Shown: positions 1-64,000 of the stretch, in pieces
Layout of the letters: the number at the start of each line of letters is the position of its first letter
Position numbering within the stretch: position 1 is the first letter of the stretch
From: Roseovarius carneus
GTDB lineage: Bacteria; Pseudomonadota; Alphaproteobacteria; Rhodobacterales; Rhodobacteraceae
Direction: 5' to 3'
Length of the DNA: 64,000 bases
Assembly (NCBI RefSeq): GCF_020141465.1
Contig: NZ_JAHSPD010000001.1
Location: forward strand, 186,001-250,000
Notes under the pieces: model-generated
Seen by the model: the letters and a program-made list of their open reading frames with translations, nothing else
Told to the model about the DNA's origin: nothing
Databases searched by the model: none
Program-made: the position numbers and the translations under genes

Positions 1-180
1 ATCGGCACTGCGAAAACGTTCGTTCAATTTTGATCCATTGCGCAGATTGCGCATCTCGACTTGGGCAAAGGCGCCGCCCTTACCGGGTTTCACGTGATCG
101 ACTTTCACAGCCGACCACAAACCTCCGTTATGTTCCAACACGTTACCGGGCCGGATTTCGTTACCGTTGATTTTGGGCAT
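1..180 (-). CDS. efp: Elongation factor P, N-terminal part (cut by window edge)
   Basis: EF-P binds the ribosome between the P and E sites and relieves stalling on polyproline stretches. Only the first 60 codons are visible, reading leftward from an ATG at 180; the rest lies before position 1. The translation starts [13 protein letters not shown] and continues into the basic KOW-like domain I with the segment [16 protein letters not shown]. That segment carries the PGKGGA loop whose lysine is the usual modification site. The match to the family is unambiguous at this length. The gene diverges from the small ORF at 396, so the 215-bp gap must hold both promoters. Confidence 0.95.
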
Positions 181-203
181 TGTGGCAAAACCTTGACAAA
201 AGG

Positions 204-231
204 TTGAAATAAACAGTGACAACCCTATATA
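204..231 (+). promoter_or_regulatory. Candidate sigma-70 type promoter in the efp/DUF6280 divergent gap
   Basis: TTGAAA at 204-209 and TATATA at 226-231 are separated by 16 bp, a fair match to a housekeeping promoter reading rightward. Transcription from here would give a leader of about 155 nt before the ATG at 396. This AT-rich patch is the only one in the gap. It could also contribute to the efp promoter on the other strand. The call rests on sequence inspection only. Confidence 0.4.
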
Positions 232-395
232 TTGTGATGCGCTGGGGAGCAAGATGACCAAATATCGTATCGGACATCACGGAGCTATGCACAAAGCGCA
301 TGAGAGATATGCTTATCTGCTCTATCCGAATCGAAGGAAACCGGGCATACCAAGCTCCAAGCCGAAAACACAAGAGCAATAAACAAGGACGAGTC

Positions 396-719
396 ATGAA
401 GGATTTCGTTGACGGTGCCGCCTTCAATAACGAGCAAGGCAATCGCGCACGCAAACTTTTCGCAGCTGTCGTACTGGCTGCACTGGACGATGCCATTTCC
501 GACGATAAGAAATATGGCAACGGCCCCGACCAGATCGCCCGCTGGGCGCGCTCGCGGGATGGACGCGAAGTGCTGTCTTGTGCCGGGATCGACCCCAATG
601 AGCGCGTTGTGACCGGCCTTATGGATTTCGTATCCAAAGGCGTGCGTACTTCTGTCGCTTTGTCGCGCGAAGAAAGTGAGCGCCGCAGTGCCGCCGCTGC
701 GCAGGCCGAAGCCGCCTGA
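396..719 (+). CDS. Small conserved protein, DUF6280-like
   Basis: A 107-aa soluble protein with no signal peptide or membrane segment. An upstream in-frame ATG at 300 exists, but the start at 396 has an AAGGAC ribosome site 5 bases before it, and the conserved part begins there (MKDFVDGAAFNNEQGN). The sequence is mixed alpha-helical and ends in an Ala/Glu-rich tail. From memory it resembles the Rhodobacteraceae family DUF6280, whose function is not known to me. It stands alone, divergent from efp and about 150 bp before cobQ, which gives no functional hint. Conserved blocks such as ARWARSRDGREVLSCAGIDP make it a real gene and not a chance ORF. Confidence 0.8.
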   Translation: MKDFVDGAAFNNEQGNRARKLFAAVVLAALDDAISDDKKYGNGPDQIARWARSRDGREVLSCAGIDPNERVVTGLMDFVSKGVRTSVALSREESERRSAAAAQAEAA

Positions 720-869
720 CATTGCGCAAAAGATCAAGCGAAGGCCCTGCCTGAACGGCGGGGCCTTTCGCGTTTGAGGCCAGTCCGCACGCAAGTGGGC
801 CGCGTCATGACTTCCCTCACGCCAAGACAATGCGTATCACCCTTCACATCAAGCAGCAGAGGGCGCGCA

Positions 870-2318
870 GTGACACGAGCAATCATGATACAGGGTGCAG
901 GCTCGAATGTCGGGAAATCCATGCTTGTGGCGGGTCTGGCACGGGCCTGCACCCTCCGGGGCCTGAGCGTCGCGCCCTTTAAGCCACAAAACATGTCCAA
1001 CAACGCAGCCGTCACGCAAGATGGCGGCGAGATTGGCCGCGCCCAAGCGCTTCAGGCCCGCGCGTCAGGGCGCGCAGCGCACACGGATATGAACCCTGTC
1101 CTGCTCAAACCCGAGAGCGAAACAGGCGCGCAAGTGATCGTACAGGGCCAACGCTTTGCCACCCTGCGCGCGCGCGACTATGCCAAAGCCAAACCACAGC
1201 TCTTGAGCGCCGTTCTGGAGAGTTTCCGCAGGCTCAGCACCACGGCCGACCTGATCATCGTCGAAGGTGCGGGCAGCCCCGCCGAGATCAATCTGCGCGC
1301 GGGCGACATCGCCAATATGGGCTTTGCCGAGGCCGCAGGCGTGCCCGTGGTTCTGGTCGGCGATATCGACCGGGGTGGCGTGATCGCACAGATCGTGGGC
1401 ACGCAGGCGGTGCTGCCTCACTCGGATGCGGCGCTGATCCGGGCCTTTGCGATCAACAAGTTTCGCGGCGATCCCTCTCTTTTTGATGACGGGCTCCGTG
1501 CGATTGCCGAGCGGACGGGCTGGCCCTCCTTGGGGGTGGTCCCATGGTTTGCCGATGCGTGGCGCCTTCCGGCGGAGGATGTGATGGACATCGCCTCCAA
1601 GCACGGCGGCGCGTGCAAAGTGGCGGTGCCGCGCCTTGGGCGGATCGCAAATTTCGATGATCTGGACCCATTGAGTGCTGAACCGGGGGTGAGCGTCGAA
1701 ATTATCGCGCCGGGGCAGCCTCTGCCAGGGGATGCAAATCTCGTGCTCATTCCAGGCAGCAAATCCACCATCGCGGACCTTGCCGCCTTCCGCGCCAACG
1801 GCTGGGACATTGACCTTGCAGCACATCTGCGGCGCGGTGGGCATGTTTTGGGCATTTGCGGCGGATACCAGATGCTTGGCCGCGAGATTGCAGACCCCGA
1901 GGGCATCGAGGGCGCGCCGGGCAGTGTTCCGGGCCTCGGGCTTTTGGATGTGACCACGGTGATGCGCCCCGAAAAACGGCTGGCGCTCACCTCGGCGCGG
2001 CATGTGGCCAGCGGTGCGGCTGTTGAGGGGTATGAGATACATTTGGGCGAGACGCATGGCCCAGATTGCGCGCGCGCATGGCTTGAGGTGGACGGACGGC
2101 CCGAAGGGGCCGCGTCCGGGGATGGGCGCGTGCGCGGTTGCTATCTGCACGGGCTTTTTGCGTCAGATGCGTTTCGCGCGGCCTATCTGGCGGATCTGGG
2201 CACCGTGTCGGAAATGCGGTTTGACGACAGTGTTGAGAATACGCTGGACGCACTTGCCGCGCATCTGGAAACGCATATGGATGTGGATCAACTCTTGGCG
2301 CTGGCAAGCGAGGTTTGA
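870..2318 (+). CDS. cobQ: Cobyric acid synthase (adenosylcobyrinic acid a,c-diamide amidotransferase)
   Basis: CobQ amidates four side chains of the corrin ring with glutamine-derived ammonia and ATP during B12 synthesis. The 482-aa product has the usual two halves. The N-terminal dethiobiotin-synthetase-like P-loop domain starts with [12 protein letters not shown], close to residue 5. The C-terminal class I glutamine amidotransferase domain has [11 protein letters not shown], with the active-site Cys, and YLHGLF, with the His. The frame is open upstream to 774, but homologues start just before the P-loop. The GTG at 870, with a purine-rich GCAGAGGG about 7 bases upstream, gives the family length. 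No other corrin-ring gene is adjacent; the adenosyltransferase at 57519 is the only other B12 gene here. Confidence 0.95.
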
Positions 2319-2344
2319 GGCACCCGTATACTTGACGAACCCGC

Positions 2345-3241
2345 CTAGTCGAGATCCTGACTGGCCAAGGCCCGTGCAATTTCGCGGCGCACAAGCTTGC
2401 GCACATTCCGCGTGATCCGCTCGCCCAGCGCGCCTTGCAACTCCTGCCGGACGATATCGGCAACCAGATCACGCAGAGCATCCTCGTCCAGAACATCCTC
2501 CGTGTCGCCAAGAAGGGCCGCATCAGAGGGGGAGTCGTCTTCTTCGGCGCGCGGGTCTTCTGCAACAAAGTTTTCCGGTATGTCGTCTACGGGTGCGGAC
2601 GGAGTCACTTGGCGTCGTTTTGGCGCAGGCTCAGAGGGCTTGGCCGCCTCAGCTTCTGCTGCATCCGCGTCAGCCTGATAATCTTCCCATGGTACGGAGG
2701 CACCGGGTCCGCCGGAATAGGCCTCATCTGTGGTGCCATCCGGCTCCCACTGATCATCGCGGGACGCGACAACCTGCTCAAACTCGGCCACCCGAGCCTT
2801 CAAAGCATCGCTGCGCTCGGGCAGATCAGCGACAGCACCCTCCGCCGCGTTTTCCACATCCCAATGGCCCTCCATCTCGGAACGGTCAGGCACGCTGTCA
2901 TCCCAGACTGGGCTGCCTTGGGCAGGATCATCGCTCGCCTCATCAGCAGCAATATCCGAATCATCGCCAAGCGCTTCTCCACCCACTTCCGGCAGCACTT
3001 TCTCGCGCGCTGGCATCCCCCCTTCAGGCGCGTCTTTGGCGTCAGATGCCTGCGCATCCTCGCTGTCATCCACACGAAAAAATGGTGTCAAAACCAGCTT
3101 ATCAGCCTCTGGCGTCGGTGTTTGCGCGTCACTTTCGGGTGCAACATCCTCCGCCTTTAGCGGACGTTCTTCACTCGAGACGAGCCGCCGAATAGACGAC
3201 AGGACATCCTCAATTTCCACATTGGTCACGGGATCGGACAT
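2345..3241 (-). CDS. PopZ-like (DUF2497-type) acidic protein, candidate polar organizing scaffold
   Basis: A 298-aa, strongly acidic and proline-rich protein. It has a short N-terminal helix (EIEDVLSSIRRLVSSEE, about residues 9-25), a long low-complexity middle rich in Asp, Glu, Ala and Pro, and a C-terminal region of amphipathic helices (from about residue 250: LRDLVADIVRQELQ, then KLVRREIARAL). This three-part plan is that of alphaproteobacterial PopZ, which forms polar condensates that anchor ParB and cell-cycle proteins. The gene lies next to tolC and a PCMT-like gene, the neighbourhood I recall for popZ in other alphaproteobacteria. Start: the ATG at 3241 is preferred over upstream in-frame codons because the conserved helix follows closely. 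Sequence similarity to Caulobacter PopZ is weak, so the role is inferred. Confidence 0.6.
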   Translation of the reverse strand: MSDPVTNVEIEDVLSSIRRLVSSEERPLKAEDVAPESDAQTPTPEADKLVLTPFFRVDDSEDAQASDAKDAPEGGMPAREKVLPEVGGEALGDDSDIAADEASDDPAQGSPVWDDSVPDRSEMEGHWDVENAAEGAVADLPERSDALKARVAEFEQVVASRDDQWEPDGTTDEAYSGGPGASVPWEDYQADADAAEAEAAKPSEPAPKRRQVTPSAPVDDIPENFVAEDPRAEEDDSPSDAALLGDTEDVLDEDALRDLVADIVRQELQGALGERITRNVRKLVRREIARALASQDLD

Positions 3242-3313
3242 ATCATTATACCACTCTTGCCTCACCACAGTGTAACCCACACCGCCGCTTTCGCACAACA
3301 GATAGGGAGAGTT

Positions 3314-4762
3314 TTACTCTTTCCCCAGCGCCCGCAACACTTTGTCCAACTGCTGACCCTGTTGGCTGGACGGCACCGGAGCATCGTCCACGAGATCGTA
3401 GTAAAGCGTAGGATCGTAGCTCTGCACACCCAGATTCAGCTGTCGCGCGGTAAGCTGCCCAGTGGAGGCAAGCACTTGATAGGCGGCGATAAACACATCC
3501 GCCTGCGCGGAAATCTGGTTGGCTTGCGCGTCGAGCAGCTCCTGCTCGGCATTAAGCACGTCGAGCGTGGTGCGGGCACCCAGATTGGCCTCCTCGCGGA
3601 CACCCTCAAAAGCCACGCGGGCTGCGCGGACCGCTTCGGAGCTTGCCTCGGCAGACGCGCGTGTCGCGGTCAGGATAGCATAAGCCACGCCTACGTTCTG
3701 GCGCACGTTATCGCGCACCACATGAAGCGCACCACGCAGCGCATCGCGCTGTGCCAATGCACGGCGCGTGGTCGAACTGAGCAGCCCACCTTGGTAGATT
3801 GGCCCGCCGATTTGGACACCCACCGTGGCCGTCTGGCCGAAATTGTTTGAGTTGAACTCGTCATTCACACCCAATGTGCCGTTCAGGGTCATACGCGGAC
3901 GCACAGCAGCCTCTGCCACCCGCACGTTGAGATCGGCAGAGGCCACGTCAAACTGCGCTTTCAGCATATCGGGATGATTGCGCATCGCGACCTGTTTGGC
4001 GCTATCGACCGAGCGTATAATCTCGGGCAGGCGCGGCTGACGCGCGAGGCTGCCGGGGCGTTTACCAACCGACGCGATATACTCCTCAATCGCTTGGTTC
4101 AAATCTCCCTCGGCACCGGCCAGACCGCTTCGGGCGGAGGCAAGACGCGCCTCGGCTTGCGCCACATCGGTCCGGGTCACTTCGCCCACTTCGAATCGAT
4201 CGCGCGCGGCGCGAAGAGATTCGCTGATCACGCGCACGTTGGAGCGGCGCAACTCAACAAAGCGGGTGTTGCGCTGCACGTTCATATAGGCCGCAACCGC
4301 GCGCAAAAGCACCTGCTGCTCAATGGATATCAGCGTCTGACGCGTGGCGAGCACAGCTTCCTTGGCCGCCGCAATACGCAGGCGTTGCTGCCCGAAATCA
4401 TAAAGCAGAAGCTCCGCGATGATCCCGGCGTTGATATCTGTATCGCCGGTGCGGATCGTACCGCCACCGGGCCGATTGCCATAAGCCATGGAGCGGGTGA
4501 TATCCGCGCTCCAGTTGATGATGGGGCGCAGACCGGCCACGGTGCTGGCGACATCCTCGTCAGCGGCGCGCAGGAGGGCGCGGTTTTGCTCCAGCAGACC
4601 TGATTGATTGTAGGCGCCCACCAGCGCATCGGCCAATGTGTCGGCCTGTGCAGCCCCCCCCGCCATCAGGACGACCACTGCCACACCGCGCACCGCGCGC
4701 CGCATGTTGAGCGCAAAACGCGTCAGCGGCCCTGCTGCTGTAAACCCCGTTACATTCATCAT
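3314..4762 (-). CDS. tolC: TolC family outer-membrane channel protein
   Basis: TolC trimers form the outer-membrane exit duct for type I secretion and tripartite drug efflux. The 482-aa product begins with a signal peptide: a basic stretch around residues 20-25, a hydrophobic core VAVVVLMAGG, then a cut after AQA. Two long heptad-like repeats follow, each with the family's alternating helix/strand pattern. The second half contains the conserved segment ANLGARTTLDVLNAEQELLDA (residues split here as ANLGARTTLDVLN and AEQELLDA). The length fits the family (about 450-500 aa). The ATG at 4762 has a GAGAG-type site just upstream. It lies 33 bp after the PCMT-like gene and 72 bp before the PopZ-like gene, probably one leftward transcript. 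No inner-membrane partner is nearby. Confidence 0.92.
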   Translation of the reverse strand: MMNVTGFTAAGPLTRFALNMRRAVRGVAVVVLMAGGAAQADTLADALVGAYNQSGLLEQNRALLRAADEDVASTVAGLRPIINWSADITRSMAYGNRPGGGTIRTGDTDINAGIIAELLLYDFGQQRLRIAAAKEAVLATRQTLISIEQQVLLRAVAAYMNVQRNTRFVELRRSNVRVISESLRAARDRFEVGEVTRTDVAQAEARLASARSGLAGAEGDLNQAIEEYIASVGKRPGSLARQPRLPEIIRSVDSAKQVAMRNHPDMLKAQFDVASADLNVRVAEAAVRPRMTLNGTLGVNDEFNSNNFGQTATVGVQIGGPIYQGGLLSSTTRRALAQRDALRGALHVVRDNVRQNVGVAYAILTATRASAEASSEAVRAARVAFEGVREEANLGARTTLDVLNAEQELLDAQANQISAQADVFIAAYQVLASTGQLTARQLNLGVQSYDPTLYYDLVDDAPVPSSQQGQQLDKVLRALGKE

Positions 4763-4795
4763 GCTCTCACCCCATCACTGCACCCCTGACGCTCG

Positions 4796-5449
4796 TCAGA
4801 GCGTGAAAGCCACCGCTTTCTCAAAGCCTTGCAACACCGGCGCGCCTGCATTGAATGCGAACCTCCAAGATATCTGCCCATCCGTTTTATATCCGATCCG
4901 CACAACGCCAAGCGCATTTTCCATGAAGAGGCATGCAATGCGCCCGCCATCTTTCAGCTGTGCCGTCAGCGCGGCGGGAAGCTGCTGCACAGCCCCCTGA
5001 ACCGCGATCACATCATAGGGCCCATGCGCCTCTGCGCCCTCAGCCAGCGGCCCCTCATGCACGATCACGTTGTCGGCGGCATGCTCCGCCAAGAGGCTCT
5101 GCGCCTCGGCGGCCATGCCCGCATCCTGCTCGACCGCAACCACCGCAGCCGCCATCCGCGCCATCACCGCCGCCGAATATCCAAGCGCGCTGCCCACATC
5201 GAGCACCAGTTCGGAGCTTTTGATGTCCAGCACATCCAGCATTTTGGCCAAAGTCCGCGGCTCCAGAATAACGCGGCCCCCCCCAAGCTCGATATTCTCG
5301 CCCATATAGGCCGCCTCCCGCAGGGCGCGCGGCACAAAGGCCTCGCGCGGGACCGACAGCATAGCGTCGATGATCGGAAACTTGGTCACATCCGAGGGGC
5401 GGACCTGTGTGTCCACCATCATGGTGCGGCGTGCGGCATAATCTGTCAT
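4796..5449 (-). CDS. Protein-L-isoaspartate O-methyltransferase family protein
   Basis: A 217-aa SAM-dependent methyltransferase of the PCMT family, whose founding members repair isoaspartyl residues. The SAM motif I is [11 protein letters not shown] (about residues 84-94), and the N-terminal block [19 protein letters not shown] (about 30-48) is PCMT-like. However, the substrate-site stretch that in PCMT reads roughly T-I-S-Q-P followed by a helix is here [16 protein letters not shown], so true isoaspartyl activity is doubtful. The start at 5449 (MTDYAARR) is chosen over an 825-bp open frame whose upstream part looks non-coding. It lies 33 bp before tolC. The tolC linkage is recalled from other alphaproteobacteria, but the methylated target there is unknown to me. 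Confidence 0.8.
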
Positions 5450-5567
5450 GGGCTGAACTCGCGGGCTCCGGATTCTTGTTGCTGACGTTCTGTCACACCT
5501 CGGCCCACTGAGCAACGGCGCATAGGCGCACGCACGCCGTCCTGTGATACGGGTGCTACGGCGTGGA

Positions 5568-7580
5568 TTACTCACCCGCCAGCAGCATCCGCCCCGGGCG
5601 CTGCCATGTGCCTTGCGCATCTGCTTGCCGCTCGGCCTGCTCCCACATCAGGTCCGCGATTATCTCTTCGGGCACGTATCCAGTTGGCGCAGCCTTGATT
5701 AAATCACGCAACCAGCCAATATTCTCGGCCTCGCAAGCCTCACAAAGCGCTGCCAGAAACCGGTCCAGCTTGACTGGGCTGAGCCGCGCCTCACGCGCCG
5801 CCAGAATACGTGGATGTGCGGTGGGCTGCGCGCGGTCTCCAATCAGCAGTTCCTCATAGAGCTTTTCACCCGGCCGCAAGCCCGTAAACTGAATGGCGAT
5901 ATCACCTCTGGCCTGGACCGCGCCATCCACCGCGCGGTAAGGCTCCAGCCCGCTCAACCGCACGATCCGCTCGGCCAGATCGACGATGCGGATGGGCTCG
6001 CCCATATCCAGCACGAAAACATCGCCACCCGACGCCATCGCGCCCGCCTGAATGACAAGCTGCGCGGCCTCAGGGATGGTCATGAAATAACGGGTGATAT
6101 CAGGATGCGTCACCGTGATCGGCCCCCCCGCCTCAAGCTGCGCGCGAAAGCGCGGAATGACCGAGCCTGACGAGCCCAGAACGTTGCCGAAGCGAACCAT
6201 TGAAAACACCGTATCAGACTGCCACTGCGCCGCGGCCTGACACACCAACTCGGCCAGCCGTTTGGATGCGCCCATGATATTGGTGGGCCGCACAGCCTTG
6301 TCGGTGGAGATCAGGATGAACGCTTTAACCCCGGCCTTGATCGCCGCATCGGCCAGCACTTTGGTGCCGAACACGTTGTTTCGCAGCCCTTCGACCACGT
6401 TATGCTCCACAAGTGGCACGTGCTTGTAGGCCGCCGCGTGATAGATCGTCTCGACTTCAAAGCGGCACAGTGCGGCAGTGATGCGATCGCTGTTCTGGAC
6501 GGACCCCATCAGCGGGATGATCCCCACGCTCAACCCCTCGGCCTCCACCGTCTCGCGCAGCTCCATCTCCAGCCCGTAAAGCGCCGGCTCAGACAGCTCC
6601 CACAGAACCAGCACACGCGGCCCCTGCCGCAATATCTGGCGGCAAAGCTCAGACCCGATGGAGCCGCCCGCGCCAGTCACCATAACCACCTTGCCCGCGA
6701 TATTGCCCGCCATCAGCGCGGGCATCGCAGGCACAGGGTCCCGCCCCAGCAAATCCTCAATCGCCACATCGTGAATATCGCTCACCTGCGCGCGGCCCGC
6801 GACGATATCGGACAGGCCGGGAATGGTCCGCACCCGCAAAGGCAGCGTCTCAAGCCGCACCATAATCGCGCGCCGCTCGGCGCGGCTGGCGCTGGGAACG
6901 GCCAAGAGGACAAGCTCTACGCCATGGCGCGCCGCGATATCCGCAATGCGCTCTGGGCTATGGACAGGCAGACCGCCAATCGTCGCCCCATGCAATTCAC
7001 GCGCATCATCCACAAACGCCACGGGCCGATACTCCCGCCCTTGCCAAAGCGCGCTGAGAAGCTGCCGACCGGAAGCGCCCGCCCCGTAAATCACCACCGG
7101 CGCCCGACCACATTGCGCGCGGCGCGCGAACAAGGCCCGTATCACCACCCGCACCCCGCCAAGGGCCATGACGGCTAACAGCCAATAGATCGCCGGAACC
7201 GAGCGTGGTATGGGCAGGTTCAAGGCCTGACTGATCACGAAAAGCGCCAGTACGGAGATGCCAAGGCCCAGCACGATGGTGCGCAGGAAATGCGCGGAGA
7301 TGTAGCGAATGACGGCGCGGTAGAACCCCAGCCGTACAAAGGCCAGCAAGCTTATGGGCAAGCTCAGGACCAGCGCCAGCCAAACATCGGGTTGCGCCAT
7401 AAAGCCGAGGTTTTCCAATCGCATGAACATCGCGAGGACAAAGCAAAATGTCAGCAGGCCCGCATCGACACCAAGCTGCAAACCGCGTTTGTGCACCCGC
7501 TTGAGCCGGAGCAATCGGTTGAGATCAAAACTCAGCACCGGCGGGCGCGGCCCCGGAGACACCACGCCCAGCTCGACCAC
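5568..7580 (-). CDS. Membrane-anchored nucleotide-sugar 4,6-dehydratase/epimerase (CapD/WbpM/FlaA1 type)
   Basis: A 670-aa polysaccharide-biosynthesis protein of the WbpM/CapD type, expected to convert UDP-GlcNAc to a 4-keto-6-deoxy sugar for surface glycans. It has about four membrane helices in the first 150 residues. A Rossmann-like CoA-binding-type domain follows ([14 protein letters not shown]). Then comes an extended SDR domain with [17 protein letters not shown]. The active site carries [18 protein letters not shown]. In that stretch the usual SDR Tyr is replaced by Met (S-T-D-K-A...M-G-A-S-K), as is typical of the long WbpM-like group. The frame starts with GTG at 7580; no ATG fits before the first membrane helix. 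It is divergent from glpD. The exact sugar product cannot be read from sequence. Confidence 0.88.
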
Positions 7581-7850
7581 CTTTTTGCGAGATACCGCCG
7601 GGACAAGACAATGGGCATGTGGATATTCCTAGAGAACCGTCAGACCCACAATGTGCCACAGCAGACGTTAAGAAAATCTTACCAAAATTTTAGCCAATGT
7701 GGCACCGATGGCCCTCTTCCTCGAATGCCCTTCCGGCTGGATATCTCGGGTATTCGCCGCAAATCCTGCCCCAATCTCAACATTATCAGTTATTTATGTT
7801 TGACTCCCCCCTCCCCCTGCGCTTTTCCCTCGCTTGGAAGGAATGCTCAA
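7581..7850. promoter_or_regulatory. Divergent intergenic region with repeated CAATGTGSCAC motif
   Basis: This 270-bp gap separates the dehydratase gene (minus) from glpD (plus). CAATGTGCCAC at 7649-7659 recurs as CAATGTGGCAC at 7695-7705, 46 bp away. Because GTGCCAC and GTGGCAC are reverse complements, the pair is both a direct and an inverted repeat. An AT-rich stretch lies between them. A regulator binding site for either flanking gene is plausible but unproven. No tRNA or small ORF stands out. Confidence 0.35.
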
Positions 7851-9428
7851 ATGACCAACCCCGTGGACCTCTTCATCATCGGTGGCGGCATCAATGGATG
7901 CGGCATCGCGCGCGATGCGGCGGGACGGGGCCTGAGCGTGACCCTCGCCGAAAAGGGCGATCTGGCCTCCGGCACGTCCTCGGCCTCGACCAAGCTTTTT
8001 CATGGCGGGCTGCGCTATCTGGAATTCTTCGAGTTCCGCCTTGTCCGCGAGGCTCTGGAAGAGCGCGAGACGCTTCTGCGCGCCATGCCGCATATCAGCT
8101 GGCCAATGCGGTTCGTGCTGCCCTACCACAAGGATATGCGCTTTGAGGCGGGCACGCCCACCTCGCGGCTTCTCACGATTTTCATGCCATGGATGCGCGG
8201 GCGCAGGCCTGCTTGGCTGATCCGGCTGGGGCTTTTTCTCTACGACACTATGGGCGGGCGCAAAATCTTGCCGGGCACACGCAGGCTTGATCTGCACACC
8301 GACCCCGCGGGCACGCCGCTAAAGGAAAAATACCGCAAGGCTTATGAATATTCCGATTGCTGGATCGAAGACTCGCGCCTTGTCGTGCTCAACGCGCGCG
8401 ATGCAGAGGCACGCGGGGCCACCATTCGCACCCGCACCCGTGTGGCCCGTGCACGGCGCGCGGGCGACCTCTGGGAGATCACAGTGGAGAGCCCGGACGG
8501 CCCAGAGACGCATCACGCCCACGCCCTTGTGAACGCCGCTGGCCCTTGGGCGGCTGAGGTGATCCAGACCACGATCGGCCTCAACAGCGCCGACAGCGTC
8601 CGCCTTGTGCGCGGCAGCCATATCGTCACGCGCAAGCTCTTTGATCATGACCGCAGCTATTTCTTCCAAGGCGAGGATGGGCGCATCATCTTTGCGATCC
8701 CCTATGAGGGTGATTTCACCCTGATCGGCACCACGGATTCAGAACATTCCGACCCGCAGACCCCACCCGAATGCACCGAGGCCGAGGCCGATTACCTGCG
8801 CCACTTCGCCAGCCGGTATTTCAAACGCGAGGTCACGCGCGAGGATATCGTCTGGACCTATTCCGGCGTCCGCCCACTCTATGATGACGGTGCGAGCAGC
8901 GCCACCGCCGCCACCCGCGATTATGTCCTGCGGTTGGAGACCTCCGGCGCGGCACCGCTTCTCAACATTTTTGGCGGCAAGATCACAACCTACCGCCGCC
9001 TCGCCGAGAGCGCTCTGGCCGAGCTTGGGGCGTATTTCCCCAATGCCACGGGCAACTGGACCGCAGGCGTGCCCCTGCCCGGCGGCGATTTTCCCGTGGA
9101 CGGCGTGACCAAACTCACCGCAGCACTGGAGCAAGACTATCCGTTCCTCGGCCCCCAAGAGGCGCGCCGCCTGATCCGCGCCTATGGTACCGAAGCGCCG
9201 CACATGTTGGGCGCTGCCAAAACGCGCGCCGATCTGGGTCAGGAATTCGGCGCGGGCCTGACCGAGGCCGAGCTGCGCTGGCAAATGGCCCATGAATATG
9301 CGCAAAGGGCCGAGGATGTCGTCTGGCGTCGCACGCGGCTGGGCCTCAAGATGAGCGCGGATAAGATTGCAGCGCTGGACACATGGATGCGCGCGGCGGC
9401 GATTGGCAAGGCGCGCACGGGGGCCTAA
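7851..9428 (+). CDS. glpD: Glycerol-3-phosphate dehydrogenase, FAD-dependent
   Basis: GlpD oxidises glycerol 3-phosphate to dihydroxyacetone phosphate at the inner membrane and passes electrons to quinone. The 525-aa product starts with the FAD-binding dinucleotide fold ([19 protein letters not shown], residues 6-24), followed by the DAO-family signature [18 protein letters not shown]. The C-terminal region ends with [14 protein letters not shown], the family's cap. Length fits GlpD (about 500-550 aa). The ATG at 7851 has GGAAGGA 8 bases upstream; the longer open frame to 7290 runs over the divergent gene and is rejected. glpK follows after 35 bp, so this is a two-gene glycerol operon. No uptake facilitator or repressor gene is adjacent. 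Confidence 0.97.
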
Positions 9429-9463
9429 GCTTTCCCGAGACATTTCAGACCGGAGCGCGTGCC

Positions 9464-10936
9464 ATGAGCCAAATCCTCGCCATTGATCAGGGCACCACCT
9501 CCACCCGCGCCATTGTCTTCAACGCCGATCTGCGCCCCGTGGCCTCGGCACAGGCGGAGTTCGCGCAGCATTTCCCCGCCTCCGGCTGGGTCGAGCATGA
9601 TCCAAGCGATTTGTGGTCCACAACGCTCATCACCTGCCGCGCTGCCCTCAAGCAATCCGGCCCGGTGCAGGCCATTGGCATCACCAATCAGCGCGAGACG
9701 ACCCTCGTCTGGGATGCCACCACCGGCGCACCCCTTTGCAATGCCATCGTCTGGCAAGATCGCCGCACGGCCCAAACCTGCGCCGACCTGCGCGCCGCCG
9801 GGCACGAGGCGCTGGTGCGCGCGCAGACCGGCCTTTTGCTTGATCCCTATTTCTCGGGCACCAAGCTCAAATGGATACTTGATCAGCACCCCGGCGCGCG
9901 GATGAGAGCGGCCAAGGGCGAGCTGCTTTTTGGCACTGTTGACAGCTTTTTGATCTGGCACCTCACGGGCGGCGCGGTCCACGCCACGGACGCTACGAAC
10001 GCAGCCCGCACGCTGCTTTATGACATCCACAAAGGCGCGTGGAGCCCCGAGATCTGTGCCCTATTGGACATCCCGCCGGAGATGCTTCCCGAGGTACGCA
10101 ACAGCGCCGATGATTACGGCACCTGCGTGCCCGAGCATTTCGGCGCGCCCATCCCGATCCGGGGCGTCGCGGGCGATCAGCAAGCGGCTACCGTGGGGCA
10201 GGCCTGCTTCAAACCCGGCATGATGAAATCCACTTACGGCACGGGCTGTTTCGCGCTTCTCAATACTGGCGCGACGCCGGTTCTGAGCGAAAACCGCCTG
10301 CTCACGACCATCGCTTACCAACTGGACGACAAACCGACATATGCGCTCGAAGGCTCCATCTTTGTGGCGGGCGCTGTGGTGCAATGGCTGCGCGACGGGC
10401 TGGGGATCATCGACCAAGCTTGCGAGACTGGCGCACTGGCCGAGGCCGCGGACCCCACGCAGAACGTGATCCTCGTGCCCGCCTTTACCGGGCTTGGCGC
10501 GCCCTATTGGAACGCCGAGTGCCGGGGCGCGGTCTATGGGCTGACACGCGCCACCGGTCCGGCGGAAATGGCACGGGCAGCGCTCGAATCCGTGGGGTTT
10601 CAAACCCGTGATCTCTTGGAGGCCATGCACGCAGATTGGCCCGGACAGGATGCCCCCACCTTGCGCGTGGATGGTGGGATGAGCGGGTCGGATTGGACCA
10701 TGCAATTTCTCGCGGACATCACCGGCGCCCCGGTAGACCGCCCGCCTGTGCTGGAGACGACAGCGCTTGGGGCCGCGTGGCTTGCGGGGATGCAGATCGG
10801 GCTCTACCCCGGACAGGAGGCTTTCGCGGACACATGGGCGCACGAGCGCACGTTCACGCCCGCCATGGCGTCTGACCTGCGCGATGCGCGCTATGCGAAG
10901 TGGAAGCGTGCCGTGGCCGCGACCCTGACCGTCTGA
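9464..10936 (+). CDS. glpK: Glycerol kinase
   Basis: GlpK phosphorylates glycerol with ATP to glycerol 3-phosphate, the substrate of the GlpD encoded just upstream. The 490-aa FGGY-family protein begins [19 protein letters not shown], the phosphate-binding loop of the sugar kinase/actin fold. It also has GITNQRETT (about residues 71-79), VWQDRRTA, and the second-domain nucleotide site [19 protein letters not shown]. Length is close to E. coli GlpK (502 aa). The ATG at 9464 is chosen because the family sequence begins there; the open frame overlapping the end of glpD is not conserved. The gap to glpD is 35 bp, indicating co-transcription. Confidence 0.97.
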
Positions 10937-11062
10937 ACGAAATTTCGGCCCGATCACGCGACGCACTCAGGCCCTCACAAAGCCGCGAGGTCGGATTACG
11001 CAGCGGCGTGGATGCCACCACATATGCCGCACGACCATGTCATTCTTAACAGGAGATACCTG

Positions 11063-11530
11063 ATGACCACCCGCCGCACCTTCCTCACGTCCGCCGCCGC
11101 AATGGCCACGATTGCCGCCACCACCACACTGACCGCCCTGCCCGCTTTTGCGGCAAAGGATGCCTATTACATCAAGGACGGCACCGTGATCGGCGGCTAC
11201 GATCCCGTGGCCTATTTCACCGATGGTGGACCCGCGCAGGGCAGCGCAGAACATGCGCTTGATTGGGACGGAGCCACATGGCATTTCACCAGCGCAGAAA
11301 ACAAAGCCGCCTTCAAAGCCGACCCCGCGAAATACGCCCCACAATATGGCGGGTATTGCGCATATGCGGTCTCAAAAGGGGCCACCGCCAAGACTGAGCC
11401 CGAGGCCTGGAAGATTGTAGATGACAAGCTCTACCTGAACTTCGATCTCGACGTGCAGAAGATCTGGCTTGAAGATGTGCCTGGAAATATCACCAAGGCC
11501 GATGCCAACTGGCCCGGCGTTCTGAACTGA
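11063..11530 (+). CDS. Tat-exported YHS domain protein
   Basis: A 155-aa protein with a twin-arginine type leader (TRRTFLTSAAAMATIAA, residues 3-19) and probable cleavage after PAFA near residue 31. The mature part is a single YHS-like domain: GGYDPVAYFTDG, then WHFTSAENKAAFKADP, then YGGYCAYAVSKG. YHS domains occur in metal-handling proteins and some oxidoreductases. The Tat leader suggests periplasmic export after folding, perhaps with a bound metal, which is inference. AGGAGA at 11051-11056 places the start at 11063. It is 126 bp after glpK with no clear terminator between, and 85 bp from the convergent LysR gene. The specific function is unknown. Confidence 0.88.
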   Translation: MTTRRTFLTSAAAMATIAATTTLTALPAFAAKDAYYIKDGTVIGGYDPVAYFTDGGPAQGSAEHALDWDGATWHFTSAENKAAFKADPAKYAPQYGGYCAYAVSKGATAKTEPEAWKIVDDKLYLNFDLDVQKIWLEDVPGNITKADANWPGVLN

Positions 11531-11615
11531 TCGCCTCCCCTCCGGAAAACCTCGAAGGCCGTGCAGCATTGTGCGGCCTTCAGCGCATCTGAGGTCTCCA
11601 TCTCAATTCCCGCTC

Positions 11616-12509
11616 TCAATCCTCCCTCTCGCACAAAAACCCGCAAAGATGCTCCGCAAGCTCATGCGCGGCCTCATCCGCCCCATGCCGCAGCAGCAGA
11701 TAGTAGCCATAGGATGTTTGCACACGCGCCTCTATCGGTTTGACCAGACGGCCCGCCGCCAAATCCTCGTCCAGTAATTCGCTCCAGCCCAGCGCAATCC
11801 CAAGCCCGGCACGGGCGGCATCAATTTGCGCCGCATATGAATCAGTGCGGATCAGCACCTTTGCCTCAGACGGGCTCAGGTCCATTTCCGTGAGCCATAT
11901 TCCCCAATTCATCCAGTTCCACTGTTTGTAATCCAGATCAATCAAATCGGCCTGCAACAGATCCTGCGCAGTGCTCACCGGACATTTGGCGAGATAGGAC
12001 GGCGCGCAAACGGGCGTCACCTCATCGCCAAACAAAAGCCGTGCGGTAAAACCGGGCCACGTCCCATTGCCATGCAGCACAACCACATCAGAGCCAAGAA
12101 TTTGCGCCTCGTCATCGCTCACGCATAAATCAACGGTCAGCGGCGGATGCGCGCGCAGAAAGCGCGCCAAGCGCGGGGTCAGCCAGAACCCACCGATAGA
12201 CGTGTCCACGGCCAACTTGAGGAACGGACGCGTGTCGCGGTGCTGCATGCTGACCGTGGCGGCAGAGAGGTGCTGAAGTGCTATCTTCACCCCGTTGAAA
12301 AGCTCGCGGCCTTCATCCGTGAGGCTGATCGCGCGGTGCGACCTTGTGAAAAGCGCGGTGCCGAGGATGGATTCGAGCGTGCGTACCCGTTGGCTGACCG
12401 CTGATTGCGTTACCGCAAGCTCATGGGCGGCGCGGGTGAAGCTGCCCAAACGGGCGGATGCCTCGAACGGCACCAAAAGGTCGAGGGGGGGAAGGTTGCG
12501 CGGTTGCAT
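11616..12509 (-). CDS. LysR family transcriptional regulator (GcvA-like)
   Basis: A 297-aa LysR-type regulator. The N-terminal winged helix-turn-helix covers about residues 8-66, with FEASARLGSFTRAAHELAV followed by TQSAVSQRVRTLE. A periplasmic-binding-like effector domain follows from about residue 92. Starting with PPLDLLVPFEA and ending in a short C-terminus is typical of the GcvA group. It is divergent from the Rieske/GcvT-like pair across 94 bp, the usual arrangement for a LysR activator and its target. It therefore probably controls that pair in response to its substrate or product. The effector cannot be inferred from sequence. Confidence 0.92.
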   Translation of the reverse strand: MQPRNLPPLDLLVPFEASARLGSFTRAAHELAVTQSAVSQRVRTLESILGTALFTRSHRAISLTDEGRELFNGVKIALQHLSAATVSMQHRDTRPFLKLAVDTSIGGFWLTPRLARFLRAHPPLTVDLCVSDDEAQILGSDVVVLHGNGTWPGFTARLLFGDEVTPVCAPSYLAKCPVSTAQDLLQADLIDLDYKQWNWMNWGIWLTEMDLSPSEAKVLIRTDSYAAQIDAARAGLGIALGWSELLDEDLAAGRLVKPIEARVQTSYGYYLLLRHGADEAAHELAEHLCGFLCERED

Positions 12510-12603
12510 AAGTCAGCCTAATCCAAATTCCTTAGAAAGGATCGTTTGCGTGATTTCCACTAATCTATTCCATTGGGCAGACACGTAGCCAAGGAGAATC
12601 GCC
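12510..12603. promoter_or_regulatory. Divergent control region of the LysR and Rieske/GcvT-like operon
   Basis: The 94-bp gap between two divergent starts must contain both promoters and the LysR operator. It holds an AT-richer centre (about 12515-12575) and an AAGGAG ribosome site at 12592-12597 for the Rieske gene. I do not see an unambiguous T-N11-A palindrome, so the operator is placed by context only. Confidence 0.45.
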
Positions 12604-13758
12604 ATGACCCGTCCGATTTTAGATCTGATGCCCGGCGATGCACCCTTTCGGGCCGATCCATCCGTGTCCTACACCCTGCCCGCCCGCTTCTATCACGACC
12701 CTGATATCTGGGAGCATGAGAAGGCCGCTATTTTCGCGCGCAGCTGGAATTATGCAGGCCATGTCAGCCAGTTGGCCGAGCCGGGCTGCTTCATCACCCT
12801 GCGTATTCATGAGCAAAACATCTTCGTTGCGCGCACGCGGCAGGGTGATCTCAAGGCCTTCTACAATGTCTGCCCGCATCGCGGCCACGAGCTTGTCTCG
12901 GGCACGGGGCGCAAGAACGTGATCACCTGCCCCTATCACGCATGGGCGTTTGATTTTGACGGCACGCTCAAATCCGCCCGCAACACCGAGACGGTTCAAG
13001 ACTTTGACAAGGCCGATTTCTCGCTCAAAGAAGTGCGCGTGGAGGTTTTCTGCGGGCTGGTGATGGTCAATCTGGACCCTGATGCCATCCCCTTTGCCGC
13101 GCAGATGGGCGATCTGGAAAAAGAAATCCGCACCTTCGTGCCGTCAGTGGACACGCTGCAAATGGCGCAGCGCGACACTTATGAGGTCGAGGCGAACTGG
13201 AAGGTGCTCGTGGACAATTTCCTTGAGTGTTACCACTGCCACACCGCCCACAAGGATTTCGTCGATCTGGTGGATATGGACAGCTACCGCACGATCACCA
13301 ATGGGCTCTACTCCAGCCAACTTGCGGGCAAACCCAAATCGCTCAGCAACCGTGCCTTCGCCTTCACGCCGGGCGAGGTCGATTTCGGCTATGCAGGGTG
13401 GTTCGTCTGGCCCAATTTCACCATATGGGCTTACCCCGGCGAGGCGAACCTGTCTGTGCTACAGATGAACCCGACCGCGCCCGAACAGTGCACGGAATTC
13501 CAAGACTGGTTCGTCAAGGACGGCGTTGTCACGGATCAGTTGCGCGATGCGATCACCTATCAGATCGACGTGCTGCAACCCGAGGATATCAGCCTGTGCC
13601 AATCGGTCCAAAAAGGTCTGAAATCATCGGGATATAACCAAGGCCGCTTCATCGTGGACGCCGGCAAAACCGAGCTGAGCGAACACGCCGTTCACCATTT
13701 TCAAAACCTCGTCGCCACATCCCTCGGCGCCAAACTGGACCCGGATACACACACATGA
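12604..13758 (+). CDS. Rieske non-heme iron oxygenase alpha subunit, quaternary-amine type
   Basis: A 384-aa terminal oxygenase. The Rieske [2Fe-2S] site is C90-x-H92 and C109-x2-H112 (CPHRGH, CPYH). The mononuclear iron site is H211, H216 and D328 (YHCHTAHKD and QPEDISLCQ). The residue bridging the two centres is at the E208 position in NFLECYH, a Glu three residues before the first His. From memory, carnitine oxygenase CntA and its relatives use Glu there, where aromatic-ring dioxygenases use Asp. This points to oxidative attack on a betaine-like or N-methyl substrate. No reductase or ferredoxin gene is adjacent, so electrons must come from elsewhere. The stop overlaps the start of the GcvT-like gene (ATGA), so the two are translationally coupled. 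Substrate unknown. Confidence 0.9.
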   Translation: MTRPILDLMPGDAPFRADPSVSYTLPARFYHDPDIWEHEKAAIFARSWNYAGHVSQLAEPGCFITLRIHEQNIFVARTRQGDLKAFYNVCPHRGHELVSGTGRKNVITCPYHAWAFDFDGTLKSARNTETVQDFDKADFSLKEVRVEVFCGLVMVNLDPDAIPFAAQMGDLEKEIRTFVPSVDTLQMAQRDTYEVEANWKVLVDNFLECYHCHTAHKDFVDLVDMDSYRTITNGLYSSQLAGKPKSLSNRAFAFTPGEVDFGYAGWFVWPNFTIWAYPGEANLSVLQMNPTAPEQCTEFQDWFVKDGVVTDQLRDAITYQIDVLQPEDISLCQSVQKGLKSSGYNQGRFIVDAGKTELSEHAVHHFQNLVATSLGAKLDPDTHT

Positions 13759-14945
13759 TGCACTCAAGCGACGGCAAAACCCGCGATCTGATCACCTCCC
13801 GCCCCGGCAATGGCTGGGACCACAACATGCATCGCCATGTCTATCATGACCTGGAGGCGAAGCACGGGCCGCATTACACCGTCTACAACCGCCGCTTCAT
13901 GTGCGTCTATATGGACGATCTGACCACCGAGGAGGGCTATTGGCTGCTGCGCACCAAGGCTGCCTGTCTGCATACGGGCGAATGGCCGATCGAAATTGCC
14001 GGGCCCGATGCGCTGAAGCTGATGGAGCTTTTGTTCGTCAACAACATCTCCAAGGTCAAGCCTGGGCGCTGCGGCTATGGTGTTGCGTGTTTCGATGATG
14101 GTGGGCTCTTGGTGGATGGTGTCTTTGTGCGGCTGGCCGAGGACCGGTTCTGGTATGTGCAGGCCGATGGAGATTTCATCAACTGGGCGCGCGCGCATGC
14201 CAAGGGGATGGATGTGAAAATCATCGGCACCCCCATTAATGTAAGTCAGATCCAAGGCCCCACCTCGATGGAGATCCTCGCCGCCGCGGCCACGGGGGGC
14301 ATCCCCGCGCCCTTTGGCTATTTCGGCAGTGCATGGGTGGATTTCGGCGGGCAGGAGGTGCTTATCACACGCACCGGATACACAAATGAGCTGGGCTGGG
14401 AATTCTATACCGAGCCGCACCACGACGCACACGCACTCTGGGCCCATCTGGAGGCGGCGGGCGCGCCGCATGGGCTGCGCATGTTCGGGCTCGATTCCAT
14501 GAACATCCGCCGGATCGAGGCGGGTATCCTCAACGCCAATTCAGATTTCGACGAGACCACGACACCCTTCGCCGTGGGCCTTGACCGGTTCATCGACATG
14601 GAAAACGGCGATTTCATCGGCAAGGCGGCCCTTGAACGCGCGGAGAAAGGCCTGCGCCTGCACGGGCTGACCTGCGCCGGCGCGGTGCCACGGGTCAACG
14701 GCGCGGTGACGGTGGATGGCGTGCAGGTGGGCCGGATCACCGCTGGCGAACGCTCCCCGTTTTTGCAAACCGGCATCGGCTATGCGCTGATGGACAAACC
14801 GGGCGATGGGTCGGGAAGCGTTGTCATGGTCGAATGCACGGATGGCGCGCTCCACGAGGCCGTTTTCTGCGCCACGCCGATGTATGATCCCACCTCGGAG
14901 ATTGCACGCGGCAAGATCGTAGACATCCCCGAACGGCCCGCCTGA
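13755..14945 (+). CDS. GcvT-like aminomethyltransferase / folate-dependent demethylase
   Basis: A 396-aa protein of the glycine-cleavage T-protein/DmdA fold, which binds tetrahydrofolate and moves one-carbon units from N- or S-methyl groups. Visible family features are the folate-domain segment GVACFDDGGLLVDGVFVRL, with the conserved Asp region. Others are the middle ITRTGYTNELGWEFY, the hinge GLDSMNIRRIEAGI, and the C-terminal barrel starting near VGRITAGERSP. It is longer than bacterial GcvT (about 365 aa), and no gcvH or gcvP is present, so it is not part of a glycine cleavage operon. It overlaps the Rieske gene by 4 bp and shares its LysR control. I infer that it captures a methyl or formaldehyde-level carbon from the same substrate. 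DmdA (DMSP demethylase) is a less likely alternative. Confidence 0.85.
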   Translation: MMHSSDGKTRDLITSRPGNGWDHNMHRHVYHDLEAKHGPHYTVYNRRFMCVYMDDLTTEEGYWLLRTKAACLHTGEWPIEIAGPDALKLMELLFVNNISKVKPGRCGYGVACFDDGGLLVDGVFVRLAEDRFWYVQADGDFINWARAHAKGMDVKIIGTPINVSQIQGPTSMEILAAAATGGIPAPFGYFGSAWVDFGGQEVLITRTGYTNELGWEFYTEPHHDAHALWAHLEAAGAPHGLRMFGLDSMNIRRIEAGILNANSDFDETTTPFAVGLDRFIDMENGDFIGKAALERAEKGLRLHGLTCAGAVPRVNGAVTVDGVQVGRITAGERSPFLQTGIGYALMDKPGDGSGSVVMVECTDGALHEAVFCATPMYDPTSEIARGKIVDIPERPA

Positions 14946-15237
14946 AACGACAAGTTTCGCCGGAGCCCCCCCCCGGCACGGTCTACGTTTCGCGTTATCT
15001 TCGTGTATCAGGTGCAATTTCAACCACTTATAGGTGGTACGCAATCCCAACGGTCAGAACGCACAGCTCAGTTTCAGCCTGCCCTGAATCTGACGTGTGT
15101 CCGGCCAGAGGCCGCTCGCGCTCACATCCGCATCAATGGCCCAGCGTGCATGCTGCTGCGTTTACGACCCAAACCACAACGCAACACCCGCCCAAACAGG
15201 GGCAGGCGAACGCGCATATCAGTGATAGTGTAAATAT
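14946..15237. other. Intergenic region without recognised gene
   Basis: These 292 bp follow the GcvT-like stop and precede tRNA-Cys on the other strand. A short GC stem around 14960-14976 (GCCGG...CCGGC) could help end transcription but lacks a T-run. I see no convincing ORF, RNA or repeat. Confidence 0.5.
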
Positions 15238-15311
15238 TGGAGGCGAGTACCGGAATCGAACCGGTGTACACGGATTTGCAATCCGCTGCGTAACCACTCC
15301 GCCAACTCGCC
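15238..15311 (-). tRNA. tRNA-Cys (anticodon GCA)
   Basis: Reading leftward from 15311, the acceptor stem GGCGAGT pairs with ACTCGCC ending at 15242. The discriminator is U, as expected for tRNA-Cys, and CCA is encoded at 15238-15240. The anticodon loop TTGCAAA gives GCA, flanked by a GGAT/ATCC stem. The T-arm has the GGTTCGATTCC form. It stands alone, 83 bp from the 3' end of the D-Ala-D-Ala peptidase gene and on the same strand, so it could be co-transcribed with it. Confidence 0.97.
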
Positions 15312-15393
15312 TGCCGTGGTTGTGTCGCTGACTTAGAGCAACCGGCGCGCCCGTGCAAGAGGCTCTCGTGGGTGTTCAGGCGAAGCCCGCGGC

Positions 15394-16893
15394 TCAACCT
15401 GTATAGGCCGCATCCCAGCGCTCGATCAGGGCCTGTTGCAAGGCCTTGGCGCGTTTGTTCCAAGCGGATGCTCCCGCGGGGCGGCCTTGGGTATTTTTAT
15501 TCAGGCCTCGCCGCAAATCGTTATTGGCCGATAAAATAGCAAAAGCCAGCGGGCGCCCGTCTGGCCCTGTCGCATACCCCGAAAGGGTGCTCACGAAAAA
15601 GAGTGTGCCCGTCTTGGCCTGCACTGTGACAGGGTGGGCATTGTTGACCTGACCGTCCTTGTGGCGCATCGTAAAAGGTTTCATCAACGGGCCAAGCACA
15701 TTTTCGGCATAGACCGCCGCCATGGCCTGCGCCAATGCCTGCGGCGTGACGCTGGAGGCCGGACCCAGCCCCGAGTGATCCACCAGACGCGCCCCCCTGA
15801 GGCCCAGATTGGCCTGCGCCCATGTGCTCATCTCGCGCCCCGAGGCAGCAAGCGACGCGACACTGCCCTTGCGTGCGGCGGTGGCAGTCATGCCGACAAG
15901 CTCGGCGGTGAGGTTGTTGGAATATTTCAGCATGTCGCGCACGATGATGCTGAGGGCCGCACTTTGGTGCGTGACGAGGGCCGTGCCGCGCGGCAAGCGG
16001 CTCAGAGGGCTGCCCATCTTCAGGTCGATCCCCTGGCTGCGCGCAAAACCTGCAAAGACCTCGCCCGCATACTCTGCCGGGCGCCGCACCGGAAGCCAGC
16101 GTGTGCCGCTATTGCCAAGCGCGCCTTGTGCCACGGTCCACGCGTCATGATCACCGCCATCGGTATAGGTGTAGAGAGGGCTTTGCCGGTTCGCCACGCG
16201 CATCCGTGCCACACGCACCTCGGGGCGGTATTTCCCGGAGCGCGCGTCCATCGTGACCGTGTAGCCGCCAGAGCCTCGTTGCCACGCGAAATGCACCCGG
16301 TTGAAATTCAGATTCAGCCCCGAAATGGTGGGGTTATAGCCTACGTGATCGGGCTGATCCGCATCGATCACGCGGGTATAGGGCAGCGCATCGCCGAAGA
16401 CACGAAACGCCCCATCGACCGCACGGATGCCCGCCGCCTTGAGGTCTGCGGCCATACCGGCAAGTGCATCCGTGTCCAGCGTCGGGTCACCGCCACCCGC
16501 AAGGATCAGATCACCCTTGATCACACCATTCTCAACAGCCCGCGTCGCGATCAGGCGCGTGCGAAACCTGTATCCCGCCCCCAGTGAGCGGATGCCATAA
16601 AGCGCCGTGATCGCCTTTGTGACGCTGGCGGGTGCGAACCCTTGCGCGGGGTTATGGCTCTCCAGCACATTGCCTGTGCGCACATCCACCACGGCATATC
16701 CAACCGCGCCACCCAACTGGGCCGCATCTATAAGCGCCTGTGCGTCCGGCGCGCGCGCAGCACGGGACAGACCCCCCGCAGGCCGCGCCTGAGGGCGCAA
16801 GGACACTGACGGCGCGCCCGCAACCGCAGGGCCCGCCAAAAGCGCACCAGCTGCTGCGCTCAAAAAATATCGCCGTGAAATCCCCAATGTCAT
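15394..16893 (-). CDS. dacB: D-alanyl-D-alanine carboxypeptidase/endopeptidase (PBP4, S13 family)
   Basis: A periplasmic penicillin-binding protein that trims D-Ala and cuts peptide cross-links in murein. The 499-aa product has all three active-site motifs: SVTK (S90, K93), SNN (S325-N327) and KTGT (427-430). The long insertion between the first two is typical of S13 enzymes. The N-terminus carries a twin-arginine type leader (SRRYFLSAAAGALLAG), suggesting Tat export, whereas E. coli DacB uses Sec. The ATG at 16893 is preferred over an in-frame TTG two codons earlier. Upstream lies a 69-bp gap to nadD, read in the same direction, so the two may form one transcript. Confidence 0.93.
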   Translation of the reverse strand: MTLGISRRYFLSAAAGALLAGPAVAGAPSVSLRPQARPAGGLSRAARAPDAQALIDAAQLGGAVGYAVVDVRTGNVLESHNPAQGFAPASVTKAITALYGIRSLGAGYRFRTRLIATRAVENGVIKGDLILAGGGDPTLDTDALAGMAADLKAAGIRAVDGAFRVFGDALPYTRVIDADQPDHVGYNPTISGLNLNFNRVHFAWQRGSGGYTVTMDARSGKYRPEVRVARMRVANRQSPLYTYTDGGDHDAWTVAQGALGNSGTRWLPVRRPAEYAGEVFAGFARSQGIDLKMGSPLSRLPRGTALVTHQSAALSIIVRDMLKYSNNLTAELVGMTATAARKGSVASLAASGREMSTWAQANLGLRGARLVDHSGLGPASSVTPQALAQAMAAVYAENVLGPLMKPFTMRHKDGQVNNAHPVTVQAKTGTLFFVSTLSGYATGPDGRPLAFAILSANNDLRRGLNKNTQGRPAGASAWNKRAKALQQALIERWDAAYTG

Positions 16894-16962
16894 AATCAAA
16901 GGTTAACCCCGGTTGCGGGCGTGAGACAATTGGCTTTGTACCCGGTACAGATCACGATTTGA

Positions 16963-17574
16963 TTAACCCTGCGCGGACCATGCGCCATCCGCGCGCAGCC
17001 CGGTGGACGACATCGCGACCATTGGCACGTTCACAAAACACCACGCAGGCGCACGCATATGGGCCAGACGCTGGCTCTGCCGATCCGGCAGCCGGTAATC
17101 CTTGTAGATCCGCGCCGCCTTGGAGCTGCGCGCCGCAAGCCGCGCACCGGGCCGGGCAAGAACGCCGATGGGAACCGTCTCCATGATCTCCTGCCAATCC
17201 TGCCACAGATGGAACTGCGCCAGATTATCCGCCCCCATAAGCCACACAAACCGCGCACCGGGCCGGGCTGCGCACAAAGCACGCAATGTCTCAGCCGTAT
17301 AGCGCGCGCCGATCTGGGCCTCGAAATCGCTGATCTCGACACGCGGGTGATCCATGATCGCCTGCGCCGCCGCCATGCGCCGCGCTATGGGGGCCGGGCC
17401 ATGCGCCTTCAGAGGATTGCCGGGGCTCACCAGCCACCAGACCGCACTCAGATCAAACCGCTTGAGCGCCTCGCGCGTGATATGCGCGTGGCCCGAATGG
17501 GGCGGATCAAAGGAGCCGCCCAGCAACCCCACCGCGCGGCCCGGGCGACAGGCTGGCAATGACACTCTGTGCAT
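16963..17574 (-). CDS. nadD: Nicotinate-nucleotide adenylyltransferase
   Basis: NadD makes nicotinate adenine dinucleotide from nicotinate mononucleotide and ATP in NAD synthesis. The 203-aa product has the nucleotidyltransferase signature [17 protein letters not shown], including the HxGH motif, near residues 17-33. [19 protein letters not shown], typical of NadD, lies in the middle. The C-terminal MSSTGLR matches the ISSTxIR motif. Length is usual for the family. The common neighbours proA, obgE and rsfS are absent; instead it lies upstream of dacB and diverges from the PAS-GGDEF-EAL gene across 91 bp. Confidence 0.95.
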
Positions 17575-17665
17575 CGGCGCGCTCCTCCTTCAATTTGAAC
17601 GGATTTTTACCTACAAACCGGGGGCGGGGCCACCTGATATTAAGCGCCGCGAGTCACTGTGCCCG

Positions 17666-19540
17666 ATGAGGCAATGCGAAAGCGTGAGCAGTGGTGTGAG
17701 CAACAAGCCAAAATCAAAAGGCAAGGCGGGGCTGCCGCAAGGTGTGTCCGGCGTTTTGACATCCCTGCCCGGGCTGATTCTTGATCATGTGACGGACGGG
17801 GTCGTCCTTTTGGATATGCGCGGGCGCGTCCTCTGGATGAACCCCTCAATGGAACGTATGACTGGTTGGCACTTAAGTGAGGTGAAGGGCCAGAACCCCC
17901 AGCATTTCATTTTGCCGCCCGAGGCGCGCCCCTCTCCGCATGAACTGGACACGTTTCACTACGACACGCAGAGCAGCCTCTTCAAAAAATACCGCATCAG
18001 CCATCATATGCGGCGCGATGGCACGCGTTTCTGGAATCAGCAAAGCCACGCCTTGATCGTGCTGGGGCCAGACCCGTCGCAACAGATGGTCGTCGCCACC
18101 TGTCGCGACATCACCGATCAGATCCGCACGCAGGACGCTTTGGAAAAAGTCAGGGTCGAACTTGCGCATGCCGCAGGCCATGACGATCTCACCGGAATGG
18201 GCAATCGCAAGAAACTGGCGGATTTTCTGACCTCCGCACATGTCCGAAAGCACCTGACGGCGGGTGAGCTGGGGGTGCTGCAACTCGACCTCGATAAGTT
18301 CAAGGAAATCAACGACACGCTCGGCCATGACGCAGGCGACGCGGTGCTGCGCCATGTCGCGGGCGCTCTGGCCGCGCACGAACATCCCGGCGATCTGGGT
18401 TGCCGAATGGGCGGCGATGAGTTTCTGCTGATCTGCCTTGGCATTCAGAGCCGCGATGCCCTTTTGGCGCGGGCCGAGTTGATCCTGCACGCGGCCAGTG
18501 CGCCGCTACACTGGAAAGAACAGACCGTGCGCGTGGGCGTGTCCATCGGCGCCACACTCAGCACGGTCGGGACCATGAAGGGTCAAACATTGATCAAACA
18601 GGCTGATCAGGCGCTCTATAGCTCCAAGAGCCGCGGGCGTGGACGCGTAACCCTCTACAGCGAGCATCTGGGGCGACGCTTTAACGCGCGCAGCCAACTG
18701 AATTGCGATCTGCATCACGCGGTCGCGGCAGAGCAATTTGAGGTGCATCTGCAACCTATCATGGACCTCGCGACCGACCGCATCACGGGCTGCGAAGCAT
18801 TGCTGCGTTGGCGCCACCCTGAGCGCGGTCTGTTATCGCCCGCGATGTTCCTCGCCGCCGCTGAGCAGGCCCAGCTTCAGACCCAGATCGACTACCTGTC
18901 GATGAACGCAGCCCTTGATGCGCTCTGCGATCTGCGTGACGCGGGATTTGAGGAGATGAGCATGGCGATCAATGTCTCGTCTTCTATCCTTGCGGATGCC
19001 AATTACCCCGGCCTGCTGGACTGGGCCCTCCAATCGCGGGACCTGCCTCGAAACAGCGTCTGCGTCGAAATTCTCGACACAAGCATCATGGCTCAGTCCG
19101 AGCTGGACGTGAACGCCGCAGTGGAGCAATTGCACCGGATCGGTGTGCGCGTGGCGCTGGATGATTTTGGCACGGGCTATGCCGGGCTCACGCGTATGTC
19201 GGTGCTGCAAGTGGACCAGATCAAATTGGATCGCTGCTTGGTTGGCAGGCTGGAAGGCGACCCGCGCACCCGCGTAATCACCCGTGGCCTTATACGGCTT
19301 TGCTCCCTTCTGGGCATGGGCGTGGTGGCCGAAGGGGTCGAGACCCAAGGCCAGCTCGACATCCTGCGGCGCGCCAAGTGCCCCCGCGTGCAGGGCTACG
19401 GCATAGCCCGTCCCATGGCCCCTGCGGACATGATCGACTGGCTGCACGCCAACACCCCCCTGCCCCACCTGATGCGCCTTGAGCAGGTGAAACAAGCAGC
19501 GCCTATCCCCATTGCGCAGCGCCGCGATAACAGCGTTTGA
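17666..19540 (+). CDS. PAS-GGDEF-EAL protein (cyclic-di-GMP synthesis/breakdown)
   Basis: A 624-aa cytoplasmic signalling protein with no membrane segment. A PAS domain starts near residue 35 (LDHVTDGVVLLDMRG). GGDEF follows, with RMGGDEFLL at 247-255. EAL follows with CEALLRW at 376, INVSSS, DDFGTG at 499-504, IKLDR, VVAEGVET and VQGYG. Both signature motifs are intact, so either activity is possible. The inhibitory I-site position (RxxD, five residues before GGDEF) reads HPGD at 240-243, so product inhibition is probably lost. The start at 17666 is the first ATG clear of the divergent nadD gene; GTG codons at 17684 and 17697 are alternatives. ettA follows after 64 bp. Its sensory ligand is unknown. 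Confidence 0.9.
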   Translation: MRQCESVSSGVSNKPKSKGKAGLPQGVSGVLTSLPGLILDHVTDGVVLLDMRGRVLWMNPSMERMTGWHLSEVKGQNPQHFILPPEARPSPHELDTFHYDTQSSLFKKYRISHHMRRDGTRFWNQQSHALIVLGPDPSQQMVVATCRDITDQIRTQDALEKVRVELAHAAGHDDLTGMGNRKKLADFLTSAHVRKHLTAGELGVLQLDLDKFKEINDTLGHDAGDAVLRHVAGALAAHEHPGDLGCRMGGDEFLLICLGIQSRDALLARAELILHAASAPLHWKEQTVRVGVSIGATLSTVGTMKGQTLIKQADQALYSSKSRGRGRVTLYSEHLGRRFNARSQLNCDLHHAVAAEQFEVHLQPIMDLATDRITGCEALLRWRHPERGLLSPAMFLAAAEQAQLQTQIDYLSMNAALDALCDLRDAGFEEMSMAINVSSSILADANYPGLLDWALQSRDLPRNSVCVEILDTSIMAQSELDVNAAVEQLHRIGVRVALDDFGTGYAGLTRMSVLQVDQIKLDRCLVGRLEGDPRTRVITRGLIRLCSLLGMGVVAEGVETQGQLDILRRAKCPRVQGYGIARPMAPADMIDWLHANTPLPHLMRLEQVKQAAPIPIAQRRDNSV

Positions 19541-19604
19541 AATCCGCCCACCGCACCGTTACATCCATGCCCAAGAGAGTGAATTCAAAACGAAGGGCGG
19601 GTCC

Positions 19605-21260
19605 ATGGCTGCGAACCAATATGTCTACCACATGCAGGGCGTCTCAAAGACCTATCCTGGCGGCAAGAAATGCTTTGAAAACATCCATCTGAGCTTTCTG
19701 CCCGGCGTGAAAATCGGTGTCGTTGGCGTGAACGGGTCAGGTAAATCCACCTTGATGCGCATCATGACCGGCACCGACACCGAATTCACCGGAGAGGCAT
19801 GGGCCGCCGAAGGGGCCACAGTCGGCTACCTGCCGCAGGAGCCGCATCTGGACGAGTCGCTGAATGTCCGCGAGAACGTGATGCTGGGTGTCGCACCCAA
19901 GAAGGCCGTCCTTGATCGGTTCAACGAGCTTGCGATGAACTATTCCGATGAGACCGCCGACGAAATGGCCGCTCTTCAGGATCAGATCGACGCAGAAAAT
20001 CTCTGGGATCTCGACGCGCAGATTGACGTGTCTATGGAGGCCTTGCGCTGCCCTCCCGATGACGCCGAGGTGGCCAACCTTTCGGGTGGCGAACGCCGCC
20101 GTGTTGCCTTGTGCAAACTCCTGCTTGAAGCGCCCGATATGTTGCTTCTTGATGAGCCGACCAACCACCTTGATGCGGAAACCATCGCGTGGCTCCAACA
20201 GCACCTGATCGCCTATAAGGGCACCATCCTTTGCGTGACCCACGACCGTTATTTTCTTGACGATATCACCGGCTGGATTCTCGAATTGGACCGTGGCCGC
20301 GGCATCCCCTATGAGGGGAATTACTCCGCATGGCTGGAGCAGAAGGCCAAACGCCTGAGCCAGGAAGCCCGCGAGGACAAATCACGCCAGAAAACGCTTG
20401 AACGCGAGCTGGAATGGATGCGGCAAGGCGCAAAAGCGCGGCAGGCCAAATCCAAAGCCCGGATCAACGCTTACAACGACATGGCCGGGCAATCCGAGCG
20501 CGAGAAGCTTTCGCGCGCGCAGATCGTGATCCCCAACGGCCCGCGCCTTGGCGACAAGGTGATCGAGGTCGAGGGTCTGAAGAAAGCGATGGGGGATAAG
20601 CTTCTGATCGAAGATCTCAGCTTTTCCCTGCCCCCCGGCGGCATCGTCGGTGTGATTGGCCCCAACGGCGCAGGTAAATCCACACTCTTCAAAATGCTCA
20701 CCGGACAGGAGGCGCCGGACGCAGGCACGATCGAGTTTGGCGATACCGTCGACCTCAGCTACGTGGACCAGTCGCGTGATGACCTCAAAGCCGATGAAAA
20801 CGTGTGGGAGGCGATTGCCGACGGCCAGGACATCATCAAGCTGGGCGACGCCGAAGTGAACGCCCGCGCCTATTGCTCCGCGTTCAACTTCAAAGGCGGG
20901 GACCAGCAGAAGAAAGTTTCGCTCCTGTCGGGCGGTGAACGCAACCGTGTCCACATGGCCCGCCTCCTGCGGGCCGGTGGCAACGTGCTGCTGCTCGATG
21001 AGCCAACCAACGACCTCGACGTGGAAACCCTGCGCGCGCTAGAGGATGCTCTCGTCGATTTCGCGGGCTGTGCCGTTGTCATTTCCCACGACCGCTTCTT
21101 TCTGGACCGCATCTGCACACATATCCTCGCGTTTGAGGGTGACGCTCATGTCGAGTGGTTTGAGGGGAACTTCGAGGATTATGAAGAAGACAAGAAGCGG
21201 CGCCTGGGTGCGGACGCACTTGAGCCTAAGCGCTTGAAGCATAAGAAGTTTGCGCGTTAG
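19605..21260 (+). CDS. ettA: Energy-dependent translational throttle protein EttA (ABC-F)
   Basis: EttA is a soluble ABC-F ATPase that binds the ribosomal E site and gates the first elongation steps according to ATP/ADP ratio. The 551-aa product has two ATPase cassettes. The first has GVNGSGKST, LSGGERRRVAL and LLLDEPTNHLD. The second has GPNGAGKST, LSGGERNRVH and LLLDEPTNDLD. A basic linker of long helices (about residues 245-320) separates them. Length is essentially that of E. coli EttA (555 aa). The ATG at 19605 follows GAAGGGCGGG. It converges on the ribosomal operon terminator at 21341. Confidence 0.95.
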   Translation: MAANQYVYHMQGVSKTYPGGKKCFENIHLSFLPGVKIGVVGVNGSGKSTLMRIMTGTDTEFTGEAWAAEGATVGYLPQEPHLDESLNVRENVMLGVAPKKAVLDRFNELAMNYSDETADEMAALQDQIDAENLWDLDAQIDVSMEALRCPPDDAEVANLSGGERRRVALCKLLLEAPDMLLLDEPTNHLDAETIAWLQQHLIAYKGTILCVTHDRYFLDDITGWILELDRGRGIPYEGNYSAWLEQKAKRLSQEAREDKSRQKTLERELEWMRQGAKARQAKSKARINAYNDMAGQSEREKLSRAQIVIPNGPRLGDKVIEVEGLKKAMGDKLLIEDLSFSLPPGGIVGVIGPNGAGKSTLFKMLTGQEAPDAGTIEFGDTVDLSYVDQSRDDLKADENVWEAIADGQDIIKLGDAEVNARAYCSAFNFKGGDQQKKVSLLSGGERNRVHMARLLRAGGNVLLLDEPTNDLDVETLRALEDALVDFAGCAVVISHDRFFLDRICTHILAFEGDAHVEWFEGNFEDYEEDKKRRLGADALEPKRLKHKKFAR

Positions 21261-21340
21261 GACTATCGACTGGCAGGGCGGGGCGGATCAACTGCCCCCG
21301 CCTGTCAGCCCACCAGCCACATTCAGATACGACAAAGCAT

Positions 21341-21375
21341 AAAAAAACCCCGGCCGCTTACGCAGCCGGGGTTTT
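21341..21375 (-). terminator. Rho-independent terminator ending the rpsL-to-rplW transcript
   Basis: An 11-bp stem (AAAACCCCGGC ... GCCGGGGTTTT) with a 10-nt loop lies 24 bp after the rplW stop. On the minus strand the stem runs into a T-rich tract (complement of the A-run at 21341-21347). Its position shows that the S10 operon ends after rplW in this genome. It may also stop ettA transcripts from the other side. Confidence 0.85.
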
Positions 21376-21398
21376 GCGATTCTGCCAATCCAATCGGA

Positions 21399-21695
21399 TC
21401 AGAGGCCTGTGCTCACGTCGATCGTGTTGCCCTCTTCGAGGGTCACATAGGCCTTCTTCACATCGGCCCGCGTGCCGGGGCGGCCGCGGAAGCGTTTGTT
21501 TTTACCTTTGGTGATGGTCGTATTTACGGCCTTCACTTTCACACCAAAGAGGGCTTCAACAGCCTCCTTGATCTGTGGCTTGTTGCTGCCGATCGCCACC
21601 TCGAACACCACAGCGCCATTTTCGGACGCCATTGTGGCCTTCTCGGTGATCACGGGCTTGCGGATCACATCGTAATGCTCATGCTTCGCGCTCAT
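21399..21695 (-). CDS. rplW: 50S ribosomal protein L23
   Basis: L23 sits at the peptide exit tunnel and docks trigger factor and SRP. The 98-aa product has the family motif [14 protein letters not shown] near the N-terminus and the basic loop [21 protein letters not shown]. The start at 21695 overlaps the rplD stop by 4 bp. In most bacteria rplB follows, but here a terminator and a convergent ettA gene come next. Confidence 0.98.
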
Positions 21696-22309
21696 TTCAA
21701 ACGGGCCTCCAATGCTTCAACACCCGCCTTGGTCAGCACGAGCGTATCGCGCTTGAGGATGTCGTATACGTTTGCGCCCATCGACGGCAGGATATCCAGG
21801 CCTTCGATGTTGCGTGCGGCCATTGCGAAATTCTCATCCACGGACGCGCCGTCGATGATCAGCGCGCGTTTCCAGCCCAGTTGCTTGACCATTTTGGCCA
21901 ATGCACCGGTCTTGCCGTCGGATGCCGCGCTCTCGATCACGACCAACTCGCCTGCCTTGGCTTTCGCCGACAAAGCCAGCTTCAGGCCCAGAACACGAAC
22001 CTTCTTGGGCAGATCATGGGCATGGCTGCGCACGACGGGGCCTTTGTAAATCCCGCCCCCACGAAAGATCGGAGCCGAGCGCGCGCCGTGGCGTGCGCCA
22101 CCGGTGCCTTTTTGGCGATAGATCTTCTTCGTGGAATAGCTCACCTCGGACCGGGTCTTGACCTTATGCGTGCCAGCTTGCGCTTTGTTGCGCTGCCAGC
22201 GGACAACACGGTGCAGAATATCCGCGCGCGGCTCCAGGTCGAAGATATCTTCGCCCAGATCGACCGAGCCGGCCTTGCTGCCGTCCAGTTTGATCACATC
22301 GAGTTTCAT
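21692..22309 (-). CDS. rplD: 50S ribosomal protein L4
   Basis: L4 lines the exit tunnel, and in E. coli it autoregulates the S10 operon; whether it does so here is unknown. The 205-aa product has the conserved internal loop [25 protein letters not shown] (quoted in two parts: [26 protein letters not shown]), including the extended arm that reaches the tunnel. The start overlaps the rplC stop and the stop overlaps the rplW start, each by 4 bp, so translation is tightly coupled. Confidence 0.98.
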
Positions 22310-23148
22310 TCGTCGCCTTCCTTCTTCTCGGCTTCGATTGTCGCCTCGGCATCCTGCAGAGCGGCGGCCTCAGAGGCGGCTTGCTCTTCTGCGGCGGCCT
22401 TTGCTGCTTCTGCCTCTTGTGCGGCGGCTGCGGCTGCGGCCTCCTCAGCGGCTTTAGCGGCGGCTTCTGCATCGGATTTCAGACCGGCGGGCAGAATGGC
22501 GTTCTCGGGGAACGGCTTTTTCACCGCATCCTTGATCGTCACCCAACCACCTTTGGAGCCGGGGACAGCGCCCTTGACCATGATCAGACCACGATCCGCA
22601 TCGGTGCGCACAACCTGAAGGTTTTGCGTGGTGATACGGGCCGCACCCATGTGACCGGCCATTTTCTTGCCCTTGAAGACTTTGCCAGGATCCTGACATT
22701 GCCCGGTGGAGCCGTGCGAACGGTGCGAGATCGACACACCGTGGGTCATTTCCAGACCCTTGAAGTTGTGACGCTTCATCGCACCGGCAAAACCTTTACC
22801 GATCGAGGTGCCGCAAACGTCAACGAACTGCCCCTCAAAGTAATGGTTTGCGGTGATTTCTTCGCCGACATTGATCATCGCCTCAGGCGTCACGCGGAAT
22901 TCCGCGATCTTGCGTTTGGGCTCGACCTTGGCGACGGCGAAATGGCCGCGCATCGCCTTCGAGGTCCGCTTGACCTTGGCTGTGCCCGCGCCCAGCTGCA
23001 CGGCGGAATAGCCATGCGCCTCGGGCGTGCGTTGGGCAACGACCTGCAATTTATCAAGTTGAAGAACGGTCACAGGAATCTGCTTGCCGTCTTCAAGGAA
23101 AAGCCGGGTCATACCGACTTTTTTCGCGATTACACCGGAGCGCAACAT
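22306..23148 (-). CDS. rplC: 50S ribosomal protein L3 with long Ala/Glu-rich C-terminal tail
   Basis: L3 is an early assembly protein near the peptidyl-transferase centre. The L3 core (from [17 protein letters not shown] to about residue 224) contains [19 protein letters not shown] and the conserved [20 protein letters not shown] region, whose Gln is the usual methylation site. The protein is 280 aa against about 210 in E. coli. The excess is mainly a C-terminal run of about 56 residues, almost only Ala, Glu, Lys, Asp and Gln, predicted as a long charged helix. ATG at 23148 is the family start; an in-frame extension to 23187 is not conserved. It is 13 bp after rpsJ. Confidence 0.97.
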
Positions 23149-23161
23149 CAGCAAGCCCTCC

Positions 23162-23470
23162 TTAAACCGAGATTTGAACGTCAACACCAGCAGCCAGGTC
23201 GAGCTTCATAAGCGCGTCCACGGTCTGCGGTGTGGGATCAACGATATCCAGCAGGCGTTTGTGCGTGCGAATTTCCCATTGATCGCGGGATTTCTTGTTC
23301 ACGTGCGGGCTGCGCAGGACAGTGAATTTTTCGATCTTGTTCGGCAGCGGGATGGGCCCGCGCACGTCGGCACCTGTGCGTTTGGCGGTGTTGACGATTT
23401 CCTGCGTGCTCGCATCGAGAACGCGGTAATCGAACGCCTTCAGCCGGATGCGAATATTTTGGCTTTGCAT
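23162..23470 (-). CDS. rpsJ: 30S ribosomal protein S10 (NusE)
   Basis: S10 is a 30S head protein and, as NusE, joins NusG in linking transcription and translation. The 102-aa product starts [19 protein letters not shown] and has the extended loop with [19 protein letters not shown]. It begins 80 bp after the tuf stop. That gap has no clear terminator, so the str-type and S10-type units probably form one transcript. Confidence 0.98.
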
Positions 23471-23550
23471 GTTTTAGCCTTTCGCGGCTTGGAGTTGATA
23501 GGAGGGAGGCCGGACCACCCGGCCTCCCTCATCGAACCCTTTGGGTAGTG

Positions 23551-24726
<1,176 letters not shown>

Positions 24727-24759
24727 GATCGGGGCTCCTCTATTTTAACTTTGGGCGAT

Positions 24760-24813
24760 GGGGCGTCTGCCCCACCCTACGGTGGTGGGTAGGGCGGGGT
24801 TTCCCCCGCCACC
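24760..24813 (-). repeat. GC-rich competing hairpins between fusA and tuf
   Basis: In the 91-bp gap, GGGGC/GCCCC at 24760-24773 and GGCGGGG/CCCCGCC at 24793-24810 form two hairpins. CCCTAC at 24775-24780 can pair with GTAGGG at 24789-24794, which would break the second. I recall similar GGGTGGG-type dyads as common intergenic elements in this bacterial group. A role in tuning tuf relative to fusA is possible but unproven. Confidence 0.4.
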
Positions 24814-24817
24814 CGGA

Positions 24818-26941
<2,124 letters not shown>

Positions 26942-26968
26942 GGGGCTGCTTTCCTCAGATAATCGGTT

Positions 26969-27442
<474 letters not shown>

Positions 27443-27451
27443 TTATTCCTC

Positions 27452-27823
27452 TTACTTCGGACGCTTCGCGCCGTATTTCGAACGACGCTGTTTGCGATCT
27501 TTGACGCCTTGGGTATCCAGAACGCCGCGCAGAATGTGGTAGCGCACACCGGGAAGATCCTTAACACGGCCCCCGCGGATCAGAACAACCGAGTGTTCTT
27601 GCAGGTTGTGGCTCTCACCGCCGATATAGCTGATCACTTCGAAACCATTGGTCAGGCGCACTTTGGCAACCTTCCGCATGGCGGAGTTCGGCTTCTTCGG
27701 TGTGGTGGTATAAACGCGCGTGCAAACGCCACGTTTTTGTGGGCAGCCCTGAAGGTGCTGCGACTTTTGGGCTCTTACTTTTGGCTGCCGCGGTTTGCGG
27801 ATCAGCTGCTGGATCGTTGGCAT
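27452..27823 (-). CDS. rpsL: 30S ribosomal protein S12
   Basis: S12 shapes the decoding centre. The 123-aa product starts [12 protein letters not shown] and contains [17 protein letters not shown]. The Lys in PKKPNSA and the later GVRYHILRG and [10 protein letters not shown] regions are of the ordinary streptomycin-sensitive type. The open frame continues upstream to 28177, but that part is non-coding leader; the family start is the ATG at 27823. It is the first gene of the rpsL-to-rplW transcript. Confidence 0.98.
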
Positions 27824-28049
27824 TCCGGTTATTCCCCGTCTCTCAACACATGTGTCTGCATGGGGCGTCCCATGCGGGTTAATCAAATATGCATTACGCG
27901 TCCGCAATACACCAAGGGCCGCAACAGCCCCCTCAATCGGGGCGGATGCGGCGGGCTTCCAGAGGATCGGGGATTTAGCGTCCCGGATCTTGACCACTTC
28001 AGTTCTGATATCGGCGATAAAGGCTTGGCCCCCATGCCGTGATGGGGCG
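27824..28049 (-). promoter_or_regulatory. Long 5' leader of the rpsL transcript
   Basis: From the predicted promoter to the rpsL ATG there are roughly 220 nt with no convincing gene on either strand. The leader has GC stems (for example around 27921-27950, and GGGGCGTCCCATGC near 27861) and an AT-rich patch near 27878-27896. A leader of this size could carry feedback control, but I recognise no known S12/S7 leader. Together with the promoter and start of the next gene it makes a 340-bp gene-free stretch, 27824-28163. Confidence 0.45.
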
Positions 28050-28078
28050 CGTATATGGGGAGTCGGAATGCTTGTCAA
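28050..28078 (-). promoter_or_regulatory. Strong sigma-70 type promoter for the rpsL operon
   Basis: On the minus strand a perfect TTGACA -35 box (complement of 28073-28078), a 17-bp spacer and a TATACG -10 box (complement of 28050-28055) lie 227 bp before rpsL. This is the best promoter-like sequence I see in the window, and it points into the str/S10 operon. A perfect -35 box suits a highly expressed ribosomal operon. Confidence 0.7.
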
Positions 28079-28163
28079 CAGGCCCTGCCCGCTTGTCTCG
28101 GCGGCCCCACGCTGCCATGGTAGCCCGAGCGCAAAACACATGGCAAGCGAGGCCTGATCGGCA

Positions 28164-28985
28164 ATGTCAGACGGCAAGATGCAGGTGATCGGCCTCGTGC
28201 GATTCTCCTACCCCGCCTTGGGCGGCTTTCAGATCGAGCACGAAAGCCCCGAGGCGCGCGCGGCCTTCCTTTACGACCCAGTGCGAATGGAAGAACGCTT
28301 TACCACCTTCGCGGGCCTCACATTGCCCCCTTTACGCGCACAGACCGACCCGGACTTCACCCTCGCCATCGTCGTGGGTGACACGATGCCCGAGCCACTG
28401 CTGGAACGCCTGTTTGACCTGGTGGAGGACATGCCGCAGGCGGTGATTATCCCCCGCGCGCCGGGCCGCCACCGCCAAGTGATGCGCGAGGCGATCAACC
28501 ATGTGCGCGATGATACCTCTCCCCTGCCCTCGCTCCAGTTTCGGATGGATGATGACGATGCCGTTTCCGTCCGCTTTGTCGAACGGCTGCGCCATCACGC
28601 CACCTCACTGCGCCCGTTTCTCGCGCAAAACCGTTATGTGGGCCTTGATTTCAACCAAGGCCATATCGCACGGATCACCCCGAAGGGCATCCGCGCAAAA
28701 CCCACGGTCGAGACCCTTTGGACCCCGGGCCTCGGCATGGCCGTGGCGCCCGGTGCCTCGCGCGGGATCATGAATTTCAGCCACGCAAAACTTGGCCGCG
28801 TGATGCCCGTTGTGACCCTGCCGGACCCCGATATGTTCATTCGCGGCCATAACGACTTCAACGACAGCCGCCAGAAAGACGGTGTGAAGCCCGTCCGCCT
28901 GCCCCCCCTTGATGTAGAGGGCCAGGCCCATTTCATGCAGCATTTCAACATCAGCGCAGATGCCATCCGCGCGCTTTACCGTTAA
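28164..28985 (+). CDS. Putative rhamnosyltransferase family protein, copy 1
   Basis: A 273-aa protein resembling the Pfam 'putative rhamnosyl transferase' family, abundant in Rhodobacteraceae. It starts with [15 protein letters not shown], followed by [16 protein letters not shown], which looks like the nucleotide-sugar fold entry. The acidic DDDDAV at about residue 131 is a likely metal-binding DxD-type site. There is no signal peptide or membrane helix, so it should act in the cytoplasm on a glycan or lipid acceptor. ATG at 28164 or 28179 could be used. Its partner at 29004 follows after 18 bp and is clearly paralogous. Acceptor and true sugar donor are unknown; the family name is not proof of rhamnose. 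Confidence 0.75.
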
Positions 28986-29003
28986 CCCCGAAGGAGCCCC
29001 CCC

Positions 29004-29828
29004 ATGCGCGTCATCGGCATCTGCCGCTTCTCCTACCCAGCACTTGGCGGGTTCAAACGGATGCACGACACGGTGGCGGAGCGTGAGGCCTATCTTTACG
29101 CGCCTGCCCGCATGGCCTTGCGCTTTGCGCATTTTGAAGCGCTGACCCTGCCCTCCATCGCCGCACAAACGGACCCCGACTTCACCTTTCTGGTGATCAT
29201 CGGGCAAAATATGCCCAAGCCGTTTCTGGACCGTCTCCATGATATCTGCGCCCCCATCCCACAGATCAAAATCGTCGAATGGGAACCGATGAAACACCGC
29301 CTCGCCCTGCAACTGGCCATTCAGGCCGAGCTGGGAGACCCCGCGCCAGAATCACTGCAATTCCGGCTCGATGATGATGATGCGGTGGGGGTGGATTTCA
29401 TCCAACAGATCCGCCTCATTGCGCGGCGGTCCGAGCGTCTGCGCCGCCGCGAGCCGCGCATGGTGATCGAATTCAACACTGGCTACTCCGCCACGCTGAC
29501 CAAAGACGGCATTTTGTGCGAGGAGGTGATCAGCGCCTTCTGGGCCTGCGGCCTCGCGGTCTATTTTGCCGCCGGGGACAGACGCACGATCATGAATTAC
29601 GGCCACCACAAGCTACACCACGAAATGCCCGCCCTCGTGACCCCGCGCCCGCCGATGTATATCCGCGCCAAACATACAGATAACGACAGCGCGGCCAAGT
29701 TCGTGCCAAAAGGTCTCGCGCCCATGAATGACGATCAGCGGCGCGTCTTCAAACACCGCTTCAACGTCGAGGAGGACGCCGTGAAAGCGCTATTCGCCGC
29801 CCTAGACGCGCCTCGCGGTAAAGGGTAA
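29004..29828 (+). CDS. Putative rhamnosyltransferase family protein, copy 2
   Basis: A 274-aa paralogue of the gene just upstream. It shares [14 protein letters not shown] at the N-terminus, [31 protein letters not shown] and a similar length. The middle and C-terminal parts differ more, which suggests a different acceptor or linkage and not a recent copy. GAAGGAG 11 bases before the ATG at 29004 is a good ribosome site. The 3' end overlaps the convergent EamA gene by 68 bp, an unusually long coding overlap that both reading frames appear to tolerate. Probably one operon with copy 1. Confidence 0.75.
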   Translation: MRVIGICRFSYPALGGFKRMHDTVAEREAYLYAPARMALRFAHFEALTLPSIAAQTDPDFTFLVIIGQNMPKPFLDRLHDICAPIPQIKIVEWEPMKHRLALQLAIQAELGDPAPESLQFRLDDDDAVGVDFIQQIRLIARRSERLRRREPRMVIEFNTGYSATLTKDGILCEEVISAFWACGLAVYFAAGDRRTIMNYGHHKLHHEMPALVTPRPPMYIRAKHTDNDSAAKFVPKGLAPMNDDQRRVFKHRFNVEEDAVKALFAALDAPRGKG

Positions 29829-30663
29829 AGAGCCCACACCCCACCACAATCCCTGCCCCCAGAAGGGTTAGCGGATCCGGCCACTCGCCAAAGGCCAGCC
29901 ATCCCAGAAGCAACGCCCAAAGGATGGCAGTATAGCGAAACGGCGCGGAAAAGCTGATCTCGCCTACCCGCATCACCATCACCGAAAAGAGATAGCCCAC
30001 GATCACAAACCCCGAAGCCGCCACGATGAGCCCTGTTTCGCGCGCGGCCAATGGCTCCCACGGCGTACCCAGACTGGCCAACCCGAAGACCACCATCAAC
30101 ACCATCGCGGTCACAAATGTGACCAGCATCGACGGCACCTCCCGGCTAAGACCCCGCGTGGCCAGATCGCGCAGCGTGACGCAACACACAGCCCCCAGCC
30201 CGTAAAGCGCATATGGGTTGAACCCTTCCGGCCCCGGTCGCACGATCAGCATCACCCCCGCAAACCCCACAAGGACCGCCACCATCCGCCGCCACCCCAC
30301 CGGATCGCGCAGAAAAAGCGCCGCCGCCAGCGTCAAGGTGAGCGGCAATGCCTGCAAAATCGCCGTTACATTGGCCAAAGGCATGTTGAAGAGGGCAGTC
30401 AAAAAACAATAGGTCGCGCCAAGCTCAGCAAGGGTGCGCAGCGCAATGATCCGCGCATCCCGCCCACCAAGTGCGAAGCGAAACGCCCCCATCCACCAAG
30501 CGATTCCGCCCACGGCAATTGATGTGAACAGCCCACGCAAAAACAAAAGCTGATTGAACGGCATGTCGCCTGCCAGCATCTTCATGAACGTATCATTAAT
30601 GGTGAATGCGGCCATCGAGACCATCATGAAGATCGCAGCTGTGAGATTGTCCGAGCGTGCCAT
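29761..30663 (-). CDS. EamA/DMT superfamily inner-membrane transporter
   Basis: A 300-aa membrane protein with ten predicted helices in two EamA repeats, the drug/metabolite transporter plan. The first repeat has MMVSMAAFTINDTFMKML and VTAILQALPLTLTLAAALFLRD; the second ends with LGWLAFGEWPDPLTLLGAGIVVG, the typical E-x-P-x3-LGA-x2-I-x3-G signature. The substrate is unknown; relatives move amino acids, nucleotide-type metabolites or sugars. It is transcribed leftward, 104 bp after the DUF1801-like gene, and overlaps the 3' end of the rhamnosyltransferase-like gene. It is part of the non-ribosomal insertion between rpoC and rpsL. Confidence 0.9.
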   Translation of the reverse strand: MARSDNLTAAIFMMVSMAAFTINDTFMKMLAGDMPFNQLLFLRGLFTSIAVGGIAWWMGAFRFALGGRDARIIALRTLAELGATYCFLTALFNMPLANVTAILQALPLTLTLAAALFLRDPVGWRRMVAVLVGFAGVMLIVRPGPEGFNPYALYGLGAVCCVTLRDLATRGLSREVPSMLVTFVTAMVLMVVFGLASLGTPWEPLAARETGLIVAASGFVIVGYLFSVMVMRVGEISFSAPFRYTAILWALLLGWLAFGEWPDPLTLLGAGIVVGCGLFTLYREARLGRRIALSRRPPRR

Positions 30664-30767
30664 TCGGGCATTAACCCCAGCCCGTGCGCCCGCGTCCAGC
30701 GCTAATCCAGCGCCCCATTTTTTCTTGGGCTAGATACCCCCGCCGGAGGCGGCGCAAACGCAAAGGC

Positions 30768-31088
30768 TTAGCCAGCGAACGCCTGCTCAAGAAACCGGCG
30801 CACGTCTTTGTCCTGAACGTCCCTTACGGCTGCAAACTTGAGGTGGCGGCGGAATTTACCCTTGCCTTCAAGCTGCCCTTTTGGGTCCTCAAAGGATGCC
30901 CCGTTCGAGAACTCCAGCGAGACATGGTCCTTGTAGATAAAAATCCCACCGACAAATTTGCTGTCGTCTTTAGGGTCAAGCGCCAGAACCTCACCGCCAT
31001 ATTTGGGCACATAGCGCAGGTCCGTCTCCATCCCCGCGATGATGTCTTTCACCGCCAGCACGATGTCGTCCAGTGGGCCGTTCAACAT
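30768..31088 (-). CDS. DUF1801-like small protein
   Basis: A 106-aa soluble protein that looks like the DUF1801/YdhG-type family: LDDIVLAVKDIIAGM near the N-terminus, then FVGGIFIYKDHVSLEFSNGA and GKGKFRRHLKF. The start at 31088 is preferred because GAGGAGC lies about 8 bases before it; a longer frame to 31118 exists. It is 155 bp after rpoC, beyond that operon's terminator, so it needs its own promoter. The function of this family is not established to my knowledge. Confidence 0.7.
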   Translation of the reverse strand: MLNGPLDDIVLAVKDIIAGMETDLRYVPKYGGEVLALDPKDDSKFVGGIFIYKDHVSLEFSNGASFEDPKGQLEGKGKFRRHLKFAAVRDVQDKDVRRFLEQAFAG

Positions 31089-31191
31089 ATCCGGTGCTCC
31101 TCTGCTGGGCTGCGCCATCCTCGCGGCGGCGCCATGGCGGTCACCATATCACGCGGCACCTTCGAGATGAACCAGAGCCGCCCTCACACGA

Positions 31192-31222
31192 AAAAAGGCC
31201 CCGGTCGACGCCGGGGCCTTTC
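31192..31222 (-). terminator. Rho-independent terminator after rpoC
   Basis: AAAGGCCCCGG and CCGGGGCCTTT (31194-31221) form an 11-bp stem with a short GTCGAC-containing loop. On the minus strand it is followed by T residues (complement of the A-run from 31191). It lies 22 bp beyond the rpoC stop and ends the rplJL-rpoBC unit. Confidence 0.88.
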
Positions 31223-31243
31223 TCCAAATTTACCGTCAGAGCT

Positions 31244-35491
<4,248 letters not shown>

Positions 35492-35579
35492 CTGGTGACC
35501 TTTCGGTTAAGGCGATACGTTGAGGGAGGGGCCCAAACCCGCTCTCGGATCAGGGCCCCGGGAAATTCGGTGAATTCCC

Positions 35580-39716
<4,137 letters not shown>

Positions 39717-40013
39717 GTGTATAAACACCTTTCAATTTCTCACCGGTCGCACGCACTGTTGGGCACCAGCCGCGCGGCCATTTGAGACAGCGGGTTCCGG
39801 GTCAATTCATGGCCTCTGTCCCACCAGAAGCCTCCCGATCCGGAACCTCGCCTGAGAGAAACCCGGCCCGCAAATCGTGCAGGGCCTCTCTGAGACAGGT
39901 TCGGCTGGGGGCGGATGACCCGTCCCCAGCCTGCGTTTACATAGTGCGTCCGGCGCTTTTACAAACACCGGGCTGTTTTCCAAAGGATGGAAAACGCGCA
40001 GATCGCACCGCTC
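39717..40013 (-). promoter_or_regulatory. rplL-rpoB intergenic region with hairpins
   Basis: The 297-bp gap inside the rplJL-rpoBC unit holds a strong stem, GGCTGGGG/CCCCAGCC at 39903-39931, and a smaller one, TTTTCC/GGAAAA around 39974-39992. In E. coli this interval contains an attenuator and an RNase III site that set polymerase synthesis below L7/L12. The size and stems here suit the same purpose, but the match is by position only. No ORF is supported. Confidence 0.5.
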
Positions 40014-40394
40014 TTACTTGATTTCGACTTCGGCGCCAGCTGCTTCCAGCTTGCCCTTCAGGTCTTCGGCTTCGTCCTTGGAGACTTGCTCCTTGACGGC
40101 TTTGCCACCGGCTTCGACCAGGTCCTTGGCTTCTTTGAGGCCCAGACCAGTGATCGCGCGGACTTCCTTGATCACGTTGATCTTGGAGGCGCCTGCCGAT
40201 TTCAGGATAACGTCGAATTCGCTCTGCTCTTCGCCAGCGTCGCCGCCGCCGTCGCCCGCAGGGCCCGCCATCATCACAGCGCCGCCTGCGGCGGGCTCGA
40301 TGCCATACTCGTCTTTGAGGATGGTTTTCAGTTCTTGTGCTTCGAGAAGCGTCAGACCGACGATCTCTTCTGCCAGTTTTTTCAGATCAGCCAT
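40014..40394 (-). CDS. rplL: 50S ribosomal protein L7/L12
   Basis: L7/L12 forms the flexible stalk that recruits translation factors. The 126-aa product has the N-terminal dimerisation helix region ([21 protein letters not shown]), a Gly/Ala-rich hinge (GGGDAGEE) and the conserved C-terminal domain [20 protein letters not shown] (20 residues) with [20 protein letters not shown]. Length is normal. It is 72 bp after rplJ. Confidence 0.98.
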
Positions 40395-40466
40395 TTTATC
40401 ATGCTTTCCGTTTTAAGATGGGTTCCAACGACGAAGGCTCACGCCCCCGCCGGAATGTCAGATGCG

Positions 40467-40985
40467 TTATGCCGCTTCGGCCTTCTCTTCGATGGTCGAA
40501 AGGATGCTCGCGATGTTCGAAGCAGGTGCGCCAATTGCACCGGCAATGTTCGAAGCAGGTGCGCCGAGACAACCCACGATGGAAGCAATAAGCTCCTCGC
40601 GCGAAGGCATTTTCGACACAGCTTCGACACCAGCCCGGTCCAGAGCGCTCTCACCCATTGCCCCGCCAAGGATCTCATATTTTTTGTTAACCTTGGCGAA
40701 ATCCTCGGACACTTTGGCGGCTGCCACAGGGTCTTCAGAATAGGTCAGAACGGTCATGCCCGTGAGGTATTCAGCGATGCTTGCACATGGCTTGCCCTCA
40801 AGAGCAATCTTAGCGAGCCTGTTTTTGGCAACACGAACCGAGGCATCGGCCGCACGTGCGCGCGCCCGAAGATCCTGCATTTCCGCAACTGTAATCCCGG
40901 CATAGTGGGCAACCACTACGACGCCAGAGCTTTCGAAGATTTGGCCGAGTTCGTCGACCAATTTCTCTTTCTGGGCTCTATCCAC
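40467..40985 (-). CDS. rplJ: 50S ribosomal protein L10
   Basis: L10 anchors the L7/L12 dimers and binds its own mRNA leader. With a GTG start at 40985 the product is 172 aa, starting M(V)[24 protein letters not shown] site lies about 8 bases upstream. The open frame reaches 41039, but that extension overlaps the leader hairpin and is not L10-like. The C-terminal stalk-binding helix contains a near-exact 11-residue repeat, [11 protein letters not shown] then [11 protein letters not shown], encoded by a 33-bp DNA repeat (40512-40532 and 40545-40565). Unlike the usual order, rplA does not lie directly upstream. Confidence 0.97.
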
Positions 40986-41165
40986 AGTTTCACTCCAAAT
41001 TTCGGGGGAGAATTCCCCCAGCTCGATGACACCGGGCAAGGTGCCCGGCTTTTAGTCCTGTAAACGGGGCTATATCAAAGCATCCAAAGCATGCGCTCCG
41101 GCTGATCTCGTCAACTCCCGCCTCGGGCAGGGAATTAAGGGTTTGCACCCACCCACCGTCTTGGA
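40986..41165 (-). promoter_or_regulatory. Probable L10 autoregulatory mRNA leader
   Basis: The stretch before rplJ is structured and non-coding. It includes the perfect stem CCGGGCA/TGCCCGG at 41032-41049 just ahead of the ribosome site. Upstream lie GC-rich segments (CCCGCCTCGGGCAGGG at about 41115-41131) and a GGGTTTGCACCCACCC element at 41140-41155. L10 leaders elsewhere combine such a distal stem with a kink-turn that binds L10(L12)4. A small hairpin with a CGAA loop, ATGAGA/TCTCAT, lies further up at 41183-41198. The call rests on position and general shape, not on a covariance match. Confidence 0.55.
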
Positions 41166-41270
41166 CGAAACGCGAAAGAGGCATGAGACGAATCTCATAC
41201 CACCTGCGCTGCGTAGCCTCTAGAGGGTTTATCCCGCGATGCCAAGCCCTCGTGCGAAATTGAGTATTGG

Positions 41271-41714
41271 TCAGGCAGCCGTCGCCGCCCCGATCGCGCC
41301 AGGTGGGGAAACACCGGCAGCGAGGACCAGCTTTTTGATCTCGGTTGTGGATATATTTTCCGTGCGCGGCAGATAGACCACCCGGCAGAGATCCGACAGG
41401 TCATCGAATTTGCCCGTCCAATCGCTGCCCATGGCAAAAATATCAGCACTGAACCTCTGCACGTCGCCGCGCTTTTGGTCCCACCTCTCCTCCGGAAAAA
41501 CCTCGTCAACATAGCGGCACGCGGCGAGGATTTCGGCACGCGCCTCGAATGGCATGATGCAAGTCTTGCCCTTGGTCGCGTTAAACGCATCAGTGGAACA
41601 GCCTACAATCAAGCGGTTACCAAGCTTGGCCAGACGCGCAAGCAGACGCACATGGCCAGAGTGAAACAGATCAAAGGTACCATAGGTTAAAACAGTTGCG
41701 CGCTTGCGTCTCAT
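41271..41714 (-). CDS. Glycerol-3-phosphate cytidylyltransferase-like protein (TagD type)
   Basis: A 147-aa nucleotidyltransferase matching TagD, which makes CDP-glycerol from CTP and glycerol 3-phosphate. It has TYGTFDLFHSGHVRLLARL with the HxGH site (HSGH), then VGCSTDAFNATKGK, YVDEVFPEERWDQKRGDV, MGSDWTGKFD and the C-terminal LPRTENISTTEIKK with the ISTT motif. This is a near-complete set of family motifs. The ATG at 41714 follows the licD-like stop by 2 bp. The pair is read in the same direction as the ribosomal genes but sits between the rplA terminator and the rplJ leader. CDP-glycerol is the likely product; a related CDP-polyol is possible. Confidence 0.85.
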   Translation of the reverse strand: MRRKRATVLTYGTFDLFHSGHVRLLARLAKLGNRLIVGCSTDAFNATKGKTCIMPFEARAEILAACRYVDEVFPEERWDQKRGDVQRFSADIFAMGSDWTGKFDDLSDLCRVVYLPRTENISTTEIKKLVLAAGVSPPGAIGAATAA

Positions 41715-41716
41715 GC

Positions 41717-42658
41717 TCAAATCTCCGCCATGCCGGATGCGCGCAAAAAGCGGGCAAACTGGCGTTTCTTCTGCTTCCAGGGGAAATGGAAATAAGGGTT
41801 CGGATCGCGCCAGTCATGGCCGTAATTCACCGCCAGCATCTTCTCGGGCGCAGCCGGGATGGGCAGGTTCGAATGTGGGCAGAGGGCCAAGGGAAACACA
41901 TCTTCAACGCTCAGCTCACCATAGGTGTGCGGATACACATAAACGCGACCCTGATAGGTCCACGCCGGGAACACGTCAACGGACACACCGGCCCCGGTCT
42001 TAAGCTGCACCTGCGCCATCGGCTTTGCATCACTCAGATCAAGCAAACCCGCCTCCTGCATCTGCATCCGCAAGACACGCCACATGCGCCCAGCCTCACG
42101 CTCTGTGCGCGCGTTGAGCATGATCGCCAGATCCACGTCATCATCGTGATCAATCAGCTTACCGTCGCGCACCACTCCCAAAAGGGTGCCCGAATTGAGA
42201 AATACCTCTCCCCCCAATGCATCCAGCGCCCGAACTGCGGCAATCACTTCGTCCCAGACAAGGCTGTGGTCGCGCGCATCAAACGTGTCGGGCAGGAAAT
42301 CATGACCCAGAAGCGTCTGCGCCCCAGCGGCACGTTTGAGACGCGCTTCAAACGCGTCAAACATCTCCCGCTCACCGGCGGCAATGCGCAGCTTTCGCAA
42401 GGAGTTCATGAAAATGCGCGTGCGAGCAGGGCGGATACGACCCACAAACTGAAGCATAATCCGCGCCTCAAGCTCGGTCAGACTGCGCGGCGTCTCGGCC
42501 AAGGCATCCAGTTGTTTCATATATTCAAACGGGCTGAAATCCGCGTCTGCGGACTCCAGTTGAGCCGCCGCAATCGCATGAATATCTGCCACCCTCGGCC
42601 CTGTGGGCCGAGTCTCAGATAGGACATCCTGCATTTTCACTGCCTCAAGATCTGTCAT
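41717..42658 (-). CDS. LicD-like phosphotransferase with nucleotidyltransferase fold
   Basis: A 313-aa protein. The C-terminal part (about residues 145-300) has the LicD/fukutin-type signature: FLNSGTLLGVVRDGKLIDHD, then DDVDLAIML, where the acidic DHDDDVD cluster would bind metal. It ends with a region like PIPAAPEKMLAVNYGHDWRDPNP (in parts PIPAAPEKML, NYGHDWRDP). LicD-type enzymes move phosphocholine, phosphoribitol or similar from CDP-alcohols onto glycans. The N-terminal 140 residues are helical and unassigned. There are no signal or membrane segments. The tagD-like gene follows after 2 bp, so a shared path from CDP-glycerol to a phosphoglycerol-type modification is a natural inference. 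The acceptor is unknown. Confidence 0.75.
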   Translation of the reverse strand: MTDLEAVKMQDVLSETRPTGPRVADIHAIAAAQLESADADFSPFEYMKQLDALAETPRSLTELEARIMLQFVGRIRPARTRIFMNSLRKLRIAAGEREMFDAFEARLKRAAGAQTLLGHDFLPDTFDARDHSLVWDEVIAAVRALDALGGEVFLNSGTLLGVVRDGKLIDHDDDVDLAIMLNARTEREAGRMWRVLRMQMQEAGLLDLSDAKPMAQVQLKTGAGVSVDVFPAWTYQGRVYVYPHTYGELSVEDVFPLALCPHSNLPIPAAPEKMLAVNYGHDWRDPNPYFHFPWKQKKRQFARFLRASGMAEI

Positions 42659-42752
42659 TCGACATTATCATTGAGGAGTAGGTTGCCCGCGTAGGCCGTC
42701 ATTGTGCAAGAATTACTTAACCAAAGCCATGCCACGCGCAAAAACGGTGCGG

Positions 42753-42786
42753 CAAAAAAGAAACAGGCCCCCCAAAGGGAGGCCTG
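42753..42786 (-). terminator. Rho-independent terminator after rplA
   Basis: CAGGCC...GGCCTG (42764-42786), with an inner CCC/GGG extension and an AAA loop, forms the stem. On the minus strand it runs into TTTCTTTTTT (complement of 42754-42763). It lies about 30 bp after the rplA stop. It separates the L11-L1 unit from the licD/tagD-like genes. Confidence 0.88.
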
Positions 42787-42815
42787 CTCAAATACCGCGA
42801 GGTTTTGGGTGCATC

Positions 42816-43514
42816 TTACTCGCTGACGGCCTCGCCAACGCTGATCGTGACGCCCGGACCCATCGTCGAGGTCAGCGAAATTCGCTTCATATAGGCCCCT
42901 TTGGACCCGGCAGGCTTGGCCTTGGCCACAGCCGTGATGAAGGCGCGCACATTCTCGACAAGCTGCGCTTCCCCGAAGGAGGCCTTGCCGACACCGGCGT
43001 GAACCACACCGGCCTTCTCGGCCTTGAACTGCACTTCGCCGCCCTTTGCCGCTTTCACTGCATCGGCCACATCCATGGTCACCGTGCCCACTTTGGGGTT
43101 CGGCATCAGGTTGCGTGGGCCAAGCACTTTGCCCAAACGGCCCACAACGGGCATCATGTCAGGCGTCGCGATGCAGCGATCAAAATCGATCTTGCCGCCT
43201 TGGACGATTTCCATCAGGTCCTCGGCCCCAACAATGTCCGCGCCAGCCGCTTCGGCTTCTTCAGCCTTCGCGCCACGGGCAAACACGGCGACGCGCATTG
43301 TCTTACCGGTACCGTGGGGTAGACCGATCACACCGCGGACCATCTGGTCTGCGTGGCGTGGATCGACGCCCAGATTGACAGCCACTTCGATAGTCTCGTC
43401 GAACTTCGCCTTGGCGTTGTTCTTGACCAGTGCCACAGCCTCTTCAACCGACAGATTGCTCTTGCCGTCGAATGCTTCACGCGCCGAACGCGCCCGTTTT
43501 CCAAGTTTTGCCAT
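42816..43514 (-). CDS. rplA: 50S ribosomal protein L1
   Basis: L1 forms the mobile L1 stalk and represses the L11-L1 operon by binding its mRNA. The 232-aa product starts [15 protein letters not shown] and contains [15 protein letters not shown] and [20 protein letters not shown], with the family signature [15 protein letters not shown]. It begins 1 bp after the rplK stop. A strong terminator follows, so this unit ends here and does not continue into rplJ. Confidence 0.98.
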
Positions 43515-43515
43515 C

Positions 43516-43941
43516 TTACTTCACCTCGATGCCCATGGAGCGCGCGCTGCCGACAATGATTTTCATCGCAGCTTCGACGTCGTTTGCGTTCAGGTCTTTC
43601 CACTTCGCTTCGGCGATTTCACGCACCTGCTTCACAGAGACCGAGCCTGCCACATCGCGGCCTGGCGTCTTGGAGCCGGATTTCAGCTTGGCTGCCTTCT
43701 TGATGTAATAGGACGCAGGTGGCGTCTTGATTTCCATCTCGAAGGATTTGTCCTGATAATATGTGATCACGGTCGGGCAAGGGGCACCTTGCTCCATGTC
43801 CTGCGTCTTGGCGTTGAACGCCTTGCAGAATTCCATGATATTGATGCCGCGCTGACCCAGCGCCGGGCCTACGGGCGGCGAGGGGTTTGCCTGTCCGGCG
43901 GGCACTTGCAATTTCATGCTGCCGACGAGTTTCTTGGCCAT
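43516..43941 (-). CDS. rplK: 50S ribosomal protein L11
   Basis: L11 is part of the GTPase-associated centre and needed for RelA sensing. The 141-aa product starts [20 protein letters not shown] and has [19 protein letters not shown] and the C-terminal [20 protein letters not shown] region. GGAGAAGG precedes the start at 43941. It is followed immediately by rplA. Confidence 0.98.
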
Positions 43942-44008
43942 TGGCCTTCTCCTTTTTCAACACCCTCGGGGCGCGCCCTTCGGGATATTCGTTGCCGTGG
44001 TCCGGTCT

Positions 44009-44024
44009 GGGCGCCGCGGCGCCC
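44009..44024. repeat. 16-bp perfect GC palindrome in the nusG-rplK gap
   Basis: GGGCGCCGCGGCGCCC is fully self-complementary. It lies 68 bp before the rplK start in transcription order. It could be a stem in the L11-L1 leader (L1 binding or attenuation) or a protein site. No T-run follows, so it is not a standard terminator. Confidence 0.4.
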
Positions 44025-44080
44025 TCGCCTCCCACATCGGGGTGCTTCCCGGCCCAGACGGGCCAGAGAAGCGATACACG

Positions 44081-44614
44081 TCAGCTCTGCTTGGTGACCT
44101 GCGTGAATTCCAGCTCGACCGGGGTTTCCCGGCCAAAGATCGACACCGCCACCTTGAGGCGCTGGTTGTCGTCGTCGACTTCCTCGACCATCCCGTCGAA
44201 ATCTTCGAACGGGCCGTCGTTGACCTTGACCTTCTCACCCACTTCAAAGTGGATAAGCGTGCGCGGCGCTTCTTCACCCTCTGCCACACGGCCAAGGATT
44301 GTCTGCACTTCGGAGTCGCGCATCGGCATCGGGCGTCCCTGAGGGCCCAAAAAGCCGGTGACACGGTTGATGGAATTAATCAGGTGATAGCCCTGATCGG
44401 ACATTTCCATCCGCACGAGAACGTAGCCGGGCATGAACCGCCGCTCCGCTGTCACTTTTTTGCCGCGCCGAATCTCGATCACTTCTTCTGTCGGGACCAT
44501 CACCTCTTCGATGTCGTCCTCAAGACCGCTCTCGATCACGGATTGCCGGATCTGCTCTGCGATCTTCTTCTCGAAATTCGAGAGCACGCTGACCGAATAC
44601 CACCGCTTCGCCAT
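44081..44614 (-). CDS. nusG: Transcription termination/antitermination protein NusG
   Basis: NusG binds RNA polymerase and couples it to Rho or to the ribosome through S10. The 177-aa product has the NGN domain start [36 protein letters not shown], and the KOW domain at the end with [19 protein letters not shown]. Length is normal. The 139-bp gap to rplK has a perfect 16-bp GC palindrome at 44009-44024 that may belong to the rplK leader. The gap to secE is 195 bp with no clear feature. Confidence 0.98.
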
Positions 44615-44809
44615 GCCTGATCACATCCTCATTCCGTTCGGCGCTTTGGCCGAAAATTCTGCTGTCCCGCGCGCTTGCCGCGCAGAGGCCCCGAAACACG
44701 AAATCGGCGCGCTCACCGAATCGAAGCGCGCCATATCCCGGAGGTGAGGCGGGCAATACCTTTGATTGCTGAGCGGTTCAAGGCCCGAGCGCCGAAAACC
44801 ACGCGCAGA

Positions 44810-45004
44810 TCAGAAGTTGCCCAAAATAGCCTGAAGGCCTGTGCGGATGCTAAGATCCACAATCGCGAAGAAAATCGCCGTCAGCGTGGCCATGATCAAC
44901 ACCATGACCGTGGTCAAAAGCACCTCGCGGCGCTGGGGCCAGACGACCTTGCTGACCTCCGAGCGGACCTGCTGAATAAACTGAACGGGGTTGGTGCGTG
45001 CCAT
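44810..45004 (-). CDS. secE: Preprotein translocase subunit SecE
   Basis: SecE clamps the SecY channel in the inner membrane. The 64-aa product is the short one-helix form: an amphipathic start (NPVQFIQQVRSEVSKVVWP), the conserved VVWPQRREVLLTT bend and one membrane helix (about residues 32-52). The start at 45004 is chosen because the family begins MARTNP; a longer frame to 45031 is open. It precedes nusG as in most bacteria. Confidence 0.96.
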   Translation of the reverse strand: MARTNPVQFIQQVRSEVSKVVWPQRREVLLTTVMVLIMATLTAIFFAIVDLSIRTGLQAILGNF

Positions 45005-45137
45005 GTGATCGTCTCTTTTCGCCTGTTTCAAGCGACATACGCCGCAGCGCGCGTGATTTCAAGGGCGCATACGCGGTGCACGCGCGCCCCTGAGGCCCCA
45101 TGATCACCCCCGCCCAGAGCCGCACACGGAGCCGCGC

Positions 45138-45848
45138 TCAGAGATGGCGCGCCTCGGCGGCGATGCGGTCAAACGGGTCAGGTCGGCCGTCCAGACCATC
45201 GCCCATCAGGCTCGCGCGGCTGAAATCAGGCATGTAGAGCCCTTCTGTCCAGCGCTCTGGCAGTCGGTCAAGCAGGGCGTCCAGACGCATGGCAAGCCGG
45301 TCAGCCCGGTCACGCATCCGCTCGGCCCGCTCAGGATTGCGTGCATCCAGCCAGACATAGAAGCGGATAAACCCCTCGGCCACACGGGCGCCGCCCAAGG
45401 CGGCAAAGGCCGCGATCACAAGCCAGCACACCACGATCACCAGACCGAGGATCAACCAAGGCTTCCATATAACAACGAGGACAATCGGGGCAGCGATCAA
45501 CACGCGCTTTTGCCAGGGGCCAGCCACACGTCGCCCTGTCAGATCCTCAATCTTGGGCATGACGCGGGCGGCACTCTGGGCGCGGCGGATATTTGCGGCC
45601 TCACGAGTTGCGGCGTCGCGGCGTGCATTACGCCCCGCAAACCCCAGAAGCTCTTCTTGGTCAACCACTTGAGGAAGCGCGGCGCGGGCATCCTCCTGAC
45701 GACTCTTGGCGAGGGTTTGGGCGATAATTCTATCAACCTCGGCCTCTGAAACCGGCTCAGGTCGCGTTTGCAGAGGTTGCAGGCGGAGACCGGGACGCAC
45801 ATCGCGCGGGTCCACATAAAGGCCGGAAATTTCATCGGATATTGACAC
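45138..45848 (-). CDS. Hypothetical membrane protein between tRNA-Trp and secE
   Basis: I do not recognise this protein. With a GTG start at 45848 it is 236 aa; the frame is open to 45989, but the extra part is hydrophobic, low in conservation signals and probably not translated. It has a polar N-terminal half with helical Arg/Ala/Glu-rich stretches (ARRDAATREAANIRRAQSAA). Two close membrane helices follow (about residues 117-155, VLIAAPIVLVVIWKPW then LGLVIVVCWLVIAAFAALG), then a charged C-terminal tail that likely lies in the cytoplasm. It occupies the spot where many alphaproteobacteria carry a second tuf. The direction matches secE, 133 bp downstream. Confidence 0.65.
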   Translation of the reverse strand: MSISDEISGLYVDPRDVRPGLRLQPLQTRPEPVSEAEVDRIIAQTLAKSRQEDARAALPQVVDQEELLGFAGRNARRDAATREAANIRRAQSAARVMPKIEDLTGRRVAGPWQKRVLIAAPIVLVVIWKPWLILGLVIVVCWLVIAAFAALGGARVAEGFIRFYVWLDARNPERAERMRDRADRLAMRLDALLDRLPERWTEGLYMPDFSRASLMGDGLDGRPDPFDRIAAEARHL

Positions 45849-46076
45849 AGCAGCACCACTTATTCGTTGCGCCCCCACGCATATCCAGCTCGGGCACAGC
45901 AGCGTGCTCATTCCGAATAAAGCCAAGCTAGGGCGCGATTCGGGCAAAATTGTGACAAACGCGGAAATTGCGAGGCAAATGCCCCTCAATATGGCCTTAG
46001 CGTGGCGGCAGAGTTAATGACCCAGCGAAAGCACCATGGCCGCAGAGCAGTCTATAATATTCGAAAGGTTCGAAAA

Positions 46077-46152
46077 TGGCAGGGGCAGCAGGGTTCGAAC
46101 CCGCGACCTACGGTTTTGGAGACCGTCGCTCTACCAACTGAGCTATACCCCT
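46077..46152 (-). tRNA. tRNA-Trp (anticodon CCA)
   Basis: Read leftward from 46152, AGGGGTA pairs with TGCCCCT, the discriminator is G, and the CCA end is encoded at 46077-46079. The anticodon loop CTCCAAA gives CCA, flanked by a good ACGGT/ACCGT stem. Lone tRNA-Trp upstream of secE-nusG is the common order in proteobacteria. Confidence 0.97.
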
Positions 46153-46225
46153 ACTGGGGGTGCGGATTAAGATAATTCGCGCTCGGGCGCAAGGCCCGAT
46201 CAGCTGAGATTACCGCACGCCGCCC

Positions 46226-47467
46226 TTACGCCGCACTGCGCGATTTGCACCAATCGGGCGATTGCACAATTCCCTTGTCGAAAAGCGCGCTGATCTCGCG
46301 ATCGTCCAGCTTCGCCACATCCCCCAACACCTCTTCGGTATGCTGGCCCAGCGCGGGCGCGACCTCGGGCGCGCGGCGCGCGTGGGACGAGAACGTGGCC
46401 GGGTGACCGGGCACAGGGTAGCGGCCCACACCGGGGTGGTCCATCTGCGTGAACATAGGGTTGGCCTCGCTCAGGTCTGCATCCTCGCGCAGCGCCTGAT
46501 CAAGGGTGCGGAACTCGGACCATGTGAGACCTGCCTTATCAAACGCATCGCCAAAATCCGCCACCGCACGCGCGGCGAACCATGGCTTCAAAATCGCAGT
46601 GATCTCATCGCGCAAGACCCAGCGTTCGCCTTCAACGCGCAAATTCTGACCCGTACGCGCGGCGAGGGCGTCCATCGCCTCACCCGTATCCGTAGCCTTG
46701 ACGATACCCGTCCATTGCCGGTCTGTCAGGCCAATGATCATCACCCGCCGCCCATCGGCGCAGAGAAAATCCTGACCATACGCACCGTAAAGCGCGTTGC
46801 CTGCTTTGGGCCGCGATTGACCTGTCGTGGCCGCCTCACCGATCATCCCCAAATGGCCAAGGGCCGCCGCCGCCACATCCTTGAGGGCCAGTTCAACCTC
46901 CTGCCCGCCGCCGCCGCGCAGGCGTTGACGCTCAGCTGCCATGAGGGCGGAAACCACCATGTTGCCCGCAATCAAGTCCCAGCATGGCACCACATGCGCC
47001 ACCGGGTCATCGCTGCCCTCGGGGCCGGTCATGGCCGGCACGCCCAAAGACGGGTTCACGCTGTAATCCACCGCCGGGCGGCCATGACGATCCCCGGTAA
47101 GGGTGACCATGACCATATCCTCGCGCTGCTGGCTGAGGGTCTCGTAATCCATCCAGCCGCGCACCCGCAGGTTGGTGATGAAGAGCCCCGCATCATCGCC
47201 GGGTGCCGTGATGATCCGGCTGATCAACTCGCGCCCCTCGGGTGATTTCATATCGACCGCGACGGATTTCTTGCCCTTGTTGAGTCCTGCCCAAAAAAGG
47301 CTCTGCCCGTCGGGCGCAATGGGCCAGCGGCCCGCGTCAAGCCCGCCACCGATACGGTCGAAGCGGATCACCTCAGCCCCCATCTGGGCCAATGTCATCC
47401 CCGCGAGAGGCACCGCCACAAAGGCCGAGCCTTCTACAACGCGCATACCTTGCAAAATTCCCGTCAT
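46226..47467 (-). CDS. mct: Mesaconyl-CoA C1-C4 CoA transferase (2-methylfumaryl-CoA isomerase), CoA-transferase family III
   Basis: A 413-aa family III CoA transferase. It closely resembles, from memory, Mct of Chloroflexus, which moves CoA within mesaconyl-CoA from C1 to C4. Telling stretches are VVEGSAFVAVPLAGMTLAQM, IRFDRIGGGLDAGRWP, FWAGLNKGKKSVAVDM and KAGNALYGAYGQDF. The catalytic Asp of the family should be in VPCWDLIAGNMV. The start at 47467 overlaps the stop of the hydratase gene by 4 bp, giving a coupled meh-mct operon, which supports the specific assignment over a generic formyl-CoA-type transferase. Whether a citramalyl-CoA lyase exists elsewhere in the genome is unknown. Confidence 0.75.
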   Translation of the reverse strand: MTGILQGMRVVEGSAFVAVPLAGMTLAQMGAEVIRFDRIGGGLDAGRWPIAPDGQSLFWAGLNKGKKSVAVDMKSPEGRELISRIITAPGDDAGLFITNLRVRGWMDYETLSQQREDMVMVTLTGDRHGRPAVDYSVNPSLGVPAMTGPEGSDDPVAHVVPCWDLIAGNMVVSALMAAERQRLRGGGGQEVELALKDVAAAALGHLGMIGEAATTGQSRPKAGNALYGAYGQDFLCADGRRVMIIGLTDRQWTGIVKATDTGEAMDALAARTGQNLRVEGERWVLRDEITAILKPWFAARAVADFGDAFDKAGLTWSEFRTLDQALREDADLSEANPMFTQMDHPGVGRYPVPGHPATFSSHARRAPEVAPALGQHTEEVLGDVAKLDDREISALFDKGIVQSPDWCKSRSAA

Positions 47468-48306
47468 GTCATCTCCTCCCATGTGGCCGAGGCCTGCATC
47501 GTCTGGTGCCCGAGGCTCGTCCCGGCCCAAAGCCGGAGCGTCCCGTCCTCCCATGTGCCGCGCAGATGCAATCCATCGTCGTGAAAAAGCGGGTGAACCC
47601 CGCGAAATGTGAACCCGTCAGGCGTGCGCCCCTTGGTGCGCGCCGCCCCCGCGATCAGCCGTGTGGCCTGAAGCGGGCCATGCACGACAAGGCCGGGGTA
47701 GTTTTCGACCTTTTGCGCATAGGGCAGATCAAAATGAATGCGGTGCGCGTTGAACGTGCAGGCCGAGTACCGAAACAGAAGCGCCTCATTGACCCGCACA
47801 TCCTCAGCGTAGGCCGCGCCCTCGGGTAAAGGCTGCTTGCGGGGTGGGGTGAAGCTATCGGGGATGGCGAGGTAAACGATATCCTGCCGCTCCGTTATGG
47901 CCAGCCCGTCCTCACCATGAACCTCGTGATCGACTGTGACGAACACCATCGGCCCTGTCGCGCCATGCTTCTCGCTGACCTTCGCGATGGTCGAATGGCG
48001 GGTGATCACCTCGCCCACATGGAGCGGCGCATGAAACGTCAAAGCGCCCCCGGCCCACATCCGCCGCTCCAGCGGTACGGGCGGCAAAAACCCCCCAAGC
48101 GCCGGATGACCATCCTTGGCCAAAGCATTGTTGGGCACGGTCGGCAGGATGGCGCACCAATGCCACAGCTGCGGCAGGACATCGCCCATGCGCGGCGCAT
48201 CGCCATGTTCCAGCGTGGCCGCCAGCATCGCAGCCATCGTCGCGTCGATGCTGCCGCTGGACATATCCTGCTTGCCCGCCCAAGCGGTGAGATTGACCTG
48301 ATCCAT
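47464..48306 (-). CDS. meh: Mesaconyl-C4-CoA hydratase-like, MaoC/hot-dog family
   Basis: A 280-aa protein with two hot-dog halves. The N-terminal half is FAS1-dehydratase-like (MWAGGALTFHAPLHVGE). The C-terminal half is MaoC-like, with LLFRYSACTFNAHRIHFDLP, the hydratase motif with the expected Asp/His-type pair, then YPGLVVHGPLQATRLI. In Chloroflexus the Meh hydratase makes citramalyl-CoA from mesaconyl-C4-CoA, the product of Mct. The pairing with the mct-like gene here supports that role. The start at 48306 has AAGGAAG about 5 bases upstream. The assignment depends partly on the neighbour; alone it would be called a MaoC-family dehydratase. Confidence 0.75.
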   Translation of the reverse strand: MDQVNLTAWAGKQDMSSGSIDATMAAMLAATLEHGDAPRMGDVLPQLWHWCAILPTVPNNALAKDGHPALGGFLPPVPLERRMWAGGALTFHAPLHVGEVITRHSTIAKVSEKHGATGPMVFVTVDHEVHGEDGLAITERQDIVYLAIPDSFTPPRKQPLPEGAAYAEDVRVNEALLFRYSACTFNAHRIHFDLPYAQKVENYPGLVVHGPLQATRLIAGAARTKGRTPDGFTFRGVHPLFHDDGLHLRGTWEDGTLRLWAGTSLGHQTMQASATWEEMT

Positions 48307-48564
48307 AGGTCTTCCTTTTGTTCGAATTGCGCCGTACATGGCGGGTTTTTCAAATAATATCAAATGTTTTTAATGGGTTATCGGAATGCAACGGCATGCA
48401 GAAACCGCGATGCTGCATCTGCACCTCCCGCAAAACTCTTGAAACCATTCACAGTTTTGCAGTCACGCTGCGCTGCGGCGTGATATTGTAATTGCACCGC
48501 TTTGCGACAGCCCGCCGCAGGGGAAGGTGCGCGTGCTTATTTTATAGGCAGTGTTGGGCCGGGA
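48307..48564 (-). promoter_or_regulatory. Upstream region of meh-mct with a TCAAAT direct repeat
   Basis: The 258-bp gap between the lipoprotein gene and meh contains an AT-rich stretch at about 48345-48375. In it TCAAAT occurs twice (48350-48355 and 48360-48365) at one helical turn. This could be a regulator site for the meh-mct operon. No terminator for the lipoprotein gene and no small ORF are evident. Confidence 0.3.
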
Positions 48565-49356
48565 TCAGCTTTCCGGCGCCAGGACCACATCAGGCTCGGT
48601 TACGATCAACGTAGATTGCACAGACGCCGCCTGCGCGGCAGCCCCTGTCGCCACAACATCCGCAGAAGCGTCTGTAGCCTCTGTAGCACCGTCTGCTGCC
48701 GCATCCGTGGCCTCTTCGGCTGCCACCGCAGCCTCTGCCTCCGCATCAACCTGCGCCTGCGCAGCCCGTTGCGCGCGCAGGACGGCCTTATTCGCCTCCG
48801 CCCCGCCGAACCATTCCTTGTCAAGGTTTTCACGCACCAGCCAGTTCTGGATAAGCTTCGCCGCGTTGCGGCTGAGGTTCTCCATCTGAACCTCCTTGGA
48901 CTGCGTGAGGCCAGAGCTGATCATCGTGCTACCCGAGATCGTCTCAACGATCGTGATCTGCTCAGGCTTTTCATTCAGCTTCTTGCCTGCCGCATCATCC
49001 CACGCCGTCACGTTGACAATCAGCGCCGATTTGGGCGATGCGACCAACGGTATCCCCGGCACAGCCAGCACATACCCCTCAACCGAAATCCCCAAGTGAT
49101 AGAGCCTGGCGCCTTGATAGCGGCTGAACCGCTCGTCGATCGCCGCTTTCACCGAGGCTGCCCATTCTTCTTCCGTCGCATCGCGCGAGGCAGGGCCCTT
49201 GGTCAGGTTTGGCGCCACCACCACGTTATGGCCCAGCGCGAAATCCCCCAAAGGCACGGGCGCGCTGTCCAGATCATTGGCATTGGTGCACGCACTCACC
49301 AAAGCAAGGCCACAGCACAGCGCGGCAAGACGGGTGAGTTTTCGATGGGCGAACAT
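48565..49356 (-). CDS. Predicted lipoprotein of unknown function
   Basis: A 263-aa protein with a lipoprotein signal: basic start, hydrophobic core LAALCCGLALVSAC, lipobox ending at C23. The next residues are TNAND, so Asp is not at +2 and outer-membrane sorting is possible. A globular part (about 30-180) includes DERFSRYQGARLYHLGISVEGYV (in parts DERFSRYQGARLY, LGISVEGYV) and a predicted beta pattern. The last 70 residues are Ala/Asp/Glu/Thr-rich low complexity, probably disordered. I do not recognise a named family. It is 126 bp from the divergent P450 gene and reads toward meh-mct. Confidence 0.75.
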   Translation of the reverse strand: MFAHRKLTRLAALCCGLALVSACTNANDLDSAPVPLGDFALGHNVVVAPNLTKGPASRDATEEEWAASVKAAIDERFSRYQGARLYHLGISVEGYVLAVPGIPLVASPKSALIVNVTAWDDAAGKKLNEKPEQITIVETISGSTMISSGLTQSKEVQMENLSRNAAKLIQNWLVRENLDKEWFGGAEANKAVLRAQRAAQAQVDAEAEAAVAAEEATDAAADGATEATDASADVVATGAAAQAASVQSTLIVTEPDVVLAPES

Positions 49357-49481
49357 GAGGCGGCAGCCTTCCTATGATATCTTCCTGCAAAGCGATTTAG
49401 CCCATGGGGCGGGGCGCTGCAATCATTTGCCCGTGCAGGCCTCTCGCCCTAAATCCTCCGTAGTCATCATCCGGAGATAAA

Positions 49482-50834
49482 ATGCCCCCATCCAGCCCCT
49501 CCGTTGCCGTGTCGCTCCCGGTGGAGCCGATGGGCCTGTTGCGCAGCCTCACCGCCGCGCGGCGCAATATTCTCAGCATTATCCCCAAGGCCGCCACGCA
49601 GGAGCCTATCGTCTCGGGGCGCACCGGGCGGCGATGGCACATGATCACCGATCCCGGCGCCCTGCGCGAGATATTGCTGGAGCGGGTCGAGGATTATCCC
49701 AAATCCGTCGTCACAAAGAACCTGCTGCGCCCGGCGATCGGCGACTCGCTCTTTATCGCGGAGGGCGCGCATTGGCGTTGGCAACGCCGCGCGGCGGCCC
49801 CGGCTTTTTCGCACCGCAACGTGATGAACCTCGCCCCGATCATGACCGCCGCCGCCGAGCGGAGCGCCGAACGGATCGCCGCCGCTGGCCCCCGCGCGAT
49901 TGATATGGCCGAGGATATGGTCCGCACCACATTCGATGTAATTGCCGAAGTGACCTTCTCCGGCGGTGGCGCGATGGATGCGGATGCGGTCCACCACGCC
50001 ATCGACGGGTATATTGCGCAGGCGGGCAAGATATCGCTTTTCGATTTCATGGGCCTGCCCGATTGGGTGCCGCGCCCCGGCCGCATCACCCCCGATAAGG
50101 GGATGGCCGATATGAAAGCCTTCGCCGATGAGGCGGTGGAAGCCCGCCGCCAGCGCGGTGCGCAAGGCGTGCCAGACCTGCTGGATCTTCTGCTGGAGGG
50201 CGAAGACCCAAAGACCAAACGCCAGATGACCACCGAGGAATTGCGCGACAACCTGCTGACCTTCATCGTGGCGGGCCATGAGACGACCGCGCTGACACTG
50301 GCATGGTCGCTCTATCTCTGCGCCTATGACACCCGCGTGCAAGACAAGGCCCGCAGCGAGATCGCAGCCGCCCTTGGGGGCCGTGCGGCCACCGGCGATG
50401 ACGTGGCCAACCTGCCCTATATCCGCCAAATCGCCGACGAGGCGCTGCGTCTCTATCCGCCCGCCGCCCTCGTCTCGCGCACGGCGATGAAAGACGACAC
50501 GCTTTGCCGCACCGAGATCCGCATTGGCGACACGGTAATTGTGCCGATATATGCGCTGCACCGGCATCACGCGCTCTGGGATGCGCCCGACAGTTTCCGA
50601 CCCGAACGGTTTGAGGATCGCAAAGCCGTGCCGCGCTACAGCTACCTGCCGTTCGGCGATGGCCCACGCGTCTGCATCGGGGCAAGCTTTGCGTTGCAAG
50701 AGGCCGTGATCATCCTCGCCACCCTTCTGGGCCGTTTCCGTTTCACGCCCGTAAAGGGCCGCGACCCCGATCCGGTAATGATCCTGACCCTGCGCCCTGA
50801 GGGCGGTGTCTGGCTTCAGGCCGAGGCGGTTTGA
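49482..50834 (+). CDS. Cytochrome P450
   Basis: A 450-aa P450 monooxygenase. It has the oxygen-binding I-helix AGHETT (264-269), the ExxR pair in DEALRLYPPAALVSR, and the heme loop FGDGPRVCIG with the ligand Cys398. Together with the DSFRPERFE segment, these are of the type seen in fatty-acid or CYP102-like lineages rather than camphor-type bacterial P450s. There is no reductase fusion and no ferredoxin nearby, so redox partners must be elsewhere. GGAGAT precedes the ATG at 49482. Substrate unknown. Convergent with the M48 peptidase gene, 22 bp away. Confidence 0.93.
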   Translation: MPPSSPSVAVSLPVEPMGLLRSLTAARRNILSIIPKAATQEPIVSGRTGRRWHMITDPGALREILLERVEDYPKSVVTKNLLRPAIGDSLFIAEGAHWRWQRRAAAPAFSHRNVMNLAPIMTAAAERSAERIAAAGPRAIDMAEDMVRTTFDVIAEVTFSGGGAMDADAVHHAIDGYIAQAGKISLFDFMGLPDWVPRPGRITPDKGMADMKAFADEAVEARRQRGAQGVPDLLDLLLEGEDPKTKRQMTTEELRDNLLTFIVAGHETTALTLAWSLYLCAYDTRVQDKARSEIAAALGGRAATGDDVANLPYIRQIADEALRLYPPAALVSRTAMKDDTLCRTEIRIGDTVIVPIYALHRHHALWDAPDSFRPERFEDRKAVPRYSYLPFGDGPRVCIGASFALQEAVIILATLLGRFRFTPVKGRDPDPVMILTLRPEGGVWLQAEAV

Positions 50835-50856
50835 CCCGCGAGCCGCGCGCAAGATT

Positions 50857-51981
50857 TCAATCGCAAACCGCCCGAAGCGCCGCCCATTCCGCCTCGGTCA
50901 GAACCGGGCTGGTCGCACCCTGCCCCTCTGCATGGTTGCGCGCGGCTTCTGCGCGCGCAGCACTTGCCGGGTGGCTGGAAAAATACGCAGGCAGCGCGGG
51001 CATCCCACCTTCCATATCCGCCAAAACGTCAAAGAAGTCCGCCATGGCTGCGCTGCTCACACCTGCGCGGCTCAGCATATCAAGCGCGAAGATATCCGCC
51101 TTGGCCTCGGCCTCGCGCGTGTAGCTCGCCTGAAGCATACGCTCGCCCAGAAACACCGCAGCAGCGCCCCCGGTTACATCGCCCAGCACCATCGACAAAA
51201 TCCCCGCAGATCCTGCCGCGCGCAATGCATGGCGCGTGGCGTCCCGCCGCTCCACATGGGCAATCTCATGGGCCAGAACGGCGGCCACCGCATCGGGTCC
51301 GCTGGCGTTCTCCAACAGGCCGCGCATGATCACGATCTGCCCGCCAGGGGCGGCAAAGGCGTTGATCATCTCATGATCAAACACCTGCATCTCCAGACCG
51401 TAGCTCACATCGCTCCCCGCCGTCAGCCGCGCGGTCATGGCATCCAGTGCCGCCAACCCCTCAGGGGCCTCGCAGCGCAGCTCCCCCAGCCGCTCTGCCC
51501 CGAGCGCCCGCTCGATCTGCGACACAACGGATTTGCCGAATGTCACTTCCCGCTCCACCGGGATCAGCCCAGCAAGCGTATCCGCCATGCGCGGCAGGAT
51601 CACGAAGAGCATGAGCACCACAGCCGCCACAGCCAACGCACCGCGTTTGATCAGCCGCCCCCACGCCCCCGCACGCATGTCAGTTTTCAAAAGCTCCGGG
51701 CAAAGCGTCATCAACTCCTCGCTCAGCGCGGCGCTGGTCACCGTCAGCCGTGCGGGATCACGCGGGGCGGCATAGTCAGACGCGGCATGAAGCGTCACTG
51801 TAAGCCGCCCGGGGCGCGCCCGGTCGCGCAGCGCGCGCAGATCCGGCAGAGGCCAGCTTAACGGCTCAGGCAGGCTGGAGCCTACGATTTGCAAATGCCG
51901 GCGGTCGGCGCTCACCGTGACCTGCACCTCATGACGTGCCGAGGTGATCCCATCAAAATACCGGCCCTTCACAGGCAGCAT
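50857..51981 (-). CDS. M48 family metallopeptidase, membrane-anchored
   Basis: A 374-aa protein with a polar N-terminal region of about 110 residues, one membrane helix (about 113-130, ALAVAAVVLMLFVILP) and an M48 peptidase domain. The zinc site is HEIAH (238-242), with the third ligand expected at E292 in TREAEAKAD. The peptidase part would lie in the periplasm if the N-terminus is inside. Relatives act in membrane or outer-membrane protein quality control. The start overlaps the DUF898 gene stop by one base, so the two are coupled; the pairing suggests a joint role in the envelope, which is inference. Confidence 0.9.
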   Translation of the reverse strand: MLPVKGRYFDGITSARHEVQVTVSADRRHLQIVGSSLPEPLSWPLPDLRALRDRARPGRLTVTLHAASDYAAPRDPARLTVTSAALSEELMTLCPELLKTDMRAGAWGRLIKRGALAVAAVVLMLFVILPRMADTLAGLIPVEREVTFGKSVVSQIERALGAERLGELRCEAPEGLAALDAMTARLTAGSDVSYGLEMQVFDHEMINAFAAPGGQIVIMRGLLENASGPDAVAAVLAHEIAHVERRDATRHALRAAGSAGILSMVLGDVTGGAAAVFLGERMLQASYTREAEAKADIFALDMLSRAGVSSAAMADFFDVLADMEGGMPALPAYFSSHPASAARAEAARNHAEGQGATSPVLTEAEWAALRAVCD

Positions 51982-53153
51982 CAGATCGCCCCCCCAACAT
52001 CCAGCGCATCGGCAAAGCCTTCGGCATCTGCGCCCGTATCCCCCGCCCGCTGGCGGATATCGTCAAGCGCGCTCACGTTCAAAATCTGAACCCTGCCCAC
52101 CACATAGGCAATCAGCGGCTGCGTCACCCAAACCAGCGACAGCGCGCCAACCACTGCGAAACCCAGCATGTAAAGAAGCACGAAGGGGATGATCAGCAGC
52201 CCGAATTCCATCGCCTCAAGCCCCACAAGGGTTGTCATCACAGCCCCCGGAACCCCAAGGATCACAGAGGCCAAGAGCGCCACGATCAGCGTGCCAAAAA
52301 ATGCGATGCGCACAACCCGCCCGGTCTCGGGTGTTGCCTCAAATGCGATGTGCCCGTTCAGAGTTTTCATCGACGTGAGATAGGCAAACGCCCGCACCCG
52401 GTAAGACACAAAGCCCACCAGCAGCCAGATCGGCCCAATGAGACCCGCAAGGATGCCAAACGCGATCCGCTCGAATGCCAAAAGCCCAACGCTGAGAACG
52501 ATCAGGCCAATCCCGATCAACACATGCTTCATGACAGGGTAAAGGGCGGTCCAAGAGCCGCCTTGCGCGAACTGCGCATCCCCAAACCATGTGCGGTCCA
52601 CCATGTATTTCTCCAGCCAGAAGGTCTGACGCGGCATCAAGAGGCCAAGGCTCACAATTGTCACAGTCCAATGCGCCATCGCCCGCCACGCATACCCCCA
52701 CGCCGCTGCCTCCGCGCCAAAGCGCACACCGCGCCACCGGGTCCGCGCCAGCTTGTACCGTCGCGCCCGGTATTGGGCGAAGAAGATCAACGGCGTGACC
52801 GCCAAAAGCGGCAGCACAAAGGCCCCAAACTGCAAAAAGGCCTGCCCCGGCGCCTCAGAGGCGTCCAAGAGCGACAGACCAAAAAAGAAGAGGAACATCT
52901 GTAAGATGCCGAGATACACCGCGAGGATCACAAGGGCGGCCAGAAACCCAAGAAATTTCTCCAGCCCGGTGCCCGTATACTCAAAACTGTCACCATCGCC
53001 GGCCACTGAGGACCAGATATATTTGCGGATGCGCGTCTTGGCCCAGAAACGGTAAATGCCCAGCGTGATCGTGGTCAGCACGGCGGTGCGCAACGCGAGC
53101 CAGAAAAGCGCGCGGCGCTCGCCGTGATACTCGCCTGCGATCCGATCCGTCAT
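51981..53153 (-). CDS. DUF898 (YjgN-like) inner-membrane protein
   Basis: A 390-aa polytopic membrane protein of the YjgN/DUF898 type. It has FWLALRTAVLTTITLGIYRFWAKTRIR (in parts LRTAVLTTITLGIY and RFWAKTRIRKYIW), the family's repeated T-L-G-I-Y-x-F-W motif, and about eight to nine membrane helices. A second related segment (AHWTVTIVSLGLLMP) follows in the middle. The start at 53153 is preferred, with GAGGCGA upstream; an open frame to 53189 adds only a charged stub. Function unknown; coupling to the M48 peptidase gene is recurrent in my recollection of this group. Confidence 0.88.
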   Translation of the reverse strand: MTDRIAGEYHGERRALFWLALRTAVLTTITLGIYRFWAKTRIRKYIWSSVAGDGDSFEYTGTGLEKFLGFLAALVILAVYLGILQMFLFFFGLSLLDASEAPGQAFLQFGAFVLPLLAVTPLIFFAQYRARRYKLARTRWRGVRFGAEAAAWGYAWRAMAHWTVTIVSLGLLMPRQTFWLEKYMVDRTWFGDAQFAQGGSWTALYPVMKHVLIGIGLIVLSVGLLAFERIAFGILAGLIGPIWLLVGFVSYRVRAFAYLTSMKTLNGHIAFEATPETGRVVRIAFFGTLIVALLASVILGVPGAVMTTLVGLEAMEFGLLIIPFVLLYMLGFAVVGALSLVWVTQPLIAYVVGRVQILNVSALDDIRQRAGDTGADAEGFADALDVGGAI

Positions 53154-53210
53154 CGCTCGCCTCATCTCGCGTTCATGCCTCATCACCATCTGGTGCGTGG
53201 CCCCGGCAGC

Positions 53211-55520
53211 TTAGGTGAATTTATTATCCCTCGGGAAGCCACGTGGCGCCATGCGACCTGCGCCCGCGCGCTTACCAATCCACTCGCTCAGCTCGGTCTC
53301 GCTGCGGGTGCGCCCGGCGGGGTCATGCCAGCTCAGCCCTTCGGCAAGCGCAAAGCTTGTTGCGTCCGACAGGCCGCCATCCTTGTATTTTTGCAACCTG
53401 ACACCCTTGCCTCTCCCCATTTCAGGCAGCTCGGACAGGTCAAAAATCAATACTTTCCGGTTCTCACCAACAACCGCGAGGTGATCCCCCGCCACAGGAT
53501 GGCACACCAGGGCGCGCGTCTCGCCGCGTACATTCAGCACCTGTTTGCCGCTGCGCGTTTGGGCCATCACCTCATCTTCTGGCACTATGAATCCGTCGCC
53601 CGCGTTTGAAGCCACGATCAGTTTGCGACCCGGTTTGTGGATGAAGAGATCGACGATCCCCGCCTCATTGGGCAGGTCCACCATCAGGCGCAGAGGCTCG
53701 CCCATGCCGCGCCCACCGGGCAGGTTGGCGGCGGAAATTGTATAAAACCGCCCGTTCTCGGCAAAGGCCAGAAGGCGATCGGTCGTCTCCGCGTGGAACA
53801 TGAAGCGCGGCGCGTCACCGTCCTTGAACTTCAACTCGCGGGTAAGGTCGATATGCCCTGTGAGCGCGCGGATCCAGCCCATTTCCGAGCAGACCACTGT
53901 AATCGGCTCGCGCTCGATCATCGCCTCAAGCGGCACATCCTCGACCTCGCCCGCTTCGGCAAAGCTTGTGCGGCGCGCCCCTACGCTTTGGCCCTTGAGG
54001 GTATAGCCCTTGCCGAATGCCTTCTTCACCTCGCGCAGCTGATCGGCGATCGCATCCCATTGCAGCGCGGCACTGTCCAGAAGATCGTCGAGCGCCGCCC
54101 GCTCTTCCATCAGCGCACTTTGCTCGCGCAAAAGCTCGATTTCCTCAAGGCGGCGCAAGCTGCGCAGGCGCATATTGAGAATGGCCTCGGCCTGCACATC
54201 GCTGAGGCCGTCTTCGCCGGACGGGGCGGGCGGCACATACTCGGCCTCGGTCATCGCGCGGGTAAAGGCGCGACCCCAATCCTCGCGCATCAACGCGGCT
54301 TTCGGCTCATCATCATAGCGGATGATATCAATCACCCGGTCGAGGTTGAGAAAGGCCACAATCAGCCCTTCCAGCACCTCAAGCCGGTGGTCGATCTTCT
54401 CCATCCTGTGCCGCGAGCGGCGCTCCAGCACCTCGCGTCGGAAATCGAGAAAGGCGCGCAGCACCTCCTTCATGGAACAGACCTTCGGCGTCACCCCGTC
54501 GATCAGCACGTTCATGTTGAGCGAGAACCGCACCTCAAGATCAGAGTTGCGATACATCATCCCCATCAACACCTCGGGATCGACATTTTTCGAGCGCGGC
54601 TCAAGGATCAGGCGGATATCATCGGCGCTCTCGTCGCGCACATCGCCAAGGATCGGGATTTTCTTGAGGTGGATCACCTCGGCGATCTTCTCGATCAGCT
54701 TGGATTTCTGCACCTGATAGGGGATCTCGGAGATCACGATCTGCCACTGCCCACGGCCCAGATCCTCCACCTCCCAGCGGCAGCGCAGCCGGAAGCTGCC
54801 CCGGCCCGTCCGGTAAGCATTGGCAATGTTCTCAGGCGGCTCCACGATGATACCCCCGGTGGGGAAATCAGGGCCGGGCACGAAATTCAAAAGCGTGTCG
54901 TCGCGCGCATCGGGCGTCTTGATCAGATGCAGGCAGGCATCGACCAACTCGGCGATATTATGCGGCGGAATGTTTGTGGCCATCCCAACCGCGATCCCCG
55001 AGGAGCCATTGGCCAACAGGTTCGGGAAACTTGCGGGCAGGACCACAGGCTCGGTCAGGGTGCCGTCATAATTCTCCCGAAAATCAACGGCATCCTCGGC
55101 CAGCCCTTCCAGCAAGGCTTCGGCCACCGCCGTCATCCGCGCTTCGGTATAACGCGCGGCAGCCGGGTTATCGCCGTCAATATTGCCGAAATTCCCCTGC
55201 CCGTCGACCAGCGGATACCGCACCGCGAAATCCTGCGCCAAACGCGCCATCGCATCGTAAATCGCGGCATCGCCATGCGGGTGATAGTTGCCCATCACAT
55301 CGCCGCTGATCTTGGCGGATTTTCGGAAGCCCCCGGTAGAGCTTAATCGCAGCTCGCGCATCGCGTAAAGGATGCGGCGATGCACAGGCTTTAGTCCATC
55401 ACGCGCATCGGGCAGCGCGCGGTGCATAATCGTGCTGAGCGCATAAGTGAGATACCGCTCGCCAAGGGCACGGCGCAGCGGCTCGGCAATCGCTTCTGGG
55501 ATATCTTGGGTGTCGCTCAT
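53211..55520 (-). CDS. parC: DNA topoisomerase IV subunit A
   Basis: ParC cuts and passes DNA to unlink replicated chromosomes. The 769-aa product has the breakage-reunion domain with catalytic Tyr124 ([10 protein letters not shown]). The quinolone region [14 protein letters not shown] has Ala85 and Asp89 where E. coli ParC has Ser80 and Glu84. The C-terminal beta-pinwheel region has degenerate GyrA-box-like blades (for example SARRTSF-type and NGRFYTI), and no full GyrA box, as expected for ParC. The length is normal for alphaproteobacterial ParC. Stands alone; parE is not in the window. Confidence 0.95.
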
Positions 55521-55659
55521 GAAATGGGTGATACCTGTGGCATGATTGCTCGTAAAGCACCGCTCCGGGGAAATCTTCGGCCATTTCCCATATAGGCCGC
55601 GCGCGAATCGTGTAGAAGTTACGCATTGCTAGTGTTTGTACGATTTTGGGGGATGCGCG

Positions 55660-56343
55660 ATGTGGCGCTTTATGCTTGTGACGTTCGGCTTTTTAGGCTG
55701 GGCGTTTTATGAAATGAGCGGGGGTGCTGCCTACAGCCCCGTAAAAAATTCACTTCAAGTCGCATGGGTGGACAAGCCCCTCTTCGCACGCCCTGCACCT
55801 GTGATGGTCATGGCCGTGGTCGGGGATGAACCGCCCGCCCAAACCACATCTGCAAAAAAGCAGAACAAAACAGCCCGCGCGCGCACCCTTACCAATGCCC
55901 CCCAAGACGTGGGCGCCGAGCAGATCGTGACCCGCAACGCAGCGGCCGCGCCCAGCGTCAACGGGATGGAAGAGTTTGTCATTACCCTCGCCTCCACTTC
56001 GCAAACGCTGCAAAACGGCGCACAACCGCTAGCTGCGGAGATAGATCTTGGCGGCTTGGGCGCGTTCTCCGCAGAAACGCTGGTGCGCAACGTGAACCTC
56101 GTCCCCATCGATCAAGCGGTGATCGCAGCCCCCGTCGAGGCGGCAGATATCCGCAGCATCGCCCGCGCCCTCGCCAATATGCGCAACGGCCCCGGCGCGA
56201 ATTTCGGCAAAATCGCACAGCTGACGGCCGGCACCCCGGTGGAGATACTGGACCAAGCCGATAACGGCTGGATGAAATTGCGTAATATGGACTCAGGGCA
56301 AGTCGGATGGATGGCCGACTGGTTGGTCACCGCGTCCAACTGA
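55660..56343 (+). CDS. SH3-domain protein with N-terminal membrane anchor or signal
   Basis: A 227-aa protein beginning with a short hydrophobic helix (about residues 3-18, RFMLVTFGFLGWAFYEM), probably an uncleaved anchor. A disordered polar middle follows, with a bacterial SH3 domain at the C-terminus (about 168-225: ALANMRNGPGANFGKIAQL, GTPVEILDQADNGWMKL, VGWMADWLV). Such domains usually bind peptidoglycan or its peptides in the periplasm. ATG 55660 is chosen, preceded by GGGGGAT; a frame extension to 55636 is open. It is divergent from parC and 50 bp before the SDR gene. Confidence 0.85.
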   Translation: MWRFMLVTFGFLGWAFYEMSGGAAYSPVKNSLQVAWVDKPLFARPAPVMVMAVVGDEPPAQTTSAKKQNKTARARTLTNAPQDVGAEQIVTRNAAAAPSVNGMEEFVITLASTSQTLQNGAQPLAAEIDLGGLGAFSAETLVRNVNLVPIDQAVIAAPVEAADIRSIARALANMRNGPGANFGKIAQLTAGTPVEILDQADNGWMKLRNMDSGQVGWMADWLVTASN

Positions 56344-56393
56344 AACCCGGTAAAGAGATTGCACCGGACGCAGCACCGCTCTAGCGTCCGGCC

Positions 56394-57224
56394 ATGACTG
56401 AAAAATCCCTCCTGATCACCGGCTGCTCTTCGGGCATCGGCTATGATGCGGCCACCCGAATGCGGGCGCGCGGCTGGCGTGTCTTTGCGTCGTGCCGCAA
56501 AGCCGAAGACTGCGCCCGACTGATCGCAGAAGGGTTTGAAAGCCCCCTGATTGATTACAGCGACACCAACACGATTTACACCGGTCTGGCCGAGGTTCTT
56601 GAAGCCACGGGCGGGCGTCTGGACGCGCTTTTCAACAATGGCGCCTATGCCTGCCCCGGTCTGGTCGAGGACCTGCCGACGGATGCGCTGCGCCATATCT
56701 TTGAGGCTAATTTCTTCGGTTGGCACGAGCTTTCGCGCCTTGTGATCCCCGTCATGCGGGCACAGGGCGCGGGGCGGATCGTGCAGAACTCTTCCATCTT
56801 GGGCTTCGTCACCCTGCCATGGCGGGGGGCTTACAACTCCACGAAACACGCGCTGGAGGGGCTCAGCGATACTCTGAGGATCGAGATGAAGGGCACCGGG
56901 GTCGAGGTGATCTTGATCGAGCCCGGCCCCGTGACGTCCAAAATCCGCCAAAACGCGATCCCACATTTTGAGCGCTGGATCGACTGGGAATCCTCCCCGC
57001 GCAGCGAAGCCTACCGCGCGGGCCTGCAAAAACGGCTCTACGAGGATTCTAGCCCCGATAAGTTTGAGCTTCCGGCCTCTGCCGTGACGAAAAAGCTCAT
57101 TCACGCGCTTGAGGCCCGCCGCCCCCGTGCGCGCTATTATGTGACCACGCCCACGCATGTCATGGGCTTTCTCAAACGCGTGCTGCCGACACGTGCGCTT
57201 GATTGGCTTTTGGCGCGCGCATGA
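56394..57224 (+). CDS. Short-chain dehydrogenase/reductase
   Basis: A 276-aa classical SDR. The coenzyme motif is TGCSSGIG (9-16), followed by NNGAYACPG. The catalytic Ser is in VQNSSILG, and the Tyr/Lys pair is in AYNSTKHALEG (Y-x3-K). The Arg in VFASCRK, just after the second strand, may favour NADP. The tail beyond residue 240 is basic with a hydrophobic end (VMGFLKRVLP, LDWLLARA), perhaps membrane-associated. Substrate unknown. It precedes the HIG1-type gene by 79 bp on the same strand. Confidence 0.92.
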   Translation: MTEKSLLITGCSSGIGYDAATRMRARGWRVFASCRKAEDCARLIAEGFESPLIDYSDTNTIYTGLAEVLEATGGRLDALFNNGAYACPGLVEDLPTDALRHIFEANFFGWHELSRLVIPVMRAQGAGRIVQNSSILGFVTLPWRGAYNSTKHALEGLSDTLRIEMKGTGVEVILIEPGPVTSKIRQNAIPHFERWIDWESSPRSEAYRAGLQKRLYEDSSPDKFELPASAVTKKLIHALEARRPRARYYVTTPTHVMGFLKRVLPTRALDWLLARA

Positions 57225-57303
57225 CGGTGAGTGCTGAGGATTTAGGGTTCGCTTTTGCCCTGCGGCGGCCTACATGGGCGAGAGACCGAGAATGGGGATA
57301 TCA

Positions 57304-57513
57304 ATGTTAAACGATCCACTTTTTATCATCACCGCGATTGCTTGCGGTGTCGTGGCCGTCATTTTGGCCATGGGCATCAGCACCTTCGGCAAAGAGGGCA
57401 AGGACAATGGCAAACGCGCCAACAAGTTCATGCGCTGGCGTATCATCGCGCAGTTCATCGCGGTCGCGCTGATCCTCATCTTTGTATACATCCGCAGACA
57501 GACAGGGGGCTGA
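57304..57513 (+). CDS. HIG1-type twin-transmembrane protein
   Basis: A 69-aa protein with two membrane helices (about 7-25 and 46-63) joined by a basic loop containing GKEGKDNGKRANKFMRWR. The motif MRWRIIAQF at the start of the second helix is the HIG1 signature seen in respiratory supercomplex and cytochrome oxidase accessory proteins. It was found as a short ORF; the start is the ATG at 57304, after GGGGAT. The adenosyltransferase gene starts 5 bp after its stop, so the two are translationally linked. A role at the respiratory chain is inferred from the family only. Confidence 0.85.
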   Translation: MLNDPLFIITAIACGVVAVILAMGISTFGKEGKDNGKRANKFMRWRIIAQFIAVALILIFVYIRRQTGG

Positions 57514-57518
57514 AAAGC

Positions 57519-58094
57519 ATGGTTGTTCTGAACAAAATCTACACAAAAACAGGCGACAAGGGCGAAACGGCTCTGGGCAACGGAAGCCGCGTGGCGAAAC
57601 ACTCAATGCGGGTCAGCGCCTATGGCACCGTGGATGAGACCAACGCGACCGTGGGCCTCGCGCGCCAACACGCAACCGCTGAGACGGACAAAGCGCTGGC
57701 GCGTATCCAAAACGACCTCTTCGATCTGGGCGCGGACCTCTGCCGCCCCGACATGGAGAGCGACGCCGAGGCCGAATACACGCCCCTGCGCATGACAGAT
57801 GCCCAAGTCGCGCGGCTGGAGGCGGAGATCGACGTGATGAACGATATGCTGGAGCCGCTGCGCAGCTTCATCCTGCCCGGTGGTACGCCGCTTGCGGCCT
57901 ATCTGCACCTGTGCCGCACCGTGTCGCGCCGCGCCGAGCGGCTGAGCGTGGAGCTTGCCACCATTGAGACGGTGAACCCCGCCGCGGTAAAATACCTCAA
58001 CCGGTTGAGTGATTGGTTCTTTGTGGCTTCGCGCATTGCCAATAATGGCGGCAAGGATGACGTGCTTTGGGTTCCGGGGGCGAACCGCGAATAG
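57519..58094 (+). CDS. Cob(I)yrinic acid a,c-diamide adenosyltransferase, PduO type
   Basis: This enzyme attaches the adenosyl group from ATP to reduced cobalamin. The 191-aa product has the PduO-type pattern: KIYTKTGDKGETALGNG at the N-terminus, RVSAYGTVDETNA, DLFDLGADLCRP, SFILPGGTPLAAYLHLCRT and VSRRAER, the ATP- and cobalamin-binding residues of the trimeric family. The longer frame starting at 57255 crosses the HIG1-type gene and is rejected. Its product would serve adenosylcobalamin-dependent mutases of the methylmalonyl- or ethylmalonyl-CoA type. Followed by a 203-bp gap and etfB. Confidence 0.93.
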   Translation: MVVLNKIYTKTGDKGETALGNGSRVAKHSMRVSAYGTVDETNATVGLARQHATAETDKALARIQNDLFDLGADLCRPDMESDAEAEYTPLRMTDAQVARLEAEIDVMNDMLEPLRSFILPGGTPLAAYLHLCRTVSRRAERLSVELATIETVNPAAVKYLNRLSDWFFVASRIANNGGKDDVLWVPGANRE

Positions 58095-58297
58095 TGGCGG
58101 GTCGCTTGCCTCAAGGGATCGGACGCGCAGCAAAATTACCGGTGGCGCGCATTTATTTTTCCAGATGTGACGCAGTAGAGTAGCAGCGTGACGATTTTAC
58201 CCTGTTTTGCGCGGTCCGCTTTCGCTAGAACCACGCGAGAGAGACAATAGGAACAGAGTCGCACCCCGGCTCAGAAGCACTAAAGGAGACCATGCCA

Positions 58298-59056
58298 ATG
58301 AAGGTGATCGTGCCTGTCAAACGCGTGATTGACTATAACGTGAAAGTCCGCGTGAAGGCGGATGGGAGCGGCGTCGATCTTGCCAATGTGAAAATGTCTA
58401 TGAATCCATTCGACGAGATTGCTGTCGAAGAGGCGATCCGCCTCAAGGAAGCGGGCAAGGTGAGCGAAGTGATCGCTGTCTCCATCGGCGTGAAGCAAAG
58501 TCAGGAAACCCTGCGCACGGCGCTTGCGATGGGGGCGGACCGCGCGATCCTCGTGATTGCAACCGATGATGTGCATAACGACATTGAGCCGCTCGCGGTC
58601 GCCAAAATCCTCAAGGCGATCATCGACGAAGAGCAGCCCGGCCTTGTGCTGGCAGGCAAGCAGGCGATTGACAACGACATGAATGCCACGGGCCAGATGC
58701 TCTCGGCGCTTCTGGGTTGGAGCCAAGGCACCTTCGCATCGGGCCTCGATATCGAGGGCGATCATGCGCTCGTGACCCGCGAAGTCGATGGCGGCCTGCA
58801 AACGATCAGGGTGAAGATGCCCGGCATCATCACCGTCGATCTGCGCCTCAACGAGCCGCGCTATGCAAGCCTCCCCAACATCATGAAGGCGAAGAAAAAG
58901 CCGATGGATGAGAAAACCGCCGCCGATTACGGCGTCGACGTGACACCGCGCCTCGCCGTGGTCTCAACCGCCGAGCCTGCGACGCGCAAGGCCGGTGAAA
59001 TGGTTGGCTCGGTGGACGAGCTTGTGGCGAAACTCAAAGAAGCGGGGGCCGTATAA
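58298..59056 (+). CDS. etfB: Electron transfer flavoprotein beta subunit
   Basis: EtfAB takes electrons from acyl-CoA and N-methyl dehydrogenases and passes them to ETF-quinone oxidoreductase. The 252-aa beta subunit starts [20 protein letters not shown] and has [15 protein letters not shown], the AMP/recognition-type segment, and [20 protein letters not shown] with the conserved family signature. Of two in-frame ATGs (58292, 58298) the second is better placed 9 bases after GGAG and matches the family start. The stop overlaps the etfA start (TAATG). Confidence 0.96.
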
Positions 59057-59982
59057 TGGCTGTTCTTCTCCTTGCCGAAGTGACGGATGGTGAATTGGCG
59101 ATGGACGCGACGGCGAAGGCCGTGACAGCGGCCCAAAGCCTTGGTGATGTGACTGTACTCTGCGCAGGGTCCAATGCTGCCGCCGCAGGCGACGCTGCTG
59201 CGAAAATCACGGGCGTGGCCAAGGTGTTGGTCGCCGAGGATGCCTCGCTGGGTCATCGCTTGGCCGAACCCACAGCGGCGCTCATTGTGAGCCTTGCGGG
59301 CGATTATTCGCATATCGTCGCACCCGCCACGACGGACGCCAAGAACGTGCTGCCCCGCGTGGCGGCCCTTCTGGATGTCATGGTGATCTCGGATGTCTCT
59401 GGCGTGGTTGACGCCGCCACGTTCGAGCGGCCCATCTACGCGGGCAACGCGATCCAGACCGTGAAATCCTCGGACAGCACCATAGTGGTCAGCTTCCGTA
59501 CCGCAGCGTTTGATGCAGCAGCGGAAGGCGGATCAGCCTCGGTCGAGACAATCTCCGCCGCTGCCAATCCAGGCCTCTCGGAATGGGTAGAAGACAAGGT
59601 CGCGACCTCTGACCGCCCCGAGCTGACCTCCGCAGGCGTTGTCGTCTCAGGCGGGCGCGGTGTCGGATCGCTTGATGATTTCGCCATGATCGAGAAACTG
59701 GCGGACAAGCTGGGTGCTGCCGTGGGCGCGAGCCGCGCGGCGGTCGATTCGGGCTATGCTCCGAATGATTGGCAGGTTGGTCAGACCGGCAAGGTCGTCG
59801 CGCCAGATCTTTACGTCGCCGTCGGCATCTCTGGGGCCATTCAGCACCTCGCTGGCATGAAAGACTCCAAGATCATCGTCGCGATCAACAAAGACGAAGA
59901 AGCCCCGATTTTTCAGGTAGCCGATTACGGCCTCGTGGCCGATCTCTTCGACGCAGTACCTGAGCTGACTGAAAAACTCTGA
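59056..59982 (+). CDS. etfA: Electron transfer flavoprotein alpha subunit
   Basis: The alpha subunit carries the FAD of ETF. The 308-aa product starts [15 protein letters not shown]. The FAD domain has [39 protein letters not shown] and [19 protein letters not shown], then [20 protein letters not shown], all family hallmarks. Start coupled to etfB by a one-base overlap. A terminator follows at 60002. Confidence 0.97.
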
Positions 59983-60001
59983 TCTTTCAAGATGTGACAT
60001 G

Positions 60002-60032
60002 AAAAGGCCCGCCAGAACCGGCGGGCCTTTTT
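60002..60032. terminator. Bidirectional terminator between etfA and the DUF6473-type gene
   Basis: AAAAGGCCCGCC and GGCGGGCCTTTTT flank a short AGAACC loop, giving a 12-bp stem with an A-run on one side and a T-run on the other. It lies 20 bp after etfA and only 5 bp after the stop of the convergent gene, so it can end both. Confidence 0.88.
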
Positions 60033-60036
60033 GCAT

Positions 60037-60870
60037 TCAGATACGGACATGTTCCACCACGATAGGTAAAAGCGCCGCGGCCGCCTCCGCATGGGCGGCA
60101 GGCCCCAAAAGCTCGCATGCGGCACTCCCCTCCAACTCCGAGAAGACCATCCCCCGACTGCCCAGCGCCAACGCCTCGGCGCTCACGGTCGCGTCAATCA
60201 CACAGGCCACCTGCGGCCTTACCGCATCCAGCATGGCGCATGTCACAAAGGCCGGATCATGCACCAGATCAGGCGAGGCGGCACTCTCCTGCGGCGCATG
60301 AGCTGACATCCACAACAGCGCCACAGGGGCCGTCACCTGATGCAGCAAAACTCGCATCCGCGCGATCCATGCTGCCTGCAACTCATCACGAATCAGATCA
60401 AAGCGATCCGGCGCCACCCCCCGCAAATGTCGGAGCATATGGCGCGTGAAATGAAACTCGGTGAAGTCCACCTCGCGAAACACGCTCTTGAGCGAGGCGG
60501 AGGCTTTCACAAAGCGATCATTGCGCCTCGGATGCACAGTGTAGAACCGGTTCGACATATTGAGCGCGGGCGGTACCTGAAGCACCACGAGCCTTGCATT
60601 ATTGGCGATCGAGAGCACGCCAGGATCGTTCAAAAACACATCAATCCCCGCATTGGGCAGCCCGAAATTCACACAAGTGACCCCTGTCCGCGCCTCGAGA
60701 AGCGCCGGGAACGGCGCCTCGATAAACTTGCCATAGGTCTCCGTACCACCAAGGCAGGCCACATAGGGCGCATCAAACTCCCGGCGCGGCCCGCGAAAGA
60801 GAAGTTTGGACGCGCCATAGCGGCACGGCATATAGTCTAAGGGGCTCTGCCCCAGCTTTTCATAAGCCAT
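60037..60870 (-). CDS. DUF6473-like conserved protein
   Basis: A 277-aa soluble protein that I recall as DUF6473, a family of Rhodobacterales. It opens with EKLGQSPLDYMPCRYGASKL. Next come CLGGTETYGKFIEAPFP and NFGLPNAGIDVFLND, a pattern like the blocks of SGNH hydrolases or sulfotransferase-linked proteins, with Thr where a catalytic Ser would be. The last third is an Ala-rich helix. The start is ATG at 60870; a GTG three codons up is possible. It is antisense to its neighbours, between etfA and the 3-hydroxybutyryl-CoA dehydrogenase gene. No function can be assigned. Confidence 0.75.
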   Translation of the reverse strand: MAYEKLGQSPLDYMPCRYGASKLLFRGPRREFDAPYVACLGGTETYGKFIEAPFPALLEARTGVTCVNFGLPNAGIDVFLNDPGVLSIANNARLVVLQVPPALNMSNRFYTVHPRRNDRFVKASASLKSVFREVDFTEFHFTRHMLRHLRGVAPDRFDLIRDELQAAWIARMRVLLHQVTAPVALLWMSAHAPQESAASPDLVHDPAFVTCAMLDAVRPQVACVIDATVSAEALALGSRGMVFSELEGSAACELLGPAAHAEAAAALLPIVVEHVRI

Positions 60871-61027
60871 AGTTCCCACCGTTCTTACTCACCCAAGAGG
60901 GAGAATCGGTGCAAGCAGTTGAGATTTCTCTAATGCGCAAATTCGCCTAAATCTGTTCGCGATCTCGCCCCTTGCGGGGCCCTGCCCGGGGCGCGTATCT
61001 TTGGGCAGAACATAGGCGCAAAAGGGC

Positions 61028-61909
61028 ATGTATATGGAAATCCGCACTATCGGCGTCGTCGGCGCAGGGCAGATGGGCAACGGCATCGCGCATGTGATGG
61101 CTCTGGCAGGATACGACGTGAAGCTGACCGATATCAGCGCGGATGCTCTGACCTCGGCCATGGATATCATGCGCAAGAACATGGAGCGGCAGGTCAGCCG
61201 CGAAAAGATCAGCGGCGATGAGATGGAGACGGCCCTCGCCCGCATCCGCACGACCACCACCCTGACAGATCTGGGTCCGTCCAACCTGATCATCGAGGCC
61301 GCGACCGAGCGCGAAACCGTCAAACAGGCGATCTTCGAGGACCTGCTGCCACATCTCGCAACCGACACGATCCTCACGTCAAACACATCCTCCATCTCGA
61401 TCACGCGCCTTGCCAGCCGCACGGACCGGCCCGAGAAATTCATGGGGTTCCACTTCATGAACCCGGTGCCCGTGATGCAGCTTGTCGAGCTGATCCGGGG
61501 CATCGCCACGGACGAACCGACATTCAACGCCTGCAAGGCAGTTGTCGACCGCTTGGGCAAAACATCCTCCTCGGCGGAGGATTTTCCGGGCTTCATCGTC
61601 AACCGCATCCTGATGCCGATGATCAACGAGGCAGTCTATACGCTCTACGAGGGCGTGGGGAATGTGCAATCCATCGACGGTGCGATGCGCCTTGGCGCGA
61701 ACCACCCTATGGGGCCTCTGGAGCTTGCGGATTTTATCGGGCTCGACACATGCCTGGCGATCATGAACGTGCTCCATGACGGGCTGGCCGACACGAAATA
61801 CCGCCCCTGCCCGCTCTTGACGAAATATGTCGAAGCCGGGTGGCTCGGTCGCAAAACCGGGCGCGGCTTTTACGATTATCGCGGCGAGAGCCCTGTGCCC
61901 ACGCGTTAG
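61028..61909 (+). CDS. 3-hydroxybutyryl-CoA dehydrogenase
   Basis: A 293-aa NAD(P)-dependent enzyme interconverting 3-hydroxybutyryl-CoA and acetoacetyl-CoA in butyrate, polyhydroxybutyrate or ethylmalonyl-CoA metabolism. The N-terminal Rossmann fold has IGVVGAGQMGNGIAHVMALAG. The catalytic region is GFHFMNPVPVMQLVELI, with the His, then FPGFIVNRILMPMINEAV and GANHPMGPLELADFIGLDTC (20 residues), the C-terminal dimer signature. It ends near KTGRGFYDYRG. Proximity to etfBA fits acyl-CoA metabolism. Symbols hbd, hbdA and paaH are all used for such genes, so none is given. Confidence 0.95.
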   Translation: MYMEIRTIGVVGAGQMGNGIAHVMALAGYDVKLTDISADALTSAMDIMRKNMERQVSREKISGDEMETALARIRTTTTLTDLGPSNLIIEAATERETVKQAIFEDLLPHLATDTILTSNTSSISITRLASRTDRPEKFMGFHFMNPVPVMQLVELIRGIATDEPTFNACKAVVDRLGKTSSSAEDFPGFIVNRILMPMINEAVYTLYEGVGNVQSIDGAMRLGANHPMGPLELADFIGLDTCLAIMNVLHDGLADTKYRPCPLLTKYVEAGWLGRKTGRGFYDYRGESPVPTR

Positions 61910-61942
61910 ATTAGCGCCAAGCCTGATCCAGTGTATTCGAGT

Positions 61943-61992
61943 ATTTGGGCTAAGAAGAAAGCTGGATTTTTTCTTGGTTTAAATACCCAAAT
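61943..61992. repeat. Convergent-gene inverted repeat (possible terminator)
   Basis: Between two convergent genes, ATTTGGG (61943-61949) pairs with CCCAAAT (61986-61992). Inside it AAGAAGAAA (61952-61960) pairs with TTTTTTCTT (61967-61975), with one G-U-type mismatch. T-runs follow the inner stem. It may end transcription from one or both sides. I recall similar GAGTATTTGGG...AAGAA elements as frequent intergenic repeats in this bacterial group. Confidence 0.5.
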
Positions 61993-62020
61993 CGCAACGC
62001 AGGCTGCTGGTGCAGGTGGT

Positions 62021-63250
62021 TTAGTCTTTTTGCGCCATCTCGAAGCCGAGGTGTTTAGCGACTGTGAAGATATCCTTGTCGCCACGCCCACACATGTTCA
62101 TCACCAGCAGGTGGTCGGCTGGCAGGGCTGGCGCGATTTTCATGACATGGGCGAGAGCATGGCTCGGCTCCAGCGCAGGGATGATACCTTCGGTGGTGCA
62201 GCTGAGCTGGAACGCCTCAAGCGCTTCCTTGTCAGTGATCGAGACATATTGTGCGCGGCCAATATCGTGCAGCCAGCTATGCTCGGGGCCGATGCCGGGA
62301 TAATCGAGCCCGGCGGAGATAGAATAGCCCTCAAGGATCTGGCCATCATCATCTTGCAGCAGGTAAGTGCGGTTGCCGTGCAGCACGCCGGGGCGACCGC
62401 CCGTGAGGGATGCGCAATGCTCCATCTTGGCGTTCACACCCTTGCCACCCGCCTCGACGCCGATGATGTTCACATCCTTATCATCGAGAAACGGGTAGAA
62501 GAGGCCCATCGCATTTGATCCTCCACCGATCGCGGCAATCAGCGTGTCGGGCAGGCGGCCTTCGGCTGCCATCATTTGCTCTTTGGTCTCTTTGCCGATG
62601 ATGCTTTGGAAATCGCGCACCATGGCCGGATAGGGGTGCGGGCCGGCAACTGTACCGATGCAATAAAATGTGTCGCGCACATTGGTCACCCAGTCACGCA
62701 GGGCGTCATTCATCGCGTCTTTAAGCGTGCCGCGCCCGGAGGTCACAGGCACGACCTCGGCCCCCAGAAGCTTCATCCTAAAGACGTTGGGCGCTTGGCG
62801 TTCTACGTCATGCGCGCCCATGTAGACGATACATTTGAGGCCAAACTTGGCACAGACAGTCGCCGTGGCCACCCCGTGCTGGCCCGCGCCTGTCTCCGCG
62901 ATGATGCGGGTCTTGCCCATGCGACGCGCCAAAAGGATCTGGCCCAGCACGTTGTTAATCTTGTGCGCGCCCGTGTGGTTCAACTCGTCACGCTTGAGGT
63001 AAATCTTGGCCCCGCCCAAATGCCGTGTCAGCCCTTCGGCGAAGTAAAGCGGGCTGGGGCGGCCTACGTAATGGGTCCAGAGGTCGTTCATCTCGGCCCA
63101 GAAGCTGTCGTCGGTCTTGGCGTGCTCGTATTGCTCTTCCAGCTCAAGTATCAGGGGCATCAGCGTCTCAGACACGAACCGCCCGCCGAAATCACCAAAG
63201 CGGCCCTTATCGTCGGGGCCGGTCATGAAGCTGTTGAAGAGATCATTCAT
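62021..63250 (-). CDS. trpB: Tryptophan synthase beta chain
   Basis: TrpB joins indole and serine to form tryptophan using PLP. The 409-aa product has [19 protein letters not shown], with the PLP Lys97, then [13 protein letters not shown] and the phosphate-binding [16 protein letters not shown]. The C-terminus has [20 protein letters not shown], the substrate-site Glu region. Length is standard. The usual partners trpF and trpA are not beside it: a methyltransferase gene is 109 bp upstream and a convergent dehydrogenase gene downstream. Confidence 0.98.
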
Positions 63251-63359
63251 AGCACTGTCTTTCCGATGCGTTTCATTGGGTCTGAATATGGGGCGGCGCA
63301 GGGAAATTCCAGCGAAATCCCTGCGTCAGTCTCCCTGAGTAATATCTCACGTGCCTGGT

Positions 63360-63986
63360 TCAGAGCATCCGCATCACATAGGCACGCGACCACAACTCCG
63401 GCTCGGCCAAAAGGAAGGGCAGAAAGGGCGGCGTCACGTGGACCTCTTCCCAGCGGCCCGTCTCGGTCAGGGCCTGCATAATATCGGGAAAGCCCTGCTC
63501 AACATAATGCGCTTCGAGCAGGTTAAAGACGCCGATCCCACCGGGGCGTGTGACGCGGGCCAACTCAATCAGGCTGCGGGGCGGCGCATGGCCGGGTCCG
63601 AACGCCCCGACACAGACAAAGCCCGCACAGAGATTGTCATCAATTGGGATATGCGCGCCGATATCCGTCTCGTGAAACGATTCGTACGCCTCAGTCATTG
63701 CCGCGACACAGAGCATCTCGGGCGACACATCACAGGCGATCAGATGGTCGAACCCCATCAGACGCAAAGTCTCACCCACAAGTCCCGTGCCAGACCCCGC
63801 ATCCAGAACCGGGCCCGCATCAGGCTTCAGGTGCTGCGCAAGAAGACCCGCAGCAAGAAACGGCAAGCGAAACCCCCGGCTCAGATTATCGGCATTATAG
63901 CTGTGCGATCGTTTATTGTAGACCCGGCGCGTGTCCTCGGCACTTTGCGCCGCATAGACGTCTTCCAAGTGTTCGGTCCCGCTCAT
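63360..63986 (-). CDS. Class I SAM-dependent methyltransferase
   Basis: A 208-aa soluble methyltransferase. Motif I VLDAGSGTGLVGETL lies at about 60-74, followed by ACDVSPEMLCVA (motif II) and a post-motif region ARVTRPGGIGVF. This is the Methyltransf_11/25 fold seen in ubiquinone/small-molecule methyltransferases. The N-terminus is DVYAAQSAEDTRRVYNKRSH. No substrate can be given. It reads toward trpB, 109 bp away, and may be co-transcribed. The window ends 14 bp beyond its start codon. Confidence 0.88.
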   Translation of the reverse strand: MSGTEHLEDVYAAQSAEDTRRVYNKRSHSYNADNLSRGFRLPFLAAGLLAQHLKPDAGPVLDAGSGTGLVGETLRLMGFDHLIACDVSPEMLCVAAMTEAYESFHETDIGAHIPIDDNLCAGFVCVGAFGPGHAPPRSLIELARVTRPGGIGVFNLLEAHYVEQGFPDIMQALTETGRWEEVHVTPPFLPFLLAEPELWSRAYVMRML

Positions 63987-64000
63987 TGCACTCCCTCCCT

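Follow-up and report, generated by a model that had tools for sequence, protein, structure and literature searches.

A LicD-like and TagD-like gene pair, probably acting in phosphoglycerol transfer, in a recurrent cargo slot between rplA and rplJ of Rhodobacteraceae

Several Gram-negative bacteria are known to carry a glycerol-3-phosphate cytidylyltransferase gene next to a gene for a LicD-family transferase. In Actinobacillus pleuropneumoniae, Cps7C is a member of the LicD family that adds glycerol 3-phosphate (Gro3P) from Cps7B-made CDP-glycerol to a glycerol-phosphate terminus (PMC11666461). The same pair is known from Neisseria meningitidis, as CshA/CshB in serogroup H and CszA/CszB in serogroup Z (PMC3647402). 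These systems, together with A. pleuropneumoniae Cps3C, belong to group 2 capsule clusters that include PF04464 enzymes and employ Kdo-linked acceptors. Other LicD-family proteins, such as Mycoplasma fermentans mf1 and the LicD proteins of Haemophilus and pneumococcus, likewise move a phospho-alcohol from its CDP form onto a glycan or glycolipid, but with a choline donor. The NTase-type phosphotransferase fold is also found in fukutin and in FKRP, the latter being distinguished by its CDP-ribitol donor, dystroglycan substrate, separate N-terminal domain and zinc loop. Caulobacter CpgD, which participates in CDP-glycerate synthesis, was set aside as a comparison because the nucleotidyltransferase that it resembles is another one, IMPCT (PMC12275187).

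Here we describe an adjacent licD-like and tagD-like gene pair of the same general type, for which a glycerol donor is predicted. Unlike the Cps, Csh and Csz pairs, it is an orphan located between ribosomal protein genes, and some of its relatives are fused into a single protein. Neither a PF04464 partner of Cps7B/Cps7C-type capsule priming (CpsA and polymerase) nor an adjoining ABC-transporter-dependent capsule cluster was found. Given these precedents, the chemistry of the enzyme pair is known and its setting is new. Among open-licence papers, we found no published rplA-rplJ insertion site and no LicD-TagD pair in roseobacters.

The gene pair and its ribosomal flanks

The window, a stretch of 64,000 nucleotides, is part of a 3.05 Mb alphaproteobacterial genome in which the licD-like and tagD-like genes are each present in single copy. 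The minus strand carries, in order, nusG, rplK, rplA, terminator, licD-like, tagD-like, promoter-like site, leader, rplJ, rplL, rpoB and rpoC (Table 1). The original prediction of a two-gene insertion holds, as both ORFs are present on this strand and are separated by only 2 bp (junction TGA-GC-ATG). It was also correct in placing a strong terminator behind rplA, and in assigning rplJ a leader of its own, which is kept across the family.

Table 1. Features of the rplA-rplJ region, in window coordinates
Feature	Position	Strand	Basis or remark
rplA (L1)	42816..43514	-	ORF; upstream border of the gap; 123 family genomes have homologues in order
Intrinsic terminator after rplA	42761..42789	-	13-pair hairpin, 8 GC, T-rich tail; z = -4.5 against shuffles
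LicD-like phosphotransferase (putative), 313 aa	41717..42658	-	PF04991, AF2 model, Foldseek, FKRP profile alignment
TagD-like glycerol-3-phosphate cytidylyltransferase (predicted), 147 aa	41271..41714	-	TIGR01518, 1coz, motifs in alignment A3
Promoter-like site 5' of rplJ (inferred), TTGGCA-17-TAGAGG	41217..41245	-	read from sequence
Conserved rplJ leader RNA	40983..41105	-	alignment A4 (35 genomes) spans 40983-41190
rplJ (L10), GTG start at 40982	40467..40982	-	ORF; downstream border of the gap

The promoter-like site was not reported by a sigma-70 scan. Compensatory changes occur at 12 of the 27 predicted pairs of the rplJ leader, and scans of the window and ten relatives yielded no Rfam 15 match. 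This RNA is probably an uncatalogued L10-type leader. A catalogued RNA, Rhodo-rpoB (RF03074, 77 bits), is matched at positions 39748-39841 of the minus strand, 5' of rpoB. Two tandem genes for PF11316 putative rhamnosyltransferases lie between rpsL and rpoC on the opposite strand (28164-29828, plus strand), and the ribosomal region perhaps has a second such slot for cargo here.

The original prediction also held that rplA normally leads straight into rplJ, a view that did not survive a comparison of spacing within the family. In 124 family genomes rplA and rplJ lie on a single contig. The gap was measured in these, and the 123 genomes with the genes in order were kept. The gap is shorter than 450 bp in 61 of these, 450-900 bp in 6 and at least 900 bp in 56. 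Gaps shorter than 300 bp (n = 47) consist mostly of the rplJ leader, and only five of them carry terminator-like hits, which start 60-161 nt past rplA. By contrast, 58 of the 72 gaps of at least 300 bp include a strong terminator-like hairpin that starts no more than about 75 nt from the rplA stop codon. A strict promoter-like motif 5' of the leader was found in 11 of 71 long gaps (mean of 0.26 for shuffled long gaps) and in none of the 47 short ones. On the basis of this pattern, cargo sits where the ribosomal genes form two separate transcription units. Note that the split is also present without cargo in gaps of 300-560 bp. The window is of the split type.

The cargo of long gaps is varied, as judged by Pfam runs on representatives and by codon-usage scoring of genes in this GC-rich DNA, a rough procedure that can miss short genes or starts. 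It includes family 2 glycosyltransferases (PF13704; ten genomes, forming a single homology cluster), Hint-domain proteins (PF13403; seven genomes), RTX-type repeat proteins, histidine kinases, glycosyltransferase 61 and sulfotransferase. One genome (G052, L061 1001-1732) carries a DMSP lyase-like gene (PF16867) in the gap. The licD-tagD pair itself occupies the gap in 6 of the 124 family genomes, in a congener of the window genome (G226) and in 26 of 80 loci collected from GTDB with the LicD alignment as query. Elsewhere, the pair recurs next to a gene for a Bcr/CflA-like transporter and next to one for a nucleoside hydrolase-like protein, both read from sequence.

In the LicD tree, the closest relatives are from Pelagivirga sediminicola, the congener G226 and Roseovarius dicentrarchi, the last of which has a licD-like gene with an in-frame stop near the C-terminus (L145 6001-6867) that reflects either decay or a sequencing error. 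These neighbours in the tree make a Roseovarius-like roseobacter the likely source of the window. The tree demands eight changes of location; well-supported branches leave no way around at least three of them, and in one clade the genes are inverted. A single ancestral insertion into the gap is therefore unlikely. We also considered viral and plasmid sources. The LicD-like protein had no hit in IMG/VR, and phage records contained only TagD relatives of less than 60% identity, whereas a plasmid source is unsupported given that only partial LicD hits, about 30% identical, were recovered. A glycerol-3-phosphate cytidylyltransferase gene with no assigned function has been reported in the roseophage CRP-6 (PMC6918029), and this gene might relate to phosphoglycerol chemistry of the host.

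Predicted activities of the two proteins

By sequence, the TagD-like protein is a predicted glycerol-3-phosphate cytidylyltransferase. Its match to TIGR01518 covers the full domain and scores 152.8 bits, which is 12.6 bits below the equivalog cut-off of 165.4, and therefore we describe it as TagD-like and not as a certified equivalog. All sequences in alignment A3, which includes Bacillus subtilis TagD as a row, match this model. The TagD-like protein shares 54% identity with B. subtilis TagD, a member of the same family, and matches the TagD structure 1coz with 146 bits (E = 4.3e-42). The motifs HxGH and RTxxISTT (here RTENISTT) are retained, in agreement with the original prediction that family motifs are carried. 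In the alignment, HxGH (18-21), Lys48, Lys50, Arg59, Trp78, Asp98, Arg117-Thr118 and Ser122-Thr123 fall on their TagD counterparts, at positions that matter in TagD. The B. subtilis protein differs in its context, since the partner here is LicD-like and no TagB/TagF-type enzyme (PF04464) was found in the genome.

The LicD-like protein scores narrowly above the PF04991 cut-off (24.3 bits versus 22.6) in a match that spans a short stretch, and 50 of 51 aligned LicD-like sequences match this family at E ≤ 0.001. In its AF2 model (pLDDT 92), the N-terminal part is entirely helical and the C-terminal part forms an NTase domain. A Foldseek search with the model returned 13 PDB matches with E ≤ 0.001, and every one is FKRP. 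The TM-scores are low (0.35-0.38) because the match is confined to the catalytic domain. In a profile alignment, Asp172, Asp174, Asp176 and Asp228 correspond to FKRP Asp360, Asp362, Asp364 and Asp416, which have been named as catalytic (PMC6965139). The first three are invariant among the 51 sequences and Asp228 is at least 90% conserved. We classify the protein as a putative LicD/FKRP-type NTase on the basis of its modelled fold and these four residues.

The two genes are also strongly associated. In a set of 199 family genomes with a single representative per genus, a LicD-like gene is present in 10 and a close TagD-like gene (E ≤ 1e-25) in 12, with both present in 9 (Fisher p = 2e-12). A tagD gene is the immediate neighbour of licD in 49 of the 80 GTDB loci. 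Some LicD-like copies in this set are not adjacent to tagD, and several of these are second copies in genomes that carry a complete pair elsewhere (for example Rhodalgimonas, Thalassovita autumnalis and strain EhC02). Eight fused proteins were found, of which seven, including that of Shimia sp. R10_1 (L118), are LicD-TagD and one, from an Ascidiaceihabitans sp. (L151), is TagD-LicD. Fusions in both domain orders point to independent events that united the same two activities. The genome, which is 99.99% complete, yielded no match to PF04464 (TagF/TagB family), and thus the LicD-like protein is the sole evident user of CDP-glycerol.

Two further arrangements were observed. In Marimonas, the cytidylyltransferase domain of a fused LicD-TagD protein (L124 5959-7308, the same place as L039 9384-10733) is degenerate, with several TagD residues gone (42% identity, 71 bits), and a second pair in the same genome (L126) is intact. 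In Roseibacillus (Verrucomicrobiota), two more ORFs come after the pair, one of them a divergent second TagD-like ORF and the other LicD-like (L173 6834-8408).

Proposed function and alternative readings

We consider it likely that the pair is a CDP-glycerol-dependent module for phosphoglycerol transfer, with a surface glycan or glycolipid as acceptor, carried as accessory cargo in a permissive ribosomal gap. The TagD-like enzyme would convert CTP and sn-glycerol 3-phosphate to CDP-glycerol, from which the LicD-like NTase would move phosphoglycerol, or a short phosphoglycerol chain, to an acceptor hydroxyl. Transfer would take place on the cytoplasmic side, with the precursor of a cell-surface glycan or glycolipid as acceptor. 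The pair would reside between two ribosomal transcription units, with the terminator behind rplA on one side and a separate promoter and leader for rplJ on the other. Family membership, catalytic residues, co-occurrence, fusion and gap architecture were computed; we infer CDP-glycerol as the donor and the class of acceptor. The earlier proposal of a CDP-glycerol-dependent phosphoglycerol-type modification in a Gram-negative bacterium is well supported by family assignment, catalytic residues, co-occurrence, adjacency, fusions in two orders and the biochemical precedent of Cps7B/Cps7C (PMC11666461), with the donor specificity that it assumed still a prediction. It also named glpK/glpD as a possible source of glycerol 3-phosphate. 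GlpD and GlpK are indeed encoded in the window, but these serve ordinary glycerol catabolism and do not indicate a specific supply.

Our best guess regarding the acceptor comes from the surroundings of relatives. Outside Rhodobacterales, one relative (L166) adjoins glycosyltransferase-like genes and a Polysacc_synt gene of the flippase type, and others (L188-L191) lie amid sulfotransferase-like and polysaccharide pyruvyltransferase-like genes, as read from sequence. In another genome (G085, L048), the pair is located amid exopolysaccharide-type genes in an apparent cluster. These contexts suggest a surface glycan or glycolipid. However, most copies in Rhodobacterales lie outside glycan clusters, and therefore the acceptor class depends on distant relatives and on the described precedents.

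The LicD family includes users of CDP-choline and CDP-ethanolamine (mf1; PMC11982090), FKRP as a family member takes CDP-ribitol (PMC6965139), and the cytidylyltransferase falls under its TIGR01518 cut-off, all of which would accommodate a pair that attaches another phospho-alcohol, for example phosphocholine, phosphoethanolamine or a polyol phosphate of the C4-C5 class, via the matching CDP derivative. We nevertheless judge this distinctly unlikely, given that the score against TagD (146 bits) far exceeds those against ethanolamine-phosphate (65 bits) and choline-phosphate (37 bits) cytidylyltransferases, and given the retained TagD motifs. The mf1 model matches the LicD-like protein over a 28-residue stretch only, far under its cut-off, and the rplA-rplJ gap has no other candidate partner gene that could stand for the licA choline kinase or licC choline-phosphate cytidylyltransferase of the Lic-1 phosphorylcholine pathway. 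A special case of phosphoglycerol transfer, in which the LicD-like protein, like Cps7C, would polymerise glycerol phosphate and build a teichoic-acid-like chain or linker instead of a single decoration, is unlikely, although less so than a different phospho-alcohol. The two proteins share both family and general plan, with a helical N-terminal part followed by an NTase domain (PMC11666461), but the genome has no recognizable PF04464 priming or polymerase partner and no capsule genes adjoin the pair.

The original prediction attached meaning to expression close to ribosomal genes, and the location might be taken to indicate that the pair modifies part of the ribosome or of the translation machinery, or needs growth-rate-coupled expression from the ribosomal operon. 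The recurrence of the pair in this gap across many genera and the presence of all eight fused proteins there are in keeping with such a link. However, a terminator separates rplA from the pair, three licD-tagD copies in the gap are inverted relative to the ribosomal genes, unrelated cargo fills the gap across dozens of genera, roughly half of those in the family, and the pair is also present at other chromosomal sites. We therefore regard a functional tie to the position as highly improbable, and the claim of the original prediction is not upheld. We explain the ribosomal neighbourhood as a recurrent cargo slot and not as a functional link.

Returning to phosphoglycerol transfer by an accessory gene pair, a broader picture can be offered tentatively, although we are doubtful of it as a whole. 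Many Rhodobacteraceae might bear a so far undescribed surface decoration of phosphoglycerol, akin to teichoic acid, whose synthesis would fall to a CDP-glycerol synthase-transferase that stands alone and is sometimes a single polypeptide. The gene for this enzyme would be one item of changing and largely surface-related cargo that is exchanged into the rplA-rplJ gap via recombination between highly conserved ribosomal flanks, possibly through gene transfer agents.

What is known is the chemistry of the enzyme pair, and what is new is that the pair occurs as an orphan, in some relatives fused, within a cargo slot that is used repeatedly. The finding is a pointer to surface modification with phosphoglycerol in a group that is abundant in the sea, by an enzyme pair that is simple to assay and for which natural synthesis-transfer fusions exist in both domain orders. 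Moreover, the rplKA/rplJL border, widely treated as part of a fixed operon, has two architectures in this family and serves as a recurrent cargo slot, which makes the entry of accessory genes into the most conserved part of the genome testable.
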